DNA of 64,000 nucleotides from a virus. Within the stretch, counting starts at the first letter, position 1. Each line of letters begins with the position of its first letter. Under the pieces are notes generated by a model, which was not told the origin of the DNA, made no database searches, and was given only the letters and a program-made list of their open reading frames with translations. The translations under genes were made by a program, and so were the position numbers. The DNA is taken from the IMG/VR virus record IMGVR_UViG_3300012036_000005, positions 1 through 64,000 of that record; one strand, written 5' to 3'. Shown here piece by piece: positions 1 to 64,000 of this stretch.

Positions 1-51
1 TACTAGTAGTAGAGTTGATACTAGTAGTAAGAGTAGATGACTACTAGTAGT
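1..51. repeat. TACTAGTAG palindrome cluster, left end
   Basis: Three copies of TACTAGTAGT lie at 1-10, 19-28 and 42-51. The copy at 40-51 is a perfect 12-bp palindrome (ACTACTAGTAGT). Further copies lie at 434-483, 551-559 and 621-632. Confidence 0.85.
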
Positions 52-264
52 TAGAATAGAATATTATTCACAATAAACAGATACGTTAATGAACGGTTTA
101 CCCGAGAAAGAGTGTGCTATACGAGCCGTACAGTACGGTCTTGAAGACTTCAAATCATGAAGATCTAACGAAATGGCCGCCGAAATTGAACCATATCCGA
201 CGGCTCAAAATGTAGATCTACGGTCAAATCAAATTTGAGAAGCCAATCAGGCAGGTTGGCATAG

Positions 265-419
265 TTCAAATACTCTAAGGTGCTCTATAGGATGCTCTAA
301 AGAGGATATTCAAATACTCTAAAGAGGATATTCAAATACTCTAAGGTACTCTAAGGTGCTCTAAGGTGCTCTATAGGATGCTCTATAGGATGCTCTATAG
401 GATGCTCTAAAGAGGAGTT
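265..419. repeat. Short tandem array of CTCTA-containing units
   Basis: Units of about 10-22 bp follow each other. They include three perfect tandem copies of TGCTCTATAGGA at 367-402, several CTCTAAGG units, and ATTCAAATACTCTAA repeated at about 308 and 329. It could be iterons of a DNA-binding protein or a replication-slippage tract; nothing identifies the binder. Confidence 0.85.
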
Positions 420-433
420 AATACTCCCTCTCT

Positions 434-483
434 TACTACTAGTAGAGTAGAGTACAAAGTCTCTCTTACTACTAGTAGAGTAC
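434..483. repeat. Two copies of a 17-bp palindromic repeat
   Basis: TTACTACTAGTAGAGTA occurs at 434-450 and again at 467-483, sharing the ACTACTAGTAG core of the left-end cluster. Confidence 0.85.
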
Positions 484-670
484 AGTTCCACACCGTGCTT
501 GTTTGTCTGTGTTCGGCTGTGCGTTCGGTGTGGTCCAGGTCGGCTTCTTCTACTAGTAGCGTGTGCTGTCGTCCACATGCGTAACTCGCTTTTAAGCAGG
601 CTGTGTGCTGAGCTTTGTTGTTACTAGTAGTTAGAGACTGTTATTAACTTGTTCGCGTTGTGTGCTTGGT

Positions 671-696
671 TGTGCGCTCGTCATCGCAGCGGGGCC
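671..696 (+). repeat. 26-bp direct repeat, copy 1
   Basis: Identical to 835-860. It begins TGTGCGCTCG and ends with the 12-mer CGCAGCGGGGCC, which recurs at 18456 and 18506 in the divergent promoter region. Confidence 0.9.
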
Positions 697-834
697 TGTT
701 GCTCGTTGCACACGCTACTAGCGGCATCGCGCGAGGAAGAACGAAGGTAATAGTTATTATGTGTGTTTGATCTCTACTAGAATTTTTTCTTCTTTCTAGT
801 TCTGTTTTTTATTAACTCGTCGTTGAGTTGTGTG

Positions 835-860
835 TGTGCGCTCGTCATCGCAGCGGGGCC
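835..860 (+). repeat. 26-bp direct repeat, copy 2
   Basis: Second exact copy of the repeat at 671-696. It is followed directly by the palindrome at 862-879. Confidence 0.9.
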
Positions 861-861
861 A

Positions 862-879
862 CCGGTGTGATCACACCGG
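862..879. other. Perfect 18-bp GC-rich palindrome
   Basis: CCGGTGTGA is followed immediately by its reverse complement TCACACCGG, then GTTTGTT on the + strand. It could be a binding site for a dimeric protein or part of a terminator. Confidence 0.7.
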
Positions 880-1098
880 GTTTGTTCTCGTTGGTTCTCT
901 CAAAAGCCCGGATCGAGTTGATATTGAGAACGACGAGTATCTCGATCGAGTTGAATTATGTGCTGGGGCGGCACTCTTTAGGATCTATCAGTGTTTTATT
1001 TTGATTTTTCCAGCCTGTTACTAGATAATACGAAACACCATAATCAATCTTGTTGATTCGAATAGTTGATTCTTGAATCATAATACTAACTTTTCTTT

Positions 1099-1416
1099 TT
1101 ATTTAAGTGTGCCTATCATAATTGCCTTAACTGATAACTCTATCAAAGTAAGAACCTTTGGGGTTATTACTTTAGGAAACATCATTTCGAGGTCTTTCAA
1201 TTCTAGCTCGACCGTTGAAGAAGAAGGATGATGCCCGGTAGAGTTTTCTAGGTCTATTTGAAACAACCCATTTTCTTGGTCTTTTAGGTATCTACAGTTA
1301 ACGTCATCCCTTACAAGTGTTATCCAAGTTTTAGGGATAAAACTTGAATTTGCTGAACACTTATAATAGTAAATATTATAAATGGTTTTGTCAATGCAAA
1401 TAGTTGGTAAACTCAT
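1099..1416 (-). CDS. Hypothetical protein (105 aa)
   Basis: I do not recognise this protein. It starts at ATG with GAGAG upstream and is the last gene of the leftward block before the repeat region. No membrane segment or clear motif is visible. Close spacing to the next gene upstream suggests one transcript. Confidence 0.75.
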   Translation of the reverse strand: MSLPTICIDKTIYNIYYYKCSANSSFIPKTWITLVRDDVNCRYLKDQENGLFQIDLENSTGHHPSSSTVELELKDLEMMFPKVITPKVLTLIELSVKAIMIGTLK

Positions 1417-1423
1417 TAGTCTC

Positions 1424-1720
1424 TCAATCTAATAAAGGTTCAACCAAATAACATGGTTGTCCGGTCGATCTTAATAAAGTTAAATTCTTTTCAGGCCGAG
1501 GGTCTTCTTTAAATTTAAGATGAAAAAACCAATTAAAATTAGGTACCACTAATCTCTGCCACGTTTCTTTTCTTAGAACATATCTTTCATTTAACATAAA
1601 TCTATATGCCTCTGCTGGACTTACTTGATATAAAAAGAAATCAATATATAATAAGTCTGCTGAATGTTTGTATGAAACTTCTTTTAATATAACAAAATCA
1701 GGCATAATTGGTTTTTCCAT
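1424..1720 (-). CDS. Hypothetical protein (98 aa)
   Basis: Unrecognised soluble protein rich in aromatic and basic residues. It lies 7 bp upstream of the next leftward gene, consistent with one polycistronic unit of small phage proteins. Confidence 0.75.
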   Translation of the reverse strand: MEKPIMPDFVILKEVSYKHSADLLYIDFFLYQVSPAEAYRFMLNERYVLRKETWQRLVVPNFNWFFHLKFKEDPRPEKNLTLLRSTGQPCYLVEPLLD

Positions 1721-1741
1721 CTTAAAACCTATTCAGTTTTT

Positions 1742-2005
1742 TCAAATACGCGGCGCGCGAGGATTTCCTGACAAACGAATTAAAGTTAATTGAGATTCCG
1801 AAAGTATCTCATCGAGTTTTAGTCCGTTGATATCTAGTGTTGTACGGATAAAATGAAAATTTCTATCAATTCGCTGATGATAATGCACAGCGCTTAACCA
1901 AGTTTGAAAATTGGTATTTCTATTCTTAAAAACATCAACGAGAATTGATCTAGGATTATCTTTTAAATCGTGTAATTCTACACAAACGGGATGAGTAAGT
2001 CTCAT
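1742..2005 (-). CDS. Hypothetical protein (87 aa)
   Basis: Unrecognised. The C-terminal half (LDEILSESQLTLIRLSGNPR) resembles the end of the neighbouring 98-aa protein (PEKNLTLLRSTGQP) and of the 105-aa protein (PKVLTLIELS). Several genes of this block may therefore be diverged paralogs. That is inferred from short similarities only. Confidence 0.7.
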   Translation of the reverse strand: MRLTHPVCVELHDLKDNPRSILVDVFKNRNTNFQTWLSAVHYHQRIDRNFHFIRTTLDINGLKLDEILSESQLTLIRLSGNPRAPRI

Positions 2006-2011
2006 TTGAGT

Positions 2012-2263
2012 TTACCTATTATTGCGTGTCAATAACAACAGTGTGTGCATCTTTGCACCGATCGTATCTTCAAATCCTAGATCATCACTTGTACCAGATA
2101 AATATCCACCGTGAATAGAATAGGAATCTGTTAGCTTTAACGAGTTATCTGATTGAATATCATAAAAGGCAAATGCTTCTTTTTTTATTAGAGTAACCAT
2201 TTGACTATTATCACCTCCAAAGCGATCGGTCATCCTCGATCCGTTAAACGATCCTTCTATCAT
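2012..2263 (-). CDS. Hypothetical protein (83 aa)
   Basis: Unrecognised. The start has a strong AAAGGAAG ribosome-binding site. The start ATG overlaps the stop of the upstream gene by 4 bp (ATGA), indicating translational coupling. Confidence 0.75.
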   Translation of the reverse strand: MIEGSFNGSRMTDRFGGDNSQMVTLIKKEAFAFYDIQSDNSLKLTDSYSIHGGYLSGTSDDLGFEDTIGAKMHTLLLLTRNNR

Positions 2264-2517
2264 TTATTAATCTTCCTTTTAGCAACTAAACTAATAATGA
2301 GCCAATCAACCGATTTAATTTTATCCGGAGAATTATATTTTAAACATGGATAAAGTTTTGGTTGAGATACTCGAGAACCGTCGGGCAATTCCTGGTAGTG
2401 ATCAACCCATTTTGTCATCATTTTTTGAGCCCTTGTCGTGTATTCAAGTTGTTTAACTCGAAAAGGATCGTCATCACTTCCTGAATACTCTATCAAGTAT
2501 TGATCGTGTTCTTTCAT
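2260..2517 (-). CDS. Hypothetical protein (85 aa)
   Basis: Unrecognised. I chose ATG at 2517 because AGAGG lies about 10 nt upstream. A TTG at 2562 would add 15 residues but sits too close to its AGGAAG. The N-terminus is acidic (YSGSDDD), followed by a basic helix-like stretch. The stop overlaps the next gene by 4 bp. Confidence 0.7.
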   Translation of the reverse strand: MKEHDQYLIEYSGSDDDPFRVKQLEYTTRAQKMMTKWVDHYQELPDGSRVSQPKLYPCLKYNSPDKIKSVDWLIISLVAKRKINK

Positions 2518-2578
2518 CTTTGTTTGCCTCTGTTGCCCAAGCGAGTTCAACTCGAAAATCAAATCTTCCTAGTTCAGA

Positions 2579-2776
2579 TCAAATCATTATTAAAAAGGAT
2601 TCAGTTTGTCTTTTTGCATTCTTTATGACAAGGTAGGTTCGATCATCGTCGTCTTCAAAACGAGAATATATTCCGTATAGTTGCATATAAGAAATTGGAA
2701 ATTCATCAAGTCTTATATATTCCGGATCAGACCGACCTTTTTTTAAGTTTTTAATTCGGAACTCTAATTTTTTCAT
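2579..2776 (-). CDS. Hypothetical protein (65 aa)
   Basis: Small charged protein (KKLEFRIKNLKKGRSDPEYI near the N-terminus) with no recognised domain. It lies a base after the upstream membrane-protein gene and is probably co-transcribed and coupled to it. Confidence 0.7.
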   Translation of the reverse strand: MKKLEFRIKNLKKGRSDPEYIRLDEFPISYMQLYGIYSRFEDDDDRTYLVIKNAKRQTESFLIMI

Positions 2777-2777
2777 T

Positions 2778-2969
2778 TCACTTCACAACAATACCCGATT
2801 GGTTATTTGGATCAACAATACCGATTGCTTCTTTCATCCCCTCGTTAAAACCTCGGTCATATCCTCTATCATAAGCTCTATATTGAATGACAAATAGTAT
2901 AGATCCAAGGATAAAGAATATAATTCCTAATGCTGCAACAAAAGAAAGAGTTGGATATCGCTCAATCAT
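2778..2969 (-). CDS. Small single-pass membrane protein (63 aa)
   Basis: One hydrophobic segment spans about residues 8-28 (FVAALGIIFFILGSILFVI), followed by a repeated YDRG motif (YDRGYDRGF). It has an AAAGGA ribosome-binding site and overlaps the preceding gene by 8 bp. It is probably an inner-membrane protein; function unknown. Confidence 0.75.
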   Translation of the reverse strand: MIERYPTLSFVAALGIIFFILGSILFVIQYRAYDRGYDRGFNEGMKEAIGIVDPNNQSGIVVK

Positions 2970-3270
2970 TATACATTGGTCCTTTTAATGAAGGTGGACA
3001 TATTCCCATCTTTAACAAGAGTTTGTTGTTGTCTGACAAAGATTCAAATTTTTCTTTTAATTCATACCAATTACCCAATTTACTTTTAAAAACTTCTACT
3101 ACTTTGAATTTATCTTTTTCTGTTCTTAGAACCCAGTCTGCAGAAGAAATTAGTCTAATTGAATGTTGATTGAATAATGGTGTATGAACTAAGTTGCTAT
3201 CTTTATAGAAATCAACTACTACAATTTGAGGATTATTATGAGGAATATATAACCAATTAGTATACCACAT
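2962..3270 (-). CDS. Hypothetical protein (102 aa)
   Basis: This gene begins at the ATG two bases after the TAA (3272-3274) that ends the restored Thg1 frame. The same frame is open far upstream, but that part belongs to the frameshifted Thg1, so the start is set here, behind GAGAAAG. The sequence is aromatic-rich (MWYTNWLYIPHNNPQ). Unrecognised. Confidence 0.7.
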   Translation of the reverse strand: MWYTNWLYIPHNNPQIVVVDFYKDSNLVHTPLFNQHSIRLISSADWVLRTEKDKFKVVEVFKSKLGNWYELKEKFESLSDNNKLLLKMGICPPSLKGPMYND

Positions 3271-3271
3271 A

Positions 3272-4076
3272 TTATTCGCTTTCTCGGACAACTGGATCTT
3301 CTTGATAAAAGATAACACCAACACGATCGGTAACCGAACTAAACTTTGGCATCCAAAAAGTTGATCTACCATAGATCGAGTTACTGGACCAACTGGTCTG
3401 TTTTCTTCTGGAATACGAGCAAGTATCTCATCAGATAAGGTAACTTCACTCGTGCGTCGTTGTACAAACGTACCTCTCTTAAAGCAAGAAGGATAATCAT
3501 TAAAGTTAATTCCGGCTTCTTGAAAGAGTCGTTCTTGCATTTGTTTTCTGACAATCCCTCGAGGCTATTATGAGAAAAGCGATGTTGAGCGGCCATGCTG
3601 ACAGCATTCTTTGTGGCATCCTGTTCTCGCCACAGAACTGCGCGTGCAGCTTCTGTGAGATTAGGTACATTGAAAACACGAGCATCAAAGCGAGCAGGAC
3701 CATACCCATCGTGAGCAGGAAGGAATAGATCTTTCTTGTGGTTGAAAAAAGCAGCGGCTATCGATGCCAAGATCGAAACCATCTTCTGTTCTTTCCCGTC
3801 TAGATACAATTGACTCTTGTAATCTTCAGCATAGAATACTAGAGTGATTTCATCTGATTGAGTATAACCAATTCGAGCATGAGTTTCCTTAACAAGTTCT
3901 CGTGTAACTTCAATCATAAGCTGATTAAAGGAAAAGTCATAAGGGCGATCCAACCCCTTGGTCCATTTACTCGAGCGTTTACCATCAATTCGAGCAATGA
4001 CAGGAAGGAGAGGAATAAATCGATCACTACTCTCGTAACCTTTCATTCGATCGCCAAAATTATCATAATTGGGCAT
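3272..4076 (-). pseudogene. thg1: tRNA-His guanylyltransferase (Thg1 family), two frameshifts
   Basis: Thg1 enzymes add nucleotides in the 3'-to-5' direction at tRNA 5' ends. The N-terminus carries the metal-binding ARIDGKRSSKW motif (about residues 29-38) and YTQSDEITLVF. The conserved C-terminal part continues in a second frame (GINFNDYPSCFKRGTF) and ends in a third (MPKFSSVTDRVGVIFYQ, stop 3272-3274). Two -1 changes, near 3540 (AACAAATG) and near 3348 (CTTTTTGG), would restore a 268-aa protein, about the usual Thg1 length. Either the gene is broken or one base is missing at each spot. It starts at ATG with AAAGGAAC upstream. Confidence 0.85.
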
Positions 4077-4090
4077 TTCTTGTTCCTTTC

Positions 4091-4657
4091 TTATACAAAA
4101 TTACCAGATTCCTGTTCACTGATAAGATCCTGTGCCTCTTTGAGAATACCACTATAAATTTTAGCGTCATCATCACTAAAACATACAAACCTTACATTTG
4201 GAATTCCCTCAATACCAACATAAGACATAATGGTACCAATTGCAACCCTTGCTCCGATCTCCATTGGAACTCCATAGACCCCACAACTAATAGCTGGCAG
4301 ACCAACTGACTTAACTTTTTTATCTAGAGCAACTTCCATAATTCGAGAATATGTCTGCATTAAGATTGTAGAACACAACTCCATATCATTTACAATTCGA
4401 TAGTCAGGACCAACTGCATGAATAATATTCTCAATTCCGTTATCGAGAAGACTACCAAATGCAGGTGTCATCACAGCATCTCCTGTGTGACAACCATGAG
4501 GATGATTTGAAAAGATATGTTCGTCTAGTTCAGGACCTGTTGCCTTAAAAATAGCACCACAAACACCAGAGCCTCGTCCCAATCCTGGATTAGCAGCATT
4601 GACAATGCAATCGGCATCTGTTAGAGTAATGTCTCCTACTTCAATAAAGACTTTCAC
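4091..4657 (-). CDS. Macrodomain protein (ADP-ribose binding/hydrolase, 188 aa)
   Basis: The protein is a single macrodomain. GDIT near residue 8, CIVNAANPGLGRGSGVCGAI near 18-37 and LPAISCGVYG near 123 match the ADP-ribose-binding loops. Family members bind ADP-ribose or remove it from proteins or nucleic acids. The start is GTG, 7 nt after GGAG. A perfect sigma70-type promoter lies just upstream. Together with NadV and NadM-Nudix elsewhere in the window it suggests phage interest in NAD/ADP-ribose chemistry; the substrate is unknown. Confidence 0.9.
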   Translation of the reverse strand: MKVFIEVGDITLTDADCIVNAANPGLGRGSGVCGAIFKATGPELDEHIFSNHPHGCHTGDAVMTPAFGSLLDNGIENIIHAVGPDYRIVNDMELCSTILMQTYSRIMEVALDKKVKSVGLPAISCGVYGVPMEIGARVAIGTIMSYVGIEGIPNVRFVCFSDDDAKIYSGILKEAQDLISEQESGNFV

Positions 4658-4693
4658 ATTTTAACTCCATTGTTTGTGTTTTGTTACTTTAAT

Positions 4694-4722
4694 ATTATAG
4701 CAATTAATTTTGGTAAAGTCAA
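4694..4722 (-). promoter_or_regulatory. Sigma70-type promoter for the macrodomain gene
   Basis: TTGACT (4722-4717), 17-bp spacer, TATAAT (4699-4694). The -35 overlaps the end of the upstream phosphatase gene. Confidence 0.85.
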
Positions 4723-5531
4723 GTAGGTATTCCTGATGTGTTAATCTCAGGACGAGGCGAAAAAGGTGTGTAGATTATGCGAGGACCGCTTTCCTCGCCA
4801 AATACACCAATTGCTTGTTTATTACACCATACTGAATTATTATCTAAATTATATCGGTTTTTACTTTCGTACGCAAGTCCTCCTTTTGTAGGAGTATGAC
4901 CGTGTACAATAATTCTCTTCTTACCATCTAACGCTACATATTCACCAGTATACTCATTAACTGGCCTTGCCCAAGAATAAACATGTCCACCTTGACGATT
5001 AGGATCATCAACAGGCGCATCAAGTCTTACTCCGCCATGAACAAAAAAGTATTCACCATTGTCATGATAGTATGGAAGACCTAACATAAAATCAATGTGT
5101 CGTTGTGGAATAGAATTAATGATAGTTCTCCAATTCCAACTATCTGAATCTAATTCATGATCAAAATTTTCTGATTTTATTAAAGGATTATTACCATATG
5201 ATTTCACAGCAGTAATACCACCGTTCTCTAACCACATACGACGCCAAGAAGCTTTTTCCGTACTAGGATGCCAAACAGCTCCTAATCCTGCTAACATGAT
5301 ATCTTCATGGTTACCGCGTATATGAATTTCTTTAAAATCTTTTAACGGATTAGAAATCAATTCTTCTAACACTTGAGCAGACTCGGGACCTCTATCCACA
5401 TAATCACCTAAATAGACTATAGTAGAATCGGTGTATTCGTTTTTATTTGCATCTTGTTTAATAACATATCTTGCTGAACGAAGTAAATCAAGCCTACCAT
5501 GGATATCGCCTATACAATAATACATATTCAT
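4719..5531 (-). CDS. Calcineurin-like metallophosphatase (PP2A/lambda-phosphatase type, 270 aa)
   Basis: It carries the metal-binding set of PPP/ApaH-type phosphatases: GDIHGR near residue 7, GDYVDRG near 39 and RGNHE near 72, with a late HGHTP. Such enzymes dephosphorylate proteins or hydrolyse Ap4A. I chose the ATG at 5531 (MNMYYC); an earlier in-frame ATG at 5567 lies inside the terminator hairpin. It is separated from rIIB by that hairpin. Confidence 0.9.
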   Translation of the reverse strand: MNMYYCIGDIHGRLDLLRSARYVIKQDANKNEYTDSTIVYLGDYVDRGPESAQVLEELISNPLKDFKEIHIRGNHEDIMLAGLGAVWHPSTEKASWRRMWLENGGITAVKSYGNNPLIKSENFDHELDSDSWNWRTIINSIPQRHIDFMLGLPYYHDNGEYFFVHGGVRLDAPVDDPNRQGGHVYSWARPVNEYTGEYVALDGKKRIIVHGHTPTKGGLAYESKNRYNLDNNSVWCNKQAIGVFGEESGPRIIYTPFSPRPEINTSGIPT

Positions 5532-5553
5532 CTTTCTTTCTTTCTTAAAAGTA

Positions 5554-5586
5554 AGAAAGGTGAACACGTTCTATGTTCACCTTTCT
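5554..5586 (-). terminator. Hairpin between rIIB and the phosphatase gene
   Basis: AGAAAGGTGAAC pairs perfectly with GTTCACCTTTCT (12 bp, 9-nt loop). It lies just past the rIIB stop and is followed in the leftward direction by ACTTTTAAG. Confidence 0.7.
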
Positions 5587-5616
5587 AAGTTTAACAAATG
5601 CACAGGTAAGTTTTAC

Positions 5617-6753
5617 TTACCAGATTTCGTCAAGCTTACTGAGTGTTCTAGCGGTTGTAGTTTCCCATACCACTAAATTATGTCCATTGCTACTAACAAC
5701 AGACTTGATGTCTCCATCTTCACATGCATCTATAACAGTTACAATGTCAACTCCAACATGATCAGCAACAGTTCTCTTGTAAAGATTGTCACCTACCAAG
5801 AACTTATTATCAATCATAACCATAACACCGCCACTGAATTCATACTTACGTGAGACAGGAACAGTTTTAGTGGCTACTGGATTAACAGGAGGAGTAGTAA
5901 AGTATCCATAACAGTCACGCCAGCGACCATTTGAATCCAACTTCTTACCTTCGTCAGAAGCTGGCTTAGGAGCCGCAACGCCTGTCTTTACCATAGAAGC
6001 ATCTGCTACTGATTGACCCCAACGATGAGTAGTAGTTGGCTTGTTATTAAACTCTCCAACAACATCATATGCACATGCACGACCCTTGGAGTTGTTGTAA
6101 TCTGTAGGAATTGACACAACATCTCTTGGGTTAATCTTCAAGATTACAACACGTCCATGACTTGCGTAAGAACCTAAATAACCTTGAGAACAGAAATGCA
6201 AACCATATGAACATGTGCGATCGGCATCTTCATCAACCTGGTTACGTTGTATGCTAACATGAACACCAATTGAATTGTCAGTCTTACCATCGTAGTGTGA
6301 CTTATAATCATCTCGAACCATCTTATAAGCTAGGAAACAGCCATCATCTGTAATTGGAAGATCAGTTGCTTCTAAGAAGCCATATAGTTCATTCACTGCA
6401 CGCCTTGATGGATTCTGATACAAGTTTTCAACAAACTTGAACATTGGAGACATATCAAAGCCTTCTTTATGCATTTGAACCGCACGATCACCAAGAACGC
6501 CATTAACCGGACGATCACCAAAATACAACAAACCGTGTTGAATCTTAACTGAGCCTGCGACAGAACTAAATCGTGCAGCCATTTCGCCTGCAAGATCAAG
6601 TAGCTTCTGTGCTTCATCATAATTACGAACCTTAATAGCTTCGCGAATTTCGTCGTAATTACGATGTGATAGTGCCGTAATACTTACTGTGTTGCCATCG
6701 GACGTTACAACTGTAATCGCCTGTGGTGCAACGGTAGCTGCTAGAATTCCCAT
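5617..6753 (-). CDS. rIIB: RIIB-like protein (378 aa)
   Basis: Related to T4 rIIB, which acts with rIIA in lysis control and in membrane/exclusion phenotypes; the molecular role is unsettled. The central block is diagnostic: LPITDDGCFLAYKMVRDDY and RTCSYGLHFCS are typical of phage rIIB proteins. The ribosome-binding site AAAAGGAG is strong. The gene lies directly downstream of rIIA, as in T4, but has its own promoter. Confidence 0.9.
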   Translation of the reverse strand: MGILAATVAPQAITVVTSDGNTVSITALSHRNYDEIREAIKVRNYDEAQKLLDLAGEMAARFSSVAGSVKIQHGLLYFGDRPVNGVLGDRAVQMHKEGFDMSPMFKFVENLYQNPSRRAVNELYGFLEATDLPITDDGCFLAYKMVRDDYKSHYDGKTDNSIGVHVSIQRNQVDEDADRTCSYGLHFCSQGYLGSYASHGRVVILKINPRDVVSIPTDYNNSKGRACAYDVVGEFNNKPTTTHRWGQSVADASMVKTGVAAPKPASDEGKKLDSNGRWRDCYGYFTTPPVNPVATKTVPVSRKYEFSGGVMVMIDNKFLVGDNLYKRTVADHVGVDIVTVIDACEDGDIKSVVSSNGHNLVVWETTTARTLSKLDEIW

Positions 6754-6806
6754 TTAAATCTCCTTTTGGGTTGCGCCTAAATTTGCCTAATTAATATAGT
6801 ATTCTT

Positions 6807-6835
6807 ACTATAGCAGATGTTAGAGGTTTTGTCAA
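6807..6835 (-). promoter_or_regulatory. Sigma70-type promoter for rIIB
   Basis: TTGACA (6835-6830), 17-bp spacer, TATAGT (6812-6807). The -35 lies within the hairpin at 6818-6844. Confidence 0.85.
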
Positions 6836-6844
6836 CCTCTAACA
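6818..6844 (-). terminator. Hairpin after rIIA, fused to the rIIB promoter
   Basis: TGTTAGAGGTT and AACCTCTAACA form a perfect 11-bp stem with a 5-nt loop, 10 bp after the rIIA stop. The loop and 3' arm contain the -35 of the rIIB promoter. No strong U-tract follows, so termination is likely but not certain. Confidence 0.65.
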
Positions 6845-6854
6845 TCGATTTTAT

Positions 6855-9017
6855 TTAAGATTTATCAACTAAGTTGACATATTCTCGCAAATCCTTCTCT
6901 TCTTGTGGAGAAAGATTTCCGTATGTGTTTATGTATTTGATCATAGGATAAGTGTCAATTAACGTTTGCCAATTAGCTTTAATTTTAGAAGGATCTCCCT
7001 TGATTCCACTAAGCTCAATTTTAAAGATCTTAGCACCTTCTCTAAATTCATTCAACCACTGTTCATCAGTATTTTCGTTGCTAAATGAATCAAAAAATTC
7101 AGTTACTGCCTTCCCACCTATTTTCTTTTTATTTAAGAAAGAAAATGGTCGAATAGTTTGTGGAAAGTTATATCCTTGTGTTTGACGGAAGGCATGTGCA
7201 TCTGCAGCGATCTTCATTTCATTTAACAAAGCTGTTTTATTAAGATCGATGTATTTCTTAACTTCGTCTACAAGATCCTTTCTGTTTGGAGCATTCTTAG
7301 AAACTCGTTTTCGTAAATTTCTAGGCACTCCATATACTTTGTCGCTGCTTTTGATTACTTTTAACGCAAGAGCAATACGATAGATAATACTTGGACAGCA
7401 ATTCTTGTAGTTAAATGCTTTGTTATACGAATCGTAATAATCAATATCACTTTGAAAAACATCAATTGTATATTCTACATCCTTTAATTCTACAGTTGAA
7501 GACGCTGACCATCTGTCTCGTTTCGTATGTGTGTTATTAGTAAAGTACGTCAAATCTGCAATAGTTTGATCAACTATTGGTCGACTTCCTCCACTAGCAA
7601 TATTCTTTGGAGGTTTTGGAAAAGAACTAGCAAGTAAGAAAGGTTTCTTACCGTAACCTATAAGCTCAATAAACTCCTTCAAAGTAGCAGCAGTATAATT
7701 TCTAATCATAAAATAACGATCACCCGGTTGTGCATTATTTTCAACATAATGTTTGAAACGACTCGGACCATCTACTTTAGCATCATCTAGTACAAAATAA
7801 TAAGTCTTGTGTGGAGCAACTCGAAGGTCTCGACGATTAAAATTTGGTTTATAATTTCTTACAACTCGAGAATTAGTATAGTCTCCTTGATTATAAGCCA
7901 TTACATGGAAATCAACACTTGTTTCAACGTAAACTGAAGAAGTGTTAACGTCCTTGCCCTTCCATTTAGGACTGACCAAACCGTAATTTATCAACCTATT
8001 TACACCATCTTTATTTTGATTTATTTCGTTTAGTGCAACTGCGGCATCCCACATGTTTTCATATTTTAGAAATTGTTCATTTATAACTTCTGTTATCTCT
8101 TTTAGAGCTCGTTCAAATGCATCAATTATATTCTTAGAAGTGCGAGCATCGTAACCAAGATCTTCTCGACTAGCACTAACTTCAAGTTCACCTATTTCAA
8201 AATCAAGCTCAAGACCAAGGGAGTTGTATATTCGACGTTTTTCATGACTAACACCTTGTAGATTATCTGTACGAATAGGATAAGCCACTGTTCCTTGTAT
8301 TGCGTACGAAGTGTTATCATTGTAATGACTTTGAGAAGATTTTATCATACGCCAACCGTCACTAATATGACTATATTCAACCTTCTTAATCTCAAAATCC
8401 GATACACCAACTACCTTTGGTACAATTGGATAACGCTTGAAGACTTCTTCAGCCTTTCTTTGAAAGTCTCGAAAATCTTCTTGTTTTGCTGCAATTTTAA
8501 TTTCCATACCGTTATGTTCTTTAGTATGAAAAGGACTACCATCAACAAGACCAACAGTAGGAACACCATCGTCTCCGATGTCAATCATATAGATACGCTT
8601 TTCACCATTTACAATAGAAGTAACAGTAAATGCATCGGTATAACTAAAAGGGGACTTGGAACCAAGTCCCATGGCACCTGTAAATTCATTAGACGAGTCT
8701 TTTGTACTGTCAAAATAAGTAGAATACAATCCCATTACTTGTTCATGTTCTAGACCAGTACCGTAGTCACGAATAGAATACCAAGGTTCAATTGAATTAG
8801 GTAAATGAACTATAAATGGCTTTGATGTTGTACCAGCGGCAACATGGGCGTCCCATGCGTTAGAACCAAGTTCTCGAATCACAGCTTTTACCTTGTCAGA
8901 ATACAAACCATCTGACAAGATTCGAAATGCTTGTGCGCTTGCCTTAATTTTAAATCCACGACTTTCGCCTATTCCACTACGACTAATTTCAGTTTTTGTA
9001 CTTTGAATTTTCATCAT
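6855..9017 (-). CDS. rIIA: RIIA-like GHKL ATPase-domain protein (720 aa)
   Basis: The N-terminal 200 residues carry the GHKL (HSP90/gyrase B/MutL) nucleotide-binding signature: IRELGSNAWDA near residue 46, RDYGTGL near 82 and GAMGLGSKSPFSYTDAF near 114. Length and order match T4-type rIIA, partner of rIIB. ATG follows AAGGA. The promoter is immediately upstream. Confidence 0.92.
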   Translation of the reverse strand: MMKIQSTKTEISRSGIGESRGFKIKASAQAFRILSDGLYSDKVKAVIRELGSNAWDAHVAAGTTSKPFIVHLPNSIEPWYSIRDYGTGLEHEQVMGLYSTYFDSTKDSSNEFTGAMGLGSKSPFSYTDAFTVTSIVNGEKRIYMIDIGDDGVPTVGLVDGSPFHTKEHNGMEIKIAAKQEDFRDFQRKAEEVFKRYPIVPKVVGVSDFEIKKVEYSHISDGWRMIKSSQSHYNDNTSYAIQGTVAYPIRTDNLQGVSHEKRRIYNSLGLELDFEIGELEVSASREDLGYDARTSKNIIDAFERALKEITEVINEQFLKYENMWDAAVALNEINQNKDGVNRLINYGLVSPKWKGKDVNTSSVYVETSVDFHVMAYNQGDYTNSRVVRNYKPNFNRRDLRVAPHKTYYFVLDDAKVDGPSRFKHYVENNAQPGDRYFMIRNYTAATLKEFIELIGYGKKPFLLASSFPKPPKNIASGGSRPIVDQTIADLTYFTNNTHTKRDRWSASSTVELKDVEYTIDVFQSDIDYYDSYNKAFNYKNCCPSIIYRIALALKVIKSSDKVYGVPRNLRKRVSKNAPNRKDLVDEVKKYIDLNKTALLNEMKIAADAHAFRQTQGYNFPQTIRPFSFLNKKKIGGKAVTEFFDSFSNENTDEQWLNEFREGAKIFKIELSGIKGDPSKIKANWQTLIDTYPMIKYINTYGNLSPQEEKDLREYVNLVDKS

Positions 9018-9049
9018 TTATCCTTATGTGATTGTTTTAACACTATTTT

Positions 9050-9078
9050 AGTGTAAACGCATCTTCTAATAAAGTCAA
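9050..9078 (-). promoter_or_regulatory. Sigma70-type promoter for rIIA
   Basis: TTGACT (9078-9073), 17-bp spacer, TACACT (9055-9050). Confidence 0.8.
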
Positions 9079-9082
9079 ATAT

Positions 9083-9517
9083 TTAAACGAGCATATATCC
9101 TGAGTCAACAAGATCTACTCTTAGTCTGTTAAGTCCGTCTCTGGTTAAATGTGGAAGTTTGACCCTGTTTGTTGAACTCGAAATTGCCTCAACAAGAATC
9201 TTTGCTTCTGACAACCTAAAACCAGTAGCAGCTCGAATAGATTTAATTGCTTGAATCTTTCGAGTTTCAATGGCGTTTGGATCAAATGAAAGATATCTCT
9301 CACCACCATTACCTTGCATCAGTTCAGCAGTTATTCTTATTGGAAGATTCGGATGAATAACACACATTATATCATTTAGCAATTGATCAGCTTGTTCTGA
9401 ATCTAGCAGTTCTCTAGCTAAATCTTCACCAAGTGCTATAAACATAGAAATTATATTATTTGGTATGTCACTTGAAGATTCCCAAATTAATGATTTTTTA
9501 TCTGTTGTATCCGTCAT
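9083..9517 (-). CDS. Protein with ribosomal L7/L12 C-terminal-like domain (144 aa)
   Basis: Residues about 85-144 resemble the C-terminal domain of ribosomal protein bL12: KIQAIKSIRAATGFRLSEAK followed by ILVEAIS and a final L..L...L..SGYMLV strand. In bL12 this domain recruits translation GTPases. The N-terminal 80 residues are acidic and unlike the bL12 dimerisation domain. Phages encoding bL12 and bS21 are known. The match is by eye and the role (ribosome or factor interaction) is inference. Confidence 0.7.
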   Translation of the reverse strand: MTDTTDKKSLIWESSSDIPNNIISMFIALGEDLARELLDSEQADQLLNDIMCVIHPNLPIRITAELMQGNGGERYLSFDPNAIETRKIQAIKSIRAATGFRLSEAKILVEAISSSTNRVKLPHLTRDGLNRLRVDLVDSGYMLV

Positions 9518-9538
9518 ATTATTAATTTCCTATAATTT

Positions 9539-9859
9539 TTACTTTGTTTCGTCTAATTCTTTAGATAAGCGATCCTTATCTGCTTTCTTATGAAGGTCCC
9601 ACCAATCAGCTACTTTTCAAGATGTTGGATTACGTCCATTATAAACAATTTTTCCAAGTTGTTCTCTGTTTAGGTTTTTAATCATTTCACAAAGAGAATT
9701 AGTGTAATCAATCTTAGCATAGTAATCTTTTGAGGTATCAATTACCTCGTCTTCTGGAGTAAAACCTAACCTTTCAGTAACAAAAATTAAATAACTAGCA
9801 GTTTCTTGATAATATTTCTCTTTGTTAGTTTGATTTAAATGATCTGAATTACAAGGCAT
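9539..9859 (-). pseudogene. Conserved phage protein with in-frame TGA (80 aa, or 106 aa if read through)
   Basis: The protein begins MPCNSDHLNQT, a start I associate with a small conserved phage family. The frame stops at TGA (9617-9619), but the same frame continues 25 sense codons (KVADWWDLHKKADKDRL) to TAA at 9539-9541. An ADWW-x-x-H-x-x-AD tail is what I recall for the C-terminus of this family, which suggests a CGA-to-TGA change, readthrough or an error. The function is unknown. ATG follows AAGGAG and overlaps the GP88 gene. Confidence 0.65.
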
Positions 9860-10520
9860 TTTCTTCTCCTTCTTGTGTTATCTCTTTAAGCATACGTTTT
9901 CGAACGTGACTCATCACAAGTCCATGTCCAACATATGCAACAACAGGCACAGATCGATCCCAACATTTACGACATTTTCTGCATTTACCTTCTTGAACAG
10001 AAGCAGGACAAACACTTGCTTCAGTCGGCCAAGCAGAAGTAGGAATAACGGTGCTACCATGTTCAACATCAAATGTACCATCTACATTTGGAGAACTATA
10101 TCGAACCATTACATTTTCTTCTTGTTTGATTAATTCGAGTATAGGAAGCAATTTAGGAATAATATGACTTCGAGTTGGCAACCAATGTTTAGTCTCAGGC
10201 GTACCTTGTATAACTTCAAGGATCTTCTGACCAAGATCTGGATGATATACGTCTCCAGAATCAAACCATCGAAAGTACGGTTCCATTGAAATTTCATTGA
10301 TCATCTCTTCTACCCAAGCGTCTCTCTTCCAATCTTCACGATTAAATTCGCGCATTTTTCGAGGAGTAGGATAGGTGTAATTTCCTGTTTTAGCATAACA
10401 AGATTTGCAGACTGGGATGATCTCGCCAGTCTCAATATCATGAGATCCTGGACAAGTTGCGCCGGCAGGTAAACTCCAGCTAGGTCCTGGCATCTTGACT
10501 GTCTTACTTAATTTAACCAT
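9849..10520 (-). CDS. GP88-like cysteine-rich phage protein (223 aa)
   Basis: It resembles the phage gene product 88 family: SLPAGATCPGSHD, CKSCYAKTGNY and a later cysteine cluster CRKCRKCW. The cysteines suggest metal or Fe-S binding. Role unknown. It overlaps the following gene by 11 bp. Confidence 0.8.
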   Translation of the reverse strand: MVKLSKTVKMPGPSWSLPAGATCPGSHDIETGEIIPVCKSCYAKTGNYTYPTPRKMREFNREDWKRDAWVEEMINEISMEPYFRWFDSGDVYHPDLGQKILEVIQGTPETKHWLPTRSHIIPKLLPILELIKQEENVMVRYSSPNVDGTFDVEHGSTVIPTSAWPTEASVCPASVQEGKCRKCRKCWDRSVPVVAYVGHGLVMSHVRKRMLKEITQEGEENAL

Positions 10521-10534
10521 AAAATCTTTAATCC

Positions 10535-10753
10535 TTAATCCTTATTATGTTGCTTATCAAACTTATCTTTCAAATCAGCAACAGTTCTAGCCAAACTTCC
10601 AACTTCTTTAACTATTACTTGTAAGTTTTCTAAACGTGGAATTAATACTCCTGAGTTAATTGATTTTCCAATATGGTCAACTGCTTCATCCATTTGATCT
10701 GCTAAGTTTCGAATTTCGGCAGTGGTTTTGTAAATTTTAGAATACATGCTCAT
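10535..10753 (-). CDS. Hypothetical helical protein (72 aa)
   Basis: Mostly heptad-like alpha-helical sequence (ADQMDEAVDHIGKSI, LARTVADLKDKFDKQ), probably a small coiled coil. No recognised family. Confidence 0.75.
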   Translation of the reverse strand: MSMYSKIYKTTAEIRNLADQMDEAVDHIGKSINSGVLIPRLENLQVIVKEVGSLARTVADLKDKFDKQHNKD

Positions 10754-10787
10754 GTAAGTTCTTTCTTAATCTTTTCTAGTTTTCTTT

Positions 10788-11003
10788 TTACTTTATATAA
10801 GGCTGTACTTTATCGCAGGGTACGGTAGCAAGTATCTTTGATCCCTGAGCATAACATATTCCAGTACGAGGATCTTTTGAATAGACCAAAGTAGAAGGAT
10901 CGGGTGCCCAGCTTGATCCCCAGTTATTTTTTGTGCTTAGATACGCCAAGCTTAAAAGGACAACGAATATAAAACCAACAAAAATTACATAACTGATTTT
11001 CAT
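10788..11003 (-). CDS. Small membrane-anchored protein (71 aa)
   Basis: An N-terminal hydrophobic segment (residues 4-22) is followed by a short outer domain. That domain has the motif YSKDPRTGICYAQGSK and a CDK near the end, common in short proteins of T4-like marine phages. Strong AGGAG site. Confidence 0.8.
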   Translation of the reverse strand: MKISYVIFVGFIFVVLLSLAYLSTKNNWGSSWAPDPSTLVYSKDPRTGICYAQGSKILATVPCDKVQPYIK

Positions 11004-11004
11004 T

Positions 11005-11076
11005 TTATTCTCCTAATCTATCTTCTTCAAGTATAGAAATTTGACTCATTCCACGCGTTTGATTCCAACAACCCAT
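11005..11076 (-). CDS. Possible 23-aa peptide, MGCWNQT type
   Basis: A short frame whose ATG overlaps the upstream TAA (TAATG) and whose stop lies just before the next ATG. It begins MGCWNQTRGMSQ, which resembles the N-terminus I recall for longer phage proteins starting MGCWN, so this may be a remnant. Confidence 0.4.
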   Translation of the reverse strand: MGCWNQTRGMSQISILEEDRLGE

Positions 11077-11342
11077 TAGCTATTTTCTTTTGTTGTATCG
11101 TCATTTAATTGCTGAGGTTTATTGATCTTAACAAAAGAATTCTTAACTTGAACCTCAAGCCATTCGATTCCTTCCCATCCAGGCCGGTTTGCCTTTATAA
11201 CACTTACAAAGATAGACTTCTCTGAAAATCGAGTAATTACGCAATACCGAGATTCAGGCCACCTACCAGTTGTTGAGTAGAAGATATGATCTCCTACTAC
11301 AACTTCTTCCCCAAGAAAGTCTTTAAAGGTTTTCGTCTGCAT
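11076..11342 (-). CDS. Hypothetical protein (88 aa)
   Basis: Unrecognised beta-rich protein (EEVVVGDHIFYSTTGR), possibly SH3-like. ATG follows AGGACTC. It overlaps the end of the next upstream gene and is coupled to the 23-aa frame downstream. Confidence 0.75.
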   Translation of the reverse strand: MQTKTFKDFLGEEVVVGDHIFYSTTGRWPESRYCVITRFSEKSIFVSVIKANRPGWEGIEWLEVQVKNSFVKINKPQQLNDDTTKENS

Positions 11343-11769
11343 AACTTTGAGTCCTACTCAATGATTTATTACTACGTCGTTTCATTTCTTTAGAAATGAT
11401 TTTTGATATCTTACCTAGAATGTACAATTTTTGAACTTTATTCGAGTAAGGTACAAGGTTACAACCTAAAAAGATATCGTCTGCTTCTTCATAGGTAATA
11501 CCAAAAAACTGTGCTAGATGTTTCCCCTTGTTTTTAGGAGTTCCTCCATTTCTGTCTTTCTTTTTCTCATCAACACGTGAATAAACAGGATAATTTTTAC
11601 TATCTAGAGAAAGCCCTTTTTTCATAAATTTAGGATGAGTACAAGCAATCCCACCTGCGCACTTAGTTTTATTAACCACACTAACCCAATTTTCCGTATT
11701 GAATTCATCATCTGGGTGATTTAAGACAAGTGATTGAAGTTCAAGAAGTCTTTTGAGACGGATTTTCAT
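11323..11769 (-). CDS. Hypothetical basic protein (148 aa)
   Basis: Start set at ATG 11769; an in-frame TTG at 11784 is possible. The sequence KCAGGIACTHPKFMKKG and LAQFFGITYEEADDIFLGCN suggests a small helical domain. It resembles phage proteins of unknown role. Confidence 0.75.
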   Translation of the reverse strand: MKIRLKRLLELQSLVLNHPDDEFNTENWVSVVNKTKCAGGIACTHPKFMKKGLSLDSKNYPVYSRVDEKKKDRNGGTPKNKGKHLAQFFGITYEEADDIFLGCNLVPYSNKVQKLYILGKISKIISKEMKRRSNKSLSRTQSYADENL

Positions 11770-11780
11770 TTTTTTGTTTC

Positions 11781-11924
11781 TCAAATTGGATAAGGAGTGC
11801 CAATAACAGAATTAGAACCATATTGTCCAATCAACTGTTGCTTTGCATCATAAGGATTAGAAGCTTGAACTTGTACCTTCTGCAACCGCTGATTAACTCG
11901 AATAAGACCTTCATAAAGCTTCAT
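11781..11924 (-). CDS. Small protein (47 aa)
   Basis: Reads MKLYEGLIRVNQRLQKVQ and ends in GTPYPI. ATG is 6 nt after GGAGAG, about 40 bp downstream of a perfect sigma70-type promoter, so it is the first gene of that transcript. Function unknown. Confidence 0.7.
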   Translation of the reverse strand: MKLYEGLIRVNQRLQKVQVQASNPYDAKQQLIGQYGSNSVIGTPYPI

Positions 11925-11964
11925 CTCACTCTCCTGTGTTTGTGTTTGTGTTTTGCTATAATTT

Positions 11965-11993
11965 AATATAGCAATTTAACGTTGAAAAGTCAA
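11965..11993 (-). promoter_or_regulatory. Sigma70-type promoter
   Basis: TTGACT (11993-11988), 17-bp spacer, TATATT (11970-11965). It drives the 47-aa gene and those downstream. Confidence 0.85.
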
Positions 11994-12097
11994 ATTGTAT
12001 TATGAGAAAATTAGATGGCTCTCAATAATAATAATCGAACCTACAGCAAGGGCCATTCTTCCTATTTCTAATATTCTATTCTCCTATCGCAGCAGGA

Positions 12098-12277
12098 TTA
12101 AACTCCTCGAATGCCTTCTTGTACAGAATGCATCAAACCTGATTCAAAGGCTCCAAGCATAGAACCACCGATAATAAGAAAGATAAGAGCCCAAAAAGGA
12201 TGTTCTTGGACAATCAACATTAGCGCACCTACAAGAAAGAATGCACCAACGCCAAACCCTACAAGTGAAATATCCAT
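12098..12277 (-). CDS. Small two-pass membrane protein (59 aa)
   Basis: Two hydrophobic segments (GFGVGAFFLVGALMLIV and FWALIFLIIGGSMLGAF) separated by a short QEHP turn. ATG lies downstream of GAAGGA. An 18-aa frame (12056-12000) behind AGGAAG follows it but is too short to support. Confidence 0.7.
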   Translation of the reverse strand: MDISLVGFGVGAFFLVGALMLIVQEHPFWALIFLIIGGSMLGAFESGLMHSVQEGIRGV

Positions 12278-12304
12278 TTAAGTGTGTGTCCTTCTAGTTG
12301 CTGG

Positions 12305-12490
12305 TTAAGAGGTTTCTTCGTCTACAAGATTAGTTTTCCTGTAGTCAACCGAACAATAGTCACACATAACTTTTCCATCGACGATTTGTTCATTACCTCT
12401 AATTCCACCTGACTCGCCTCGACAGATTTCACAATCATCGAGCAAACAGACCCATAGGAATTCTAGTATATTATTGAACAGTCGTTTCAT
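12305..12490 (-). CDS. Small zinc-binding-like protein (61 aa)
   Basis: Cysteine pairs CEIC and CDYC, about 24 residues apart, could bind one zinc. A hydrophobic N-terminus (NILEFLWVCLL) precedes them. GGAG site before ATG. Role unknown. Confidence 0.75.
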   Translation of the reverse strand: MKRLFNNILEFLWVCLLDDCEICRGESGGIRGNEQIVDGKVMCDYCSVDYRKTNLVDEETS

Positions 12491-12516
12491 TTTTCGTTAG
12501 GCTCCTTGTGTGACTA

Positions 12517-12756
12517 TTAGCTTACTTTTACAGTATAGCAATTTTCACACAAAGAATCAACAGGTTTATAGATTTTTTCGACTTTATTTTGAATTGTCCA
12601 TTTAAACGTGTCCCAAGTAAACATCAAAAGAACTGGAACAATCCAAAGGAGGGACATATGTATTAATGAAACGTTAGTTAAGGCAAGTATAAAGTACAAA
12701 GAAATCCAGCAAATACCTATAAAAATTTTATTAATCGTCATTGGCTGAAGAGTCAT
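12517..12756 (-). CDS. Small membrane protein (79 aa)
   Basis: Start set at ATG 12756, 7 nt after GGGAGG. Two hydrophobic segments (IFIGICWISLYFILAL and HMSLLWIVPVLLMFTW) are followed by a soluble tail with CENC. The start lies inside the upstream gene (26-bp overlap). Confidence 0.75.
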   Translation of the reverse strand: MTLQPMTINKIFIGICWISLYFILALTNVSLIHMSLLWIVPVLLMFTWDTFKWTIQNKVEKIYKPVDSLCENCYTVKVS

Positions 12757-13075
12757 TGTCTTTGCCTCCCTTGATAACCCCAAATTGAGGTTTTCCATAA
12801 ATTCTGTGAAAAGGTACAATAGTGCTACCATCTTCTACAAAATCATCTTTGCTAATAATGATAACTCCGTCTTCGTCTTCTTCATCCTCGTAATTAAACA
12901 CTCCTACTTCTGGCAGATTAAAGCGTTCATGCACTTCGGCTAAAGTTTCAAAAATACTTTCTCGAGCATTTGAACAAATTTGTGAACGAGCAAGTATATG
13001 GCCAAGTTGCAGAGCTTCCATAAGGATTTCAATAGTGTCATCGTCTATAAAATAGAACGGTTTCTTATCACTCAT
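12731..13075 (-). CDS. Hypothetical acidic protein (114 aa)
   Basis: N-terminal helical part, then a strongly acidic loop (YEDEEDEDGVIII). GGAGA site upstream of ATG. Unrecognised. Confidence 0.75.
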   Translation of the reverse strand: MSDKKPFYFIDDDTIEILMEALQLGHILARSQICSNARESIFETLAEVHERFNLPEVGVFNYEDEEDEDGVIIISKDDFVEDGSTIVPFHRIYGKPQFGVIKGGKDNDSSANDD

Positions 13076-13349
13076 TTGCTATCTCCACAGTGTCTACGCC
13101 CCATACATTTTTAAAACTAACAACAAACTCTCTATCAAGATCGAGATCAATTATTTTTAGCAATTCTTTGTCTGTATCTCTAGTCTTGATTATACCAAAG
13201 CCGTTGTAATCACCTGGTCCCGGAAAAGACTCACCAATGTTACCTCTTGCAGGATTTCCTGCATTGTCGAGCATTGTATTAACTCGAAAATAGCAAGCAT
13301 ATGATTGTCCTTCTACTATGTCTTCAATTTCAATCTTATTTTTATTCAT
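13068..13349 (-). CDS. Hypothetical beta-rich protein (93 aa)
   Basis: Unrecognised. AAAAGGAT precedes ATG. The C-terminus KNVWGVDTVEIANE overlaps the next gene by 8 bp. It begins a unit that follows the hairpin at 13461-13495. Confidence 0.75.
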   Translation of the reverse strand: MNKNKIEIEDIVEGQSYACYFRVNTMLDNAGNPARGNIGESFPGPGDYNGFGIIKTRDTDKELLKIIDLDLDREFVVSFKNVWGVDTVEIANE

Positions 13350-13460
13350 TTTTGATCCTTTTCAGTATTTTTCTAACTTACAGGCTATGATTGTATTTAC
13401 AAGTAATCCATTAATAACATTAATGAATCGAATGAACTCTAATCAAGGATCTTTTTATGA

Positions 13461-13495
13461 AAAGAGAGAACGTGTGATTCACACGTTCTCTCTTT
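13461..13495 (-). terminator. Strong hairpin, likely terminator
   Basis: AAAGAGAGAACGTGTG pairs perfectly with CACACGTTCTCTCTTT (16 bp, 3-nt loop). It starts four bases after the stop of the 58-aa gene, and the 3' arm ends in TCTCTTTTC in the leftward direction. Confidence 0.75.
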
Positions 13496-13498
13496 CAG

Positions 13499-13675
13499 TT
13501 ATGCTAAGGCAAGGTCGTTGCCAACATCAGCACGATATACAGGTTTACCGTTTTTCTTAAACCGAACAACTACCGGTCGGGCTAGATCCCAACTTAGTTT
13601 TTCAGCTTGGGTTTTAGCTTCAAAGAAAGAAGTAAATGTAGTTTCAAGAACTCTATATTCTTTTATTTCGGACAT
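13499..13675 (-). CDS. Small protein (58 aa)
   Basis: Reads MSEIKEYRVLETTFTSFFEA and continues to a basic, beta-like part (PVVVRFKKNGKPVYRADVG). Frame and coupling to the upstream SWIM gene support it. Function unknown. Confidence 0.75.
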   Translation of the reverse strand: MSEIKEYRVLETTFTSFFEAKTQAEKLSWDLARPVVVRFKKNGKPVYRADVGNDLALA

Positions 13676-13688
13676 TACAATTTGCCTT

Positions 13689-14120
13689 TTATTGGTTAAG
13701 TTTTTGTTCTTCCATTATTTTATCAATATGTTTACACCGTCCACGGAATTGATGGCCTGGACAAGAGCAAGATGCTCGTCCGTTCCTTCCGATAGTAACT
13801 GTATAAACGTTTTCGTTTGATCCCGTGACTTTGAAGACCTGTTCCCTTGGTTGAGTTGGGTCTGCAGTCTTTTGCTCAAGTTTAGTGTTGTTGAGTTCAA
13901 CTATCCTCTCCTTGTTTATGCGCCGAATGGGCCAATTTTTATTAGTAGTGGTAATACCTATTTCATTAGGAGCATACCACTTTTCTCGAATTAATTGTCC
14001 TGTGTATGTGTAGAATTCAGGTATATAAACATTGATAGCATAACGATGACGATTTGGCCAGAGAACGTTCTTCACTTTAATCGTAACGGTCTCACCTAAC
14101 TTTATCGCTATTTTGCTCAC
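13689..14120 (-). CDS. SWIM zinc-finger protein (143 aa)
   Basis: The C-terminus has CSCPGHQFRGRCKH, the C-x-C...C-x-H pattern of SWIM zinc fingers, which bind nucleic acid or protein. The N-terminal 75 residues are beta-rich. The start is GTG overlapping the upstream TGA (GTGA). Role in the phage unknown. Confidence 0.85.
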   Translation of the reverse strand: MSKIAIKLGETVTIKVKNVLWPNRHRYAINVYIPEFYTYTGQLIREKWYAPNEIGITTTNKNWPIRRINKERIVELNNTKLEQKTADPTQPREQVFKVTGSNENVYTVTIGRNGRASCSCPGHQFRGRCKHIDKIMEEQKLNQ

Positions 14121-14335
14121 CTCAAAGCCTTTCTGAGAGATTCTAGTTGTTCGTCAGTTATCCAACCTTCGTAAACAGAACGAGCTCGCATCTCATAAAT
14201 CTCTTGAGTTTTTGACAAACCATTAAGATGATTTGACCATATACGAAATGCTTCATCTGAGATAGATGGATCATTTAGAATAGCCAAAATCTTTTCGGCA
14301 CGATCAATTTGATTCTCTTCTGACCAGGGACCCAT
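14117..14335 (-). CDS. Hypothetical helical protein (72 aa)
   Basis: Alpha-helical throughout; no recognised domain. First gene after a sigma70-type promoter, with GAGG before ATG, and coupled by overlap to the SWIM gene. Confidence 0.75.
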   Translation of the reverse strand: MGPWSEENQIDRAEKILAILNDPSISDEAFRIWSNHLNGLSKTQEIYEMRARSVYEGWITDEQLESLRKALR

Positions 14336-14366
14336 CGACTTTACCTCGTGTCTGTTGCTATATTTA

Positions 14367-14394
14367 ATTATAGCATGTTGCTACGAAATGTCAA
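14367..14394 (-). promoter_or_regulatory. Sigma70-type promoter
   Basis: TTGACA (14394-14389), 16-bp spacer, TATAAT (14372-14367). Confidence 0.85.
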
Positions 14395-14399
14395 GTGTA

Positions 14400-14996
14400 T
14401 TACCACGTAAACATTACAGTGATAGAAAGCAGCCAGATAACTATTAGCAGAAACCAATGTGCACCAACGTATCCACTTCGAGAATCCATTCCATTGGGTG
14501 ATCGATCATATGTTACAGTTTTGACAGGTTTATTTTGATTATCGGTACTATGTTCAACTTTCTGGATTTGATTGCTACACAACTTTCGAAAACTCCAAAA
14601 CCAAATAGGAATCATAATGATTAACATTATGAATCCAGATACTACATGGACAATCATAGATCCAAATAGATGGAAGATAATTAGGTAGATAGAGAGCTTG
14701 CCTACATCTGTTTTAGCAAAGTTGTTAACCTCAACACCCAATTCTCGAGCAGTAGCAGCTAGTGCTTTTCCGATATTAACTCCAAAATCAGATCCAAGGT
14801 TAGCATATTCTTTTATTGATTCCGGACTAATAATATTGGATGATTCCTTATTTGCCTTTGCCTTTGCAATGCTTAGCGCTATTTCTGCCTTTTCAATTTC
14901 GCTTAGTCCAGAAACATTAACCTGTTGGGCAAAAGCCGGCGATGTAAGAAAAAGCAATGTTAGGCATCCGGCGAGAATGAGAAATTTTTTGATCAT
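14400..14996 (-). CDS. Membrane protein with signal peptide (198 aa)
   Basis: A signal peptide (residues 1-23, ending AFAQQ) is followed by a helical periplasmic part. Two central hydrophobic segments (about 105-135) and a C-terminal one (GAHWFLLIVIWLLSITVMF) follow. CAGGAG site. It probably sits in the inner membrane; role unknown. Confidence 0.8.
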   Translation of the reverse strand: MIKKFLILAGCLTLLFLTSPAFAQQVNVSGLSEIEKAEIALSIAKAKANKESSNIISPESIKEYANLGSDFGVNIGKALAATARELGVEVNNFAKTDVGKLSIYLIIFHLFGSMIVHVVSGFIMLIIMIPIWFWSFRKLCSNQIQKVEHSTDNQNKPVKTVTYDRSPNGMDSRSGYVGAHWFLLIVIWLLSITVMFTW

Positions 14997-15058
14997 CTTA
15001 TGTCTCCTGTTTTTTGGTACCGTTTGTTGTACAGTTTGAGTTCTTCAAAAGTTAGCAT
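14993..15058 (-). CDS. Possible 21-aa peptide between coupled genes
   Basis: MLTFEELKLYNKRYQKTGDI, with ATG just after the upstream stop and TGA overlapping the next ATG. Perhaps a coupling leader peptide; weak support. Confidence 0.35.
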   Translation of the reverse strand: MLTFEELKLYNKRYQKTGDIR

Positions 15059-15059
15059 A

Positions 15060-15500
15060 TCAAAATACTTCTTTAGAAGTATTGGTTGTAGTTTTTTCAC
15101 GATAAGTCAACCTGGGATTATTTATATTAATAGTATGCCAATCCCAAGGATATACTCTATCTATTTTATATTGAGAAAGAAACAACTCTGTTTGGCCTCT
15201 ATGAACATCGAGCAATTTTTCATAAGGAAGAGTTATAATCTCAAGTTTCGAAAGATACTTTTTTAACGCAAATTTAATTGCTAGAGGAGCACACCCAACC
15301 AATTGATTTATCTTGCTATCTGCTGCAACAATATTCACATCAAGACTTTTGTATCCAGAAGGAAGAATAGATTGTGGAATTAAATGTTCAATTGAACATT
15401 TAGCGTCTTTTATCTTAAAGAGGTCAAGCCCAGAGTAGAAACAAACAGACAACTCTGTGTTTTGAAATTTTTTCGGAACTTTAGGTATAATTTGTGGCAT
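15060..15500 (-). CDS. HNH-like nuclease (146 aa)
   Basis: CSIEHLIPQSI followed by VNIVAADSKINQLVG fits the H and N positions of an HNH/beta-beta-alpha-metal fold, with CFYSG ahead of it. The final HNH histidine is not clear, so the call is tentative. Strong GGAAAGGAGAG site. Confidence 0.5.
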   Translation of the reverse strand: MPQIIPKVPKKFQNTELSVCFYSGLDLFKIKDAKCSIEHLIPQSILPSGYKSLDVNIVAADSKINQLVGCAPLAIKFALKKYLSKLEIITLPYEKLLDVHRGQTELFLSQYKIDRVYPWDWHTININNPRLTYREKTTTNTSKEVF

Positions 15501-15575
15501 TTGACTCTCCTTTCCGCTAAGTGTGTGCTACTGTGTGCTTATATAATAGCAATGTCAAAAGAAGAAGTGAATAGT

Positions 15576-15839
15576 TTATTCAATAATAACCAATTTTCCA
15601 CAATCAGATTTCCAAACACCGCCCTTAAAAATCATTAGATATCTATTTTCTTTAATATCTTTATCGATTAACCAAAACCCCTGTTCATCTGTATCCTGAT
15701 AGATTTTATCTTTCATAAATTTTCCGTACATTCCGGTTTCGTTTAATTTAGCTTGAAAAACCATTCCATCCCACGATCTCTTAAAGATGGAAGAAGGGAT
15801 CCCAGAATTGCCTAAAATTATTAGTTTTTCATTTTTCAT
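15576..15839 (-). CDS. Hypothetical protein (87 aa)
   Basis: Unrecognised, beta-rich, aromatic (GFWLIDKDIKENRYLMIF). It overlaps the upstream 220-aa gene by 11 bp. Confidence 0.75.
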   Translation of the reverse strand: MKNEKLIILGNSGIPSSIFKRSWDGMVFQAKLNETGMYGKFMKDKIYQDTDEQGFWLIDKDIKENRYLMIFKGGVWKSDCGKLVIIE

Positions 15840-16491
15840 AACCGTTCCATTTCTCCTTCACTGATTGAATAAATTCTTGATCTATTAAGAGCTGGTTGGG
15901 ATCTTCCCAACATTCAGTAGAATATATTTTAGTTAATTTATTAGAAAGCAAGTCTACTGTTTTCTTTATTTCAATTTTCTTTTCAATTAAGGGAAAATCA
16001 CTAATAAAAAATATATAATCCCAAGAATAAATATTTAATTCGTTAATTGGTTCTTTATTTTTAGAATAATAAAAATGATGATTTATATTTTCCCACGGAC
16101 CGTCATAACTACCTGATCCACCAGTACCAGGATAAGTAAGGGTGTTGCCAAAAGAATGATAAGATCCTCCAACATCATTACTTAATCTCACCCACACCCT
16201 GCCCGCAAATCCTGGATAACCACGAACATCAGTTTTTCGGTTGTTCCAGCCCCAATTGGTTGTACCGTTTTGTGGGCAATAATGGCTATTACTTACAAGA
16301 CCAAAATAGCTAAGATTACATTTTAGTCCTAAAACTCTTGGTATTGATTTTTCTTTTTTATTTCTTGATGAATTTAGTGCAGCTAATTTCAATTCGTGAT
16401 TTAAGACATCAATAGTTGAATAAAACAATTCGTTTAGAGTTTCTGGTTCTTTTCCAGCTATTTTAAGCCATCTTTCTTTTTTATTAAGCAT
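15829..16491 (-). CDS. Hypothetical protein (220 aa)
   Basis: Start set at ATG 16491 behind GGAGGAG. The central part is rich in Gly, Ser, Tyr and Trp (NWGWNNRKTD, YPGTGGSGSYDGPW), and the C-terminus is helical. No family recognised. Confidence 0.8.
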   Translation of the reverse strand: MLNKKERWLKIAGKEPETLNELFYSTIDVLNHELKLAALNSSRNKKEKSIPRVLGLKCNLSYFGLVSNSHYCPQNGTTNWGWNNRKTDVRGYPGFAGRVWVRLSNDVGGSYHSFGNTLTYPGTGGSGSYDGPWENINHHFYYSKNKEPINELNIYSWDYIFFISDFPLIEKKIEIKKTVDLLSNKLTKIYSTECWEDPNQLLIDQEFIQSVKEKWNGYEK

Positions 16492-16792
16492 TACTCTTAC
16501 TCCTCCAGCCCCTGGCACGATTTTTCGATTCGGTTTGCATTTTATTAAGTCTTTCTTCTAATTCAATTTCATCTTTAACTTCACTTACTGTGAGATGAAA
16601 TAAAACTCCGGTTATTATTCCAATCATAATTAAAAATAAAGAAACAAGAAATCCTATAGGAGGAGAATTGTCTCCTGAACGAAACCATTCATCTACTGAT
16701 AATCCAATAATTACAGACACTATTCCATACAACAGAAATAGACTAGGAACAATTAATTTCTGAAGAAACCTTTTAAAGATTAATTTAGTCAT
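16484..16792 (-). CDS. Membrane protein (102 aa)
   Basis: Two hydrophobic segments at about residues 13-32 and 46-68, then a charged helical tail. It overlaps both neighbours. Similar in layout to the next upstream gene. Confidence 0.8.
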   Translation of the reverse strand: MTKLIFKRFLQKLIVPSLFLLYGIVSVIIGLSVDEWFRSGDNSPPIGFLVSLFLIMIGIITGVLFHLTVSEVKDEIELEERLNKMQTESKNRARGWRSKSNA

Positions 16793-17049
16793 TTGCTATT
16801 CCTTATTATGTCTATAGTTTCTTGCCGTTCTTTTCTTAATTCTGTCTTAGCTTCGTTCCACAAATGAACACAAAAAAGCAACATTAGAGAAATAAAGAGA
16901 ATCCCCATTGACGTAATTTGTGCGATGCCAGAACCAAAAATCATAGTTCCAAGAAGACCCACACTTAAAATAACAGGAATACCGTAATAAAGGATAGTTT
17001 TTATTTTCATCCAAAATCGTTGGATAACTAATTTTTGAAAGTCACTCAT
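16789..17049 (-). CDS. Membrane protein (86 aa)
   Basis: Two hydrophobic segments (ILYYGIPVILSVGLLGTMIFG and TSMGILFISLMLLFCVHLW) followed by a charged tail, the same topology as the 102-aa neighbour. Possibly paralogous. Confidence 0.8.
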   Translation of the reverse strand: MSDFQKLVIQRFWMKIKTILYYGIPVILSVGLLGTMIFGSGIAQITSMGILFISLMLLFCVHLWNEAKTELRKERQETIDIIRNSK

Positions 17050-17284
17050 CGGAAAACCTTAGGCTTTGACCAGGCTTTGCATCCGGGTGTTTCAAAAATT
17101 CCGTATCTCCGTTTGCGTGCAATTCTTTAGTAGCAAGGTATCCTTCGGATATCAACATGATGACTGTAGTCCCAGCACCTAGCTTTATACCAGTTGATCG
17201 ACCCCATCCGTAGGCTATAAACGTGATAAGAATATACCCTCCAACAATTACTAACAAACCGGCAGTAGTAACACCTTCTAGCAT
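17042..17284 (-). CDS. Small membrane protein (80 aa)
   Basis: Start set at ATG 17284 behind AAGGAG. One or two hydrophobic segments (TTAGLLVIVGGYILITFIAY, LGAGTTVIMLISEGY), then a polar tail. Confidence 0.8.
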   Translation of the reverse strand: MLEGVTTAGLLVIVGGYILITFIAYGWGRSTGIKLGAGTTVIMLISEGYLATKELHANGDTEFLKHPDAKPGQSLRFSDE

Positions 17285-17306
17285 GATATGCGCTCCTTGA
17301 TTAGTT

Positions 17307-17335
17307 ATACTAAAGTTATAAAAGATAAATGTCAA
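17307..17335 (-). promoter_or_regulatory. Sigma70-type promoter
   Basis: TTGACA (17335-17330), 17-bp spacer, TAGTAT (17312-17307), upstream of the small membrane protein genes. Confidence 0.65.
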
Positions 17336-17370
17336 ATGTTATTATGAACATAATATGGACACATTATATA

Positions 17371-18159
17371 CTATATGCCTCCGTCAGGTACTTCAAAGGT
17401 AAAAGTTGGATTAAAATCTTGATTCTCTGGATTCTTACTATCCGAAACATACCCACGAGGATTACAAATGACTCTACAATTATTAATTGTATAATCTTTG
17501 TTTACATGAACATGTCCATGTACCCAAAAATCTGGCCACTCAAAAGCAGATAGCTGATCAAAGGTGTTAACATAATAAACATTACTGTTTTCACCATTAA
17601 ATTTTTGATCTAATGACAAATGACAAGGAGCATGGTGTGTCATAAAGATGACGCGATATCCCTGATTTCGATAAAATGTTAATTGATCTTGCAACCACAT
17701 AGATGAATTATGATTTTCATTCAACAAGTCGAGTGGTCGAATACCATTCTTCCATCTGTAATCATTCATAACACTTGGTGCTTGAAGTAAATCATTTCTT
17801 TGATTTCCATTTAATTTAAAATCAGTCCATAAAGTCGCCCCAAGAATGACTATCCTTTTATCTTCGTACACTCGAGCAGAGTTTTGAAGGTAATAGAGGT
17901 TGTCGTTTAATCCCCAATACGTGAGACGTTCTCTCACTTGATCGTATGTATAACGACGGGTATAGAATTCATGATTACCGGCAATATAAATGGTTTCAAT
18001 TCCGTTATAGACGAAGGTTTCATAAGCCCATTTAATTCCCGAAGCACCGGTTGAAATATCACCAGCAAGAAGCATTACGTCTACTTCTGGTAAATCGTTG
18101 GTTTTTATAGTCATGCTTCTATATTCTCGATGTATATCAGATATTAATCCAAATTTCAT
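17371..18159 (-). CDS. Calcineurin-like metallophosphoesterase (262 aa)
   Basis: Metal-binding motifs are in order: DIHREY near residue 8, GDIS near 35, GNHEF near 62, HHAP near 175 and HGHVH near 215. The substrate is unknown. AAGGAG precedes ATG, and the ATGA overlap couples it to the lipoprotein gene. Confidence 0.9.
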   Translation of the reverse strand: MKFGLISDIHREYRSMTIKTNDLPEVDVMLLAGDISTGASGIKWAYETFVYNGIETIYIAGNHEFYTRRYTYDQVRERLTYWGLNDNLYYLQNSARVYEDKRIVILGATLWTDFKLNGNQRNDLLQAPSVMNDYRWKNGIRPLDLLNENHNSSMWLQDQLTFYRNQGYRVIFMTHHAPCHLSLDQKFNGENSNVYYVNTFDQLSAFEWPDFWVHGHVHVNKDYTINNCRVICNPRGYVSDSKNPENQDFNPTFTFEVPDGGI

Positions 18160-18380
18160 TTTTGCTCCTTATTAGATAATGGAGGATGAGATAAAAATAC
18201 CCAATTCTCTCCGCATTGCACACAAGTATCGTAACTTCTGTATCCATTCTTTTGTTTATCTGGTATTAAACCAATTGATGCTAATCCATTTAAATTTCTA
18301 TGGTGATTGAAGTGGTCATAGAAAGTAGAATTGCATCCTGATAACAAGACTAACAAAAATATAATTGATAAAGATTTCAT
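18156..18380 (-). CDS. Putative lipoprotein (74 aa)
   Basis: A short signal peptide ends in LLSGC, a good lipobox, so the mature protein is probably lipid-anchored. A CVQC pair lies near residue 54. GGGGAT site. It is the first gene of the leftward block. Confidence 0.8.
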   Translation of the reverse strand: MKSLSIIFLLVLLSGCNSTFYDHFNHHRNLNGLASIGLIPDKQKNGYRSYDTCVQCGENWVFLSHPPLSNKEQK

Positions 18381-18410
18381 TTAGATCCCCTATTTGTGTG
18401 TGTATTTTAA

Positions 18411-18439
18411 ATTGTAACAGTTTTTAACAATAATGTCAA
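18411..18439 (-). promoter_or_regulatory. Sigma70-type promoter at the head of the leftward block
   Basis: TTGACA (18439-18434), 17-bp spacer, TACAAT (18416-18411). Confidence 0.85.
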
Positions 18440-18455
18440 TAACTAACACAAACCC

Positions 18456-18518
18456 CGCAGCGGGGCCATCATTATAAGTCGGTTATTAACTGTATACTAA
18501 CTGGTCGCAGCGGGGCCA
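18456..18518 (+). repeat. Two copies of CGCAGCGGGGCC in the divergent region
   Basis: The 12-mer lies at 18456-18467 and 18506-18517, and twice more inside the 26-bp repeats at 685 and 849. The first copy sits in CCCCGCAGCGGGG, the second in CTGG...CCAG, so each can fold. GC-rich islands in AT-rich DNA; possibly a regulator site. Confidence 0.75.
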
Positions 18519-18519
18519 G

Positions 18520-18526
18520 CTAAATA
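18520..18526 (+). promoter_or_regulatory. Late-type promoter box
   Basis: CTAAATA box, 26 bp before the 71-aa gene. It is the first of many (A/C)TAAATA boxes ahead of rightward genes. Confidence 0.6.
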
Positions 18527-18552
18527 TTTGCATGTTGAAGAGGAGATATCAA

Positions 18553-18768
18553 ATGTCAACACTACGCAATATCAGCCTGAATCTAGAACTTGGTCAAGAG
18601 ATATGTGTCGGTCCTAATGGCGACCGTGCTCGTATTACAAAGATCGAATTCCATCCTAAGACTGGAGAGATCTCCCTAAATACAACCCGAGGACCAAGAA
18701 AGGCTTTGACCTTTCGTTTGACAGAAGATACTTCTGAGTTTAAATCTTCAGCAGATCGTTATCGTTGA
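18553..18768 (+). CDS. Small beta-rich protein, weakly CsrA-like (71 aa)
   Basis: Start set at ATG 18553 behind GAGGAG. The spacing of GQEICVG, ARITKI, GEISLN and R.LT recalls the CsrA/RsmA fold, but key CsrA residues are not all present. The role is unproved. Confidence 0.7.
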   Translation: MSTLRNISLNLELGQEICVGPNGDRARITKIEFHPKTGEISLNTTRGPRKALTFRLTEDTSEFKSSADRYR

Positions 18769-18778
18769 GCGATCAACG

Positions 18779-18785
18779 ATAAATA
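18779..18785 (+). promoter_or_regulatory. Late-type promoter box, leaderless
   Basis: ATAAATA ends 5 nt before ATG 18791. With T4-late spacing the transcript would start at the ATG itself. Confidence 0.6.
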
Positions 18786-18790
18786 CTTGT

Positions 18791-19039
18791 ATGAAAATAC
18801 AAGATATTGATCCTGCACTATTAGATGAAGCGAAAGCTTCACGTGCCCTTTGTAAATCAAGCACACCTAATTTTAAATTAGGTGCTAGCCAACTTGCCTC
18901 GTGTAAATCACAAGGTCTCCGTTCAAGAGAAGGCGACAAAAGCCATAAGTTAAGCAAAAAAAAGGGTTCAAGAACAAAAGTAGGCGGCAGGAAGATAAAA
19001 GGTAAGAAGTACGGCGGCCCTCTTCCGGATTGGAGTTAA
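18791..19039 (+). CDS. Small basic phage protein (82 aa)
   Basis: Lys/Arg/Gly-rich C-terminal half ending KYGGPLPDWS. Proteins with this ending occur in T4-like marine phages (from memory); function unknown. No ribosome-binding site is seen, and the late box suggests a leaderless mRNA. Confidence 0.75.
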   Translation: MKIQDIDPALLDEAKASRALCKSSTPNFKLGASQLASCKSQGLRSREGDKSHKLSKKKGSRTKVGGRKIKGKKYGGPLPDWS

Positions 19040-19041
19040 AC

Positions 19042-19590
19042 GTGTCTTATACTGGCAAGTTGCTCATCGCTCGTCCTGGTATTGAACATTCTTTATTTGC
19101 AGAGAGTGTAATATATGTTTGTCAAGATCTTCCAACTGGCGCAACAGGATTAATACTTAATAAACCGTTAGATGACCTTAAAGTTTCTAATATATGTGAT
19201 ATTGGAGATATGACATACCTTAATCATGAACCTTTATATCAAGGCGGACCAATTAAGGCAAGTTCTGTTACAATGTTACACACAAAGGGTTGGTGGTCTG
19301 CAAATACAATAGATGTTGGTGAATATATATCATTGAGTTCGGATGAGTTTATGTTAGACAAACTATCAATAAATAATTCACCAGATGAATGGAGAATGTT
19401 TGCAGGAATATGTATGTGGACACCCGGACAGTTAGAAGCAGAAATAGACGGCACTGGAAGTTATACATCTTCTGGTAATTGGATAATATTAGAACCTAAA
19501 CTTGAAGATATATTTGTAGACAATTTTGAATCTCATTGGGAGAAAGCAGTTGAAATGTATTCTTCACAATTAGTAAATACTTATTTTTAA
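19042..19590 (+). CDS. YqgE/AlgH-family protein (DUF179, 182 aa)
   Basis: GKLLIARPG near the N-terminus, GLILNKPLDDL, YQGGP and AGICMWTPGQLEAEI match the YqgE (AlgH, UPF0301) family, a widespread bacterial protein of unclear function. I chose GTG 19042, 6 nt after GGAG. It overlaps the frame end of no other gene. Confidence 0.85.
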   Translation: MSYTGKLLIARPGIEHSLFAESVIYVCQDLPTGATGLILNKPLDDLKVSNICDIGDMTYLNHEPLYQGGPIKASSVTMLHTKGWWSANTIDVGEYISLSSDEFMLDKLSINNSPDEWRMFAGICMWTPGQLEAEIDGTGSYTSSGNWIILEPKLEDIFVDNFESHWEKAVEMYSSQLVNTYF

Positions 19591-19599
19591 AGGACACAA

Positions 19600-19944
19600 A
19601 TGAAAAAGATTATAATGATAGTCTCTGCTCTTATCTTTCTTTCTACCTCAGCATTAGCTCAGCAAGGGCAAGTATTCTTAGCTTTAATTCCGTGTCAACT
19701 TGAAAGTGAAATGTTAAATGAGATTATTGTAAAAAGGAAGATGGAGATATTTTCATCTTCATCTGGTAGAATTGTTGCTCCTAATCAAGAAAGAAATGAA
19801 ATATTGATATTGAATGGAGAAATTAAAACCTACGTACAATATGAAAAGAAAGAATTTATAACAGTGATTAATGTTAATATGAATCAACCAGAATTAATAA
19901 GCTGTGTAATAGCAAGCGGAGAAAATTTCCGTCCCGGAAATTAA
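19600..19944 (+). CDS. Secreted/periplasmic protein (114 aa)
   Basis: Signal peptide of about 20 residues (cleavage near ALA-QQ), then a small domain with two cysteines (IPCQ, ISCV) that could form a disulfide. No family recognised. It converges with the DUF454 gene, overlapping by 4 bp. Confidence 0.8.
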   Translation: MKKIIMIVSALIFLSTSALAQQGQVFLALIPCQLESEMLNEIIVKRKMEIFSSSSGRIVAPNQERNEILILNGEIKTYVQYEKKEFITVINVNMNQPELISCVIASGENFRPGN

Positions 19945-20357
19945 CGGAACCAACTTATTTTTTCTCCTGTAGATTTACGACGATTGTATTCCTCTACTGA
20001 TCCAGGATATTTCCAACAATATACTGCTACCAATAACATAAACAATCCCGTCCCAATTACTGCAACTAAATTACTAGTGGATATATATGTGAACAAAAGA
20101 GTTGATGACATAACAACTATCATAGCATATTTAAAACGAGTAGGAAATACTTTCTTTTCAGTCCAGTTAACAAGGAATGTTCCAAACCAAGGATGAGTAT
20201 AAAGCCATTTGTGCATCCGCTCGGAACTTTTTGCAAAACAAGTTGCTGCTCCTACTAAAAAGATAGAAAAAGGAATTCCAGGAGTAACAAATCCTATGTA
20301 TCCCATAACTAGACAAAACATGCCGAGTGTATACCATAGTGCTCTTTTAATATTCAT
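19941..20357 (-). CDS. DUF454 (YbaN-like) membrane protein (138 aa)
   Basis: GFVTPGIPFSIFLVGAATCF, SSERMHKWLYTHPWFG and three to four hydrophobic segments match the YbaN/DUF454 inner-membrane family, function unknown. An isolated leftward gene among rightward ones. No clear ribosome-binding site before ATG. Confidence 0.85.
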   Translation of the reverse strand: MNIKRALWYTLGMFCLVMGYIGFVTPGIPFSIFLVGAATCFAKSSERMHKWLYTHPWFGTFLVNWTEKKVFPTRFKYAMIVVMSSTLLFTYISTSNLVAVIGTGLFMLLVAVYCWKYPGSVEEYNRRKSTGEKISWFR

Positions 20358-20367
20358 ATTGTACTTA

Positions 20368-20375
20368 TATAAATA
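20368..20375 (+). promoter_or_regulatory. Consensus T4-type late promoter box
   Basis: TATAAATA exactly, 8 bp before ATG 20384. T4 spacing places the start near 20381, giving a nearly leaderless mRNA. Confidence 0.7.
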
Positions 20376-20383
20376 ACTGTACT

Positions 20384-20593
20384 ATGGCAGCAAACGAAAT
20401 ATCAACCCTCGAAACAAAAGAGTTACGTCAAGTAGCAAAGTTAGATTTAGCAGCAACTGATAGAACAGAGGTTGGAAATTCTCGTAACGTGTATGATATT
20501 ACTGAGCTTCCAACCCAATATTCAAACAATGATATAATTAACAATCCTAATTTAGGTGGACTGATTACAGGCGGCCCATGGAGTGCTGCATAA
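20384..20593 (+). CDS. Small phage protein (69 aa)
   Basis: Begins MAANEISTLETKELRQVAKL and ends LGGLITGGPWSAA. No domain recognised. The consensus late box directly before it and a terminator after it mark a single-gene late unit, perhaps encoding a virion component. Confidence 0.8.
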   Translation: MAANEISTLETKELRQVAKLDLAATDRTEVGNSRNVYDITELPTQYSNNDIINNPNLGGLITGGPWSAA

Positions 20594-20595
20594 GA

Positions 20596-20622
20596 GATAA
20601 CCCCGTCATTGACAGGGTTATC
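20596..20622. terminator. Hairpin between convergent genes
   Basis: GATAACCC and GGGTTATC form an 8-bp stem with an 11-nt loop, just past the rightward stop and before the convergent leftward gene end. Probably bidirectional. Confidence 0.6.
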
Positions 20623-20652
20623 ATTAATTAAGATTGAATATATCTTTTTAAA

Positions 20653-20964
20653 TCAACGCTTGCTGTTGTTATTGACAAAATCGTAAAACTTTGTCGCTGC
20701 ATTCAAAACGTCTTCTGGCGTAGGTACCTTAGGCATTTCTGGAATTTCTACCTTAGTAACAATAGTGTCACCTTCCTTGCGAACGGTAGTTTCGTATGCT
20801 CCGAGCTTGGCATAGTAGTCTTGCCAAACAGTATTGATAGCCATAGCCAATACATCTGATCGAATTTCATAACCATTGCGGTTAATCTTCACTTCGGGCA
20901 TCTGTGGAATAACAGTCTTAAGGCTGTCAAACATTTCTTGCATCATCTTGTTAGTGTCGGTCAT
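20653..20964 (-). CDS. Conserved phage protein (103 aa)
   Basis: Helical protein with EIRSDVLAMAINTVWQDYYA and a C-terminal TPEDVLNAATKFYDFVNN, features I associate with T4-like marine phage proteins of unknown role. AAGGAAAG site; own promoter. Confidence 0.8.
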   Translation of the reverse strand: MTDTNKMMQEMFDSLKTVIPQMPEVKINRNGYEIRSDVLAMAINTVWQDYYAKLGAYETTVRKEGDTIVTKVEIPEMPKVPTPEDVLNAATKFYDFVNNNSKR

Positions 20965-21014
20965 TTTTCTTTCCTTCTCTGTGTGTTTATAACGTGCTAT
21001 TTGCGCACAATTAA

Positions 21015-21043
21015 AATATACAGCATAACATGATCTGTGTCAA
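21015..21043 (-). promoter_or_regulatory. Sigma70-type promoter
   Basis: TTGACA (21043-21038), 17-bp spacer, TATATT (21020-21015), 50 bp before the 103-aa gene. Confidence 0.85.
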
Positions 21044-21069
21044 GAATTAAACTGTATATTTCTATTTAT

Positions 21070-21162
21070 TTACATGTAGTTAGCTATTGAAGCGAACAAT
21101 ACAATTGCAGCGGTTACACCATACATTATTAGTGCTGTCACTATTCCTGCTGAACCTTTCAT
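21070..21162 (-). CDS. 30-aa single-pass membrane peptide
   Basis: MKGSAGIVTALIMYGVTAAI continues to a hydrophobic VLFASIANYM. ATG overlaps the upstream TAA (TAATG) and follows GAGGAG. Possibly a small membrane regulator. Confidence 0.65.
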   Translation of the reverse strand: MKGSAGIVTALIMYGVTAAIVLFASIANYM

Positions 21163-21323
21163 TAAAATACTCCTCTGTGTGAATAATTGTCTTTTAGTTG
21201 ATAAGGGGCTGATCCCCTTTGGATATTCTTCAACCTACGTTCAAGGTCGCAAATATCAGTCGAAGCTTCTAAATACTTCTTTTCTGGATCAACTGTCTCC
21301 AGAAGTCTCTTAAACCAATTCAT
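21162..21323 (-). CDS. DUF3563-like small protein (53 aa)
   Basis: KKYLEASTDICDLERRLKNI matches the YL..S.D..DLERR pattern of the DUF3563 family of short bacterial proteins of unknown function. GGAGG lies 7 nt before ATG, and the ATG overlaps the upstream TGA. Confidence 0.7.
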   Translation of the reverse strand: MNWFKRLLETVDPEKKYLEASTDICDLERRLKNIQRGSAPYQLKDNYSHRGVF

Positions 21324-21481
21324 GACTGTACCTCCGGATTCTTTCCAGATACCTTAAAATTCTTAACAGCCCAATCTCGGTCTGCTCTATTTCTAAACTC
21401 TGATCGAGCCCAGCTTTCTATGTCTCCGTGTTTTGGACAACTGCGTCCAAACATGGAAACAAATGCTTTAAAAAAGTTCAT
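21320..21481 (-). CDS. Small protein (53 aa)
   Basis: MNFFKAFVSMFGRSCPKHGD then a basic helical part with DRDWAVKNFKVSG. AGGAG precedes ATG. First gene of a three-gene leftward mini-operon with a long leader. Confidence 0.7.
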   Translation of the reverse strand: MNFFKAFVSMFGRSCPKHGDIESWARSEFRNRADRDWAVKNFKVSGKNPEVQS

Positions 21482-21600
21482 TTCTTTCTCCTATGGTTGG
21501 ATGCTTAAGGTTAGCAATACCGCGGTTCTTCCCCGCCGCCACTACTTTTGAGGCATGTAAAATGCCCTAGTCTTTCCTAGCGTCTGCTTATACATACATA
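21482..21600 (-). promoter_or_regulatory. Long GC-rich leader of the mini-operon
   Basis: About 110 nt lie between the promoter and the first ATG, including GGCAT/ATGCC and GCGG/CCGC hairpins and the GC-rich stretch near 21519-21534. Such a leader suggests RNA-level control; no known riboswitch is recognised. Confidence 0.45.
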
Positions 21601-21629
21601 TATATATGCTGCAATGCACAAAAAGTCAA
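21601..21629 (-). promoter_or_regulatory. Sigma70-type promoter of the mini-operon
   Basis: TTGACT (21629-21624), 17-bp spacer, TATATA (21606-21601). Confidence 0.75.
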
Positions 21630-21640
21630 TAGTATTTGTT

Positions 21641-21677
21641 ACACAGGAGTTATGTGGTTTCCACATAACTCCTGTGT
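21641..21677. other. Perfect 17-bp inverted repeat upstream of pstS
   Basis: ACACAGGAGTTATGTGG, 3-nt loop, CCACATAACTCCTGTGT. It lies between the leftward promoter and pstS. No T-run follows on either side, so an operator or an insulating hairpin is as likely as a terminator. Confidence 0.8.
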
Positions 21678-21703
21678 ATCTTAACGCATACACAAAAAAT
21701 TAA

Positions 21704-21777
21704 TGTAACCGTAATGATATTGTAACAAAATTATGTTATAGTATCTTTAAATAAAGTCGTAATAAGATACTTTATTT
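21704..21777 (+). promoter_or_regulatory. pstS upstream region
   Basis: TGTAAC occurs at 21704 and 21721, before TATAGT at 21738. A second inverted repeat, AAATAAAGT/ACTTTATTT, lies at 21749-21777. No good -35 hexamer is present, which would fit activator-dependent control, for example by host PhoB; the pho-box match is weak. Confidence 0.4.
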
Positions 21778-21801
21778 GCAGCATAACGAAAGGAAATTTC
21801 A

Positions 21802-22797
21802 ATGCGTACACATTATATTATAGTAGCTATTGCAGCCCTTGTTTTCACTGCCGGTGCAGCTGAGGCAAGAGACCAAATAAGAGTAGTTGGATCTTCAACT
21901 GTATTTCCATTTGCTACTACCGTAGCGGAAAATTTTTCTAAATCTACTAATTTTAAATCCCCTGTTGTTGAATCAACAGGATCAGGTGGAGGATTTAAAT
22001 TGTTTTGTAATGGAACAGGAGTAGAAAATCCAGACATCACAAACGCTTCTCGTGCAATAAAGAATAGTGAAATAGAACTATGTGCATCAAATGGTGTAAC
22101 AGCAGTAGAATTAAAGATTGGATTTGATGGAATTGTTTTAGCTAATTCAAATCAAGGAACAGACCTTAATCTCACAATTGAAGAACTTTACCAAGCAGTT
22201 GCAGAAAAGGTTCCAAGTGAGAATGCAGGTTGGATTCCTAATCCAAATAATAAATGGAGTGATATTAATCCTACATTCCCAGATCTTGAAATAGAAATTC
22301 TTGGACCTCCACCTACTAGTGGAACAAGAGATGCATTTGTTGAACTTGTGATGCATGGTGCTTGTGAAGAACTTGGTGTCCCAAAGGAAGACATTAAGAA
22401 TAATTGTTCGTCTGTAAGAGAAGATGGAAGATTTATCGAAGCAGGTGAGAATGATAATTTGATTGTACAGAAATTAGATACAAATCCAAATGCATTTGGA
22501 ATATTTGGTTATTCGTTCTTAGAAGAAAATGGAGATAAAATAAAAGGTGCTACTATAAATGGTGTTGCTCCTGAGTTTGAACTCATAGCAAATGGAGACT
22601 ATCCAATTAGTCGTTCATTGTTTGTTTATTTTAAGAAAGAACATTTTGGACAAATACCAGGCCTAGTTGAATTTGCTGAATATTTTGCAAGTGACAAAAT
22701 GATAGGGCCAGATGGCGCAGCAGCATACAAAGGACTAATACCCCTTTCAAAAGAACAAAGAGAAACTAATCTTGCTAACCTAAAAACAAACTTCTAA
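21802..22797 (+). CDS. pstS: Phosphate ABC transporter substrate-binding protein PstS (331 aa)
   Basis: A signal peptide (about residues 1-22, ending AEA) is followed by RVVGSSTVFPF, STGSGGGFKLFC, ITNASRAIK and PPPTSGTRDAFVELV, the phosphate-contact loops of PstS. It binds phosphate in the periplasm for the host PstCAB importer. No pstCAB genes are nearby, so it is an auxiliary metabolic gene boosting host uptake, as in other marine phages. A hairpin terminator follows. Confidence 0.95.
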   Translation: MRTHYIIVAIAALVFTAGAAEARDQIRVVGSSTVFPFATTVAENFSKSTNFKSPVVESTGSGGGFKLFCNGTGVENPDITNASRAIKNSEIELCASNGVTAVELKIGFDGIVLANSNQGTDLNLTIEELYQAVAEKVPSENAGWIPNPNNKWSDINPTFPDLEIEILGPPPTSGTRDAFVELVMHGACEELGVPKEDIKNNCSSVREDGRFIEAGENDNLIVQKLDTNPNAFGIFGYSFLEENGDKIKGATINGVAPEFELIANGDYPISRSLFVYFKKEHFGQIPGLVEFAEYFASDKMIGPDGAAAYKGLIPLSKEQRETNLANLKTNF

Positions 22798-22804
22798 TAT
22801 ATTT

Positions 22805-22836
22805 AGGCAAGGCAGCAATTGTATGCTGTCTTGCCT
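22805..22836 (+). terminator. pstS terminator
   Basis: AGGCAAGGCAGCA and TGCTGTCTTGCCT form a 13-bp stem (one G-U) with a 6-nt loop, followed at once by CTTGACA, the -35 of the next promoter. Confidence 0.75.
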
Positions 22837-22837
22837 C

Positions 22838-22866
22838 TTGACAAGCCCATAAGATTAGTGTACAGT
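22838..22866 (+). promoter_or_regulatory. Sigma70-type promoter
   Basis: TTGACA (22838-22843), 17-bp spacer, TACAGT (22861-22866). Confidence 0.75.
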
Positions 22867-22889
22867 TTAAACTTAACGTAGAGGTCAAA

Positions 22890-23111
22890 ATGTCAGACGA
22901 TGTTACTATCACAGCATTCTTAGGAGTTTTTGAAGAAAAACTCGAAAAGATGAAAAAGAGACTAAAATTAGAATTAGAAAAGACCAGCAAGGATCGAAAC
23001 AAGGTTTGGCTTAAAGAATCAATTAAAGAAGCAAAAAAGATGAGAGACCTTGTAAAGAAGATGAAAAAAGAAACAAAAGATTCTTGTCCACACTGTGGTA
23101 AAGATCTTTAA
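22890..23111 (+). CDS. Coiled-coil protein with C-terminal CxxC (73 aa)
   Basis: Lys/Glu-rich helix (EEKLEKMKKRLKLELEK) ending CPHCGKDL, a half zinc ribbon. A dimer could complete the metal site. Function unknown. Confidence 0.8.
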   Translation: MSDDVTITAFLGVFEEKLEKMKKRLKLELEKTSKDRNKVWLKESIKEAKKMRDLVKKMKKETKDSCPHCGKDL

Positions 23112-23135
23112 AGAGGTATTAAGTATTTGGTAACA

Positions 23136-23142
23136 CTAAATA
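23136..23142 (+). promoter_or_regulatory. Late-type promoter box
   Basis: CTAAATA, 16 bp before ATG 23159. Confidence 0.55.
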
Positions 23143-23158
23143 TTGGTGGAGAACAAAT

Positions 23159-23428
23159 ATGAAAAAACGTACCAGAAGCATTCTTGAAGAACTAAACAGT
23201 GTTGGCATGAGACGCGACACAGATCATCTAGTTGAGGCAACAGGTAGTAATCTTATCGAAAGTTGTATTAATTTGTTAAACAAGATAACATCATCATATG
23301 ATGAAGATACAGCGGCAGAGCTTGAACGTAGATTTCTTAATTCTATAAGATCAGGCGATCCAAAAAAGTTTAAACGTTCTATGAATAAAGTAATAGAATC
23401 ACGCAAACGAGGAAATAATGAGCGGTAA
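23159..23428 (+). CDS. Hypothetical helical protein (89 aa)
   Basis: Contains FLNSIRSGDPKKFKRSMNKV, a stretch I associate with T4-like marine phage proteins. It overlaps the nucleotidyltransferase gene by 11 bp and is probably co-translated with it. Confidence 0.8.
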   Translation: MKKRTRSILEELNSVGMRRDTDHLVEATGSNLIESCINLLNKITSSYDEDTAAELERRFLNSIRSGDPKKFKRSMNKVIESRKRGNNER

Positions 23429-24095
23429 TGTTTTTAAAGACAATAACGGAAACTCAATTACAACAAGAATTAAAAAAGAAAATGTAGATGTTACGATACA
23501 GTACCTTGAAAATTTAACAGGTATCGAAAATTTACACAAAAATAAATTAGGCTCAACCGGCCTTTACAAAACAAGTGGTGACATAGACCTTGCCGTTGAT
23601 CACCATATTCCAAAAAAACTATTATACAATCTTTTATGTCTACTTAGCAATCCTAACTCAGTTAAGATAAGTGGTATCAACGTACATTATCTTTCGCATA
23701 TCATTAATCAAGAAGGGGAATATGTTCAAGTTGATTTTATGTTTGGAGAACCAAACTGGCTTAAATTTGCTTACGCTGGATCCCCAAGAGAAGGATCTCT
23801 TTTTAAGGGTAGACACAGGGCTATTTTATTGGCTTCTATCGCAAAAGCAAAAGGAATGAAGTGGTCTCCTAGTAACGGATTAAAAGATAGAAAAACAGAT
23901 GAGCTATTAAGTGATGATCCTTATACAGTTGCAGAGATGCTATTTGATGATTCGATCTTTCCAGATCAGCTTCTTAGTGTAGAAAGTATTAACAGGATTA
24001 TCAGTCCATTAAAAGACTATAATGAATTAGTATCTGATGCTGTAGATACTTTTAAATCTGAAGGTCTAATTTTGCAACAAGAAAGAGACGACTAA
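23418..24095 (+). CDS. Pol-beta-superfamily nucleotidyltransferase (225 aa)
   Basis: Contains the full minimal signature: LGSTGLYKTSGDIDLAV (G-S, then D-x-D) near residues 42-58 and a third acidic residue in VQVDFMF near 108. Such enzymes transfer NMP to RNA, proteins or antibiotics; the substrate is unknown. GAGGAA site. One base separates it from the ligase-like gene, so the two probably act together. Confidence 0.8.
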   Translation: MSGNVFKDNNGNSITTRIKKENVDVTIQYLENLTGIENLHKNKLGSTGLYKTSGDIDLAVDHHIPKKLLYNLLCLLSNPNSVKISGINVHYLSHIINQEGEYVQVDFMFGEPNWLKFAYAGSPREGSLFKGRHRAILLASIAKAKGMKWSPSNGLKDRKTDELLSDDPYTVAEMLFDDSIFPDQLLSVESINRIISPLKDYNELVSDAVDTFKSEGLILQQERDD

Positions 24096-24096
24096 A

Positions 24097-25212
24097 ATGT
24101 TTTTAGATAAGGGCTTTATAGAAGATAGATGTGTTGGTCGATATTATTCTCATCCGGAAGATTTGCTCTTTTCGCGCACAACAGAAGGAAAGTGGTCATT
24201 TGATTTAATCCAAGCTGCAATCACTATTTTAAATGAAGTTGCAGTAGGAATGATAAGTCCTTCTATTAAGTGGGATGGCAGTCCTACTGTGTATTGGGGG
24301 AGAGAACCAGATGGTACTTTTGTTCTAGTTGGGAAAAATGGATGGGGCCGTAGTAAATCTACTTCTTCTAAAGAATTACACGATTTTATAATGTCAACCG
24401 GAAAGGGAGAAGAATGGCGACAAGATTTTGCAGATAGCATGGCTGAAATTTTCGAGATAGTTAAAGCTTCTACCCCAGACGATCAACGAGAATATTTTTA
24501 TGGCGATATACTATTTCATCCAAATAATACCTTTAGTGAAGATGACCATAGTTATAAATTTACACCTAATAAAGTAACATACGAAATTGATAAACACTCA
24601 GAATTAGGAAGACTAATGTCTTCTTCAAAAGTAGGAATTGCAATCCATCAAGGTTATTCTGAGTTTGGTAACAAAACCGGCAGGATGATTCCAGATCTTA
24701 AATTTTCTAAAGATTCTAATCTTTTTGTTGTAAATCAAATTTATGTAAATGCAACATACTTTTGTGAAAATTTATCAAAACTAACAGAAGGTAGTCGTGC
24801 CTATACACTAGCTTCGACTTATAAACATGATATTTACAAGTTTTTACGATTACGAAAGGGATTGTCAGATCTTAATGAGATATTTTACAGATATTTTAAT
24901 CATATGTTTCGAACTCAACAATTCCATTTAGTGGACGAAGATACGTTTGTAGAATTTTTAAAAGAGTCGAAAGTTTCAATAAAAAAACAAGAAGCCATAA
25001 AAGAACTAATAGAAATCCATGAAGATGGATTTCATGGAATACTAGAAGTATATAAAGCGGTTTGTGTCTTTAAAGATAAAGTTATAGAAATACTTGATCA
25101 AACAGAAGGCACAGTAACTTCAGCCACCGGAAATGTACCAGGTGGAGAAGGATACATAGTTGACAAATACAGACTGAAACTAGTTCCTAGATTAAGATGG
25201 CACCCCAACTAA
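24097..25212 (+). CDS. Nucleic-acid-ligase-like nucleotidyltransferase (371 aa)
   Basis: IKWDGSPTVYW near residue 58 fits the KxDG motif I lysine of covalent nucleotidyltransferases, the superfamily of ligases and capping enzymes. YFYGDILFHP near 134 fits motif III; EGYIVDKYRLKLVPR at the C-terminus fits motifs IV-V. Distinct from the Rnl1-type ligase at 56.3 kb. Adjacent to a pol-beta nucleotidyltransferase; RNA end repair is a guess. Confidence 0.65.
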   Translation: MFLDKGFIEDRCVGRYYSHPEDLLFSRTTEGKWSFDLIQAAITILNEVAVGMISPSIKWDGSPTVYWGREPDGTFVLVGKNGWGRSKSTSSKELHDFIMSTGKGEEWRQDFADSMAEIFEIVKASTPDDQREYFYGDILFHPNNTFSEDDHSYKFTPNKVTYEIDKHSELGRLMSSSKVGIAIHQGYSEFGNKTGRMIPDLKFSKDSNLFVVNQIYVNATYFCENLSKLTEGSRAYTLASTYKHDIYKFLRLRKGLSDLNEIFYRYFNHMFRTQQFHLVDEDTFVEFLKESKVSIKKQEAIKELIEIHEDGFHGILEVYKAVCVFKDKVIEILDQTEGTVTSATGNVPGGEGYIVDKYRLKLVPRLRWHPN

Positions 25213-25215
25213 ATA
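25209..25215 (+). promoter_or_regulatory. Late-type promoter box
   Basis: CTAAATA; its TAA is the stop codon of the preceding gene. ATG 25240 follows with GGAG between. Confidence 0.6.
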
Positions 25216-25239
25216 ATTCATACATTTGGAGAAAAGAAA

Positions 25240-25506
25240 ATGACTAAAGAACTTAATGAAATGAAACAGTTAGCAGGTATGAGAATACCAATTAACGAAA
25301 CGGCAGAATCAACTGCAAGAAAGTTGATGAATCTTGCTATGAAACAAAAGATAGATGAAAATGCAAATATGTTGTCTCGAGTAGGAGAATCACTTCTTGA
25401 TTACGGACAACCATTTGGTCCTACCAACTTAAAACAAGTTGCAGAGAGAGCAGGGGTAACTGAACAAGTTGTGCTCAAAGCATTAGAATACGCCAAGAAG
25501 AATTAA
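25240..25506 (+). CDS. Hypothetical protein with HTH-like C-terminus (88 aa)
   Basis: The C-terminal NLKQVAERAGVTEQVVLKAL looks like a helix-turn-helix; the N-terminus is helical. No family named. Confidence 0.75.
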   Translation: MTKELNEMKQLAGMRIPINETAESTARKLMNLAMKQKIDENANMLSRVGESLLDYGQPFGPTNLKQVAERAGVTEQVVLKALEYAKKN

Positions 25507-25562
25507 GGTATTCTGAAAGAGAACCAAAAAGTACCTTAAGTAGGCGTTTTTCCTCCTTTATG

Positions 25563-25569
25563 GTAAATA
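25563..25569 (+). promoter_or_regulatory. Late-type promoter box
   Basis: GTAAATA with a 44-nt leader and AAAGGAG before ATG 25619. Confidence 0.55.
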
Positions 25570-25618
25570 AATGTAACAGGACCAGTAGACTTGGTCCGCC
25601 ATAAAGGAGAATATTACA

Positions 25619-25960
25619 ATGGCAACATTCGCACGTATTAACGGTTTCGGCAACTATGCTCAGGGAACCATTTATTCAGTAGCACAGCTAGATGCATATC
25701 TAATTGACGCACAGGCAGCATTAACCACAGAAGACGATGGAGCAGACGAAGCAATGGAGGCAATCATCCGTGAAGTACAGCCTCTTATGTATTACTCAGC
25801 CGGCACGGCTCAAACTATTACAGTAGTTGTTGACGGACATGCAGTTAACGCAGCAACTCTTCAGGCACGCCTGCGTAACTTGGGTTCAAGCGTTGGACCA
25901 AATGGTTTTGATCTAAGTGCAGCAACCGTTGTTGCAGCTTCGACACTAGTCGCTACCTAA
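25619..25960 (+). CDS. Probable abundant virion protein (113 aa)
   Basis: Ala/Thr/Val-rich protein (MATFARINGFGNYAQGTIYS...). Late box, AAAGGAG site, GC-richer codons than its neighbours and a strong terminator of its own suggest very high late expression. A capsid decoration or tail protein is likely; not identified by family. Confidence 0.8.
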   Translation: MATFARINGFGNYAQGTIYSVAQLDAYLIDAQAALTTEDDGADEAMEAIIREVQPLMYYSAGTAQTITVVVDGHAVNAATLQARLRNLGSSVGPNGFDLSAATVVAASTLVAT

Positions 25961-25982
25961 TCGACCGCTGAGGGTAACAGCC

Positions 25983-26013
25983 GAAAGGGCTCACATTTAA
26001 TGTGGGCCCTTTC
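25983..26013 (+). terminator. Strong rho-independent terminator
   Basis: A 14-bp stem, GAAAGGGCTCACAT/ATGTGGGCCCTTTC (one G-U) with loop TTA, followed by TTCTT. Confidence 0.85.
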
Positions 26014-26034
26014 TTCTTGACGGCTATATAAGTT

Positions 26035-26430
26035 ATGAAGTTTATAGTCCATACAATAATTGATATCACACAAACTCGTGCAAGAAGAGGCGAAGATCAT
26101 TTTTTGGTTAATCAGCAACAAAATTTTATGACCTTCTTACAAACTTTAGGATTAAGAGCTAATCCAACAGTAAAAAATCCTCCTTCACAAAAAGAAATCT
26201 CGCTAACAGGAATGGGGTTTGGAACTCGATATAAGGGAACTCATCTCGTATGGACATTTGAATTTGATATAGAATATGAAGATGCTTTAGATTTAACAAT
26301 GTTAATTGAAGATTTTGATTTAGTTCCTATTATATTAGGATTAAACGAAACAGCAAAAATAGAAAAAAGTGTCTTTCGAACAAAGGATAACAAAGAACGT
26401 AACATAATATTCAATTTAATAAATGACTAA
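26035..26430 (+). CDS. Hypothetical protein (131 aa)
   Basis: Mixed alpha/beta protein with LTMLIEDFDLVPIILGL and a charged C-terminus. No domain recognised. It ends in a stop codon that forms part of the next late box. Confidence 0.8.
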   Translation: MKFIVHTIIDITQTRARRGEDHFLVNQQQNFMTFLQTLGLRANPTVKNPPSQKEISLTGMGFGTRYKGTHLVWTFEFDIEYEDALDLTMLIEDFDLVPIILGLNETAKIEKSVFRTKDNKERNIIFNLIND

Positions 26431-26433
26431 ATA
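26427..26433 (+). promoter_or_regulatory. Late-type promoter box
   Basis: CTAAATA overlapping the preceding stop codon; AAAGGA and ATG 26457 follow. Confidence 0.6.
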
Positions 26434-26456
26434 CTGTCGACAAAGGACGAATATAA

Positions 26457-26687
26457 ATGAACGTAGAAAAAGAGAATTTAGAGGCACACGTTGAGTTATG
26501 TCGTCATCGGTATGAAATGTTGGAACGCAGACTCGGTATAATTGAAGGCAAAGTCGAAAATATAAGAGAAGAAGTTTCAAACGGTAACAAATCAATGGTA
26601 AAGGTAATAATTGGTTCTACTGGTACAATTGTTACGGGCCTTTTGTCTACCATTGTCGTATTGTTATTAAACTTTAATGGTAATTAA
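26457..26687 (+). CDS. XhlA-like coiled-coil/membrane protein (76 aa)
   Basis: An N-terminal coiled coil (ERRLGIIEGKVENIREEV) and one C-terminal membrane segment (TIVTGLLSTIVVLLLNF), the layout of XhlA-type holin partners. Lysis role inferred from layout. Confidence 0.6.
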   Translation: MNVEKENLEAHVELCRHRYEMLERRLGIIEGKVENIREEVSNGNKSMVKVIIGSTGTIVTGLLSTIVVLLLNFNGN

Positions 26688-26695
26688 AATTTATT

Positions 26696-26971
26696 ATGCT
26701 CATAAGGGAATTATCAAAACCAATTGAAGAGAAACAAGTATGGGGTCGTACTGGAAAGAAGATAACAAGAAAATATCGTTGTACTTCTGGATCAAGAAAA
26801 GGAAGAACCGTAGCCAAGTTAGCTCAATGTTTTGCAGCACCCAACTTTAAAAAGAGCATTAGACTTAAACAGACCAAGGCAAGACTTGGTCCAAAAATGA
26901 TAAGAAAAGCACGAAGAACAAAGAAATATAATCCGGTTTCTAAAAGGGTACAGAGGATGAACAAACAATGA
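26696..26971 (+). CDS. Basic phage protein, paralog A (91 aa)
   Basis: Arg/Lys-rich with KKITRKYRCTSGSRKGRTVA, conserved in the next gene. Likely binds nucleic acid or sits inside virions. The start lacks a clear ribosome-binding site. ATGA overlap with paralog B. Confidence 0.8.
   Translation: MLIRELSKPIEEKQVWGRTGKKITRKYRCTSGSRKGRTVAKLAQCFAAPNFKKSIRLKQTKARLGPKMIRKARRTKKYNPVSKRVQRMNKQ
26762..26814 (+). repeat. 53-bp exact duplication, copy 1
   Basis: Identical to 27028-27080; encodes the TRKYRCTSGSRKGRTVA segment of both paralogs. Confidence 0.9.
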
Positions 26972-27252
26972 GATTAGCTGAAATTGAAGAAGCAGTAAAA
27001 ACTGCATTTGGGCGTAAGGGATCTTCTATAACAAGAAAATATCGTTGTACTTCTGGATCAAGAAAAGGAAGAACCGTAGCGAAACCGTCAACTTGTAACG
27101 CTCCAAAAAATATTAAAGCTTCAACTTCCTTAAAAAGAACCAAAGCAAGATTGGGCGGTAAGATGAAAGCATTTCGTTCAAGAACAATGCGTTCGAGCGG
27201 CCAATCTAAAAGCATACAGCGTTTGAATAGAGGCGGACCTAAAGGAAGATGA
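26968..27252 (+). CDS. Basic phage protein, paralog B (94 aa)
   Basis: Tandem paralog of the preceding gene, sharing TRKYRCTSGSRKGRTVA, the LKxTKARLG block and a C-terminal S..xQRxN. Coupled by ATGA overlaps on both sides. Confidence 0.8.
   Translation: MRLAEIEEAVKTAFGRKGSSITRKYRCTSGSRKGRTVAKPSTCNAPKNIKASTSLKRTKARLGGKMKAFRSRTMRSSGQSKSIQRLNRGGPKGR
27028..27080 (+). repeat. 53-bp exact duplication, copy 2
   Basis: Second copy of 26762-26814; evidence of recent duplication or gene conversion. Confidence 0.9.
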
Positions 27253-27812
27253 GATTAAATGAATTTGAAAAAGGTGCTGTTTCTAATGTTAGAAAACAAT
27301 ACGGTGATGTAGTTGAGTCTTTACCTGCTATAGCCGGATTAGCAAGAGGCACCGGAATGGTAGCAAGAAAAGCAGCTCAAGCAACCGCGCGCGGAGCATC
27401 TAAATTAGCAGGCGCTGTTAAACAAACAGTAGGATCAAGTGGTCCTAATGCAACAGTAGGAACACAAGGTCCTACTGGCGGCGGAACATCAGGTGGAACA
27501 AGTTCTGTATCTGCAACTTCTTCTAAGATGGGAGCAGGACAAACACAACAAGGTGGAATTGCTCAAAAAGCTGCCGATAAAGCATTACAACAAGTATCAA
27601 ATAAATTAATAAGAAGAGGCGGACAAGTTCCTCTTCCAAACCAAGACAACCAAGTCCAACAATACAAGGTGGACAATGTACAGGGCGACGAAGTAACATT
27701 GATAGACCCTAAAGCAAGACGGAAACCAGGGCAACCAGATAAGGTCGTTGTGAAACGACAAGACATTGAACCAGTTATCAAAGGGATGATGGGAAACAAT
27801 GAAACTAAATGA
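27249..27812 (+). CDS. Low-complexity protein (187 aa)
   Basis: Gly/Ser/Thr/Gln-rich middle (GPTGGGTSGGTSSVSATSSK) flanked by basic helical parts. Possibly a head-interior or assembly protein. ATG overlaps the previous stop. Confidence 0.75.
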   Translation: MRLNEFEKGAVSNVRKQYGDVVESLPAIAGLARGTGMVARKAAQATARGASKLAGAVKQTVGSSGPNATVGTQGPTGGGTSGGTSSVSATSSKMGAGQTQQGGIAQKAADKALQQVSNKLIRRGGQVPLPNQDNQVQQYKVDNVQGDEVTLIDPKARRKPGQPDKVVVKRQDIEPVIKGMMGNNETK

Positions 27813-27999
27813 GTTAGTTGGTGAATTCCGTGTAATTATGACGAATGAAGAATCTGAAATTCTAGAAAGAATGGAAGAAGTTTCGTATGTCTCTTCTTAT
27901 AATGAAAGAGAGAGATATGTTATTGAAAATCTTATTCGAAAAAGCCTTGTAAGTAAAGTCGTTAGAGACGGAGTAGTCTTGGTAGTTAGGAATGATTGA
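27799..27999 (+). CDS. Hypothetical protein (66 aa)
   Basis: Helical with a C-terminal beta hairpin (SKVVRDGVVLVVRND), winged-helix-like. Overlaps both neighbours. Confidence 0.75.
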   Translation: MKLNELVGEFRVIMTNEESEILERMEEVSYVSSYNERERYVIENLIRKSLVSKVVRDGVVLVVRND

Positions 28000-28414
28000 C
28001 GGTGATTTACTTGTTAAAGAATTAGAAAAACTTCTTAACGATAATATCGAAAAGTTACTCATCCCTCACGTTCGTGGAAATTCTATTCGCATCAAACATC
28101 ATATAATAAGAAAATCGAAAGCTGGTTGGCTAATATACGATATAAAAGAAAATCAACAAATAGCCAAAATGTTTTCAAAAACTGCTGCAATCGCCCTTGC
28201 TAAAACATTAGCTCAGGGTCTAGATGAGATTGAAAAAATACAATATTTAGATTTTAATATAAAGAAAAATTATAATGATGCAATCTTTGCCAAGCACAGC
28301 TTAATAAAAACCAATAATCAAATAAAAAGAGAAGTATGTTTAGTTAAATACGAAGTAGCAAAAGAACGAACAAAATTAGCCAAACGTAAATTAGATGAAT
28401 ATATTTTTAATTGA
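27992..28414 (+). CDS. Hypothetical conserved phage protein (140 aa)
   Basis: IRIKHHIIRKSKAGWLIYDI and AKMFSKTAAIALAKTLAQG, then a long charged helix. The pattern looks familiar from T4-like marine phages; function unknown. Confidence 0.8.
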   Translation: MIDGDLLVKELEKLLNDNIEKLLIPHVRGNSIRIKHHIIRKSKAGWLIYDIKENQQIAKMFSKTAAIALAKTLAQGLDEIEKIQYLDFNIKKNYNDAIFAKHSLIKTNNQIKREVCLVKYEVAKERTKLAKRKLDEYIFN

Positions 28415-28416
28415 GA

Positions 28417-28423
28417 TAAATAC
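28417..28423 (+). promoter_or_regulatory. Late-type promoter box
   Basis: ATAAATA, 29 bp before ATG 28453; GGAAGAGG follows as ribosome-binding site. Confidence 0.6.
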
Positions 28424-28452
28424 TGATAATAAACTGCCAAGGAAGAGGTAAC

Positions 28453-30023
28453 ATGAAGTTAAATGACATTTCAAAACCACTAAGCGCAGCGCAACTGAAT
28501 GAAAACCTCTCAAAGAAATTTGGACAGAGGATTAAGATAGAAACATTTACGCGCGAGCAGCTTGAGAATGTTCGTAATAAGTTACGCACTACACTATCAC
28601 AAATTGAAACAAACGAAAGTTTTGATTCAGTAAACAACGAAGGTTATCAAAAGAATAAGATGTTCCTTGATGTAGTTAACGCTGCAATTAAAGAAATGGA
28701 CGAATCAGATGATAACACTGATACGCCAGATGATAACACCGACGAAAGTCTTAAATTTCATAAAAAGCGTAAGTTCAAAAAGTCACATTCTAATCGTTGG
28801 AAGCATTTTGGTGACGAAGAAGAAAACAATGCCCCTGCAATAGAAGCAAGAGAAGAAAAAGTAGCCAAAAAATCAAATTTTGACGAAAGATCATTAAGGA
28901 GATTGCAAAGAGCTAGAACACTTGACCAAGCACAAGAAATAGCTTTATCAATTATAAATGATCCAGAAAATACAATTAAACCTGAAAAGAAAAAATATTT
29001 TGCAAGACAGATAGAACGAGCAAATAGTCCGTTAAAAATAGTTGACATGTTTTATCAAATGATGCTTTCGGGTGAAGGACTAGGAACAATAGGAACAAGA
29101 GACGGTATGGGAAAATCAACTTATAGAAATAAATTTGAATCTAAAAACCTTAGAGAAGGTGAAGAAGATAAAGCAGAAATTATTATGGCTGCAAAAGATA
29201 TGGTTGACCGACTAACAGGTTGGATGGAAGATACTGCAGAGATGCAGACTGAGTCCATGCTTGAATTAGCAGATGCTATAAGAGACGAACTTGGGTCACA
29301 ACAAAGTGAAGGATTCTCTTCTCAAGTTAAGCCTGCCCTAGAAACACTATATCAAGCAATGGAACAAACTCGTGTAACACTAACACAAGGTGTTGGTTTG
29401 TTAACAGGTGAAACAGATGATATGGGAATGATGGGCGCAGATGACGAAATGGGCGGCGACGATATGGAACCAACAGTTGATGGAGAAGATCCTCTAGCAA
29501 TTGATGGAGAAGATCCATCAGCAGGCGACGAAGATCCGCGAGCAGGCGACGACGAGTTTGGAGCATCTGGTGCAGCAGACGGTGGTAGTGAATTGGCTGG
29601 CCGCCCCAAGAGAGAAAGCCGAGATCGTCGTATGGAAATGAAACGTAAGATGCTTGAATCTTCTCGTAGATTAGGTATGTTGCTAGGTTCAAAAAAAAAC
29701 CGCTAAGTGAAGGAATTGATACAAACAAAATTTATCAAGTTCTTGAATATTATAAGAATGTAGGTAAGTTAAAGTTATCAATTAAGAAATTAGATATTGT
29801 GATGCGCAACATAGGTGCATCACAATTTAATTATGAAGTTTTCAAAGCAGCATATGATTCCGATACAAAATTACAAGAATTAGTATCTGATTTTGATGAA
29901 AACAATATTACATTGTCTGATGGTAGTGCAGAATTAGAACCAGGTGCAGCTGAAGTTGGATCAGGTGGTGATTCAGTATCAAGTATGGCCCGCCGAGCAA
30001 CTGACCTGGGCGACAAGCTCTAA
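28453..30023 (+). CDS. Large phage protein, possibly made by -1 frameshifting (417 aa, or 523 aa)
   Basis: The zero frame encodes 417 aa: helical and charged, with LSAAQLNENLSKKFGQRI at the start and Asp/Gly-rich repeats around 29480-29570, ending TAA at 29704. At 29694-29700 the frame reads A_AAA_AAC, a canonical -1 slippery heptamer. The -1 frame then runs on (PLSEGIDTNKIYQVLEYYKN) with no stop to 30023. That would add 107 residues. Either a frameshift product, or one missing A in an A9 run. Function unknown; an assembly or scaffold role is a guess. Confidence 0.7.
29694..29700 (+). promoter_or_regulatory. Putative -1 frameshift slippery site
   Basis: A_AAA_AAC in the zero frame, stop TAA two codons later, AGG 7 nt upstream. 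No clear downstream stem-loop is seen. Confidence 0.5.
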
Positions 30024-30430
30024 TGAGATTAGTTGAATTATTTGATCGCCCACTTTCTTATACTTGGAAAGAAAAAGCTGAAGACCTCTGGGAAGGTTCT
30101 TTTAGATCGCCGTCGGGTCAACTAGTTTCTTTTATAGCAGAGAAACAAGGAAAAGCATGGGAAGTAGTATTTCATGTTAATCAGTCTCAAAACGTAACAG
30201 GAGAGGGTGACGAGATACCTATCTTTAGCACAGTTTTAAAGATGTTGTTTGAGTTTGCTCAAACAATGGAGCCATGGAAGGTAGTATTTGAATCATCAGA
30301 ACATGAACCATCAAGGGTAAAATTGTACAATGCAATGGTATCTAAATATGCCCGAGCAAACGGATATTCTACAAAGATAAAACAAAAAGGTAGTGGTTCC
30401 TTTGTTTTTGTCTTGGCAAATATTTCTTGA
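30023..30430 (+). CDS. Hypothetical protein (135 aa)
   Basis: Alpha/beta protein with YTWKEKAEDLWEGSF and WEVVFHVNQSQ. ATG overlaps the preceding TAA (TAATG). Unrecognised. Confidence 0.75.
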   Translation: MRLVELFDRPLSYTWKEKAEDLWEGSFRSPSGQLVSFIAEKQGKAWEVVFHVNQSQNVTGEGDEIPIFSTVLKMLFEFAQTMEPWKVVFESSEHEPSRVKLYNAMVSKYARANGYSTKIKQKGSGSFVFVLANIS

Positions 30431-30455
30431 CTTTAGAGTGAAGATCAAGTATAAT
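30427..30455 (+). promoter_or_regulatory. Sigma70-type promoter, leaderless
   Basis: TTGACT (30427-30432), 17-bp spacer, TATAAT (30450-30455), only 5 bp before ATG 30461, so the mRNA probably starts at the ATG. Confidence 0.75.
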
Positions 30456-30460
30456 TATAC

Positions 30461-31177
30461 ATGACATTAATTAACCCTAAATATGATTATGCTAAACTTA
30501 CAAGAGCAACAGTAGAAGGAAAGAGAAAGTACCAAACACCGGATGGTGGCAAGGTATCCTCGGTCACTACTATATTAGATGCTACAAAACCCGAAGAGAG
30601 TCAAGTTGCTTTAGATAACTGGCGTAAGAGGGTAGGGCATCAAAAAGCACAGAGCATAACTACAGAAGCAGCCAATCGCGGAACAAGAATGCACAAGTAT
30701 CTTGAAGACTATGTAGATACAGGTATATGGCCAGAGGCTGGTTCTAATCCTTTTGCAAAACAATCACATATGATGGCAACTATTGTAAAAGAGCAAGCAT
30801 TATCTTATGTTGATGAGATATGGGGGTCGGAGGTTGCTCTTTATGTTCCTCAGATTTATGCAGGAACAACTGACCTAGTTGGAATTTACAAAGGTAATCC
30901 TGCTATAATGGATTTTAAGCAATCAAATAAAATTAAAAAAGCAGAATGGATACAAGACTACTATTTGCAGATTTCTTTATATATCGAAGCACACAATGAC
31001 ATGTTTGGAACAGACATCAAGCACGGACATATATTCATGTGTGTACAAGATGGAACATATCAACAGTTTGACTTATCGCCTGCCCCTGATCCACATTTCG
31101 GCAGAACATATGAGGATTGGAGATATATTGCATTAGATCGCGTTTATCAATATTATGAAAAATTTAGTAAAAAATAA
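30461..31177 (+). CDS. PD-(D/E)XK exonuclease-like protein (238 aa)
   Basis: SVTTILDAT, EAANRGTRMHKYLE, AGTTDLVGIYKGNPAIMDFK and QDYYLQISLY give the RecB/MGME1-like nuclease order (GTxD...D-x-K...Q..Y). Likely DNA exonuclease in replication or recombination. Confidence 0.8.
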   Translation: MTLINPKYDYAKLTRATVEGKRKYQTPDGGKVSSVTTILDATKPEESQVALDNWRKRVGHQKAQSITTEAANRGTRMHKYLEDYVDTGIWPEAGSNPFAKQSHMMATIVKEQALSYVDEIWGSEVALYVPQIYAGTTDLVGIYKGNPAIMDFKQSNKIKKAEWIQDYYLQISLYIEAHNDMFGTDIKHGHIFMCVQDGTYQQFDLSPAPDPHFGRTYEDWRYIALDRVYQYYEKFSKK

Positions 31178-31180
31178 CGC

Positions 31181-31187
31181 ATAAATA
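31181..31187 (+). promoter_or_regulatory. Late-type promoter box
   Basis: ATAAATA, 29 bp before the GTG start of the tailspike gene. Confidence 0.6.
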
Positions 31188-31216
31188 TGTTATGAAACAT
31201 ACTAAGGAGAAATAAA

Positions 31217-32842
31217 GTGGCTGTCGTTCAAATCTCAAGGATACAAGTTCGTAGAGGGCAAAAGAATGCAGGTTCTGGATTGCCACAACTTGCAAGTGGA
31301 GAACTTGGTTGGGCAATTGATACCCAACAACTTTATATAGGTAACGGATCTGTTAGCGAAGGTGCGCCTGCTGTTGGTAATACCGAAATATTAACTACAA
31401 ATACTGATATATTTTCTTTAATTGATACGTACACATACGATGCAGACGATTTAATAGTTCAAACCGGCAGCACTCCTACTAATCCAATTGCAAGAACATT
31501 ACAAGATAGGTTAGATGATAGAGTTTCGGTTCGTTCATTTGGAGCAACAGGAGATGGATCGGATCAAACAGAAGCTTTTCAACGGGCAATAGATCAACTC
31601 TTTATAAACACGGCTACAAAAGGCAATGCATCAAGTAGACTTATATTACACATTGAACCCGGAGAATACTTAATATCCGAAACTATCTATGTCCCTCCTT
31701 ATGCTAACATCGTTGGAGCAGGAAAAGACAAGACTATAATAAATGGTGCTAACAATATCACTGTTTTTCAAACAGTAAATTCAACCTCTGTTCCGGGTAG
31801 TCCTGCACTTGATGCTACTAGCACCACACTCAATCAAGCAAAATATATTAATATGTCGGGCTTAACTATAAACACAGTTGGAGATGAAGCCAAGGGGTTG
31901 GTTTTAGAAAGTTGCACAGATTCAATATTTCATGATATGAAAATAACAGGTGATTGGGAAAGTGGTGATGCTGTTTCAATAACAGGCATTGGTATAAATT
32001 TGAAATCACTTTCAACTCCTGTTACTTGTACTCGTAATAGATTCTCTAATATAGAAATTGTTGGATTTTCATATGGAGTTGAATCAAGATATGACATAAC
32101 CAATAATACATTTGAAGATTGTGTTTTTCAAACATTAGGGCAAGGTGTAACATTTGGAAGAAATACAAACGGGGGTGTAAGCGGACAATTTACAGGACCA
32201 CTTAATAACACAATAACAAATACCGAATTTAGAGATATAGATCAAACAGCACTTCGAGTTATCAATGGAAAGTATAATTTAAGTGAAGGTAACCATTATT
32301 ATGATATAGGCAACGACGGTGGTACAGAAGCCAGTGCTATATATTCTGTTATAGAATTTAATGATCCAACTAACAGTTCAGCAAATGATCATATTTCTAG
32401 ATTTGCATCTCTTTCAGTTGACGGTACTTATATTAACGATCCTTTTGTTCCAGATCTAGCAGGAGATGCTATAGTTGAACAGGGGTTCGTAAATAACGCA
32501 ACAATTGTTCAAACCGGAGCAGGAACTACTATATTTAGGCTACCAGCAGATTCAGACAAGTCATACGAAGTAGATTACATTTATAGATCCAATCAAGTTG
32601 ATGCTTTAAGAAGAGGAACTTTACGATTTACAGTAGATTATTCGGAATCAACAGTTGAGATAGCAGAAGAATATGAGTATAATGGTAATTCAGCATACTT
32701 GACTTCTCTTTCATTTAATGCGTCGTTGACAGATGAAGATTCTGATGCTAGTATAGATACACTTGTAGTAACTTATGAAAACACTGTGACATCGGATACT
32801 GCAAATTTTTGGTTTAAGGTAAAGACTTATTCATTGTCATAA
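31217..32842 (+). CDS. Tailspike/receptor-binding protein (541 aa)
   Basis: The N-terminus (QVRRGQKNAGSGLPQLASGE LGW) is the short beta module found at the start of Mtd-type and other tail proteins. Around residue 100, VSVRSFGATGDGSDQTEAF begins a pectate-lyase-like beta helix, with repeated NxT-type turns to about 400. It probably binds or cuts host surface glycans. Start GTG behind AAGGAG. Confidence 0.85.
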   Translation: MAVVQISRIQVRRGQKNAGSGLPQLASGELGWAIDTQQLYIGNGSVSEGAPAVGNTEILTTNTDIFSLIDTYTYDADDLIVQTGSTPTNPIARTLQDRLDDRVSVRSFGATGDGSDQTEAFQRAIDQLFINTATKGNASSRLILHIEPGEYLISETIYVPPYANIVGAGKDKTIINGANNITVFQTVNSTSVPGSPALDATSTTLNQAKYINMSGLTINTVGDEAKGLVLESCTDSIFHDMKITGDWESGDAVSITGIGINLKSLSTPVTCTRNRFSNIEIVGFSYGVESRYDITNNTFEDCVFQTLGQGVTFGRNTNGGVSGQFTGPLNNTITNTEFRDIDQTALRVINGKYNLSEGNHYYDIGNDGGTEASAIYSVIEFNDPTNSSANDHISRFASLSVDGTYINDPFVPDLAGDAIVEQGFVNNATIVQTGAGTTIFRLPADSDKSYEVDYIYRSNQVDALRRGTLRFTVDYSESTVEIAEEYEYNGNSAYLTSLSFNASLTDEDSDASIDTLVVTYENTVTSDTANFWFKVKTYSLS

Positions 32843-32843
32843 T

Positions 32844-33254
32844 ATGTTTAATGAAATTGACTACTACAGTCGATTAAAAAGTTGGAATGAACTTCGAGCT
32901 TCGCTTGAAGATTCTGACGACCCCTTTGGAGATCTCCAAAGGTTCTATAAGGAAGCGCCGCTTATTTCAATGGCAGCAGATCCTTATGATAAACTTTCTT
33001 GGCCTGATCCCTGGGAACAGATCGAGGAAAATATTTATTGTCCTTTTACGGTAGTACTGGCGATGTATTATAGTCTCCAGTTAAGTCGTCGCTTTAGTGA
33101 TAGTAAATTTGAGATACATATAGGTACGGATGGAAACAAAGAACAGATTTTGTATTTCTTGCGTGTGAACGGCCGACCAATTGGATTATGGGATGATGAA
33201 GATGTGCAAACAGTTATATCACAAGAAGTTCACATCATGCCTTCGTCCCTATAA
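32844..33254 (+). CDS. Conserved phage protein (136 aa)
   Basis: YYSRLKSWNELRASLEDSDD, then ADPYDKLSWPDPWE, a pattern I recall from T4-like marine phages. Function unknown. Begins 2 bp after the tailspike gene. Confidence 0.85.
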   Translation: MFNEIDYYSRLKSWNELRASLEDSDDPFGDLQRFYKEAPLISMAADPYDKLSWPDPWEQIEENIYCPFTVVLAMYYSLQLSRRFSDSKFEIHIGTDGNKEQILYFLRVNGRPIGLWDDEDVQTVISQEVHIMPSSL

Positions 33255-33257
33255 ATA
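33250..33257 (+). promoter_or_regulatory. Consensus late promoter box before nrdA
   Basis: TATAAATA exactly, 27 bp before ATG 33285, at the end of the preceding gene. Confidence 0.65.
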
Positions 33258-33284
33258 ACCAGCTAATTTAAAATAGGAGATAAA

Positions 33285-35588
33285 ATGTCTGACGGAATTA
33301 TGATCATTAAAAGAGACGGATCAAAGGAACCTTTAAATATTGATAAGATACACTTTGTTGTTGACGAAGCTACTAAAGGACTAGCCGGAGTTTCAGCTTC
33401 ACAAATTGAAATGAATGCAAATCTACAATTTTACGATGGAATGACAACAAAAGAAATACAAGAAATACTAGTTCGATCTGCTAATGATCTAATATCATTA
33501 GATAATCCAAACTATCAATACGCAGCCTCAAGGCTGCTTCTTTATGGAACATATAAAGAAGTTTTTGGTGGATATCAAACAATTAGCTTGCGAGAAGTAA
33601 TTGAAGACAATATACTAAGGGAAGTATACGATAAAAAAATACTTGAACTATACGATGATGTTGAACTAAAAAGATTAAACTCGTATATAAATCATAAAAG
33701 AGACGAAAACTTTACATATGCAGGATTGAGACAAGTAGTTGACAAATACCTAGTTCAGGATCGATCAACTGGGCAAGTATTTGAAACTCCTCAATATATG
33801 TACATGATGATAGCAGCAACTCTTTTCTCTGGGTATCCCAAAGAAGAACGTATGCAATTAGTAAAAAGGTACTACGATGCAACCTCATTATTTAAGATTA
33901 ACATACCAACTCCTGTCATGGCCGGAGTCCGTACTCCAATTCGTCAGTTCGCTAGTTGTGTCTTGGTTGACAGCGATGATACCCTTAATAGTATCTTTTC
34001 TAGTGATATGGCTATCGGTAGGTATACAGCACAACGGGCCGGCATTGGTATCAACGCGGGACGAATTAGAGGCGTCAATTCGAAGATCAGAAACGGAGAA
34101 ATAGCACATACAGGTGTTGTCCCGTTTCTAAAGAAATTTGAAGCCACTGTTCGTTGTTGTACTCAAAATGGAGTAAGAGGTGGTTCGGCCACTGTTCATT
34201 TCCCAATTTGGCATCAAGAAATTGAAGATATACTTGTATTAAAGAATAACAAAGGAACAGAAGATAATCGAGTAAGAAAGCTAGACTATTCGATACAATT
34301 AAACAAAACTATGTATGAACGCCTCCTAACAGGAGGTGATATCACCTTGTTCTCACCACATGATGTTCCAGACCTATATGAAGCATACTTTGGTGATCCT
34401 AATGTGTTTAAGGAATTGTATGAATCTTATGAAAGAAAAATTTCAATAAAGAAAAGAAAAATTTCTGCAATGAAATTATTTTCTGAATTAATGAAAGAGA
34501 GAGCTGAAACAGGTCGAATTTATATAATGAATGTCGATCATTGTAATACACATTCTTCTTTTGTTGATAAAATCTACATGTCAAATCTTTGCCAAGAAAT
34601 AACTTTACCAACAAAGCCATTACAGCATATAGATGATCCAGAAGGAGAGATTGCACTTTGTATTCTCTCTGCTATCAATGTTGGATTGTTAAAGGATATT
34701 TCTGAATTAGAAGATTTGTGTGATATAGGAGTAAGGGCACTTGAAGAGATAATTGATTATCAAAAATATCCAATCCTGGCAGCAGAAATATCAACTAAGA
34801 AACGCCGTTCTCTAGGAATAGGTTATATAGGATTGGCACATTATCTAGCCAAGAACAAAGTTAAGTATTCAGATCCAAAGGCATGGGAGTCTGTACATGA
34901 GCTAACAGAAGCTTTTCAATATTATCTACTCAAAGCATCTAACAAGTTAGCTAAGGAAAGGGGACCTTGTGAAGGTTATAACCAAACCAAATACTCACAA
35001 GGATTACTACCAATTGATCATTACAAAAAGGATTTAGATAATGTCGTACCAAATACACTCAGATTTGATTGGGAGCAGCTTCGTTCGGACATTCAAGAGT
35101 CGGGATTACGGCACTCAACATTGTCAGCACAGATGCCATCGGAGAGCAGTTCCGTTGTGTCGAATGCAACAAACGGAATTGAACCGCCGCGCGGATACTT
35201 GTCCGTTAAGAAGTCAAAAAAAGGCCCTCTTAAACAGATTGTTCCACAATATCAAACTCTTCGTAACTACTATACATTGTTATGGGAAATGCCCTCCAAC
35301 GAAGGATACATCAACATTGTTGCCGTCATGCAAAAGTTCTTTGACCAAAGTATCTCAGGAAACTGGAGTTACAATCCAACACAATTCGAAAACAACGAAG
35401 TACCAATGTCCGTAATGATGAAAGACTTGTTACAAACCTATAAATTAGGATGGAAGACTTCTTATTACTTAAACACTTATGATTATAAAACTGATGATGA
35501 AATAGTATTTGAAGAAGAAAAGATAGCTGTTCCTTTAAAATTAGAAATAATGGAAGATGCAGAAGATTGTGAAGCTTGTAATATATAA
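33285..35588 (+). CDS. nrdA: Class Ia ribonucleotide reductase, large subunit (767 aa)
   Basis: NrdA reduces ribonucleotides to deoxyribonucleotides with NrdB. An N-terminal ATP-cone (residues 4-90) is followed by FASCVLVDS (about 222-230, active cysteine), SNLCQEITLP (about 433-442, N-C-E radical cysteine site) and LCILSAIN (about 458-465, partner cysteine). The tail CEACNI carries the C-x-x-C redox pair. Length is normal. GGAG site; operon with nrdB and grx. Confidence 0.97.
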   Translation: MSDGIMIIKRDGSKEPLNIDKIHFVVDEATKGLAGVSASQIEMNANLQFYDGMTTKEIQEILVRSANDLISLDNPNYQYAASRLLLYGTYKEVFGGYQTISLREVIEDNILREVYDKKILELYDDVELKRLNSYINHKRDENFTYAGLRQVVDKYLVQDRSTGQVFETPQYMYMMIAATLFSGYPKEERMQLVKRYYDATSLFKINIPTPVMAGVRTPIRQFASCVLVDSDDTLNSIFSSDMAIGRYTAQRAGIGINAGRIRGVNSKIRNGEIAHTGVVPFLKKFEATVRCCTQNGVRGGSATVHFPIWHQEIEDILVLKNNKGTEDNRVRKLDYSIQLNKTMYERLLTGGDITLFSPHDVPDLYEAYFGDPNVFKELYESYERKISIKKRKISAMKLFSELMKERAETGRIYIMNVDHCNTHSSFVDKIYMSNLCQEITLPTKPLQHIDDPEGEIALCILSAINVGLLKDISELEDLCDIGVRALEEIIDYQKYPILAAEISTKKRRSLGIGYIGLAHYLAKNKVKYSDPKAWESVHELTEAFQYYLLKASNKLAKERGPCEGYNQTKYSQGLLPIDHYKKDLDNVVPNTLRFDWEQLRSDIQESGLRHSTLSAQMPSESSSVVSNATNGIEPPRGYLSVKKSKKGPLKQIVPQYQTLRNYYTLLWEMPSNEGYINIVAVMQKFFDQSISGNWSYNPTQFENNEVPMSVMMKDLLQTYKLGWKTSYYLNTYDYKTDDEIVFEEEKIAVPLKLEIMEDAEDCEACNI

Positions 35589-35591
35589 TTC

Positions 35592-35619
35592 TTGACAAAT
35601 TGCACAAAGACGTTATTAT
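35592..35619 (+). promoter_or_regulatory. Sigma70-type promoter for nrdB
   Basis: TTGACA (35592-35597), 16-bp spacer, TATTAT (35614-35619). Confidence 0.7.
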
Positions 35620-35640
35620 AAACTATAAGAAGGAACAAGA

Positions 35641-36744
35641 ATGGGTAAAACTGTATTCAATACTAATAAGGTAGATTTCACTAAACAACATATGTTCTTT
35701 GGTGAAGATCAAAATACACAAAGATATGATACATTTAAGTTTCCAGTATACGACAAGTTAAATCAAACTATGCTTGGATATTTCTGGAGACCTGAAGAAG
35801 TAAGTTTACAAAAAGACAGAGCAGACTATCAAAGTTTTCGTCCTGAACAAAAACACATATTTACTGCTAATTTGAAGTATCAAACCCTTCTAGACAGCGT
35901 GCAGGGTCGGGGACCATGCCTAGCATTCCTCCCTCACGTTTCGTTACCAGAGCTAGAAGGATGCATCGTCACTTGGGATTTCTTTGAGACGATCCACTCA
36001 CGTTCATACACGCATATAATGAAAAACATCTATGCGGATCCGAGTGAGGTGTTTGATACTATACTTGATGACCAAGAGATACTAAAACGAGCAGCCAGTG
36101 TTACTAAAAATTATGATACCTTTACTAACACAGCTGATGAATGGTTTCACCACGGTCGAGGGTCATTGCACGAAGTAAAAAAGAAACTTTACCTTGCAAT
36201 GATGAATGTAAATATTCTCGAAGGATTGCGATTTTATGTTTCTTTTGCATGTACTTTTGCATTCGGAGAACTTAAAATAATGGAAGGTTCAGCTAAGATC
36301 ATTTCTCTTATAGCAAGAGATGAAGCACAACATTTGGCACTAAGCACACACATTCTTAAGAATTGGTCACAAGGTAAAGATGATCCCGAAATGGTTGAGA
36401 TCGCAAAAGAATGTCGTGAAGAAGTAATTGAAATGTGGAAAAATTGTGTGCTTGAAGAAAAGGCTTGGGCAAAACATCTTTTTAAGGATGGTTCAATAAT
36501 TGGATTAAATGAAACATTGTTGCATCAATATGTAGAATATATTGCCAATAGAAGATTAAAAGCATTAGGATACGAAGCAATATTTGATGCACCTGTTAAT
36601 ACAAATCCATTGCCATGGACTCAACATTGGTTAAGTTCAAGTGGATTACAAGTGGCTCCACAAGAAACAGAAGTCGAATCTTATATTATCGGCGGCATTA
36701 AACAAGACGTTAGCGGAGATACTTGGAAAGGATTTGAACTATGA
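35641..36744 (+). CDS. nrdB: Class Ia ribonucleotide reductase, small subunit (367 aa)
   Basis: The E. coli-like blocks YFWRPEEVSL, KYQTLLDSVQGRGP and WDFFETIHSRSYTHI, and the later RDEAQHLALST, supply the diiron ligands. It generates the tyrosyl radical used by NrdA. The stop overlaps the next ATG. Confidence 0.97.
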   Translation: MGKTVFNTNKVDFTKQHMFFGEDQNTQRYDTFKFPVYDKLNQTMLGYFWRPEEVSLQKDRADYQSFRPEQKHIFTANLKYQTLLDSVQGRGPCLAFLPHVSLPELEGCIVTWDFFETIHSRSYTHIMKNIYADPSEVFDTILDDQEILKRAASVTKNYDTFTNTADEWFHHGRGSLHEVKKKLYLAMMNVNILEGLRFYVSFACTFAFGELKIMEGSAKIISLIARDEAQHLALSTHILKNWSQGKDDPEMVEIAKECREEVIEMWKNCVLEEKAWAKHLFKDGSIIGLNETLLHQYVEYIANRRLKALGYEAIFDAPVNTNPLPWTQHWLSSSGLQVAPQETEVESYIIGGIKQDVSGDTWKGFEL

Positions 36745-37139
36745 TTGGTAACTGGAATAAGATAAAAAATACTTTAGTAGTGGATTTAGAACAAGATAGA
36801 AGAAAACCATTTTTAGAAGTATTAGATCTTTATATGGAAAAGGTAAAACTACAAACTAATAATGAGTATGATTTGAATTTGCTTCATAAGATTTTCATTC
36901 CAGTAATGCGAGTTGCATACGGGAAGATAGATGATGTAATGGATCCTGAAGAATTTTTTAAATTAACACTTGAAACGATTAAAATAGAAAAAGTACCAAC
37001 ACCTACATTAGGTGACCATAAATTTGAAATTTTTGAGGAAGATGATCTTCCTCAACCTAAACCTGATGAAAATTTAATATCCAAACAATTAGGTGAGATA
37101 GCAAATACCATTATTTTTAGAGCTAACAGGAGATCTTAA
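36741..37139 (+). CDS. Hypothetical protein in the nrd cluster (132 aa)
   Basis: Helical, acidic C-terminal part (EIFEEDDLPQPKPDEN). ATGA overlap with nrdB and TAATG overlap with glutaredoxin place it inside the nrd operon, but nothing shows its role. Confidence 0.8.
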   Translation: MIGNWNKIKNTLVVDLEQDRRKPFLEVLDLYMEKVKLQTNNEYDLNLLHKIFIPVMRVAYGKIDDVMDPEEFFKLTLETIKIEKVPTPTLGDHKFEIFEEDDLPQPKPDENLISKQLGEIANTIIFRANRRS

Positions 37140-37384
37140 TGGATACTATTATATGGACAAAGAAACATTGTCCTTTTTGTGTAAGAGCAAAAGAATTATT
37201 CGATAGTAAAAAAATTGAATATGAAGAACGTGTAATTGGTGAGCAATGGACGCGTGATCAGCTATTAGAAGCGGCACCAGAAGCTAAAACTGTGCCTCAG
37301 ATATGGCTTAGAGGAAAATACATAGGTGGATATGATGATCTACAACAGTATTATGAAGACCACAATATGTGGGGAGAAAATTAA
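37139..37384 (+). CDS. grx: Glutaredoxin (81 aa)
   Basis: CPFC active site at residues 11-14, the cis-proline block KTVPQIWL and GGYDDLQ. Likely re-reduces NrdA. Coupled to upstream nrd genes by TAATG. Confidence 0.95.
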   Translation: MDTIIWTKKHCPFCVRAKELFDSKKIEYEERVIGEQWTRDQLLEAAPEAKTVPQIWLRGKYIGGYDDLQQYYEDHNMWGEN

Positions 37385-37672
37385 TTGATAATTGAAAAGA
37401 AATTTGCAACAAACGACACTGTTTCTATAAAGCTTTCGTCTGGGGAAGAAATCGTTGGACGATTTGTGTCTATGTCAGATTCAGAAGTTATAATAAGCAA
37501 ACCAATGAGTTTACTTGCTACACAAAACGGAATGGGGCTTTCCCCATTTATGTTTACAGTTTCGATGGATAATAAATTTCCATTTAATCGAAATTTAATT
37601 TCAGTAATGATTCCAACGGAATCTAATATGGCTAGTCAATATATTGAACAAACATCTGGATTAAAGTTCTAA
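37385..37672 (+). CDS. LSm/Hfq-like small protein (95 aa)
   Basis: The core DTVSIKLSSGEEIVGRFVSM followed by EVIISKPMSL resembles the Sm1 motif; Sm2 is less clear. Might bind RNA. Start TTG right after the glutaredoxin stop. Confidence 0.65.
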   Translation: MIIEKKFATNDTVSIKLSSGEEIVGRFVSMSDSEVIISKPMSLLATQNGMGLSPFMFTVSMDNKFPFNRNLISVMIPTESNMASQYIEQTSGLKF

Positions 37673-38383
37673 ATGGCCGATCCGATAGAGTTACCAAGTT
37701 TTGTATCTGAGGGGATAGCTTCTCTCGAAACAGGTACAGAATCTTTGTGCAAAGCAACTTCTAATTTTTGTCAATTTGGTAGCACTCTAAATTCTTTATT
37801 ACCTGATCTACCAGACTTTAGTCAAATAACAGCAGCAATAGAAGAAGCTATGGGAGCCGCATCTACAGCAATTGGTACCATTACAAAAGCCATAAATGAT
37901 GCCCTTGCACCGGTTTATGAAATAATTGATCAAATTAATACTGCAATAGAAAATGCAATTGGAGCAGTGGCTGATGCACTTTCTGCAGCCGGTAGTGCAA
38001 TAATGGATACTCTTGGTTCTGCATTTGAAACTTTCAATGCCGCAATAGCAAGTCTTACTGGAGCAGTTCAAGGGGTAATTGATTTAGCTGTAGGTGAGCT
38101 TTCAAATCTAGTTTCTAATATAAAAATATCAACTTGTGAAGAAGCTGCTTCGTCAGTTGCTAGTATCCCAGAAGGTGCAAGTGGATTTATTGACGAGATT
38201 TCTAATGGGATAGCAGGCGGAATTGATTCCTTTAGTTCTAATTTTGGGCCCGGAGTTGAATCAGCACTGTTAGGTAGCAGTACATCAATTAATAATGCTA
38301 CTTCAACCGCTTCTTCGGCATCTGAAACAGTTATCGTAGAGATTGCCGATCAATTGTCAGCTTTGGGATCATTAATAATATGA
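37673..38383 (+). CDS. Ala/Ser-rich probable virion protein (236 aa)
   Basis: Long helical Ala/Ile/Ser-rich sequence (AIEEAMGAASTAIGTITKAI) with few charges, placed directly before the PAAR gene. A baseplate or tail-hub component is likely from context; no family recognised. Confidence 0.7.
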   Translation: MADPIELPSFVSEGIASLETGTESLCKATSNFCQFGSTLNSLLPDLPDFSQITAAIEEAMGAASTAIGTITKAINDALAPVYEIIDQINTAIENAIGAVADALSAAGSAIMDTLGSAFETFNAAIASLTGAVQGVIDLAVGELSNLVSNIKISTCEEAASSVASIPEGASGFIDEISNGIAGGIDSFSSNFGPGVESALLGSSTSINNATSTASSASETVIVEIADQLSALGSLII

Positions 38384-38688
38384 GTTTTAGACCCACAGCA
38401 AGGCTAGGAGATAGAACACATGGAGTCTGTTATGCACATGATAGTCCCTTAACAGTTGGTGGTACTATCATAACAGCTTCCCCTAATGTTTTTACAAACA
38501 ACAGAGGTACTGCTCGAATTGGAGATATTGTTTTAGCTGACTGCGGTCATCAAAGTTCAATAATAACAGGATCGCCTACAGTTTTAGCAAATAATAGACT
38601 TGTTGCTCGAATTGGAGACAAGACTGATGGATCACCATATGACGCAGAAATTATAACTGCATCACCCGATACATTTAAAGAACCATAA
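38380..38688 (+). CDS. PAAR-domain spike-tip protein (102 aa)
   Basis: Three PAAR-like repeats: TARLGDRTHG, TARIGDIVLADCGH and VARIGDKTDG, with ITASPNV/ITGSPTV strands. PAAR proteins cap the central spike (T4 gp5.4 type). ATGA overlap with the upstream gene. Confidence 0.92.
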   Translation: MSFRPTARLGDRTHGVCYAHDSPLTVGGTIITASPNVFTNNRGTARIGDIVLADCGHQSSIITGSPTVLANNRLVARIGDKTDGSPYDAEIITASPDTFKEP

Positions 38689-38696
38689 GAGGAAAA

Positions 38697-39269
38697 ATGC
38701 AAAATTTTCAACGAATACTAACTGACGTAGACGGTGTTTTATTAGAGTGGGAATCTGCTTTCCACGCATGGATGAAAGAAAAAGGATATAATCAGTTAGA
38801 AGACCCGGAAGTTTCTTATCATCTAGACAGCTATTACAATTTAGATTCTTTGCGCGTAAAGGAATTGATATCACAATTTAATGAAAGTGCATGGATTGGT
38901 TATTTAAAACCATTGAGAGATAGTGTCAATGTTGTTCAAGAAATATACATTGAACATCATCATTTTGAAGCTATAACTTCTTTATCACTTGATCATTGGG
39001 CAGGTGAGCTAAGAAGAAGAAATCTTGAAAGATGGTTTGGACCTGCCGTAAGAAGATGTCGGTGTATTGGAACCGGGGCCGACAAAGATGACATCTTAAA
39101 AGAATATGAACCAAGCTGGTGGATTGAAGATAAACCAGAAAATTGTGATGCAGGGCTAAAAGCTGGACATCGCCCAATATTAATGGATCACGAACATAAC
39201 CGTTGGTACAGCAACCCCAATGTTATAAGAGTTAAAAATTGGAAAGAAATAAAGGAAATCGTTTTATGA
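38697..39269 (+). CDS. HAD-superfamily phosphatase-like protein (190 aa)
   Basis: LTDVDGVLLEW (motif I, D-x-D), AITSLS (motif II) and WWIEDKPENCDAG (motif IV) are in HAD order. Perhaps a 5'-nucleotidase; substrate unknown. ATGA overlap with the next gene. Confidence 0.8.
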   Translation: MQNFQRILTDVDGVLLEWESAFHAWMKEKGYNQLEDPEVSYHLDSYYNLDSLRVKELISQFNESAWIGYLKPLRDSVNVVQEIYIEHHHFEAITSLSLDHWAGELRRRNLERWFGPAVRRCRCIGTGADKDDILKEYEPSWWIEDKPENCDAGLKAGHRPILMDHEHNRWYSNPNVIRVKNWKEIKEIVL

Positions 39270-39442
39270 CTACACATGAAGAAATAGTACAAGCATTCAA
39301 TAATTATTTGTTTGAAGTTCAATCATTTGAAGATAAGAATGTAAAGGCAGCAGCAGCTAGAGCAAGAAAAGCACTTGGTGATCTTGGTAAGTTGTCTAAG
39401 AATAGAAGAGCAGAAATCCAAGAACGAAAGAATGGTATGTAA
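39266..39442 (+). CDS. Small basic helical protein (58 aa)
   Basis: ATG at 39266 overlaps the HAD stop. VKAAAARARKALGDLGKLSK and RAEIQERKNGM resemble short histone-like proteins of T4-like phages. Possibly DNA-binding. Confidence 0.75.
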   Translation: MTTHEEIVQAFNNYLFEVQSFEDKNVKAAAARARKALGDLGKLSKNRRAEIQERKNGM

Positions 39443-39656
39443 TGACAACAAATGTCGGTTTTGAAGTAGAAGATATGCATCTTTATTCGAAGAATTGATA
39501 AAAAATCAAATTATTAGTTTTTCAAAAAATAAAATGTCTTCACCTAATGTTTATAAAACTAATTTTTCATTAACTGGTGTTTTTATTTCTGAAGTCAGTT
39601 ATCATGACAACGGAGATATAAAGAGTGTAAAACTCAGAGTTGATCAGGTTACTTAA
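39442..39656 (+). pseudogene. Probably frameshifted small phage gene
   Basis: Frame 1 starts at ATG 39442 (TAATG overlap) and reads MTTNVGFEVEDMHLYSKN before a stop. The -1 frame is open from 39465 to TAA at 39654 (RYASLFEELIKN, then ISFSKNKMSSPNVYKTNF). The two parts read as one protein if a base is missing near 39475. Alternatively a 40-aa protein starts at ATG 39534. Confidence 0.45.
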
Positions 39657-39664
39657 AGATCAAA

Positions 39665-39671
39665 CTAAATA
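39665..39671 (+). promoter_or_regulatory. Late-type promoter box before the VWA gene
   Basis: CTAAATA; the predicted mRNA would begin inside the hairpin at 39673-39700. Confidence 0.6.
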
Positions 39672-39672
39672 A

Positions 39673-39700
39673 TAGTAGGGAACGCGGTTGTTCCCTACTA
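39673..39700 (+). other. Hairpin at the 5' end of the VWA transcript
   Basis: TAGTAGGGAAC and GTTCCCTACTA form an 11-bp stem with a 6-nt loop. No U-tract follows, so it is more likely a 5' mRNA-stabilising or regulatory hairpin than a terminator. Confidence 0.6.
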
Positions 39701-39744
39701 CAAAAAGTCCACAAGGATGTGGCAGAACATAAAGGAGCCAAACA

Positions 39745-40500
39745 ATGGCTAAATTACCAAATCCCTTTCCGAGAATCTCGACCACTACGGTCACTACAAC
39801 TAAAACAAAGAACGAAAAGATCACAAATGGTGTTTCTGCAGGTTATAACGGAACACTTATCGCTTTCGTCTTAGACGAATCCGGGTCTATGAACAACGCA
39901 TGGGATTCTACTATAGAAGGATTCAATGGCTTTGTCTCAGGACAAAAGAAGACTGAAGGCGAGGCTAAGCTAATGGTGAATAAGTTTGAAGGTGGTAACA
40001 TCGTTGACTTGTGGGGAATGAAGGATATCAATTCTGCTCCTCCGTTGAGTGTTGATAATTATCGTCCATCTGGCGGAACTAATCTTAATGATGCTATAGG
40101 CCAGACGATAGAAGAGATTGACGCGCATCTTAAGACAATGAAAAAGAAAGAGCGTCCAGCTGTGATGATAGTTATCATGACAGATGGTTATGAGAACCAG
40201 AGTCGCAATTACAAAACAGAAGAGATAAAAGAGTTGATCAAGCTGCGCGAAAAGAAAGACTGGGGGTTCACTTTCATTGGTGCTGATGTTGATGCGTTTG
40301 CAGCAAGTTCAAACTATGGTATGAACGCAAACAACACCATGCAATACAGCAAGAGATCAACCTCTGAAGCTTTTGCAAGCATGAGTGCATCAACTACCCG
40401 TTTCCGTTTAGCAAAGTCAATAGGTATGGATACTCAAGGATATTATGCATCTGGTGTTTTTACAGACGAAGAACGTAACAAAAGTAATGGCGGTGAATAA
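39745..40500 (+). CDS. VWA-domain protein (251 aa)
   Basis: FVLDESGSMNNAW (MIDAS D-x-S-x-S) near residue 37, SGGTNLNDAI near 110 and VIMTDGYENQS near 146 make a complete metal-binding VWA domain. AAAGGAG site. Overlaps the next gene; perhaps a two-protein complex. Confidence 0.88.
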   Translation: MAKLPNPFPRISTTTVTTTKTKNEKITNGVSAGYNGTLIAFVLDESGSMNNAWDSTIEGFNGFVSGQKKTEGEAKLMVNKFEGGNIVDLWGMKDINSAPPLSVDNYRPSGGTNLNDAIGQTIEEIDAHLKTMKKKERPAVMIVIMTDGYENQSRNYKTEEIKELIKLREKKDWGFTFIGADVDAFAASSNYGMNANNTMQYSKRSTSEAFASMSASTTRFRLAKSIGMDTQGYYASGVFTDEERNKSNGGE

Positions 40501-41204
40501 TGTTTGATTACACTCATCAATATAGTGCTCGGATAGTTATAAATGATAAAACTGAAGCAGATGAATATTATCATACAGACGGTAATACTTATGTCGAAGC
40601 CCGAAAAAACTCGGAATATTCGTTAGAACTAGCCAATAACTCAACTGAAGTAGTATTAATGGTTCCTGCTATTGATGGTCTTTCGGTTATTGACGGTCAA
40701 CCTGCTGGATTAAGTTCTCCAGGATATATTGTTAAACCTAATTCAAGTATGCAAATAACAGGTTGGCTTAAAAATAATAAAGAAGTTGCTCGTTTTGTAT
40801 TTTGGGATAAGGATAAATCTTATTCAAACATGACTGGAAGAGGAACAGAAAATACTGGTGTAATTGGTATTTTAATATTTCGTGAGAAACCATTAGATAT
40901 TACCTTTCCTAAATACGTTGGATGGACTGCTTCTGCTTCTGCTTCTGCTAATACGCAGTTAAGAGCTTCGTCGGTATCAAATTCTGTTAATGATACAGGT
41001 ACAGGACACGGAAGACTTGAGGAGTTTCATACAAATCAAACTTTCTTTGAAAAACGTGATCCAAATCATCCGGATTCTCAAATTGTATTGTATTATGATA
41101 CAAGCAAAGGATTGGAAAGACGCGGAATAACTTTGAGATATAAGAGCACATATGCTCCGGATCCTTTTCCATCTTCTCCTGGTTATATCAAAAAAAGTCG
41201 TTGA
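40500..41204 (+). CDS. Conserved protein paired with the VWA gene (234 aa)
   Basis: YVEARKNSEYSLELANNS, VPAIDGLSVIDGQPA and MQITGWLKNNKEVARFVF resemble a widespread uncharacterised bacterial protein. C-terminal part is Ser/Pro-rich. Coupled to VWA by TAATG. Confidence 0.8.
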   Translation: MFDYTHQYSARIVINDKTEADEYYHTDGNTYVEARKNSEYSLELANNSTEVVLMVPAIDGLSVIDGQPAGLSSPGYIVKPNSSMQITGWLKNNKEVARFVFWDKDKSYSNMTGRGTENTGVIGILIFREKPLDITFPKYVGWTASASASANTQLRASSVSNSVNDTGTGHGRLEEFHTNQTFFEKRDPNHPDSQIVLYYDTSKGLERRGITLRYKSTYAPDPFPSSPGYIKKSR

Positions 41205-41229
41205 CAACTATCATATTTTTGTATAGTAT
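41201..41229 (+). promoter_or_regulatory. Sigma70-type promoter
   Basis: TTGACA (41201-41206), 17-bp spacer, TAGTAT (41224-41229), before the 90-aa gene. Confidence 0.7.
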
Positions 41230-41266
41230 ATAAAAATATACAACAACACGTACAAAGGATATACAA

Positions 41267-41539
41267 ATGGCAAAAGGCAAAGGTTCAAAAGGCACAACTT
41301 ATGTGTCTAAAGGTGAAATTGGGTACGACCGGCGCGCCTCTAAGGAATTGCGTCGAGAATTTGTAGCAAGTGGTGATCGTGCTATCGCACAGCGAGAAGC
41401 ATGGAAGAAGGGAAAGCGAGTAATGTTGCTGGTTCCTAATTCTGACGGTGCAAATACCCGTGAGCGCTTTGTCCGAGTAGAAGCCCAAACTATTTGGGGT
41501 GATCCACGCGGCCGTCGAGGAGATAAGAAGGCAGCTTAA
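41267..41539 (+). CDS. Small basic protein (90 aa)
   Basis: Very basic, Gly-rich ends; centre GDRAIAQREAWKKGKRVMLL. GC-richer codons, own promoter and own terminator suggest strong expression. Function unknown. Confidence 0.8.
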   Translation: MAKGKGSKGTTYVSKGEIGYDRRASKELRREFVASGDRAIAQREAWKKGKRVMLLVPNSDGANTRERFVRVEAQTIWGDPRGRRGDKKAA

Positions 41540-41546
41540 CCTATTT

Positions 41547-41575
41547 GATAGGGCAGAGAATATCTCTGCCCTATC
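41547..41575 (+). terminator. Strong rho-independent terminator
   Basis: GATAGGGCAGAGA/TCTCTGCCCTATC, perfect 13-bp stem, 3-nt loop, then TTTCTCTCT. Confidence 0.88.
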
Positions 41576-41614
41576 TTTCTCTCTATAAGAAATCCAAAAA
41601 ATAATTTAAAAGTA

Positions 41615-41643
41615 TTTACAAATCCTCTTAACTTGTGTATAAT
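41615..41643 (+). promoter_or_regulatory. Sigma70-type promoter for the endolysin
   Basis: TTTACA (41615-41620), 17-bp spacer, TATAAT (41638-41643). Confidence 0.8.
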
Positions 41644-41681
41644 TTAAACAGTTAAAACACACACACAACAAAGAGGTTAAC

Positions 41682-42218
41682 ATGAAAAAGATTCTGTTTG
41701 CGGCAACTTTCTTGTTGTCTTTTTCGTCTGTTAGTAATGCTTCAACACTTGGAAATCCTACTGGCTATGGTAAACCTCCTCCAGGACGTGACGAGAGTCA
41801 AATTGAATGCCTTGCGTTTAATATCTATCACGAAGCACGTGGAGAAAACCTTGCTGGAAAATTTGCGGTAGCAGACGTAACACTCAACCGAACACGAGAC
41901 AAAAGATTTCCGGATACTATTTGTGATGTAGTTAAGCAAGGTAGTTTAAAATATCGAAAAGCTGACCACTCACCTAAAATCAACGTGTGTCAATTTAGTT
42001 GGTGGTGTGATGGTAAAAGTGACGAACCGTTAGACGAAGAACTTTGGGCAATTTCACTTGATATTGCTTATAAGATTGGATGGGGCCAAAGTTTCCGCGG
42101 TATTACAGAAGGTGCTACTCATTATCATGCAACTTATGTAGATCCGGCATGGTCTAAGGATTTCTATATCGTTGGACGAATTGGTAATCATATTTTCTAT
42201 CGTTGGGATCTTGATTAA
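41682..42218 (+). CDS. SleB-type cell-wall hydrolase with signal peptide (178 aa)
   Basis: Signal peptide of about 20 residues (SVSNA-STLG), then CLAFNIYHEARGE (catalytic Glu), AVADVTLNRTRD and VCQFSWWCDG, typical of the SleB/CwlJ Hydrolase_2 domain that cuts peptidoglycan. Exported by the host Sec system, it is a likely endolysin. Confidence 0.9.
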   Translation: MKKILFAATFLLSFSSVSNASTLGNPTGYGKPPPGRDESQIECLAFNIYHEARGENLAGKFAVADVTLNRTRDKRFPDTICDVVKQGSLKYRKADHSPKINVCQFSWWCDGKSDEPLDEELWAISLDIAYKIGWGQSFRGITEGATHYHATYVDPAWSKDFYIVGRIGNHIFYRWDLD

Positions 42219-42224
42219 ATCCAA

Positions 42225-42231
42225 CTAAATA
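42225..42231 (+). promoter_or_regulatory. Late-type promoter box, leaderless
   Basis: CTAAATA, 4 nt before ATG 42236; no ribosome-binding site upstream. Predicted start coincides with the ATG. Confidence 0.6.
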
Positions 42232-42235
42232 CTGT

Positions 42236-43714
42236 ATGGGATTAGCAATACTCGTACTTATAACAGCATTGGCAATCAGTTCTGTTGCTATTTACTATTC
42301 AGTAGCAGGATTGGTTGCTATTTTTGCGGCGGCATCTATACCTATTGTAATAATGGGCGGAACACTTGAGATAGCTAAATTGATTACAGCAGTTTGGCTA
42401 CACAAATATTGGAATAGAACAACTTGGTGGTTAAAGGGATATCTCTCTATTGCTATTGTTGTACTCATGCTCATTACTAGCATGGGTATCTTTGGGTTTT
42501 TATCCAAAGCCCACATAGAACAAACTTCAGCAAGTTTTGAGAGTGAAGCACAAATAGAAAGATTGAATTCTGAGATCACGCGCCAACAAAATATAATAGA
42601 GAGATCAGATCAACGCATTAAACAAGTTGAATCTTCAGGATCAGGCGGTGACGCAAATCTACAACAACAAATTGATAAAGAACAACAACGTATAGATTCG
42701 GCATATAATCGAGTACAACAAGCAGAACTGAATATAGCAACTCGGTTAGAACCGTTTAAGACAGAGTTAACAGAAATAAATTCCTCATTACAAGATTTAG
42801 ATAACGCAGTTACAAATGGTGATATTCGTAGAGCACAAGGAATAGTTGGTGCATCACAAGATGGTCAATTAGGTCCAAAAACTTCAACTAATATACAAAA
42901 CTTTCGAAACGAAAAACAAGAGCGTAGAGAACAACTCTTAAATCAAATTGAAGAAATAAGAAATTCAAACGAAGGAGTTTCTATAGCTAGACAACAAATA
43001 AAAGATGGTAATGAACTTATTAATCGATTAAGATCACAACTTGGAAAAGGCACTACACAAGATATTGATACAATAGTAGACGAACAACAAGAACGTATCA
43101 AACAAGCTAATATTGAATTAGACATATTAAACGAAGAAAAATTTACAATTGAATCAACATACCGAAAATTAGAAGCAGAAGTTGGTCCAATTAAGTACAT
43201 AGCAGAATTTGTATTTGAAGATACTGCTAAGGCTACTCTTGAAAATGCTGTTCGTTGGATGATAGTAATTATTATCTTTGTATTTGATCCTTTAGCAGTT
43301 CTATTGTTGATAGCTAGCCAATATACTTTTCGTTATTGGAGAGAAGATCATCCAATAACGGCACAAGTAGTAAAAGAAAATATTTTCAGTATTCTTCCTG
43401 GACCTATATCAAATACGTTTGCTATAAGAGATAGAGAAGAAAGTGAAAAGTTTCAAAAAGAACAAAGAAGGTTGTGGAGAGAAAGGTTAGAAAGAACTGA
43501 CGCAGTTACATTAACTGAAGAAGAAAAAGATAGAGCTGCTCGATTTGAAGTATTAGAACAAGATTTAACTATGAAAGAAGCAAAATCTCGCTGGAAAGAC
43601 AAAAATCCAGACGAAACACTAAAAGAATATAAGAACGCATATATACGTGGTCATATTGACAAATTACCATGGGAAGATTATGTCGAAGATTCTACTGATA
43701 ACAGCACCGGATAG
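42236..43714 (+). CDS. Coiled-coil membrane protein (492 aa)
   Basis: Two or three N-terminal membrane segments (residues 1-95), a long periplasmic-looking coiled coil (about 100-330), another membrane segment near 340-360 and a charged tail. Within the coiled coil, QGIVGASQDGQLGPKTSTNI recalls the peptidoglycan-binding PGBD-1 motif. May span the envelope; function unknown. Confidence 0.8.
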   Translation: MGLAILVLITALAISSVAIYYSVAGLVAIFAAASIPIVIMGGTLEIAKLITAVWLHKYWNRTTWWLKGYLSIAIVVLMLITSMGIFGFLSKAHIEQTSASFESEAQIERLNSEITRQQNIIERSDQRIKQVESSGSGGDANLQQQIDKEQQRIDSAYNRVQQAELNIATRLEPFKTELTEINSSLQDLDNAVTNGDIRRAQGIVGASQDGQLGPKTSTNIQNFRNEKQERREQLLNQIEEIRNSNEGVSIARQQIKDGNELINRLRSQLGKGTTQDIDTIVDEQQERIKQANIELDILNEEKFTIESTYRKLEAEVGPIKYIAEFVFEDTAKATLENAVRWMIVIIIFVFDPLAVLLLIASQYTFRYWREDHPITAQVVKENIFSILPGPISNTFAIRDREESEKFQKEQRRLWRERLERTDAVTLTEEEKDRAARFEVLEQDLTMKEAKSRWKDKNPDETLKEYKNAYIRGHIDKLPWEDYVEDSTDNSTG

Positions 43715-44072
43715 AATATACAATTTTGATCCAAGTTTTTTATTGATTAATCCATCAGAAAAAGCAAAACAAGAATTTCAAAACATATTAGCTAATGACA
43801 AACAAGGAGTAAGAATATATCTTTATCAAAACAATGATGATATTGATTGGTTACTTAGTGTTTTTAACGAAGTAGACTATGTATATTTAGATTTAGATAA
43901 TTCCAATAATGAAATTAAAAATTTATCTTCATTTTTTATTGCACATAGTAAGACTTACTGGTTGACAAAAGGCGAGTATAGAGAATATAATAAACTTAGC
44001 GTGAACAGAACATATGACATGTCCTGGGCATGGGATAAAATAAAAGGAGAAGGTATCCCTAATGAAGAATAA
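43680..44072 (+). CDS. Hypothetical protein (130 aa)
   Basis: Start set at ATG 43680 behind GGGAAG, overlapping the previous gene by 35 bp. Alternating alpha/beta pattern (SKILLITAPDR, GVRIYLYQN, VDYVYLDLD) suggests a small Rossmann-like fold. Unrecognised. Confidence 0.8.
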   Translation: MSKILLITAPDRIYNFDPSFLLINPSEKAKQEFQNILANDKQGVRIYLYQNNDDIDWLLSVFNEVDYVYLDLDNSNNEIKNLSSFFIAHSKTYWLTKGEYREYNKLSVNRTYDMSWAWDKIKGEGIPNEE

Positions 44073-44295
44073 CCAACCGAGGCCTGTTGTTGGCCTCGCA
44101 GTCGAAGTACGCAACGGCGATGTCGGTAAGGCACTCGCAAAGTTTAAGAAGAAGGTAACTAATGACGGAATCTTGCAAGAGTACAAGGAACGTCAATTTT
44201 ATACAAAACCTTCTGAAAAGCGCAAGCGTGAAAAAGCAGCCGGTCGATCAAGATGGCTGAAAGAACAAGCAAAAGAACGAGCAAAATGGGGATAA
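44062..44295 (+). CDS. rpsU: Ribosomal protein bS21 homolog (77 aa)
   Basis: VEVRNGDVGKALAKFKKKV, then GILQEYKERQFYTKPSEKRK matches bS21 (the FYxKPSxxRKR signature). bS21 joins the 30S subunit near the anti-Shine-Dalgarno; phage copies may bias ribosomes to phage mRNAs. The N-terminus is slightly extended. Confidence 0.9.
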   Translation: MKNNQPRPVVGLAVEVRNGDVGKALAKFKKKVTNDGILQEYKERQFYTKPSEKRKREKAAGRSRWLKEQAKERAKWG

Positions 44296-44300
44296 CAGAG

Positions 44301-44307
44301 ATAAATA
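44301..44307 (+). promoter_or_regulatory. Late-type promoter box before hsp20
   Basis: ATAAATA, 4 bp before the sigma70-type -35, giving tandem promoters. Confidence 0.5.
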
Positions 44308-44311
44308 TTTC

Positions 44312-44340
44312 TTGACAACTATGGCAAAAAATGCTATATT
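44312..44340 (+). promoter_or_regulatory. Sigma70-type promoter for hsp20
   Basis: TTGACA (44312-44317), 17-bp spacer, TATATT (44335-44340). The leader has CTTTT (44353-44357) that could pair with AAAGG(AG) of the ribosome-binding site, a possible thermometer. Confidence 0.8.
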
Positions 44341-44397
44341 GTTAATGTAGTGCTTTTTAAAGGCTACAGAGATCTTGCTTATGAAAGGAGAACTAGA

Positions 44398-44823
44398 ATG
44401 AATACAAGATTAGACTTACCATTACTTGCACGAGGATCGATCGGACTTGATCGACTATTTGGAGAAGCTGAGAAAACTTTTCAAAACTCGTTGTCTAATG
44501 GTTTCCCTCCGTATAACATTGTCTTAAAGGACGAGAATACATATGTGGTAACCTTAGCAGTTGCAGGATTTTCAAATGAAAATATTGAAATCATGCAAGA
44601 GAGAAATAAACTTCGTGTAATGGGTACTGCCCCAGAAATGGGAGATGTTACCTATTTGCACAAGGGAATCGCAGCGCGTTCTTTCACGCGTGAGTTTGCG
44701 TTAGATAACCATGTGCATGTTGAAGATGCAACTCTTGAGAACGGAATGCTTACCATAATGTTGGTTCGTGAAGTTCCAGAGGAACTGCAACCTAAAAAGA
44801 TCGCTATATCAAAGCGTTCTTAA
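44398..44823 (+). CDS. hsp20: Small heat-shock protein Hsp20 (141 aa)
   Basis: Alpha-crystallin domain: PPYNIVLKDENTYVVTLAVA, GFSNENIEIM, and ENGMLTIMLVREVPEE near the C-terminus, ending KKIAISKRS. Holds unfolding proteins. Hsp20 is frequent in T4-like marine phages. ATG 44398 after AAAGGAG. Followed by clpS. Confidence 0.93.
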   Translation: MNTRLDLPLLARGSIGLDRLFGEAEKTFQNSLSNGFPPYNIVLKDENTYVVTLAVAGFSNENIEIMQERNKLRVMGTAPEMGDVTYLHKGIAARSFTREFALDNHVHVEDATLENGMLTIMLVREVPEELQPKKIAISKRS

Positions 44824-44834
44824 AGTTGAAAACA

Positions 44835-44859
44835 GAGTGGGGACAGAGTGTCCCCACTC
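44835..44859 (+). terminator. Hairpin between hsp20 and clpS
   Basis: GAGTGGGGACA/TGTCCCCACTC, perfect 11-bp stem with a 3-nt loop. Only a weak U-rich stretch (ACTTTAT) follows, so partial termination is likely. Confidence 0.6.
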
Positions 44860-44879
44860 ACTTTATAAGAGAGGTAACA

Positions 44880-45206
44880 ATGTCAGATTCAGAACTTGAA
44901 ATTACTATTGAAATTGATAATATAGTTGACGAAAGCGTTGATGAAATTGTCAATGAACCCGGCCGTTATAAAGTTATCTTTTTAAATGATAACGTTACTC
45001 CCATGGAATGGGTAGTAGATTTGCTAACTAGGGTATTTAAACATAAGGTTGAAAGAGCAGCCGAATTAACTATGGAAATTCATACTGAAGAATCAGCCGT
45101 GGTTGGAATATTTAATTATGAAGTAGCAGAACAAAAGGCTTTTGAAACTGTAAGGCAGAGTCGTGATAACGGATTTCCATTACAGGTCAAGGTCGAAGAA
45201 GAATAA
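44880..45206 (+). CDS. clpS: ClpS-like Clp protease adaptor (108 aa)
   Basis: GRYKVIFLNDNVTPMEWVVD, HKVERAAELTMEIH and AVVGIFNYEVAEQKAFE align with ClpS, which brings N-degron substrates to ClpAP. The N-terminal 25 residues are acidic. ATG 44880 after GAGAGG. Confidence 0.9.
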   Translation: MSDSELEITIEIDNIVDESVDEIVNEPGRYKVIFLNDNVTPMEWVVDLLTRVFKHKVERAAELTMEIHTEESAVVGIFNYEVAEQKAFETVRQSRDNGFPLQVKVEEE

Positions 45207-45220
45207 TTATAAGTAGCTTT

Positions 45221-45763
45221 ATGAACAATTTAAAGCAACTTACATATGAACATCACCGAAATGCAGAAAGACAAGAGTTTGTAAAAGAACTAATGTCAGG
45301 ATCAATCGACCCTGACAGATATGCTACATATCTTTTCAATCAACATGCTTGTTATAACGTATTAGAAAGCATAGCTTATCTTTATGATCTTTTTTCAGAA
45401 ATACCAGAAGTACCTAGATCAAAATTAATTTGGGAAGATTTTAATGAACTCTGGGGAGAACGCCCAGAGTCTCCCCAACCTCTACCCACAACTGGCAGGT
45501 ATTTAGAACATCTCAAGTCTATTATGGATGATCCGGAAAAAATACTTGCCCATGTCTATGTTAGACACATGGGTGATTTGTCAGGTGGCCAAATGATTTC
45601 TCGAAAGGTTCCTGGACAGGGTAATTTTTATAAATTTAGTGGTGATATAGAGGATATTAAGACTCGTTTCAGAACTTTACTTCATGATGGAATAGCCGAT
45701 GAAAGTAAGATATGTTTTGAATTTGCCACTAATTTATTTAAGGATATGTCGGAGTTAAAATGA
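45221..45763 (+). CDS. ho: Heme oxygenase (180 aa)
   Basis: Degrades heme to biliverdin, iron and CO with reduced ferredoxin. HHRNAERQ near the N-terminus holds the proximal histidine, and HMGDLSGGQMI near 122-132 is the distal-helix signature. Overlaps the bilin reductase gene by 4 bp (ATGA), so the two form a biliverdin-to-bilin unit. Confidence 0.92.
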   Translation: MNNLKQLTYEHHRNAERQEFVKELMSGSIDPDRYATYLFNQHACYNVLESIAYLYDLFSEIPEVPRSKLIWEDFNELWGERPESPQPLPTTGRYLEHLKSIMDDPEKILAHVYVRHMGDLSGGQMISRKVPGQGNFYKFSGDIEDIKTRFRTLLHDGIADESKICFEFATNLFKDMSELK

Positions 45764-46452
45764 CCACAGTATGGAATAAATTAGAATTATGCAAGGGTAA
45801 AATGATACACACTCTTGACAAATACCTTACAAGATATCATGAATCTAAATTAGAGAAATTTAATCAACCAGAAAATGGATGGTTAAATCTAACATGGAAG
45901 AGTAAAGATGTTAGGCGAGCACACATTGATGTGGTAGATGCTCGTGAAAAAAGGGGATTGTGGATGATGCACGTTTGCATCTTTCCTGATCTCACAAATG
46001 ATTCTCCTATATACGGATTTGACGTTATAGCCGGAAAAAATAAGATAACAGGAGCCTTTCACGATTTCTCGGTATCAAGTGGTGAAGAAGAACATCCTCT
46101 TGTAGCTTGGTATAAAGATCAAGTAGAAGACTTTATACCTAGTAAGAAAAGAGAATTACCCGAATGGGCTACTAATATTTTTACTGAATCGATGATAGCA
46201 GCAGGTAATGTTACATCCGAAGAAGAGATTGACAAGATACTGGAGTTAGCTAATAATAATTTAATAGTGTATTTAGAAAGCTTGCCCGAGTTTACAGGAA
46301 ATGGCAATTCTGAAATTACATTAGGTTGTCAAAATTATTATTCTGATAATCAACAAAAAAACCCTCATACACCTAAAGTAATGAAAGCATTGGGTCTCGA
46401 TGATAAAGATGTTGAAACTTTTTGCAAAGACGTACTTTTTCCTATAGTATAA
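45760..46452 (+). CDS. Ferredoxin-dependent bilin reductase (PcyX/PcyA-like, 230 aa)
   Basis: GLWMMHVCIFPDLTNDSPIY, FDVIAGKNKITGAFHDFS, SKKRELPEWA and NPHTPKVM match the FDBR family, which reduces biliverdin to phycobilins. His71 and Asp88 have the 17-residue spacing of PcyA His88/Asp105. Non-cyanobacterial marine phages are reported to carry PcyX next to heme oxygenase; this fits that arrangement. Product (for example phycoerythrobilin) cannot be fixed by eye. Confidence 0.9.
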   Translation: MTTVWNKLELCKGKMIHTLDKYLTRYHESKLEKFNQPENGWLNLTWKSKDVRRAHIDVVDAREKRGLWMMHVCIFPDLTNDSPIYGFDVIAGKNKITGAFHDFSVSSGEEEHPLVAWYKDQVEDFIPSKKRELPEWATNIFTESMIAAGNVTSEEEIDKILELANNNLIVYLESLPEFTGNGNSEITLGCQNYYSDNQQKNPHTPKVMKALGLDDKDVETFCKDVLFPIV

Positions 46453-46481
46453 AACTATAGAGTTGAAAAAAGGAGATACCT

Positions 46482-47807
46482 ATGCAGCATTTTGGTGTGC
46501 ATAGTAACGAAATCAATCAATTGCTATATGGATTTAACGGACCTCAAAAAAGACAATTAAAAAAATTATTCCTAAAACTTGCAAAGACACGTTTTAAAGA
46601 AGGACAAGAACAGTCATTTGAAGATGAAAAAGCTTTTATTGAAAGCTTTAAAATCTTAATTGAGAAACTTGCAGCCAAAGCAACAGGAACACTAGAAGCA
46701 ATCGAAGCTCAGTACCAAGAACAGTTTACAGAAGAACCAGACACTAAGATAAAAGGTGTATTAGGCAGAACTATGCCAGCAGCACCTGAATATACTCAAA
46801 TTGAAAAAGCTGTACAAGATACTCTCCGTAGTGTTTTCTTTAATGCAGCTTTTGGTTCTAATACATTAGATGAACAAAGAGAAGATAGAACATTACTAAC
46901 TGATTTCTTAGCAGCATGTGAAGATGGAATATTAGAATTAGGACCTCTCATAGACAAGAAATCAGGTAATATACTCGAAGAATTTCGTAAGACCAAATAT
47001 GCCAAGTTAGAACCGTTTGTTAATGAATTACTTCAAAAGGTTCCAAGCGGATCTGGTGCAGGCAGTTGGGGTCCTGCAGAATTAGGATTATCAATTGTTG
47101 GTACCCCTGTTAAGAAAGCAGATAAAGGTGATTTGTGCCTAGGCGACGGACGTAAGATTGAACTTAAGGCAAGTCGTGATCCAAAATCCGGAGCAAGAAT
47201 TAATACTCCTGCTATAGGCAGTGGACGATCAGGTGAATCTAATTATACAAAAGCATGGAATAAATTTACCAAAGACTTTGGATTTTCTTATAAGAAAACC
47301 AGTAGATCAAGAGCAGTATTGTACGCCCATGATTTTATTAAAGGAAAGAAATTAATACCTGGTCACCGTTCTATAACATTTACAAATTTTGGACCCACTG
47401 TGATTAACAAGGTATTAAATCCGGCTATAATTCTACACGATCCAACTAGAAACGAAATAAAAGAGTTTTTAACTGATGTGGCATTATCTTCTGTTTTAGA
47501 AGAATACAAACCATTAGGTCGTAAGTTATTTAGAGCAGCTAAAGTAGTTAAAAGAAACAAGACAATAGATGGTGCTGCTTTCGTAGCAGAATATCTTCAT
47601 ATGTTACTTTCATTCTATGCTTTAACAGATGAAATAGAAGAAATAGTTATAATTAATCCAATCTCTGGAAATTACGAAGTTGTTGATGCAACTGACACAG
47701 ATACATTAAAAGACAAATTAGAATCAGGTGAAATAATATTAGGATCAACATATATTGACTTTTCGGATTCTCAAAGCAAGGCGTCTCCTCAATTAGGAAT
47801 ATATTGA
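46482..47807 (+). CDS. Large phage protein with PD-(D/E)XK-like motif (441 aa)
   Basis: After a helical N-terminal half, residues about 190-235 read SGAGSWGPAEL, then KGDLCLGDGRKIELKASRD, a G-D-L...E-x-K pattern of restriction-type nucleases. No other evidence for nuclease activity. AGGAG site. Conserved-looking but unnamed. Confidence 0.7.
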   Translation: MQHFGVHSNEINQLLYGFNGPQKRQLKKLFLKLAKTRFKEGQEQSFEDEKAFIESFKILIEKLAAKATGTLEAIEAQYQEQFTEEPDTKIKGVLGRTMPAAPEYTQIEKAVQDTLRSVFFNAAFGSNTLDEQREDRTLLTDFLAACEDGILELGPLIDKKSGNILEEFRKTKYAKLEPFVNELLQKVPSGSGAGSWGPAELGLSIVGTPVKKADKGDLCLGDGRKIELKASRDPKSGARINTPAIGSGRSGESNYTKAWNKFTKDFGFSYKKTSRSRAVLYAHDFIKGKKLIPGHRSITFTNFGPTVINKVLNPAIILHDPTRNEIKEFLTDVALSSVLEEYKPLGRKLFRAAKVVKRNKTIDGAAFVAEYLHMLLSFYALTDEIEEIVIINPISGNYEVVDATDTDTLKDKLESGEIILGSTYIDFSDSQSKASPQLGIY

Positions 47808-47809
47808 GG

Positions 47810-47838
47810 TTGACAGACTTTGATAATCTTGCTATATT
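47810..47838 (+). promoter_or_regulatory. Sigma70-type promoter
   Basis: TTGACA (47810-47815), 17-bp spacer, TATATT (47833-47838). Confidence 0.85.
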
Positions 47839-47911
47839 AATAATAGGGTTGCACCTTAATATGCACGCAAAGGCCACGGTTAGCCTTTAACATATTTTAT
47901 AGGAGAAATAA

Positions 47912-48178
47912 ATGGTCAAAGAAAAAGTTTTTATATGTAACTGCCATTCACCCGAACACCAAATTATTGTTAGTTATTTTAAAGAAGATCCAAAAGATCC
48001 ATTTATATATGTACAACCAAGATTGAATCATTTTCATCCTCTTTGGAAAAGAATTCTTTTCGCATTTGGATATGTTTTTAAAAGTCACGAAGCTAGATAC
48101 GATGAGGTTATTTTAAATAAAGAGAAGATGATAGAACTTAGAGATTTAATCGATAAAAAACTTGACGAGTTAAATTGA
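47912..48178 (+). CDS. Hypothetical protein (88 aa)
   Basis: CNCHSPEHQIIVSYF at the start suggests a small metal site; the rest is aromatic and helical. AGGAG site. Unrecognised. Confidence 0.8.
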   Translation: MVKEKVFICNCHSPEHQIIVSYFKEDPKDPFIYVQPRLNHFHPLWKRILFAFGYVFKSHEARYDEVILNKEKMIELRDLIDKKLDELN

Positions 48179-48233
48179 TAATGCTAAATTAAAAACAAGC
48201 AATATTGCTTATAAAATTTTAGGAGTATTTTAT

Positions 48234-48479
48234 ATGGCTCGTTTGACTAAAATCGAAGTTAAAAATATTAGAGATGCTGCTCCAGAAGTTCCCCCGGAGA
48301 CTTGCCCAAATATTGACTTTGTTATTGATCGACTTGATGATTTTAAATTTCCTACTGAATCAGATCAACAACGTCAAGAAATGATTGTAGCTGTAATGGA
48401 ATATATTCGAGTTGCAAATGACACTCTTCGTCAATCTTCTTATTATTGGTATCAAGAATGGAATAAACTTGTTAAGTAA
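48234..48479 (+). CDS. Hypothetical protein (81 aa)
   Basis: Helical protein: PETCPNIDFVIDRLDDFKF and EMIVAVMEYIRVANDTLRQS. AGGAG site. Looks like a short phage coiled-coil protein; a structured RNA gene follows. Confidence 0.8.
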   Translation: MARLTKIEVKNIRDAAPEVPPETCPNIDFVIDRLDDFKFPTESDQQRQEMIVAVMEYIRVANDTLRQSSYYWYQEWNKLVK

Positions 48480-48578
48480 AGATTGAGATTATATGCCCGA
48501 ATCCCAAAGATATTGTCATTTTGCACTAGTGCATAGCATTAAGAAAAAAAAAGAAAATGGCATAAGCTCGCTAAGACA

Positions 48579-48584
48579 TATAAT
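48579..48584 (+). promoter_or_regulatory. Putative -10 box of the ncRNA
   Basis: TATAAT about 6-7 nt before the first RNA hairpin; the -35 is poor. Confidence 0.45.
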
Positions 48585-48589
48585 CAATA

Positions 48590-48780
48590 GTTCAGTGGAC
48601 AAAAAAGGGTGTGTGTGGAGTAATAGACTCTTGAACTGAGAAGCACATACTTACCGTAAGGGATAGACGTACTGTGGGGTAGACCCGAAAAACCCGGTGT
48701 CTGCGGTACGCCGTGAGAAATTCGAAGCCGGAACAGAACGTGGCTCGAACCTGACAGGAGGGTGGAATGCCCTCCATTTT
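48590..48780 (+). ncRNA. Candidate structured RNA (about 190 nt)
   Basis: No open frame fits, but many paired elements do. AGTTCA (589-594) pairs with TGAACT (632-637) around GAGT/ACTC. CGTAC (668-672) pairs with GTACG (706-710), enclosing AGAC/GTCT. TTCGA-A-GCC (721-729) pairs with GGCTCGAA (742-749). GGAGGG/CCCTCC at 757-775 followed by ATTTTT ends it like a terminator. GC content is above its surroundings. Not recognised as tRNA, tmRNA, RNase P, 6S or intron. Confidence 0.65.
48757..48780 (+). terminator. Terminator of the candidate RNA
   Basis: GGAGGG, 7-nt loop, CCCTCC, then ATTTTT. Confidence 0.7.
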
Positions 48781-48794
48781 TAAAGAGAGAAGAA

Positions 48795-49010
48795 ATGAAA
48801 GAATTAAGTGATTTTGCAGATGAATTAAAAGAAAAAGATCCTTATTTCCTTTGTGATAAAAACTCTGTGCAGCAATTGAGAGACTACGCTCAATGTTCTA
48901 TGTTTGCGGCCAAAAAAGAAATAAATCGTAGGATCCTTTTAGATCAAATTCGAAATGCTGAATCAATTGAAGATATTAAATTAATCTTGGAGATAGCCTT
49001 ATGCAAATAA
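48795..49010 (+). CDS. Hypothetical protein (71 aa)
   Basis: Start set at ATG 48795 behind GAGAGAAG; an earlier in-frame ATG lies in the terminator stem. Helical, charged. Overlaps the next gene by 10 bp. Confidence 0.75.
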   Translation: MKELSDFADELKEKDPYFLCDKNSVQQLRDYAQCSMFAAKKEINRRILLDQIRNAESIEDIKLILEIALCK

Positions 49011-49285
49011 AAAATCTTTTCATTCCGGTTTATTATGATAATATCTTTTTTGAAATTAAGACTAAAGAAGAAGTAGAAAATTGTCGCAAACAATTTAAGA
49101 GTTTTCGAATTTGGTTATATCCAACTGTTGTTTATGAAGATTGGTTTATTTCTCGTGAAATAGGGTATATAGGTTTTTTTCGAAATCCTATGCACGAAAC
49201 ATTAGCTATGATAAATTTAACACCAATTGAGAAAAAGGTTAAAGTAAGTTTCGTAGAGAAACTTAATGGAATACAAAGAATATGA
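49001..49285 (+). CDS. Hypothetical protein, paralog A (94 aa)
   Basis: Shares with the next gene the plan Y-x-x-x-FFE, KS-x-x-I-x-LYP, a G-F-F/F-Y-F strand and N-P-x-HETLA (FFRNPMHETLAMINLTPI). Tandem duplication. Function unknown. Confidence 0.75.
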   Translation: MQIKNLFIPVYYDNIFFEIKTKEEVENCRKQFKSFRIWLYPTVVYEDWFISREIGYIGFFRNPMHETLAMINLTPIEKKVKVSFVEKLNGIQRI

Positions 49286-49545
49286 TAACTCTTGGTTATT
49301 ATGAAACTTTATTTTTTGAATTATATTCAAAGAATGATCTTAAAAAGTTTCAATCCAAATATAAAAGTCTTGTTATATACCTATATCCATTTTATTGTGT
49401 TGTAAACGAATCTTATAATAGAGGTTGGGTATTTTATTTTAAGAATCCGACACATGAAACTTTAGCATTGTTAGAATTAAAACCATTGATTGTTAATATT
49501 GAGAGAACCTATAAAGATTATATTATAAGAAAGAAAAGACTTTAA
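49282..49545 (+). CDS. Hypothetical protein, paralog B (87 aa)
   Basis: Diverged tandem copy of the preceding gene (FYFKNPTHETLALLELKPL). ATGA overlap with paralog A. Confidence 0.75.
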   Translation: MITLGYYETLFFELYSKNDLKKFQSKYKSLVIYLYPFYCVVNESYNRGWVFYFKNPTHETLALLELKPLIVNIERTYKDYIIRKKRL

Positions 49546-49546
49546 A

Positions 49547-50092
49547 ATGAAAACATTCTTAATAAGTGACACACATTTTGGACACGTGAATGCTTACAAG
49601 TTCACTAATTACGATGGTTCTCCTATGCGTCCTTGGGATAGCGTAGAAGAGGGTGATGCCATTATGATAGAAAGATGGAATTCCGTTGTAAAAGAAAATG
49701 ATTTGGTATACCATCTTGGCGACGTTGCTATTCCTCGACGAGGATTAAAACTTGTTGAGCAATTAAACGGTCGTAAGAAATTGATTCGTGGTAATCATGA
49801 TATTTTTAAAATGAAAGATTATACTGATTATTTTGAAGATATTCTAGGAACTCGAAAAATGGGAGAATTTATAATTTCTCATTATCCTGTACATAGAGAT
49901 AGCATTCCTCGTTGGGCAAAGGCTAATTTACACGGTCATACTCATGGTAATAACGTTCGCAAAGAAGTTCGAAATCAATATCTTCCGTGGCGTAAAAAAA
50001 TAGAAGAAGATCCTTTATACCTTAATTTGAGTGTTGAAAAAATCAATTATACTCCAGTTGACTTTGAAGAGATCAAAGCTAAATTTGCTTAA
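49547..50092 (+). CDS. Metallophosphoesterase, MPE type (181 aa)
   Basis: SDTHFGHVN near residue 7, HLGDVAI near 56, RGNHD near 82, SHYPVH near 110 and HGHTHG near 129. Third metallophosphoesterase of the window and different from the other two. Substrate unknown. Confidence 0.9.
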   Translation: MKTFLISDTHFGHVNAYKFTNYDGSPMRPWDSVEEGDAIMIERWNSVVKENDLVYHLGDVAIPRRGLKLVEQLNGRKKLIRGNHDIFKMKDYTDYFEDILGTRKMGEFIISHYPVHRDSIPRWAKANLHGHTHGNNVRKEVRNQYLPWRKKIEEDPLYLNLSVEKINYTPVDFEEIKAKFA

Positions 50093-50108
50093 ATATCTTG
50101 GAGAAGAA

Positions 50109-50945
50109 ATGATGGAAAATAAAGTATTAGTTGATTGGAGATTTGGTAACGTTTGTGATTGGAATTGTTCTTATTGTCCTTCAGTATTTAAGAATGGGTC
50201 TGCCCATTTCTTTGAAGAAGATGAAATTAAAGATGCATGTTTTAGATTAATAGAACATTATGAAGAGATGAATAAAAGAGTTGAATTTTCCTTTGTTGGA
50301 GGAGAGCCAACTATACATCCCGAGTTTATGTCTATCATGCGAGCGCTTCACAATAGAGGAGCAGGTTCTATTGTTCACACAAACGGTGGCTCAAAGAATT
50401 TAGATTGGTGGAAGGAAATACGCCAATATGTTCATGCTATAAATCTTTCTATTCATCTTGAATATACTTTTGTAAAAGAATTAACTGAACATTATATACC
50501 GCTTATAGAATTATTTGAATTGTCAGAACGAAGTTATTTTCAAATACCCTATCTTCCGACGCATGATGAAAAAGCAACAGAGTTTCAAGGTATCATAAAA
50601 GAGAAAACAGGAAGAGCTGTTCCTAAGAGAGTTCTTTATCAAGATTCTCCTCGAAATACAAAATTATATGATTACGGTAATATAGAAGAAAAAGTAAAAA
50701 CAGAAAATATTGTTAACGATAAAAGATTTGTTTACAAAGATTGGACTTGTTATGCAGGCATTGATCAATTGGTGATTGATCCTATGGGTAACATATATCG
50801 AGGATGGTGTCGAATGGGTGGATTAATAGGTAATGTATTAGACGAAGAATTAGATTTACCAACAGACCCAATTGTCTGTTTAAGAGAAGCATGTCGTAAT
50901 GGCTTTGATCAACAAGCAAAGAAAGTAGAAACTGATGGAATATAA
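50109..50945 (+). CDS. Radical SAM protein (278 aa)
   Basis: C-D-W-N-C-S-Y-C near residue 14-21 is the C-x3-C-x2-C [4Fe-4S] site; SFVGGEPTIHPEF is the GGE motif. A C-terminal cysteine set (TCYAG, GWCRMGG, VCLREAC) resembles a SPASM-type auxiliary cluster. Substrate unknown. ATG 50109 after GGAGAAG. Confidence 0.88.
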   Translation: MMENKVLVDWRFGNVCDWNCSYCPSVFKNGSAHFFEEDEIKDACFRLIEHYEEMNKRVEFSFVGGEPTIHPEFMSIMRALHNRGAGSIVHTNGGSKNLDWWKEIRQYVHAINLSIHLEYTFVKELTEHYIPLIELFELSERSYFQIPYLPTHDEKATEFQGIIKEKTGRAVPKRVLYQDSPRNTKLYDYGNIEEKVKTENIVNDKRFVYKDWTCYAGIDQLVIDPMGNIYRGWCRMGGLIGNVLDEELDLPTDPIVCLREACRNGFDQQAKKVETDGI

Positions 50946-51105
50946 CGTAGATGACATTTTTATTGAAAGAGAAGATGGAGATTTTGACATGATCATACCT
51001 CCTGAAATTGCAGAGAAGATGGGACTAGTATTTGGAGACAAACTTAAATTAGAACTTGGAGACAAAGGAACTATTATTATAACGAAAATAGAAGATGCAG
51101 ATTGA
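50935..51105 (+). CDS. AbrB/MazE-like small protein (56 aa)
   Basis: MIIPPEIAEKMGLVFGDKLK followed by GTIIITKI resembles the SpoVT-AbrB swapped-hairpin DNA-binding fold of MazE antitoxins. Overlaps the radical SAM gene by 11 bp and the protease-like gene by 11 bp. Confidence 0.65.
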   Translation: MEYNVDDIFIEREDGDFDMIIPPEIAEKMGLVFGDKLKLELGDKGTIIITKIEDAD

Positions 51106-51559
51106 TATAGTTGGTGGAACTTCTAGACAAAAAGAATTAATAAAAGATATGTTAGAATATTCGGGAAAACACTTGTTGTCTTCTCGTATGTATAATAGAA
51201 TATCAATATATGTAACGATCAATAAGATTAAAGACAAAAATGGTGATTGTTGTTTTTCTGATGATAACCGCAGACCTAGAGAATTTTCAATTTCATTAAA
51301 CAGAGAATTAAGGCAGAGAGACTTATTAGAAACAGTTGCACATGAAATGGTACACATAAAACAATGGGCAACAAGTCAATTAATAGATTATATTAGTGAC
51401 ACTAACAAAGTCAAATATGATGGTAAGATCTATTACAAAGACAGAATAGAATATTGGGATTATCCTTGGGAAATCGAAGCATACGGAAGAGAAGTGGGCA
51501 TTTTCATACGTTGGGCCAAAAAACGAGGAGAATGGGGGAAAAATTGGACTATGCGTTAA
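51095..51559 (+). CDS. SprT-like zinc metalloprotease-like protein (154 aa)
   Basis: LLETVAHEMVHIKQW carries HExxH, and EIEAYGREV supplies a downstream acidic ligand region. SprT/Spartan-type enzymes cut DNA-bound proteins. Activity untested. Confidence 0.75.
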   Translation: MQIDIVGGTSRQKELIKDMLEYSGKHLLSSRMYNRISIYVTINKIKDKNGDCCFSDDNRRPREFSISLNRELRQRDLLETVAHEMVHIKQWATSQLIDYISDTNKVKYDGKIYYKDRIEYWDYPWEIEAYGREVGIFIRWAKKRGEWGKNWTMR

Positions 51560-51567
51560 ATTAAACA

Positions 51568-51596
51568 TTGACATTATTTCTTGAATTGTGTATACT
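51568..51596 (+). promoter_or_regulatory. Sigma70-type promoter
   Basis: TTGACA (51568-51573), 17-bp spacer, TATACT (51591-51596). Confidence 0.88.
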
Positions 51597-51628
51597 TTAT
51601 AAAGTACATAAACACACACGAGAAAATA

Positions 51629-52069
51629 ATGAAAAAAGGTCAGACAGTTTTGTTGAATGATGCATTAGCAGCAGCTTATACAGCGTATCGCGTTAATTAT
51701 GGTTATATTAGAATTGAAGATGCTATTAGCAGGACTGACAGTTCTGGAGAAAGATACGCAGTAAGTTGGTCTAATGCAGAGTTAACCAAACATGCACTTG
51801 GTTACGTTTCTAATGTTCGTTATCATCGTAATATTCCTCAGGTCACAATTACTAAAGAAGATAGAGAAAATGCTCTATGTGTTAAAAAATATATGACCGA
51901 GCTCACTATTAAAATTCTAACAGGAAAAGCAACTCCTGGAGAATCCATTGTCCATAGACTTTCAAGTCAAGAATTTATTGACGTTCGAAAAGAAATAATT
52001 TACATTGTTGGTATTCCGTTAATGATAGCTAAATATAACGTTTCTAAAAACAGAAAAAAGCAAAACTGA
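51629..52069 (+). CDS. Hypothetical protein (146 aa)
   Basis: Start set at ATG 51629 behind GAGAAAA. Mixed helical protein; ends one base into the TilS start (TGATG). Unrecognised. Confidence 0.8.
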   Translation: MKKGQTVLLNDALAAAYTAYRVNYGYIRIEDAISRTDSSGERYAVSWSNAELTKHALGYVSNVRYHRNIPQVTITKEDRENALCVKKYMTELTIKILTGKATPGESIVHRLSSQEFIDVRKEIIYIVGIPLMIAKYNVSKNRKKQN

Positions 52070-52689
52070 TGATCAAAGTTCAAGGAAAACTTCCAAGAAA
52101 GCTAACAATCGCTTGTTCGGGCGGAGCAGATTCGATGGCAATTCTTGATTTCTTAATAAGAAATCACGAAGTGAAGGTTATTTTTTGTAATCACGGAACC
52201 GAAACTTCAGCAAGGTCTCAAGAGATCCTTGTTGATTATTTAATTAGCAAAGGTCTTTCTATTGAGACTTCATATTACATTAGTAACTTTCGTAATAAGA
52301 GACCACACGAAAGTCAAGAAGAATATTGGAGAGAATTTAGATATTCGATCTTTAAAGCAAAGAAAGACGAAACTGTAATTACTGCTCATCATTTAGATGA
52401 TTGCGTCGAAACATGGTTGTGGCGTAGTTTAAATGGCAACCCTGGAATCGTTCCGTATCGAAATGAAAATGTAATTCGACCTTTTCGTCTTAATAGAAAA
52501 AGAGATCTTGAACTATGGTGTCATCTTAATAATGTTCCTTATTACGAGGACGAAAGCAATAAGGATACCAAATATACAAGAAATTATATTAGGCATGAAT
52601 TAATGCCACATGCGTTGCACGTTAACCCGGGATTACATAAAGTAATAAAGAAGAAGGTACTCGAAGATGATTATGAAATCAAACAATAG
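52069..52689 (+). CDS. tilS: tRNA(Ile)-lysidine synthetase-like protein (206 aa)
   Basis: CSGGADSMAILDF (PP-loop) at residues 16-28, TAHHLDDCVETWLWR near 105 and NYIRHELMP near 170 match the TilS N-terminal catalytic core. TilS converts C34 of tRNA-Ile(CAU) to lysidine. The protein lacks the C-terminal domains of bacterial TilS. Could instead modify another tRNA base. Confidence 0.85.
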   Translation: MIKVQGKLPRKLTIACSGGADSMAILDFLIRNHEVKVIFCNHGTETSARSQEILVDYLISKGLSIETSYYISNFRNKRPHESQEEYWREFRYSIFKAKKDETVITAHHLDDCVETWLWRSLNGNPGIVPYRNENVIRPFRLNRKRDLELWCHLNNVPYYEDESNKDTKYTRNYIRHELMPHALHVNPGLHKVIKKKVLEDDYEIKQ

Positions 52690-52885
52690 AAATATTTGGA
52701 AATTAAAGCCTGCTACAATTGAATTATCAACTGTGAGATTGCCGTTTAGAGAATCCGGAGGAATATACGAGACCTGCCTCTTCACAAAAGATGAGTTCGA
52801 AGTTCTCGAACGATATAAGACAGTCGATGATGCAATTTTAGGACATCGTCGATATGAAAAACAATATGGAGTTACTGACAAATGA
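52667..52885 (+). CDS. Hypothetical protein (72 aa)
   Basis: WKLKPATIELSTVRLPFRES, then YETCLFTKDEFEVLERY. Overlaps tilS by 23 bp. Unrecognised. Confidence 0.75.
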   Translation: MIMKSNNRNIWKLKPATIELSTVRLPFRESGGIYETCLFTKDEFEVLERYKTVDDAILGHRRYEKQYGVTDK

Positions 52886-53340
52886 AAATAAAAAACGAAA
52901 GTGAAATTTTTACACAAGACGGTATTACAAAAATTGAAAAATTAAGAGATTCAAAATTTGTATGTGAATCTTGTATTCGAACAAAATATCCGGATGGAAA
53001 TTGGGCAAATCAACCTGTTGCAATCTTCTACGGAAAAGAACCTCATCCAATTAGCAACAGTAGATACTTTGCATTATTTATTAATGGAGATAATAATATA
53101 ATGGTTGCCAATGCACAAAGTGCAGTGGATGAACCAATTACCGGAGTTATAGCAGATAACGAAGAAATTATCTATAGTAGATATAGACATGATTTTAGAA
53201 AGTCTTCTGATAATTCTGTTTTTATAGATGGGGGTAGAGATTATGTTAAGAGTGGAATTTATCCACCTGAAAGATTTGTAACATTAAAGATAATAGATGG
53301 TGATTTAGTTATCGTTAATAAGGAAAATAAAGATGCCTAA
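52882..53340 (+). CDS. Hypothetical protein (152 aa)
   Basis: Beta-rich; AIFYGKEPHPISNSRYFALF and MVANAQSAVDEPITGVI. Coupled at both ends by overlaps. Unrecognised. Confidence 0.8.
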   Translation: MKIKNESEIFTQDGITKIEKLRDSKFVCESCIRTKYPDGNWANQPVAIFYGKEPHPISNSRYFALFINGDNNIMVANAQSAVDEPITGVIADNEEIIYSRYRHDFRKSSDNSVFIDGGRDYVKSGIYPPERFVTLKIIDGDLVIVNKENKDA

Positions 53341-53780
53341 TATGTATATGTTAATTGGTGTTCCTGCATCTGGTAAAAGTACTTGGATAAAAGGAAAACA
53401 AGGAAGAAAATTCTGTTGTGGTATCAAGTGATAACCATATTGAGACCATGGCTACTTTTCTTGGAAAGACTTATGACGAAATCTTTCTAGATGTGGTAGG
53501 TAAAGCTACGTCAGAGATGATGGAAGACCTAAGACAGGCAATCGAAAGCGATAAGAACATTTATTGGGATCAAACTAATACTGGTTCAAAGAGTAGAATA
53601 AATGTTCCAACCAAAACAGGCAGTCGTGGATTTCTAGTCCCATCTTTTAGATATGAACATATTTGTTCGTATGATTGTTTAGGAAATGCTTTTTATTCTA
53701 TACAAAAGGTGTTATTGGAAAACTGGGGAGATCATGATTGGAAAATAGACGAAGGTGGGAAAATAAATTTCAAAGATTAA
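53333..53780 (+). pseudogene. P-loop kinase-like protein with a frameshift
   Basis: MYMLIGVPASGKSTWIKGKQ has a Walker A, but the frame stops at 53429-53431. The +1 frame carries the rest (SVVVSSDNHIETMA, IYWDQTNTGSKSRI), the order of polynucleotide-kinase-like P-loop proteins. Removing one A from AGAAAATTC near 53412 restores 148 aa. Broken gene, or one extra base in the sequence. Confidence 0.75.
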
Positions 53781-53781
53781 C

Positions 53782-53810
53782 TTGACGCTATCAAGTTTTT
53801 TTGCTATACT
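53782..53810 (+). promoter_or_regulatory. Sigma70-type promoter for pth2
   Basis: TTGACG (53782-53787), 17-bp spacer, TATACT (53805-53810). Confidence 0.82.
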
Positions 53811-53837
53811 TTAAAAATTAATAACAAAGGCACAAAG

Positions 53838-54266
53838 ATGAATAATGAAGACAATCAACTTATACTATATATTCTGATGCGTAACGATATGGATTCATTA
53901 AATCCTGGCAAAGGGATGGCACAATCTTCTCATGCCACAAACTGTTTTTCTAAAAAAATAGAATCTCTAAGAGGGTTTAACGAATCAAGTCTTTCTGATA
54001 TACAATTTAAATCTTGGTCCGAAACTACTGATTCCGGTTTTGGAACTGTAATTGTATTAGAAGTAAACGAAACTGAATTAAAGTCGGCAATAGATAACGC
54101 TAATCAACTTAACGTAATAGCCGATTATGTTCTTGATCCAACTTATCCAGTTCGTGATGGAAAGGTTACACATCTCATTCCCATAATTACATGCGGTTAT
54201 GTATTTGGTAACAAAGAAGATAGTGCAGTAAAATCAATCGTCGGAAAATTCCGACTACACCCGTAG
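53838..54266 (+). CDS. pth2: Peptidyl-tRNA hydrolase 2-like protein (142 aa)
   Basis: YILMRNDMDSLNPGKGMAQS then SHATNCF fits the Pth2 start (lMRtDl...GK.aaQ..HA). Pth2 releases tRNA from stalled peptidyl-tRNA; it is the archaeal/eukaryal type. The insertion around 45-60 is unusual. Confidence 0.7.
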   Translation: MNNEDNQLILYILMRNDMDSLNPGKGMAQSSHATNCFSKKIESLRGFNESSLSDIQFKSWSETTDSGFGTVIVLEVNETELKSAIDNANQLNVIADYVLDPTYPVRDGKVTHLIPIITCGYVFGNKEDSAVKSIVGKFRLHP

Positions 54267-54286
54267 CTTAACCGAAAGAAGAAAAA

Positions 54287-55387
54287 ATGAGTCATTATAT
54301 TAAGCAAGGCAATACTTTCAAGGTTGTTGCAGAACAAGCTTTGGATTTGCACAAGAAGCTCCCAGCAGGGAATTATACTATTAGTCAAGATATATATGGA
54401 AATATGTTTCTTGAAATGATCGAGGGCTTTTCTTTGCCAGACAAGCTTTATGGAAATACTCTTCGACACACTGGTAGGATTTTAAATACTTTTCAGGATC
54501 GTCCATATAATACAGGTGTTCTACTTGCAGGCGAAAAGGGATCAGGTAAGACTCTACTTGCACGATCAGTTTCGATAGATGCTGCATCAATTGGTATTCC
54601 AACTATTGTTATTAATCGTCCATGGAAGGGCGATGGGTTTAATAGCTTGGTACAATCTATTAATCAGCCCTGTATCATCTTGTTTGATGAATTTGAAAAA
54701 GTATATGAAGATGATGATCAGCAAGAGATTCTTACATTGATGGATGGAGTTTATCAGTCTAACAAACTCTTTATTCTTACGTGTAATGACAAATGGCGTA
54801 TCAATAAGCACATGCAGAATCGTCCAGGTCGTATCTTTTATTACTTGGAATTTTCTGGACTTGATATTGATTTTATTCGTGAATACTGTGAAGATAAACT
54901 TAATGACAAGACTCAAATTGAGGTTATTTGCAATATGTCTCTAGCATTCAGTAAGTTCAACTTTGATATGCTAAAGGCACTAATTGAAGACATGAATAGG
55001 TATGATGAGAGTCCACAGGAAGTTATGGAGCTTCTAAATGCTCGACCAGAATACAACGATGTGTCTTATTACGAAATCGAAATGATTTACAATGGAAATG
55101 TTATTCCACACGATAAGATACATGACACAGAGGAAGGAAACTCAATGAGAGCTAATCCTTTTGAAGGAGTTTGTGTTTTCTTTGAAGATACAGTAAAAGA
55201 AAGAGATGACGACGGGGAAGAGTATTTCCCGGAGCGGAATGTCTACTTTAAGCCAGACATGCTTCAAAAGATCAATTCAAAGACGGGACAGTTTGTGTTT
55301 ATAGACGACAGTTCCAAGAGTAGCTTGCGTCTGCGTCGAAAGGCTCCTGTAGCTACTAATTATTGGTCAGCTTTTGCAGACCTCTAA
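54287..55387 (+). CDS. AAA+ ATPase (366 aa)
   Basis: Walker A GEKGSGKT at residues 83-90, Walker B IILFDEFEK near 127-135, sensor LTCNDKW near 163 and arginine-finger region NRPGR. C-terminal 100 residues are acidic, of unknown fold. Target unknown. Confidence 0.88.
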   Translation: MSHYIKQGNTFKVVAEQALDLHKKLPAGNYTISQDIYGNMFLEMIEGFSLPDKLYGNTLRHTGRILNTFQDRPYNTGVLLAGEKGSGKTLLARSVSIDAASIGIPTIVINRPWKGDGFNSLVQSINQPCIILFDEFEKVYEDDDQQEILTLMDGVYQSNKLFILTCNDKWRINKHMQNRPGRIFYYLEFSGLDIDFIREYCEDKLNDKTQIEVICNMSLAFSKFNFDMLKALIEDMNRYDESPQEVMELLNARPEYNDVSYYEIEMIYNGNVIPHDKIHDTEEGNSMRANPFEGVCVFFEDTVKERDDDGEEYFPERNVYFKPDMLQKINSKTGQFVFIDDSSKSSLRLRRKAPVATNYWSAFADL

Positions 55388-55625
55388 TATAAAATCTTCG
55401 CTCTGTCCAACCTGCAACAGGCGGTTGGACGGAGCATCTGGTAACGGAACTCCCAAAGAAGGTGACATTTCTATATGTGCCTATTGTGAGAGTTTTGCAT
55501 TCTACAACAAGGATCTTACGTTGAGACCTGCAACACTAAAAGAAACAGAAGATCTTCTTAAAGAAGATGAAGTAAAAGAAATCATGTTAGCTGTACGAAA
55601 TGTATGGGGAAAGAGTTTGCACTAA
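55374..55625 (+). CDS. Small zinc-finger-like protein (83 aa)
   Basis: CPTC and CAYC pairs 25 residues apart suggest one zinc ribbon. No ATG; TTG 55374, inside the AAA+ gene, is the likely start. TAATG overlap with the phosphatase gene. Confidence 0.7.
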   Translation: MQTSNIKSSLCPTCNRRLDGASGNGTPKEGDISICAYCESFAFYNKDLTLRPATLKETEDLLKEDEVKEIMLAVRNVWGKSLH

Positions 55626-56071
55626 TGGACATCATTTTTGATATTGATGGAACTTTGGCTAATATTGAACATAGACGTATCTATGTTCAATCTAAACCGA
55701 GAAATTGGAAAGCCTTTAATAAAGCCATTCCTCATGATACACCGATTCTTCAAACTACAACATTGCTTGAACTATTATATAATGCAGGACATACTATTCT
55801 TTTGGCATCTGGCCGTGGAGAAGAAACTAGACAAGATACACTTGATTGGTTAAAGAAATATAATCTCGACTCTTATGTAACCAAGCTCTACATGAGATCA
55901 GCAAAAGATATGAGATCGGACGACATTGTTAAGAGAGAGATCCTTGCTCAAATAAGAGAAGATGGTTTTGAACCTTTCTTTGTGGTAGACGATCGACCTA
56001 AAGTTGTTCGTATGTGGAGAGAGGAAGGTATCTTTGTTTTTGATGTAAATCAAACAGGTGAGGAATTCTAA
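55625..56071 (+). CDS. Pnkp-type polynucleotide 3'-phosphatase (148 aa)
   Basis: IIFDIDGTLANIEHR (D-x-D-G-T), LLASGRGEETR and VVDDRPKVVRMWREEG match the HAD phosphatase half of T4 polynucleotide kinase. Heals 3' ends before ligation. The kinase half is absent here; the broken P-loop gene at 53.3 kb might have supplied it. Close upstream of the RNA ligase. Confidence 0.9.
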   Translation: MDIIFDIDGTLANIEHRRIYVQSKPRNWKAFNKAIPHDTPILQTTTLLELLYNAGHTILLASGRGEETRQDTLDWLKKYNLDSYVTKLYMRSAKDMRSDDIVKREILAQIREDGFEPFFVVDDRPKVVRMWREEGIFVFDVNQTGEEF

Positions 56072-56178
56072 TGCCAGCAGTAATGTTTTTTGGAGTGATA
56101 GGACTTTTTGTCTTAGCATTCGTTAGTTGTTCTCCGGAAATACCCAATAAATCAAAAGAAGAGAAAAAAGCTGAATAA
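56071..56178 (+). CDS. Small membrane/lipoprotein-like peptide (35 aa)
   Basis: MPAVMFFGVIGLFVLAFVSC, then a charged tail. The cysteine after FVS is a weak lipobox. TAATG overlap with the phosphatase gene. Confidence 0.6.
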   Translation: MPAVMFFGVIGLFVLAFVSCSPEIPNKSKEEKKAE

Positions 56179-56186
56179 ACAAACTC

Positions 56187-56217
56187 AAGGTAAGACGAGC
56201 TTTGCTCGTCTTACCTT
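56187..56217 (+). terminator. Strong terminator
   Basis: AAGGTAAGACGAGC/GCTCGTCTTACCTT, perfect 14-bp stem, 3-nt loop; the following TT begins the next -35. Confidence 0.85.
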
Positions 56218-56245
56218 TTGACTACTGTTAACTTTGTGTTATAAT
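56218..56245 (+). promoter_or_regulatory. Sigma70-type promoter for the RNA ligase
   Basis: TTGACT (56218-56223), 16-bp spacer, TATAAT (56240-56245), abutting the terminator. Confidence 0.82.
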
Positions 56246-56279
56246 AACATTAAGTAAAATAAATTTAAAGGATGATGTT

Positions 56280-57485
56280 ATGCACTATAAATTTCCTAAG
56301 ATCAAACATATTAATGATATTCTACCTCATATCGAAGGACGTAAGGAATTCATAGTAGCAGAACGTGACGACTATACAGTAATCAATTATGTTGTAATGG
56401 GCAATGATACTTTCCCTCCAATTAAAGTTGTTGGCGGTTCCGCAAAGATGCGAGCAGAACGAGAAGCAGTTCATGCTCTCTTGCGAGAATGTCGCGGATT
56501 GATTTTTGATAAAAATGGATGTATTCTCTCGCGGCGCCTTCACAAATTTTTTAATGTTGGGGAACGAGAAGAAACTTTTGCGAAGAACATTGACTTATCT
56601 AAATCCCATGTTATCTTAGAAAAACTTGATGGATCTATGATCACTCCAATTTACATCAACGGATCTTTCCGTTGGGGAACTAAGATGGGAGTAACCGAAG
56701 TTGCAATGTTAGCAGAAGAATTTATTGTGGATCATCCACAATATGTAAAATTTGCAGGAATGTGTTATACTGCAGAAGTAACGCCGATCTTTGAGTTCTG
56801 CTCAAATAAACAACGCATTGTTGTTGATCATCCAACAGATCGATTAGTGCTCCTTGCTGTGCGTGATAACCTTAGTGGCGAGTATTGGTCTTATGATATG
56901 CTGATAGAATATAGTCAAATCTTTAACATTGATGTAGTCAAGGCATATCCAGGAACACCAGAAAGTATGGATCACCTAATTGAGTCTGTACGAGGTGAAG
57001 ATGAAGGTGAAGGTTGGGTTATCCGTTTTGATGACGGACATATGGTTAAAATTAAAAATGAATGGTACTTGCGTCTTCATAGGGTAAAAGATCGTATTCG
57101 ATTTGAACGAAATGTAGTCGATGTTATCTTAAACGAAGAGATTGATGATCTCAAATCGTTTATGATTGATGAAGACTTAGAACGTATTAATCGTTATGAA
57201 TCTAAATTTTGGTATGAACTTAATCGTCGAATTGAACTATATGAAGGAGTTGTGCAAGCATCAGTTTCTAAACACCGAGGAGACCGCAAAGCATTTGCTT
57301 TAGAAAGCAACGAATGGGAAAACAAGATGCTTCGAAGCATTGTTTTTCAGATGTGGGATTATCCCACATCTGTACGAGATGCTGTAATCGAACGACTTAG
57401 AAAGAGTTTGTCCTCGAATGTTAAATTTAACTCTGAAAAGGAAAATTTCATCCCAAGTGTTTCTTGGGAGGAGGTTTCTGAATGA
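56280..57485 (+). CDS. rnlA: T4 Rnl1-type RNA ligase (401 aa)
   Basis: EKLDGSMITPIY near residue 118 is the motif I lysine (KxDG). RWGTKMG (Ia/III region), TPIFEF, EGWVIRF and KIKNEWYLRLH complete motifs III-V. Length near T4 Rnl1 (374 aa). In T4, Rnl1 with Pnkp repairs tRNA cut by host anticodon nucleases; the phosphatase lies next to it here. Confidence 0.95.
   Translation: MHYKFPKIKHINDILPHIEGRKEFIVAERDDYTVINYVVMGNDTFPPIKVVGGSAKMRAEREAVHALLRECRGLIFDKNGCILSRRLHKFFNVGEREETFAKNIDLSKSHVILEKLDGSMITPIYINGSFRWGTKMGVTEVAMLAEEFIVDHPQYVKFAGMCYTAEVTPIFEFCSNKQRIVVDHPTDRLVLLAVRDNLSGEYWSYDMLIEYSQIFNIDVVKAYPGTPESMDHLIESVRGEDEGEGWVIRFDDGHMVKIKNEWYLRLHRVKDRIRFERNVVDVILNEEIDDLKSFMIDEDLERINRYESKFWYELNRRIELYEGVVQASVSKHRGDRKAFALESNEWENKMLRSIVFQMWDYPTSVRDAVIERLRKSLSSNVKFNSEKENFIPSVSWEEVSE
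57348..57372. other. Intragenic perfect inverted repeat in the RNA ligase gene
   Basis: CAGATGTGGGA, 3-nt loop, TCCCACATCTG inside the ligase reading frame. Confidence 0.75.
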
Positions 57486-57652
57486 TTGCAGAATATCTAT
57501 GTGGATGTGGATACAAATGGGAGACTGAAATCCAAGGTGGAAGTCTCCCACTTAATCATGACAAAGTACACTCAAGTCATTGCCCAAACTGTGGCAGCTT
57601 ATGGTTTAACTGGACTAATTATAAAAAAGAAAAAGAAGAAAAAAATGAATGA
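57482..57652 (+). CDS. Zinc-ribbon protein (56 aa)
   Basis: CGCGYKWE, then SHCPNCGS is a clean zinc-ribbon pair; a Lys/Glu tail follows. ATGA overlap with the ligase gene. A longer overlapping frame from TTG 57486 is less plausible. Confidence 0.8.
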   Translation: MIAEYLCGCGYKWETEIQGGSLPLNHDKVHSSHCPNCGSLWFNWTNYKKEKEEKNE

Positions 57653-57860
57653 AGAGAAACCAATTTATACAAGAATAGAAGGATTTTTAATTGAAAGAAC
57701 TAAAGATTCTTTTAGGATTATGGGAGAAGGCGAGTTATTGTCTTTTAGCAAAACTATCTTTGCACCGAATGCATCAGATGAAGATATAGCCGGTATGATA
57801 AGAGCAATTGAATATATTACATTGAAAAACATAAGACGATCATTAGGAATTGACCGATGA
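57645..57860 (+). CDS. Hypothetical protein (71 aa)
   Basis: Start set at ATG 57645, overlapping the zinc-ribbon stop by 8 bp. Beta-rich then helical (DEDIAGMIRAIEYI). Unrecognised. Confidence 0.75.
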   Translation: MNEEKPIYTRIEGFLIERTKDSFRIMGEGELLSFSKTIFAPNASDEDIAGMIRAIEYITLKNIRRSLGIDR

Positions 57861-57943
57861 ATTCATTCTCACACACTGTAATACTTTACGGACTTCTCGT
57901 TACGATATTTATTGTAACCGGTATTCATTTAGTTGGACATTGA
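57857..57943 (+). CDS. 28-aa single-pass membrane peptide
   Basis: MNSFSHTVILYGLLVTIFIV and on to HLVGH. ATGA overlap with the previous gene. Probably a small membrane protein. Confidence 0.55.
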   Translation: MNSFSHTVILYGLLVTIFIVTGIHLVGH

Positions 57944-57950
57944 TACAGAT

Positions 57951-58310
57951 ATGATATATCTTATAAGGAATATAAAAACAGGTGAATGGCACAAACGCGG
58001 ATATGCCGGGTATGAATGGAAGACAATGCCACACCAAAGCTGGCAAACTGGTGATTACAAGCGTGCGGTAGAAGAACTAGAAAGTGTTGGGTTTGATACG
58101 GGAGAGATTGTACTCTTTGGAATTGAGAATGTGATTCCTGTTGAACAATCAATTCAAGATCAAAAGAGATATGTCTGTAAACTACTTGAAGAGTATGTTC
58201 CTTACGAGGAAGCTGCTAAAAGAGACATTGATGCTATGTCTCAAAAAGATTACAAAAAATGGAAAGAAATACGCATAAAACTTAAGAGTCAAGACGCATT
58301 TCCAGGTTGA
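57951..58310 (+). CDS. Hypothetical protein (119 aa)
   Basis: Start set at ATG 57951. WHKRGYAGYEWKTMPHQSWQ, then a helical C-terminus. Unrecognised; ends in the -35 of the nadM promoter. Confidence 0.78.
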   Translation: MIYLIRNIKTGEWHKRGYAGYEWKTMPHQSWQTGDYKRAVEELESVGFDTGEIVLFGIENVIPVEQSIQDQKRYVCKLLEEYVPYEEAAKRDIDAMSQKDYKKWKEIRIKLKSQDAFPG

Positions 58311-58334
58311 CGAATATAAATAAAAGTGTATAAT
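58307..58334 (+). promoter_or_regulatory. nadM promoter with embedded late box
   Basis: TTGACG (58307-58312), 16-bp spacer, TATAAT (58329-58334). The spacer contains TATAAATA (58315-58322), so early and late polymerases could both use it. Confidence 0.75.
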
Positions 58335-58342
58335 ATAAGAGC

Positions 58343-58392
58343 TAAGGGATAGACCCTAACGCTATACAACAAGCAAAGGAGTTTTGCTATGA
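58343..58392 (+). promoter_or_regulatory. nadM leader: two hairpins shared with nadV
   Basis: Hairpin 1: AGGG-ATAGA-CCCT (58345-58357). Hairpin 2: AGCAAA-GGAGT-TTTGCT (58372-58388), with the Shine-Dalgarno GGAG in the loop and ATG one nucleotide after. 25 nt at 58368-58392 are identical to 60071-60095. Confidence 0.75.
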
Positions 58393-59450
58393 ATAAAGAA
58401 TATGATCTACTCGTCTTTATTGGACGATTTCAACCCTTCCATAATGGACATAAAAAAGTAATTGACCGAGCGCTAGAACTAGCCAATGATGTACTAGTTC
58501 TAGTTGGCTCTTCAAATCGAGGCCGTGAAGGCCGGCATCCTTTTACATTTGCAGAGAGAAAATTTATGATCGAATCATGTTATTATCATGATGAGATTGA
58601 TTATGCTCTCCATGTAAACTCAATTAACGATTATACATACAATGATAATCGATGGATTAGACAGGTCCTTGATCAAATTGAATCAGCAAAGGAAGAACTA
58701 GATCTCCCTAAAGATGCTCGAATTGGACTAATTGGTTGTGAAAAGGATAAGAGCAGTTTCTATCTGAAGTTGTTTCCAACTCTTGAAAATGTTGCAGTTG
58801 ATTACTCAGACAAGATTAATGCAACAGATTTGCGTCAATTGTATTGGACATATGGTATTTACAATCATTGGCGAGATACCGGAGCTCAAGGTTCTACATT
58901 GAAAGAGTCTGTTCCTATTGGAGCCTTTGATTTTCTTAGTGATTTTTTGAAGACAGAAGAATATTCTAATTTGGTCGAAGAAGTTAAGTTTATCGAACAG
59001 TATAAAATCAGTGTTCAAAAGTATCCTCGAATTGAGCACACAGTTGATGCAGTAGTTGTACAGAGCGGACACATTCTTCTTATTCGTCGCCGTTCTGCAC
59101 CTGGAAAACACAAATGGGCTCTTCCAGGTGGATTTATTCATCAAGATGAACGTCTTGAGGATTCAATGATTCGAGAACTACGAGAAGAAACTGGTATTAA
59201 AGTTCCTGAAGCAGTTCTTCGAGGATCAATAAAGAATAGCAAGTGTTATGATGATCCACACAGATCTGAACGTGGTCGTCTTATTACTCAAGCATTTCAT
59301 ATTGCACTTCCTCGAGATACTACATTGCCGAAGGTAAAGGGTATGGACGATGCTGACAAAGCTAAATGGCTACCCCTTAACGAACTAGAACCAACAATGA
59401 TGTTTGAAGATCATTTCTTTATCATCGACGACATGCTTGGAGGTGTGTAA
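58389..59450 (+). CDS. nadM: Bifunctional NMN adenylyltransferase/Nudix hydrolase (353 aa)
   Basis: Residues 1-180: GRFQPFHNGHKKVIDRAL, with the (H/T)xGH site, and GREGRHPFTFAERKFMI form the NMN adenylyltransferase (NMN + ATP to NAD). Residues 210-353: GGFIHQDERLEDSMIRELRE then ETGI is a perfect Nudix box (ADP-ribose pyrophosphatase type). Similar to NatV-like phage enzymes. Works with NadV downstream. Confidence 0.95.
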   Translation: MNKEYDLLVFIGRFQPFHNGHKKVIDRALELANDVLVLVGSSNRGREGRHPFTFAERKFMIESCYYHDEIDYALHVNSINDYTYNDNRWIRQVLDQIESAKEELDLPKDARIGLIGCEKDKSSFYLKLFPTLENVAVDYSDKINATDLRQLYWTYGIYNHWRDTGAQGSTLKESVPIGAFDFLSDFLKTEEYSNLVEEVKFIEQYKISVQKYPRIEHTVDAVVVQSGHILLIRRRSAPGKHKWALPGGFIHQDERLEDSMIRELREETGIKVPEAVLRGSIKNSKCYDDPHRSERGRLITQAFHIALPRDTTLPKVKGMDDADKAKWLPLNELEPTMMFEDHFFIIDDMLGGV

Positions 59451-59683
59451 TGGAAGCAGCTATTGAATACCTTAAAAAAGAAGGCTTTGTATTTGCAGAG
59501 ATTGTCGACAACGAGTCAATTTATCTAAAAGGTAATATTGCCGTGTTAATTGAACCTGCTGACGAGTACAATACAGCCTGGGCAATAGGTAGTGCCCTGC
59601 GCAAAGGCTATGACTGGAATATTTCAGGAATAGATGGGAATAATTACCTTGTTGATGTATTCGAGGAGGTGTTGGATGACTGA
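59450..59683 (+). CDS. Hypothetical protein (77 aa)
   Basis: Small alpha/beta protein (YLKKEGFVFAEIVDNESIYL), TAATG overlap with nadM behind GGAGG. Unrecognised; between nadM and nadV. Confidence 0.78.
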   Translation: MEAAIEYLKKEGFVFAEIVDNESIYLKGNIAVLIEPADEYNTAWAIGSALRKGYDWNISGIDGNNYLVDVFEEVLDD

Positions 59684-60014
59684 TTATTGGGATTTACAGA
59701 AGAAACAAGTAAAACTTCGAGGTGAATTAGATGCTGTCGAAGAAAAGCTAAAAAGCGCCAAACAGGCACTTACTGAGAATCCAATTTTTCTTGTTGCCGA
59801 AGCTTTGCACAAACAACTTTGTCGTCATAACCATACAGACGGTTGTGCTTGGTACTACGAAAAATGGGAAACCCCTGGCGCCGAACGTATGAGATGGGTT
59901 AACATTGCAAGAAGAGTCATACCGTTGCTTAGACAGGATCCTGGTCCGGATGCACAGGATCAAACCGAATATATTGTGAAGCTGATCGACGCAGCAACCG
60001 GAAATTACACTTGA
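59676..60014 (+). CDS. Hypothetical helical protein (112 aa)
   Basis: Start set at ATG 59676 behind GAGGAGG. A coiled-coil N-terminus (KLRGELDAVEEKLKSAKQAL), then LCRHNHTDGCAWYYEKW. Unrecognised. Confidence 0.8.
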   Translation: MTDYWDLQKKQVKLRGELDAVEEKLKSAKQALTENPIFLVAEALHKQLCRHNHTDGCAWYYEKWETPGAERMRWVNIARRVIPLLRQDPGPDAQDQTEYIVKLIDAATGNYT

Positions 60015-60039
60015 CACAAGAGGTGACAAGTGCTATAAT
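60011..60039 (+). promoter_or_regulatory. Sigma70-type promoter for nadV
   Basis: TTGACA (60011-60016), 17-bp spacer, TATAAT (60034-60039): full consensus. Confidence 0.9.
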
Positions 60040-60046
60040 ATAAACA

Positions 60047-60095
60047 ATAGATGATAGACATCTATTTTAAAACAAGCAAAGGAGTTTTGCTATGA
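60047..60095 (+). promoter_or_regulatory. nadV leader: two hairpins shared with nadM
   Basis: Hairpin 1: ATAGATG-ATAGA-CATCTAT (60047-60065), same loop as nadM but a different stem. Hairpin 2: AGCAAA-GGAGT-TTTGCT (60075-60091), identical to nadM, presenting GGAG in its loop. Confidence 0.75.
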
Positions 60096-61483
60096 TTACA
60101 GATAACATTCTACTGATGACGGACAGTTACAAAGCGTCACATTTCCTACAATACCCAAAGGGTACTGAACGAGTAAGTTCGTACATTGAAAGCCGAGGCG
60201 GAAAATGGAACCGTACAGTTTTCTTTGGATTGCAAATGTTCCTCAAGCAATATTTGTCAAAGCCAATCACTCAAGAAATGATTGACGAAGCTGAGGAATT
60301 TTGGACAGCACATGGTGAACCTTTTAATCGTGATGGATGGATGCACATTCTAAACAATCACGAAGGTCGTCTTCCGATTGAGATCGAAGCTGTTCCAGAA
60401 GGAACAGTGGTTCCAACTAGTAATGTACTTGTCCAATTGGTCAACACTGATCCAGAAGTTCCTTGGCTAACTTCTTTTATGGAAACTGCATTGCTTCGAG
60501 CAGTTTGGTATCCAACAACTGTTGCCACTAACTCTTTCTCTGCTAAGGAAGTTATCTATCGTGCATTGCAGGAGACAGCAGACGATCCTGATGCAGAGAT
60601 TGGATTTAAGATGCACGACTTTGGTGCACGAGGAGTTTCTAGTCGAGAATCTGCTATGATTGGCGGTGCCTCGCATTTGGTAAACTTCTTGGGTACTGAT
60701 ACTGTTGAAGGGGTTCTTGCTGTTCGTAAGTTTTATGGAGAATCAATGGCAGGATTTTCAATTCCTGCAAGTGAACATAGCACTGTTACTTCTTGGGGTG
60801 GACCTCGAGGAGAAGTAGATGCAATGCGCAACATGGTCAAGCAATTTGGAAAACCGGGCGCACTTGTGGCTTTTGTATCAGACAGCTATGACATCTACAA
60901 TGCCACAAGCAACCTCTGGGGCGACACGTTGCTTGAAGAAGTCAAAGCAAGCGGTGCCACTATTATTGTGCGTCCTGACTCTGGAGATCCAACAGTTGTT
61001 CCAATCGAAGTAATCGAACTCCTAATGGAAAAGGTTGGTTATGAAACTAACTCAAAGGGATACAAAGTCCTACCGAGTTACTTCCGTGTTATTCAAGGCG
61101 ATGGTATTAATGTTGATACCATCAAAGTTATCCTTGATAAGATGAAGGAAAAAGGATTGTCAGCATCAAACATCGCGTTTGGTCAAGGAGGAGGACTTCT
61201 GCAACAACTTGATCGAGATACACTCAAGTTTGCAATGAAGGCTAGCTCAATTCAGATTAATGGTCGGTGGAATGACGTCTACAAAGATCCAATTACTGAC
61301 ATAGGCAAGCAGAGCAAGCGTGGTCGACTTTCACTAATTAAAAACGGTGAAGAATTTCGTACTGTGAGACGCGAGGATGCAGCAGGCGGAGAGCAAATGC
61401 TTGAAACTGTATACAAGAACGGTCGAATTCTTAAGACGACTAATTTTGCACAAATTCGTGCTCGAGCAGCATCTGCAATCTAA
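60092..61483 (+). CDS. nadV: Nicotinamide phosphoribosyltransferase (463 aa)
   Basis: Makes NMN from nicotinamide and PRPP. Blocks include LMTDSYKASHFLQYPKGTER, MHDFGARGVSSRESA, IIVRPDSGDPTVVP and FGQGGGLLQQ, the NAMPT active-site regions. With NadM it completes nicotinamide to NAD. Full length for the family; terminator follows. Confidence 0.96.
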   Translation: MITDNILLMTDSYKASHFLQYPKGTERVSSYIESRGGKWNRTVFFGLQMFLKQYLSKPITQEMIDEAEEFWTAHGEPFNRDGWMHILNNHEGRLPIEIEAVPEGTVVPTSNVLVQLVNTDPEVPWLTSFMETALLRAVWYPTTVATNSFSAKEVIYRALQETADDPDAEIGFKMHDFGARGVSSRESAMIGGASHLVNFLGTDTVEGVLAVRKFYGESMAGFSIPASEHSTVTSWGGPRGEVDAMRNMVKQFGKPGALVAFVSDSYDIYNATSNLWGDTLLEEVKASGATIIVRPDSGDPTVVPIEVIELLMEKVGYETNSKGYKVLPSYFRVIQGDGINVDTIKVILDKMKEKGLSASNIAFGQGGGLLQQLDRDTLKFAMKASSIQINGRWNDVYKDPITDIGKQSKRGRLSLIKNGEEFRTVRREDAAGGEQMLETVYKNGRILKTTNFAQIRARAASAI

Positions 61484-61485
61484 TA

Positions 61486-61516
61486 AGAATAGGTCAAGTT
61501 TAACTTGGCCTATTCT
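61486..61516 (+). terminator. nadV terminator
   Basis: AGAATAGGTCAAG/CTTGGCCTATTCT, 13-bp stem (one G-U), loop TTTAA, then CTTGACA of the next promoter. Confidence 0.8.
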
Positions 61517-61517
61517 C

Positions 61518-61548
61518 TTGACAAATTAGAGAAATATGTTAATATAGT
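61518..61548 (+). promoter_or_regulatory. Sigma70-type promoter
   Basis: TTGACA (61518-61523), TATAGT (61543-61548); the 19-bp spacer is long. Confidence 0.6.
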
Positions 61549-61581
61549 GTATAAGAGATTATTAAATTAACAGGAGAGCAA

Positions 61582-62262
61582 ATGAAAATTTATATTGGAC
61601 CATATAAAAAATGGTGGGGACCATATCAAATTGCAGAGTTACTTTGCTTTTGGGTTAAAGAAACAAAAGATGAATATGGATTCCCGGCAAAGCCTAAATG
61701 GGTACATGATTTTGGTACTCGGCTTTCTGAAACTCCATTGTATAAAATATGCAACTGGATTGAGAGCAAGAGAGAACGTACTATTAAAATACGAATTGAT
61801 AAGTACGATACCTGGAGTATGGACGACACACTTGCTCGAATTATATTACCAATGCTTTTGCAATTAAAGGTAGCTAAGAATGGATCTCCATTCGTTGATG
61901 ACGAAGATGTTCCTGAACATCTTCGTTCAAGTGCCGCTCCTCCAACAGAAAATGAGTGGGACACAGATGACAATCATCACAAGCGTTGGGATTGGATTTT
62001 AGAAGAAATGATATGGGCATTTGAACAAAAGTTAACTGACTGGGAATCTCAATACTATTCTGGAGAACATGATATTAATTGGGATCCAGTTGATGAAAAC
62101 GGAAATATAATCAAAGACGAAGACGATGCTAAAAGTTACCGCATGGTATTTGGTCCTAACGACACTTTTGAGATTGACATAGAAAAAAGAACAATACACG
62201 CAAATCGGATAGCAAATGGTTTCCGATTGTTTGGCAAATACTATGAAGGACTTTGGTGCTAA
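61582..62262 (+). CDS. Conserved phage protein (226 aa)
   Basis: KIYIGPYKKWWGPYQIAELL and KYDTWSMDDTLARIILPML are typical of a phage protein found in many large phages (from memory); function unknown. AGGAG site. Acidic, Trp-rich. Confidence 0.85.
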   Translation: MKIYIGPYKKWWGPYQIAELLCFWVKETKDEYGFPAKPKWVHDFGTRLSETPLYKICNWIESKRERTIKIRIDKYDTWSMDDTLARIILPMLLQLKVAKNGSPFVDDEDVPEHLRSSAAPPTENEWDTDDNHHKRWDWILEEMIWAFEQKLTDWESQYYSGEHDINWDPVDENGNIIKDEDDAKSYRMVFGPNDTFEIDIEKRTIHANRIANGFRLFGKYYEGLWC

Positions 62263-62263
62263 T

Positions 62264-62638
62264 ATGGAATATACAATCTTAATAATGCTTGCTCTCTTAA
62301 CGACGAAACATTTAATAATTGATTTCTTCCTTCAGGTTCCTTTTATGCATCAGAACAAACATCTTTGGACTCACCCCGGAGGTTGGTGTCATGCTGGATT
62401 GCACGGAATAGGAACTATTCTTTGTTTGATTTGGTGGGTAAATCTTCCTTTGTTATTTACTGTTGCTCTAGCAGAGATCCTTATTCATTTTTTAACTGAT
62501 CTCTCAAAAATGAGAATAGGTAAACATTTTGGTTGGGGACCTAACACTCATGCAGAATTTTGGTGGGCAATGGGAGCTGACCAATGGGTGCATAGTATGA
62601 CTTATATAGGAATTATTTTAGCGGTGATAAAAATATGA
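62264..62638 (+). CDS. DUF3307 membrane protein (124 aa)
   Basis: Start set at ATG 62264. HLIIDFFLQVP, WCHAGLHGIGTILCL and FGWGPNTHAEFWWAMGADQ with three or four membrane segments match DUF3307, function unknown. Confidence 0.85.
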   Translation: MEYTILIMLALLTTKHLIIDFFLQVPFMHQNKHLWTHPGGWCHAGLHGIGTILCLIWWVNLPLLFTVALAEILIHFLTDLSKMRIGKHFGWGPNTHAEFWWAMGADQWVHSMTYIGIILAVIKI

Positions 62639-63330
62639 TAGTTTGTCAAGAAGACAAAGACCCAGATCTTTCTCAAAAATATAATATGGATATAGATCCA
62701 ATTGCTCTTGAAATTGTTATAAGAGAAAAAGTTGGTAATAATAGTTCTTACGCTATGATATCTGCAGTAATAGACGACTGTGTAAGTTCCTTTAGCTTGC
62801 ACATAAAAGATAGCCATATAAATCAAGCGAATCAAATTCGAAATTATTACAAACATAAGATGCTACATAAGATGTTGAAAGGAGAACATCTCTCAAACTT
62901 TCAACATGCTTTGTATGAGATCGTAAACAAGGATTTACCTAAACAAGTTACATATGATGAACTTAGGATACTTTCAAAATTATCAGATTTCTATAAAGAA
63001 GATAAAGATTACGAAGTTATAGAAAAAAGATTTAAAAATTATACCAAGATTAATAATGGTAAAATTTTTCATCTTAACAATGAAAAAATTCAATATATTA
63101 AGAATATAGAGAGAATATCCAAAACAGAAAAATCAAAAAGATACTGGTTTAACACGGAAAATAATATATTGCTTTGTATACTGCTAGACTTAAATAACCC
63201 GCTAGAGTGCCTGCTTAAACGCGAAGTAGCGCATGATAAATTGTTAACAGTAAATGCAACTTGTTATCCTGGTGTCATTCCAGGAAGAGATATTAAATTC
63301 TACCAATTGGGTGAATGGAAAATTGTATGA
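62635..63330 (+). CDS. Hypothetical protein (231 aa)
   Basis: Lys/Asn/Ile-rich, helical; no domain recognised. ATGA overlap with the DUF3307 gene. Confidence 0.8.
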   Translation: MIVCQEDKDPDLSQKYNMDIDPIALEIVIREKVGNNSSYAMISAVIDDCVSSFSLHIKDSHINQANQIRNYYKHKMLHKMLKGEHLSNFQHALYEIVNKDLPKQVTYDELRILSKLSDFYKEDKDYEVIEKRFKNYTKINNGKIFHLNNEKIQYIKNIERISKTEKSKRYWFNTENNILLCILLDLNNPLECLLKREVAHDKLLTVNATCYPGVIPGRDIKFYQLGEWKIV

Positions 63331-63596
63331 ATAAAGAACAAAAGATTAATTTCGTCGCCGAATTAGCAATGGAAGTTGAAATATTTGACCGGATCAATTG
63401 GGGCGAACTAAATATTAATAAGGAAGAAGCCTTTTTAAATATAGCAGAAAAGGTATGTAATCAAGCCGAAACTGTTTCTGAAGACCAAAGAGATATAGTT
63501 AATGCTACAACTATAACTAAACTCCTTGTTGAAAACATGGTTTTAAACATTTTAATTGAGAAGATGAGAGATGGATATCGAGGAGAAAAAAACTGA
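63327..63596 (+). CDS. Hypothetical protein (89 aa)
   Basis: Start set at ATG 63327, ATGA overlap with the previous gene. Helical, acidic. Unrecognised. Confidence 0.75.
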   Translation: MNKEQKINFVAELAMEVEIFDRINWGELNINKEEAFLNIAEKVCNQAETVSEDQRDIVNATTITKLLVENMVLNILIEKMRDGYRGEKN

Positions 63597-63948
63597 ATCT
63601 AATACTGATGAAATAGATCCCATAAAGAAACTTTTTCAAGATGCTAATCGAGAAAAGAGAAAATTAAGAGATCGGTTAAAAGAATTAGAAACAGAAGTAG
63701 AAGTACTCACACCAACTACACCAACCGGTACATTTGATTGGTATATCAAATGGATAGCTGTATTTTTTGGTGTTGGTGGAATTTTCTTAGCATCAGCTGG
63801 TTATACAATAATAGGGCCTTCATTCTATCTAATATCTTCCATATGTTGGGTATTAGTAGGAATGAATTGGCAAGATAGGGCTATAATGATAGGTAGTTCG
63901 ATTAGTGGAACCGCGGTAGCACTACAAATGATGGAGTTATTAAAATGA
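63571..63948 (+). CDS. Membrane protein with coiled-coil N-terminus (125 aa)
   Basis: Charged helix (KRKLRDRLKELETEVEVL), then two or three hydrophobic segments (IAVFFGVGGIFLASAGYTII, FYLISSICWVLVGM). Overlaps the preceding gene by 26 bp. Confidence 0.78.
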   Translation: MDIEEKKTESNTDEIDPIKKLFQDANREKRKLRDRLKELETEVEVLTPTTPTGTFDWYIKWIAVFFGVGGIFLASAGYTIIGPSFYLISSICWVLVGMNWQDRAIMIGSSISGTAVALQMMELLK

Positions 63949-64000
63949 AAACAAAAATATTTCACGAAGATCAATGTGAAGTAACTTGCACTGACAATGA
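63945..64000 (+). CDS. Partial gene at window end
   Basis: ATGA overlap with the previous gene; reads MKTKIFHEDQCEVTCTDN and runs off the window. Too little to identify. Confidence 0.5.
   Translation, partial: MKTKIFHEDQCEVTCTDN

Follow-up and report, generated by a model that had tools for sequence, protein, structure and literature searches.

A two-hairpin leader recurring before the NAD genes of phages, a putative phage-specific cis-regulatory RNA

NAD+ depletion is a major bacterial defense, and NAD salvage is encoded by many phages. No study on the expression control of phage NAD genes was found in the searched literature. The window analyzed here covers positions 1 to 64,000 of a virus record of 100,552 bases and carries two such genes behind closely similar leaders, which raises the question of whether NAD synthesis is under a common control at the RNA level. 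The nadM gene (positions 58389 to 59450, plus strand) encodes a 353-amino-acid bifunctional NMN adenylyltransferase/Nudix hydrolase with the Pfam domains CTP_transf_like and NUDIX and with matches to phrog_395, to NCBIfam NF003786 (above the cut-off), and to PDB entries 2qjo/2qjt. The nadV gene (60092 to 61483, plus strand) encodes a 463-amino-acid nicotinamide phosphoribosyltransferase (Pfam NAPRTase and NAMPT_N, phrog_448, NCBIfam NF006629). A small open reading frame (ORF) of the uncharacterized family phrog_12218 (59676 to 60014, plus strand) lies between them.

The sequences and the minimum-free-energy (MFE) folds bear out the two-hairpin plan that a sequence-only reading had proposed for both leaders. 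Hairpin 1 of nadM (58340 to 58363, plus strand; AGC..AGGG-AUAGA-CCCU...GCU) consists of the inner stem AGGG/CCCT, the loop ATAGA at 58349 to 58353, and an outer AGC/GCT helix which had been missed, and it is matched by the covariance model R1 with 36.4 bits. Hairpin 1 of nadV (60046 to 60066, plus strand; AAUAGAUG-AUAGA-CAUCUAUU) has 8 bp and the same loop at 60054 to 60058, with a z score of -4.8 when folded alone and an R1 match of 53.3 bits (E = 9.5e-11). An identical loop on differing stems is confirmed. Hairpin 2, AGCAAA-GGAGU-UUUGCU, is identical at both genes (58372 to 58388, within the R1 match of nadM, and 60075 to 60091, both on the plus strand) and carries the Shine-Dalgarno sequence GGAG in its loop as described. 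The start codon had been placed one nucleotide after it and in fact adjoins it with a spacer of 0 nt. The 25 nt reported as identical between the leaders (AACAAGCAAAGGAGTTTTGCTATGA) are indeed so, and the 17-mer of hairpin 2 occurs just twice in the 100,552-base record with up to two mismatches allowed. From the start of loop 1 to the AUG, the distance is 40 nt for nadM and 38 nt for nadV. The MFE of each leader is -11.2 kcal/mol and corresponds to exactly the two hairpins, with z scores of -1.5 and -3.5 against shuffles; the folding energy of a single leader is weak evidence, and the comparative evidence is overwhelming. R1 gives exactly two matches in the 100-kb record.

The different stems of the two hairpins 1 had been read as compensatory change, and across related leaders 13 of 13 base pairs covary. 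R1 was built from 52 sequences with 13 base pairs; in this alignment, double changes occur in every pair, and the covariation score is 1.107 versus 0.195 for shuffled data. Pairing cells amount to 96.4%, versus 51.8% after shuffling and no more than 48% after sliding, a percentage that is inflated because the sites were chosen for their stems (at least 5 and at least 4 bp), the unbiased measure being the set of 280 leaders described below. The alignment was made gap-free by trimming the linker or padding it with N to 7 nt, and its linker statistics were not used; a first MAFFT alignment had broken up stem 1 on its 3' side. A recent duplication of the leader was also rejected as the sole cause of the similarity within the window: the stems differ, and the loop and the plan persist over distant phages. 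Among IMG/VR relatives of nadM and nadV, hairpin 1 is found with entirely different stems and the loops AUAGA, AGAGA, AGUGA, and AAAGA.

In the consensus, stem 1 has about 7 bp and stem 2 about 6 bp, the AUG lies at the end of stem 2 or a few nucleotides off, and the end of loop 1 is 20 to 27 nt from GGAG in 53 of 53 sites, mostly 20 to 25 nt. Loop 1 follows R-D-N-G-(U)-A on a stem of free sequence, with the variants AUAGA (mostly with G-C closing), AGNGA (C-G closing), AAAGA, ACAGA, and AAUAGA, and it may be read as a GNRA-like loop preceded by one additional purine. The few invariant bases of the 52-sequence alignment are A..GA of the loop and the Shine-Dalgarno sequence. In certain hairpins, an inner stem of 3 bp is combined with an internal loop that is symmetric and A-rich. 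The jumbo phages XbC2 and K64-1 (L227 and L230, respectively) carry a GNNGUA hexaloop in hairpin 1 before both nadM and nadV, and their Shine-Dalgarno hairpin is CTAAG-GGAGT-CTTAG; R1 misses such hexaloop variants and wide-spaced ones (G004, G006, K64-1, and XbC2).

The recurrence of the element was measured in several ways. In 280 distinct leaders selected by protein similarity alone, with no stem required, the loop 1 heptamer is present in 37%, versus 3.9% of random windows, and its flanks pair at 77% of positions, versus about 40% when shuffled (the top of 500 shuffles being 46%). When the hairpin is defined less strictly, 39% of the leaders of nadM and 51% of those of nadV are positive, versus 2.5% of random windows. 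In a blind, gene-independent scan through 2.9 million viral contigs, the pattern GATAGAC-N(8-38)-AAAGGAGTTTT had 91 distinct sites. Of the 41 sites whose stem has 6 bp or more, 37 precede nadM or nadV, versus 0 of the 25 stemless ones. The four exceptions precede PHROG1843 (L104, by similarity to L034), phrog_33851 (L146 and L214), and another small ORF (L216), whose leader is nearly identical to that of L146. Run over whole phage records (50 records, 6.7 Mb), R1 gave 82 matches, two per typical genome, with downstream genes assigned from annotated coordinates in four of the records (W01 to W04): 37 precede nadM, 36 nadV, 2 pnuC, and 2 each PHROG1843, phrog_33851, and phrog_12218, and one 23-bit match is unrelated and false. 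In 48 further records picked by their NadV protein, mostly outside the model, R1 gave 48 matches, before nadV (26), nadM (19), nadA (1), and two copies of a 118-amino-acid ORF beside nadM. One 24-kb record has four copies of the leader, before pnuC, nadM, nadV, and phrog_33851. The common RNA-level control of NAD synthesis suggested for this locus is supported by this massive recurrence, which across diverse phages is specific to nadM, nadV, and pnuC and, in one case, to nadA. Other parts of these genomes rarely carry the element, whose association with NAD genes is near-exclusive.

The same scan pattern was run on 84,980 bacterial and archaeal genomes. Among the matches listed, a stem of at least 6 bp is present in just 2 of 116 distinct sites, which is chance level, and a bacterial origin was rejected; one real nadM leader is among them (L599, position 2714, minus strand), on a Rhodospirillales metagenome-assembled contig that is probably a phage or prophage. 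The element thus appears to be viral and phage-specific. This distribution bears on the idea that the leader is recognized by a host RNA-binding factor, such as a CsrA-like protein or ribosomal protein S1. The GGA in a hairpin loop does resemble CsrA sites, but the element leaves no trace on bacterial genes among the matches listed, and the hosts of the phages that carry it include Rhodobacter, Xanthomonas, and Synechococcus, a diversity which argues against one host factor, so that this explanation is very improbable.

Both leaders of the window lie directly downstream of near-perfect sigma70 promoters, TTGACG-16-TATAAT for nadM (58307 to 58334, plus strand; sigma70-like, 11 of 12 consensus positions) and TTGACA-17-TATAAT for nadV (60011 to 60039, plus strand; a perfect 12 of 12). 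Hairpin 1 of nadM starts about 6 nt past the -10 box and would therefore be at the 5' end of the mRNA. About 35% of leaders have a -10 box shortly before hairpin 1, versus 6 to 10% of controls, which indicates that hairpin 1 is often 5'-terminal. These positions, and the exposure of the Shine-Dalgarno sequence by hairpin 2, are what a passive expression cassette would offer, in which a 5'-terminal hairpin stabilizes the mRNA and a Shine-Dalgarno hairpin fixes initiation with no regulator involved. However, the sequence of loop 1 is conserved, a promoter directly upstream is absent in about two-thirds of leaders, and the element is nearly confined to NAD genes, other genes of the same DNA being without it. 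Hairpin 2 (a Shine-Dalgarno sequence in a stem of at least 5 bp) is present in 55% of 91 unbiased nad genes versus 5% of 389 others at the same loci, and in the window at 2 of 2 nad genes versus 2 of 50 others, which weakens the alternative of an optimized initiation cassette raised in the sequence-only reading; a general phage cassette would serve many genes per genome, whereas R1 finds exactly two matches in the 100-kb record. A passive role is therefore unlikely. The least probable explanation of all is that hairpin 2 serves as a substrate for a RegB-like endonuclease, which would cleave the GGAG of Shine-Dalgarno loops. RegB favors GGA in unpaired form, with a constraint on the fourth G (PMC3014915), and hairpin 2 offers such a GGAG; nevertheless, hairpin 1 and the specificity for NAD genes are left unexplained, and PF10715 matched 0 of 33 motif records, a weak count since the search had no positive control that responded.

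Rfam searches of the window at gathering thresholds, and at permissive ones of the leader of nadM together with ten related loci, returned nothing relevant, NAD+-I and NAD+-II included, and a pnuC leader of the same class (L291) had no Rfam match either. In the searched literature, the nad genes of phages are not described as having a leader, a hairpin, or an RNA motif, and a survey of viral NAD systems mentions NadM and NadV and not an RNA leader (PMC9503650). The kind of element, a structured cis-regulatory leader, is known; the family, its viral restriction, its gene set, and its reader appear to be new.

The main rival to an operator read by a protein is a small riboswitch, in which the two hairpins and the linker would make up an aptamer. 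Its ligand (NAD+, NMN, nicotinamide, or ADP-ribose) would, once bound, hide the Shine-Dalgarno sequence of hairpin 2. The gene set of nadM, nadV, pnuC, and nadA, which covers NAD synthesis and transport, fits the sensing of NAD, and loop 1 and GGAG are tightly spaced, 20 to 25 nt apart in most leaders. Aptamers of two hairpins with very few conserved bases do exist, as in the guanidine-II (mini-ykkC) riboswitch, which consists of two small hairpins with nearly all conservation in the loops; the phage leader resembles it in having two small loop-conserved hairpins and differs in its loops and genes, those of guanidine-II being ACGR loops and guanidine genes. However, just three loop bases are invariant outside the Shine-Dalgarno sequence, the linker varies in sequence and length, and no conserved linker or pseudoknot partner of loop 1 is visible by eye in the alignment. 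Loop 1 also varies by phage lineage instead of being fixed as by a ligand, and Rfam gave no match at either threshold. The NAD+-I riboswitch (nadA motif) likewise has two tandem stem-loops before NAD genes, the second with the ribosome-binding site (PMC7297122, PMC7708056), but it occurs in bacteria and not in phages and requires a ACANCCCC bulge and an internal loop (PMC7297122). Neither leader of the window has this bulge between coaxial helices, the 52-sequence alignment does not contain it, and the NAD+-I covariance model had no match in the same Rfam searches. The NAD+-II riboswitch (pnuC motif) also precedes the NAD-pathway gene pnuC and overlaps the ribosome-binding site (PMC7749635, PMC10085692), whereas its three helices, pseudoknot, A5 strand, and many strictly conserved bases are not seen in the phage leader, whose consensus is two simple hairpins. 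Direct sensing of a ligand is thus a possible but distinctly less probable reading.

Structure and gene association mark the leader as a predicted phage-specific cis-regulatory RNA of NAD metabolism. The reading favored here, with a probability of roughly one-half, is that it acts as a translational operator whose reader is encoded by the phage, NadM being the best candidate for this protein. The regulon would comprise nadM and nadV, joined in certain phages by pnuC, nadA, and small uncharacterized genes. The phage protein, most likely the NadM enzyme itself, would bind hairpin 1 (and hairpin 2), and the bound leader would block ribosome access, which would place feedback on NAD synthesis at the level of translation. 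The few invariant bases suit a protein-bound hairpin. In the boxB hairpin of lambda, bound by N for antitermination at the nut sites, a GNRA-like pentaloop (GAARA) likewise sits on a free stem; the phage NAD leader is similar in its pentaloop, free stem, and proposed phage-protein reader and unlike it in role, loop, and location. The model for the proposed mechanism is T4 DNA polymerase, which represses its own mRNA through the gene 43 operator of T4 and RB69, a hairpin about 40 nt upstream together with the ribosome-binding site, with a loop that varies with the cognate protein (PMC3014915). The NAD leader shares with this operator the phage mRNA hairpin about 40 nt upstream, the overlap with the ribosome-binding site, the short loop that varies among phages, and the free stem. 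In contrast, the gene 43 operator has a UAAC loop and serves a single gene, that of a DNA polymerase, whereas the NAD leader has the loop RDNG(U)A, a regulon of several NAD genes, and a second covarying hairpin around the Shine-Dalgarno sequence.

Several correlations point to such a reader. The loop class agrees between the nadM and nadV leaders of the same locus in 48 of 58 cases (shuffled mean, 25.9; maximum of 2,000 shuffles, 35) while the stems differ, and in one clade C-AGNGA-G is common to nadM, nadV, pnuC, and PHROG1843; agreement within loci is what a co-evolving trans-acting reader would predict. On the NadM tree, the AGNGA class requires 5 changes versus 11.7 when shuffled. Hairpin 1 precedes nadV in 33 of 69 genomes with NadM versus 1 of 17 without it, that one being dubious (Fisher's P = 0.0017), and a match to phrog_395 (NadM) was found in 46 of 46 motif records searched, the one in G044 spanning the adenylyltransferase half only. 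Loop agreement and NadM co-occurrence are correlations from which shared ancestry is not fully removed. Against NadM as the reader counts that it has no known RNA-binding domain and that its homologs are plain NMNAT-Nudix enzymes. Many NadM phages without hairpin 1 (e.g., KVP40, phiM12, and Lacusarx) and nadV leaders that keep the Shine-Dalgarno hairpin without hairpin 1 (the phage group L372 to L375, L391, and L400) also count against a NadM operator. Three phages (G018 to G020) have nadM with the leader and no NadV match, which indicates that the regulon is not always a pair.

It is likely that this phage-only RNA family defines an NAD regulon that is read by NadM or directly by an NAD metabolite. 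If so, viruses would possess a pathway-wide post-transcriptional feedback that is used when host defenses drain NAD+, a phage metabolic regulon coordinated at the RNA level by a small and easily tested RNA. The element may also serve as a marker for NAD-related genes in viral dark matter. It ties three uncharacterized PHROG families to NAD metabolism, and under the same reading these would be new NAD-pathway or antidefense genes. The phrog_12218 protein of the window, with the motif LCxxNHTDGCxWYYE, is a candidate NAD-pathway protein because its relatives in two other phages (G040 and G041) carry the two-hairpin leader themselves. PHROG1843, whose protein has no Pfam match, follows a leader with an AGAGA loop in L034 (3268 to 3906) and an AUAGA loop in L104. 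The small phrog_33851 protein (WRVxGEDPNCDxGGHH) has the leader in three phages (L214, L146, and G064, 21694 to 21739). In a 360-kb phage (G076, 36200 to 37178; L635), the leader precedes the quinolinate synthase gene nadA (Pfam, 2.1e-84), a phage-borne gene of the de novo NAD pathway.

The 118-amino-acid ORF mentioned above belongs to an uncharacterized family and lies just upstream of nadM with its own copy of the leader (G117, position 6824, and G118, position 41073; L634 and L633). Elsewhere in the window, an array of 10- to 12-nt repeats (CTCTAAGGTG/CTCTATAGGATG/CTCTAAAGAGGA) occupies positions 265 to 486, near the start of the record, and an exact GC-rich 26-nt direct repeat is present at 671 to 696 and 835 to 860 in this AT-rich genome. 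Very strong intrinsic-terminator-like hairpins of 14 and 11 bp are found on the minus strand, opposite to the majority of the genes, at 56187 to 56217 and 44835 to 44859, respectively.
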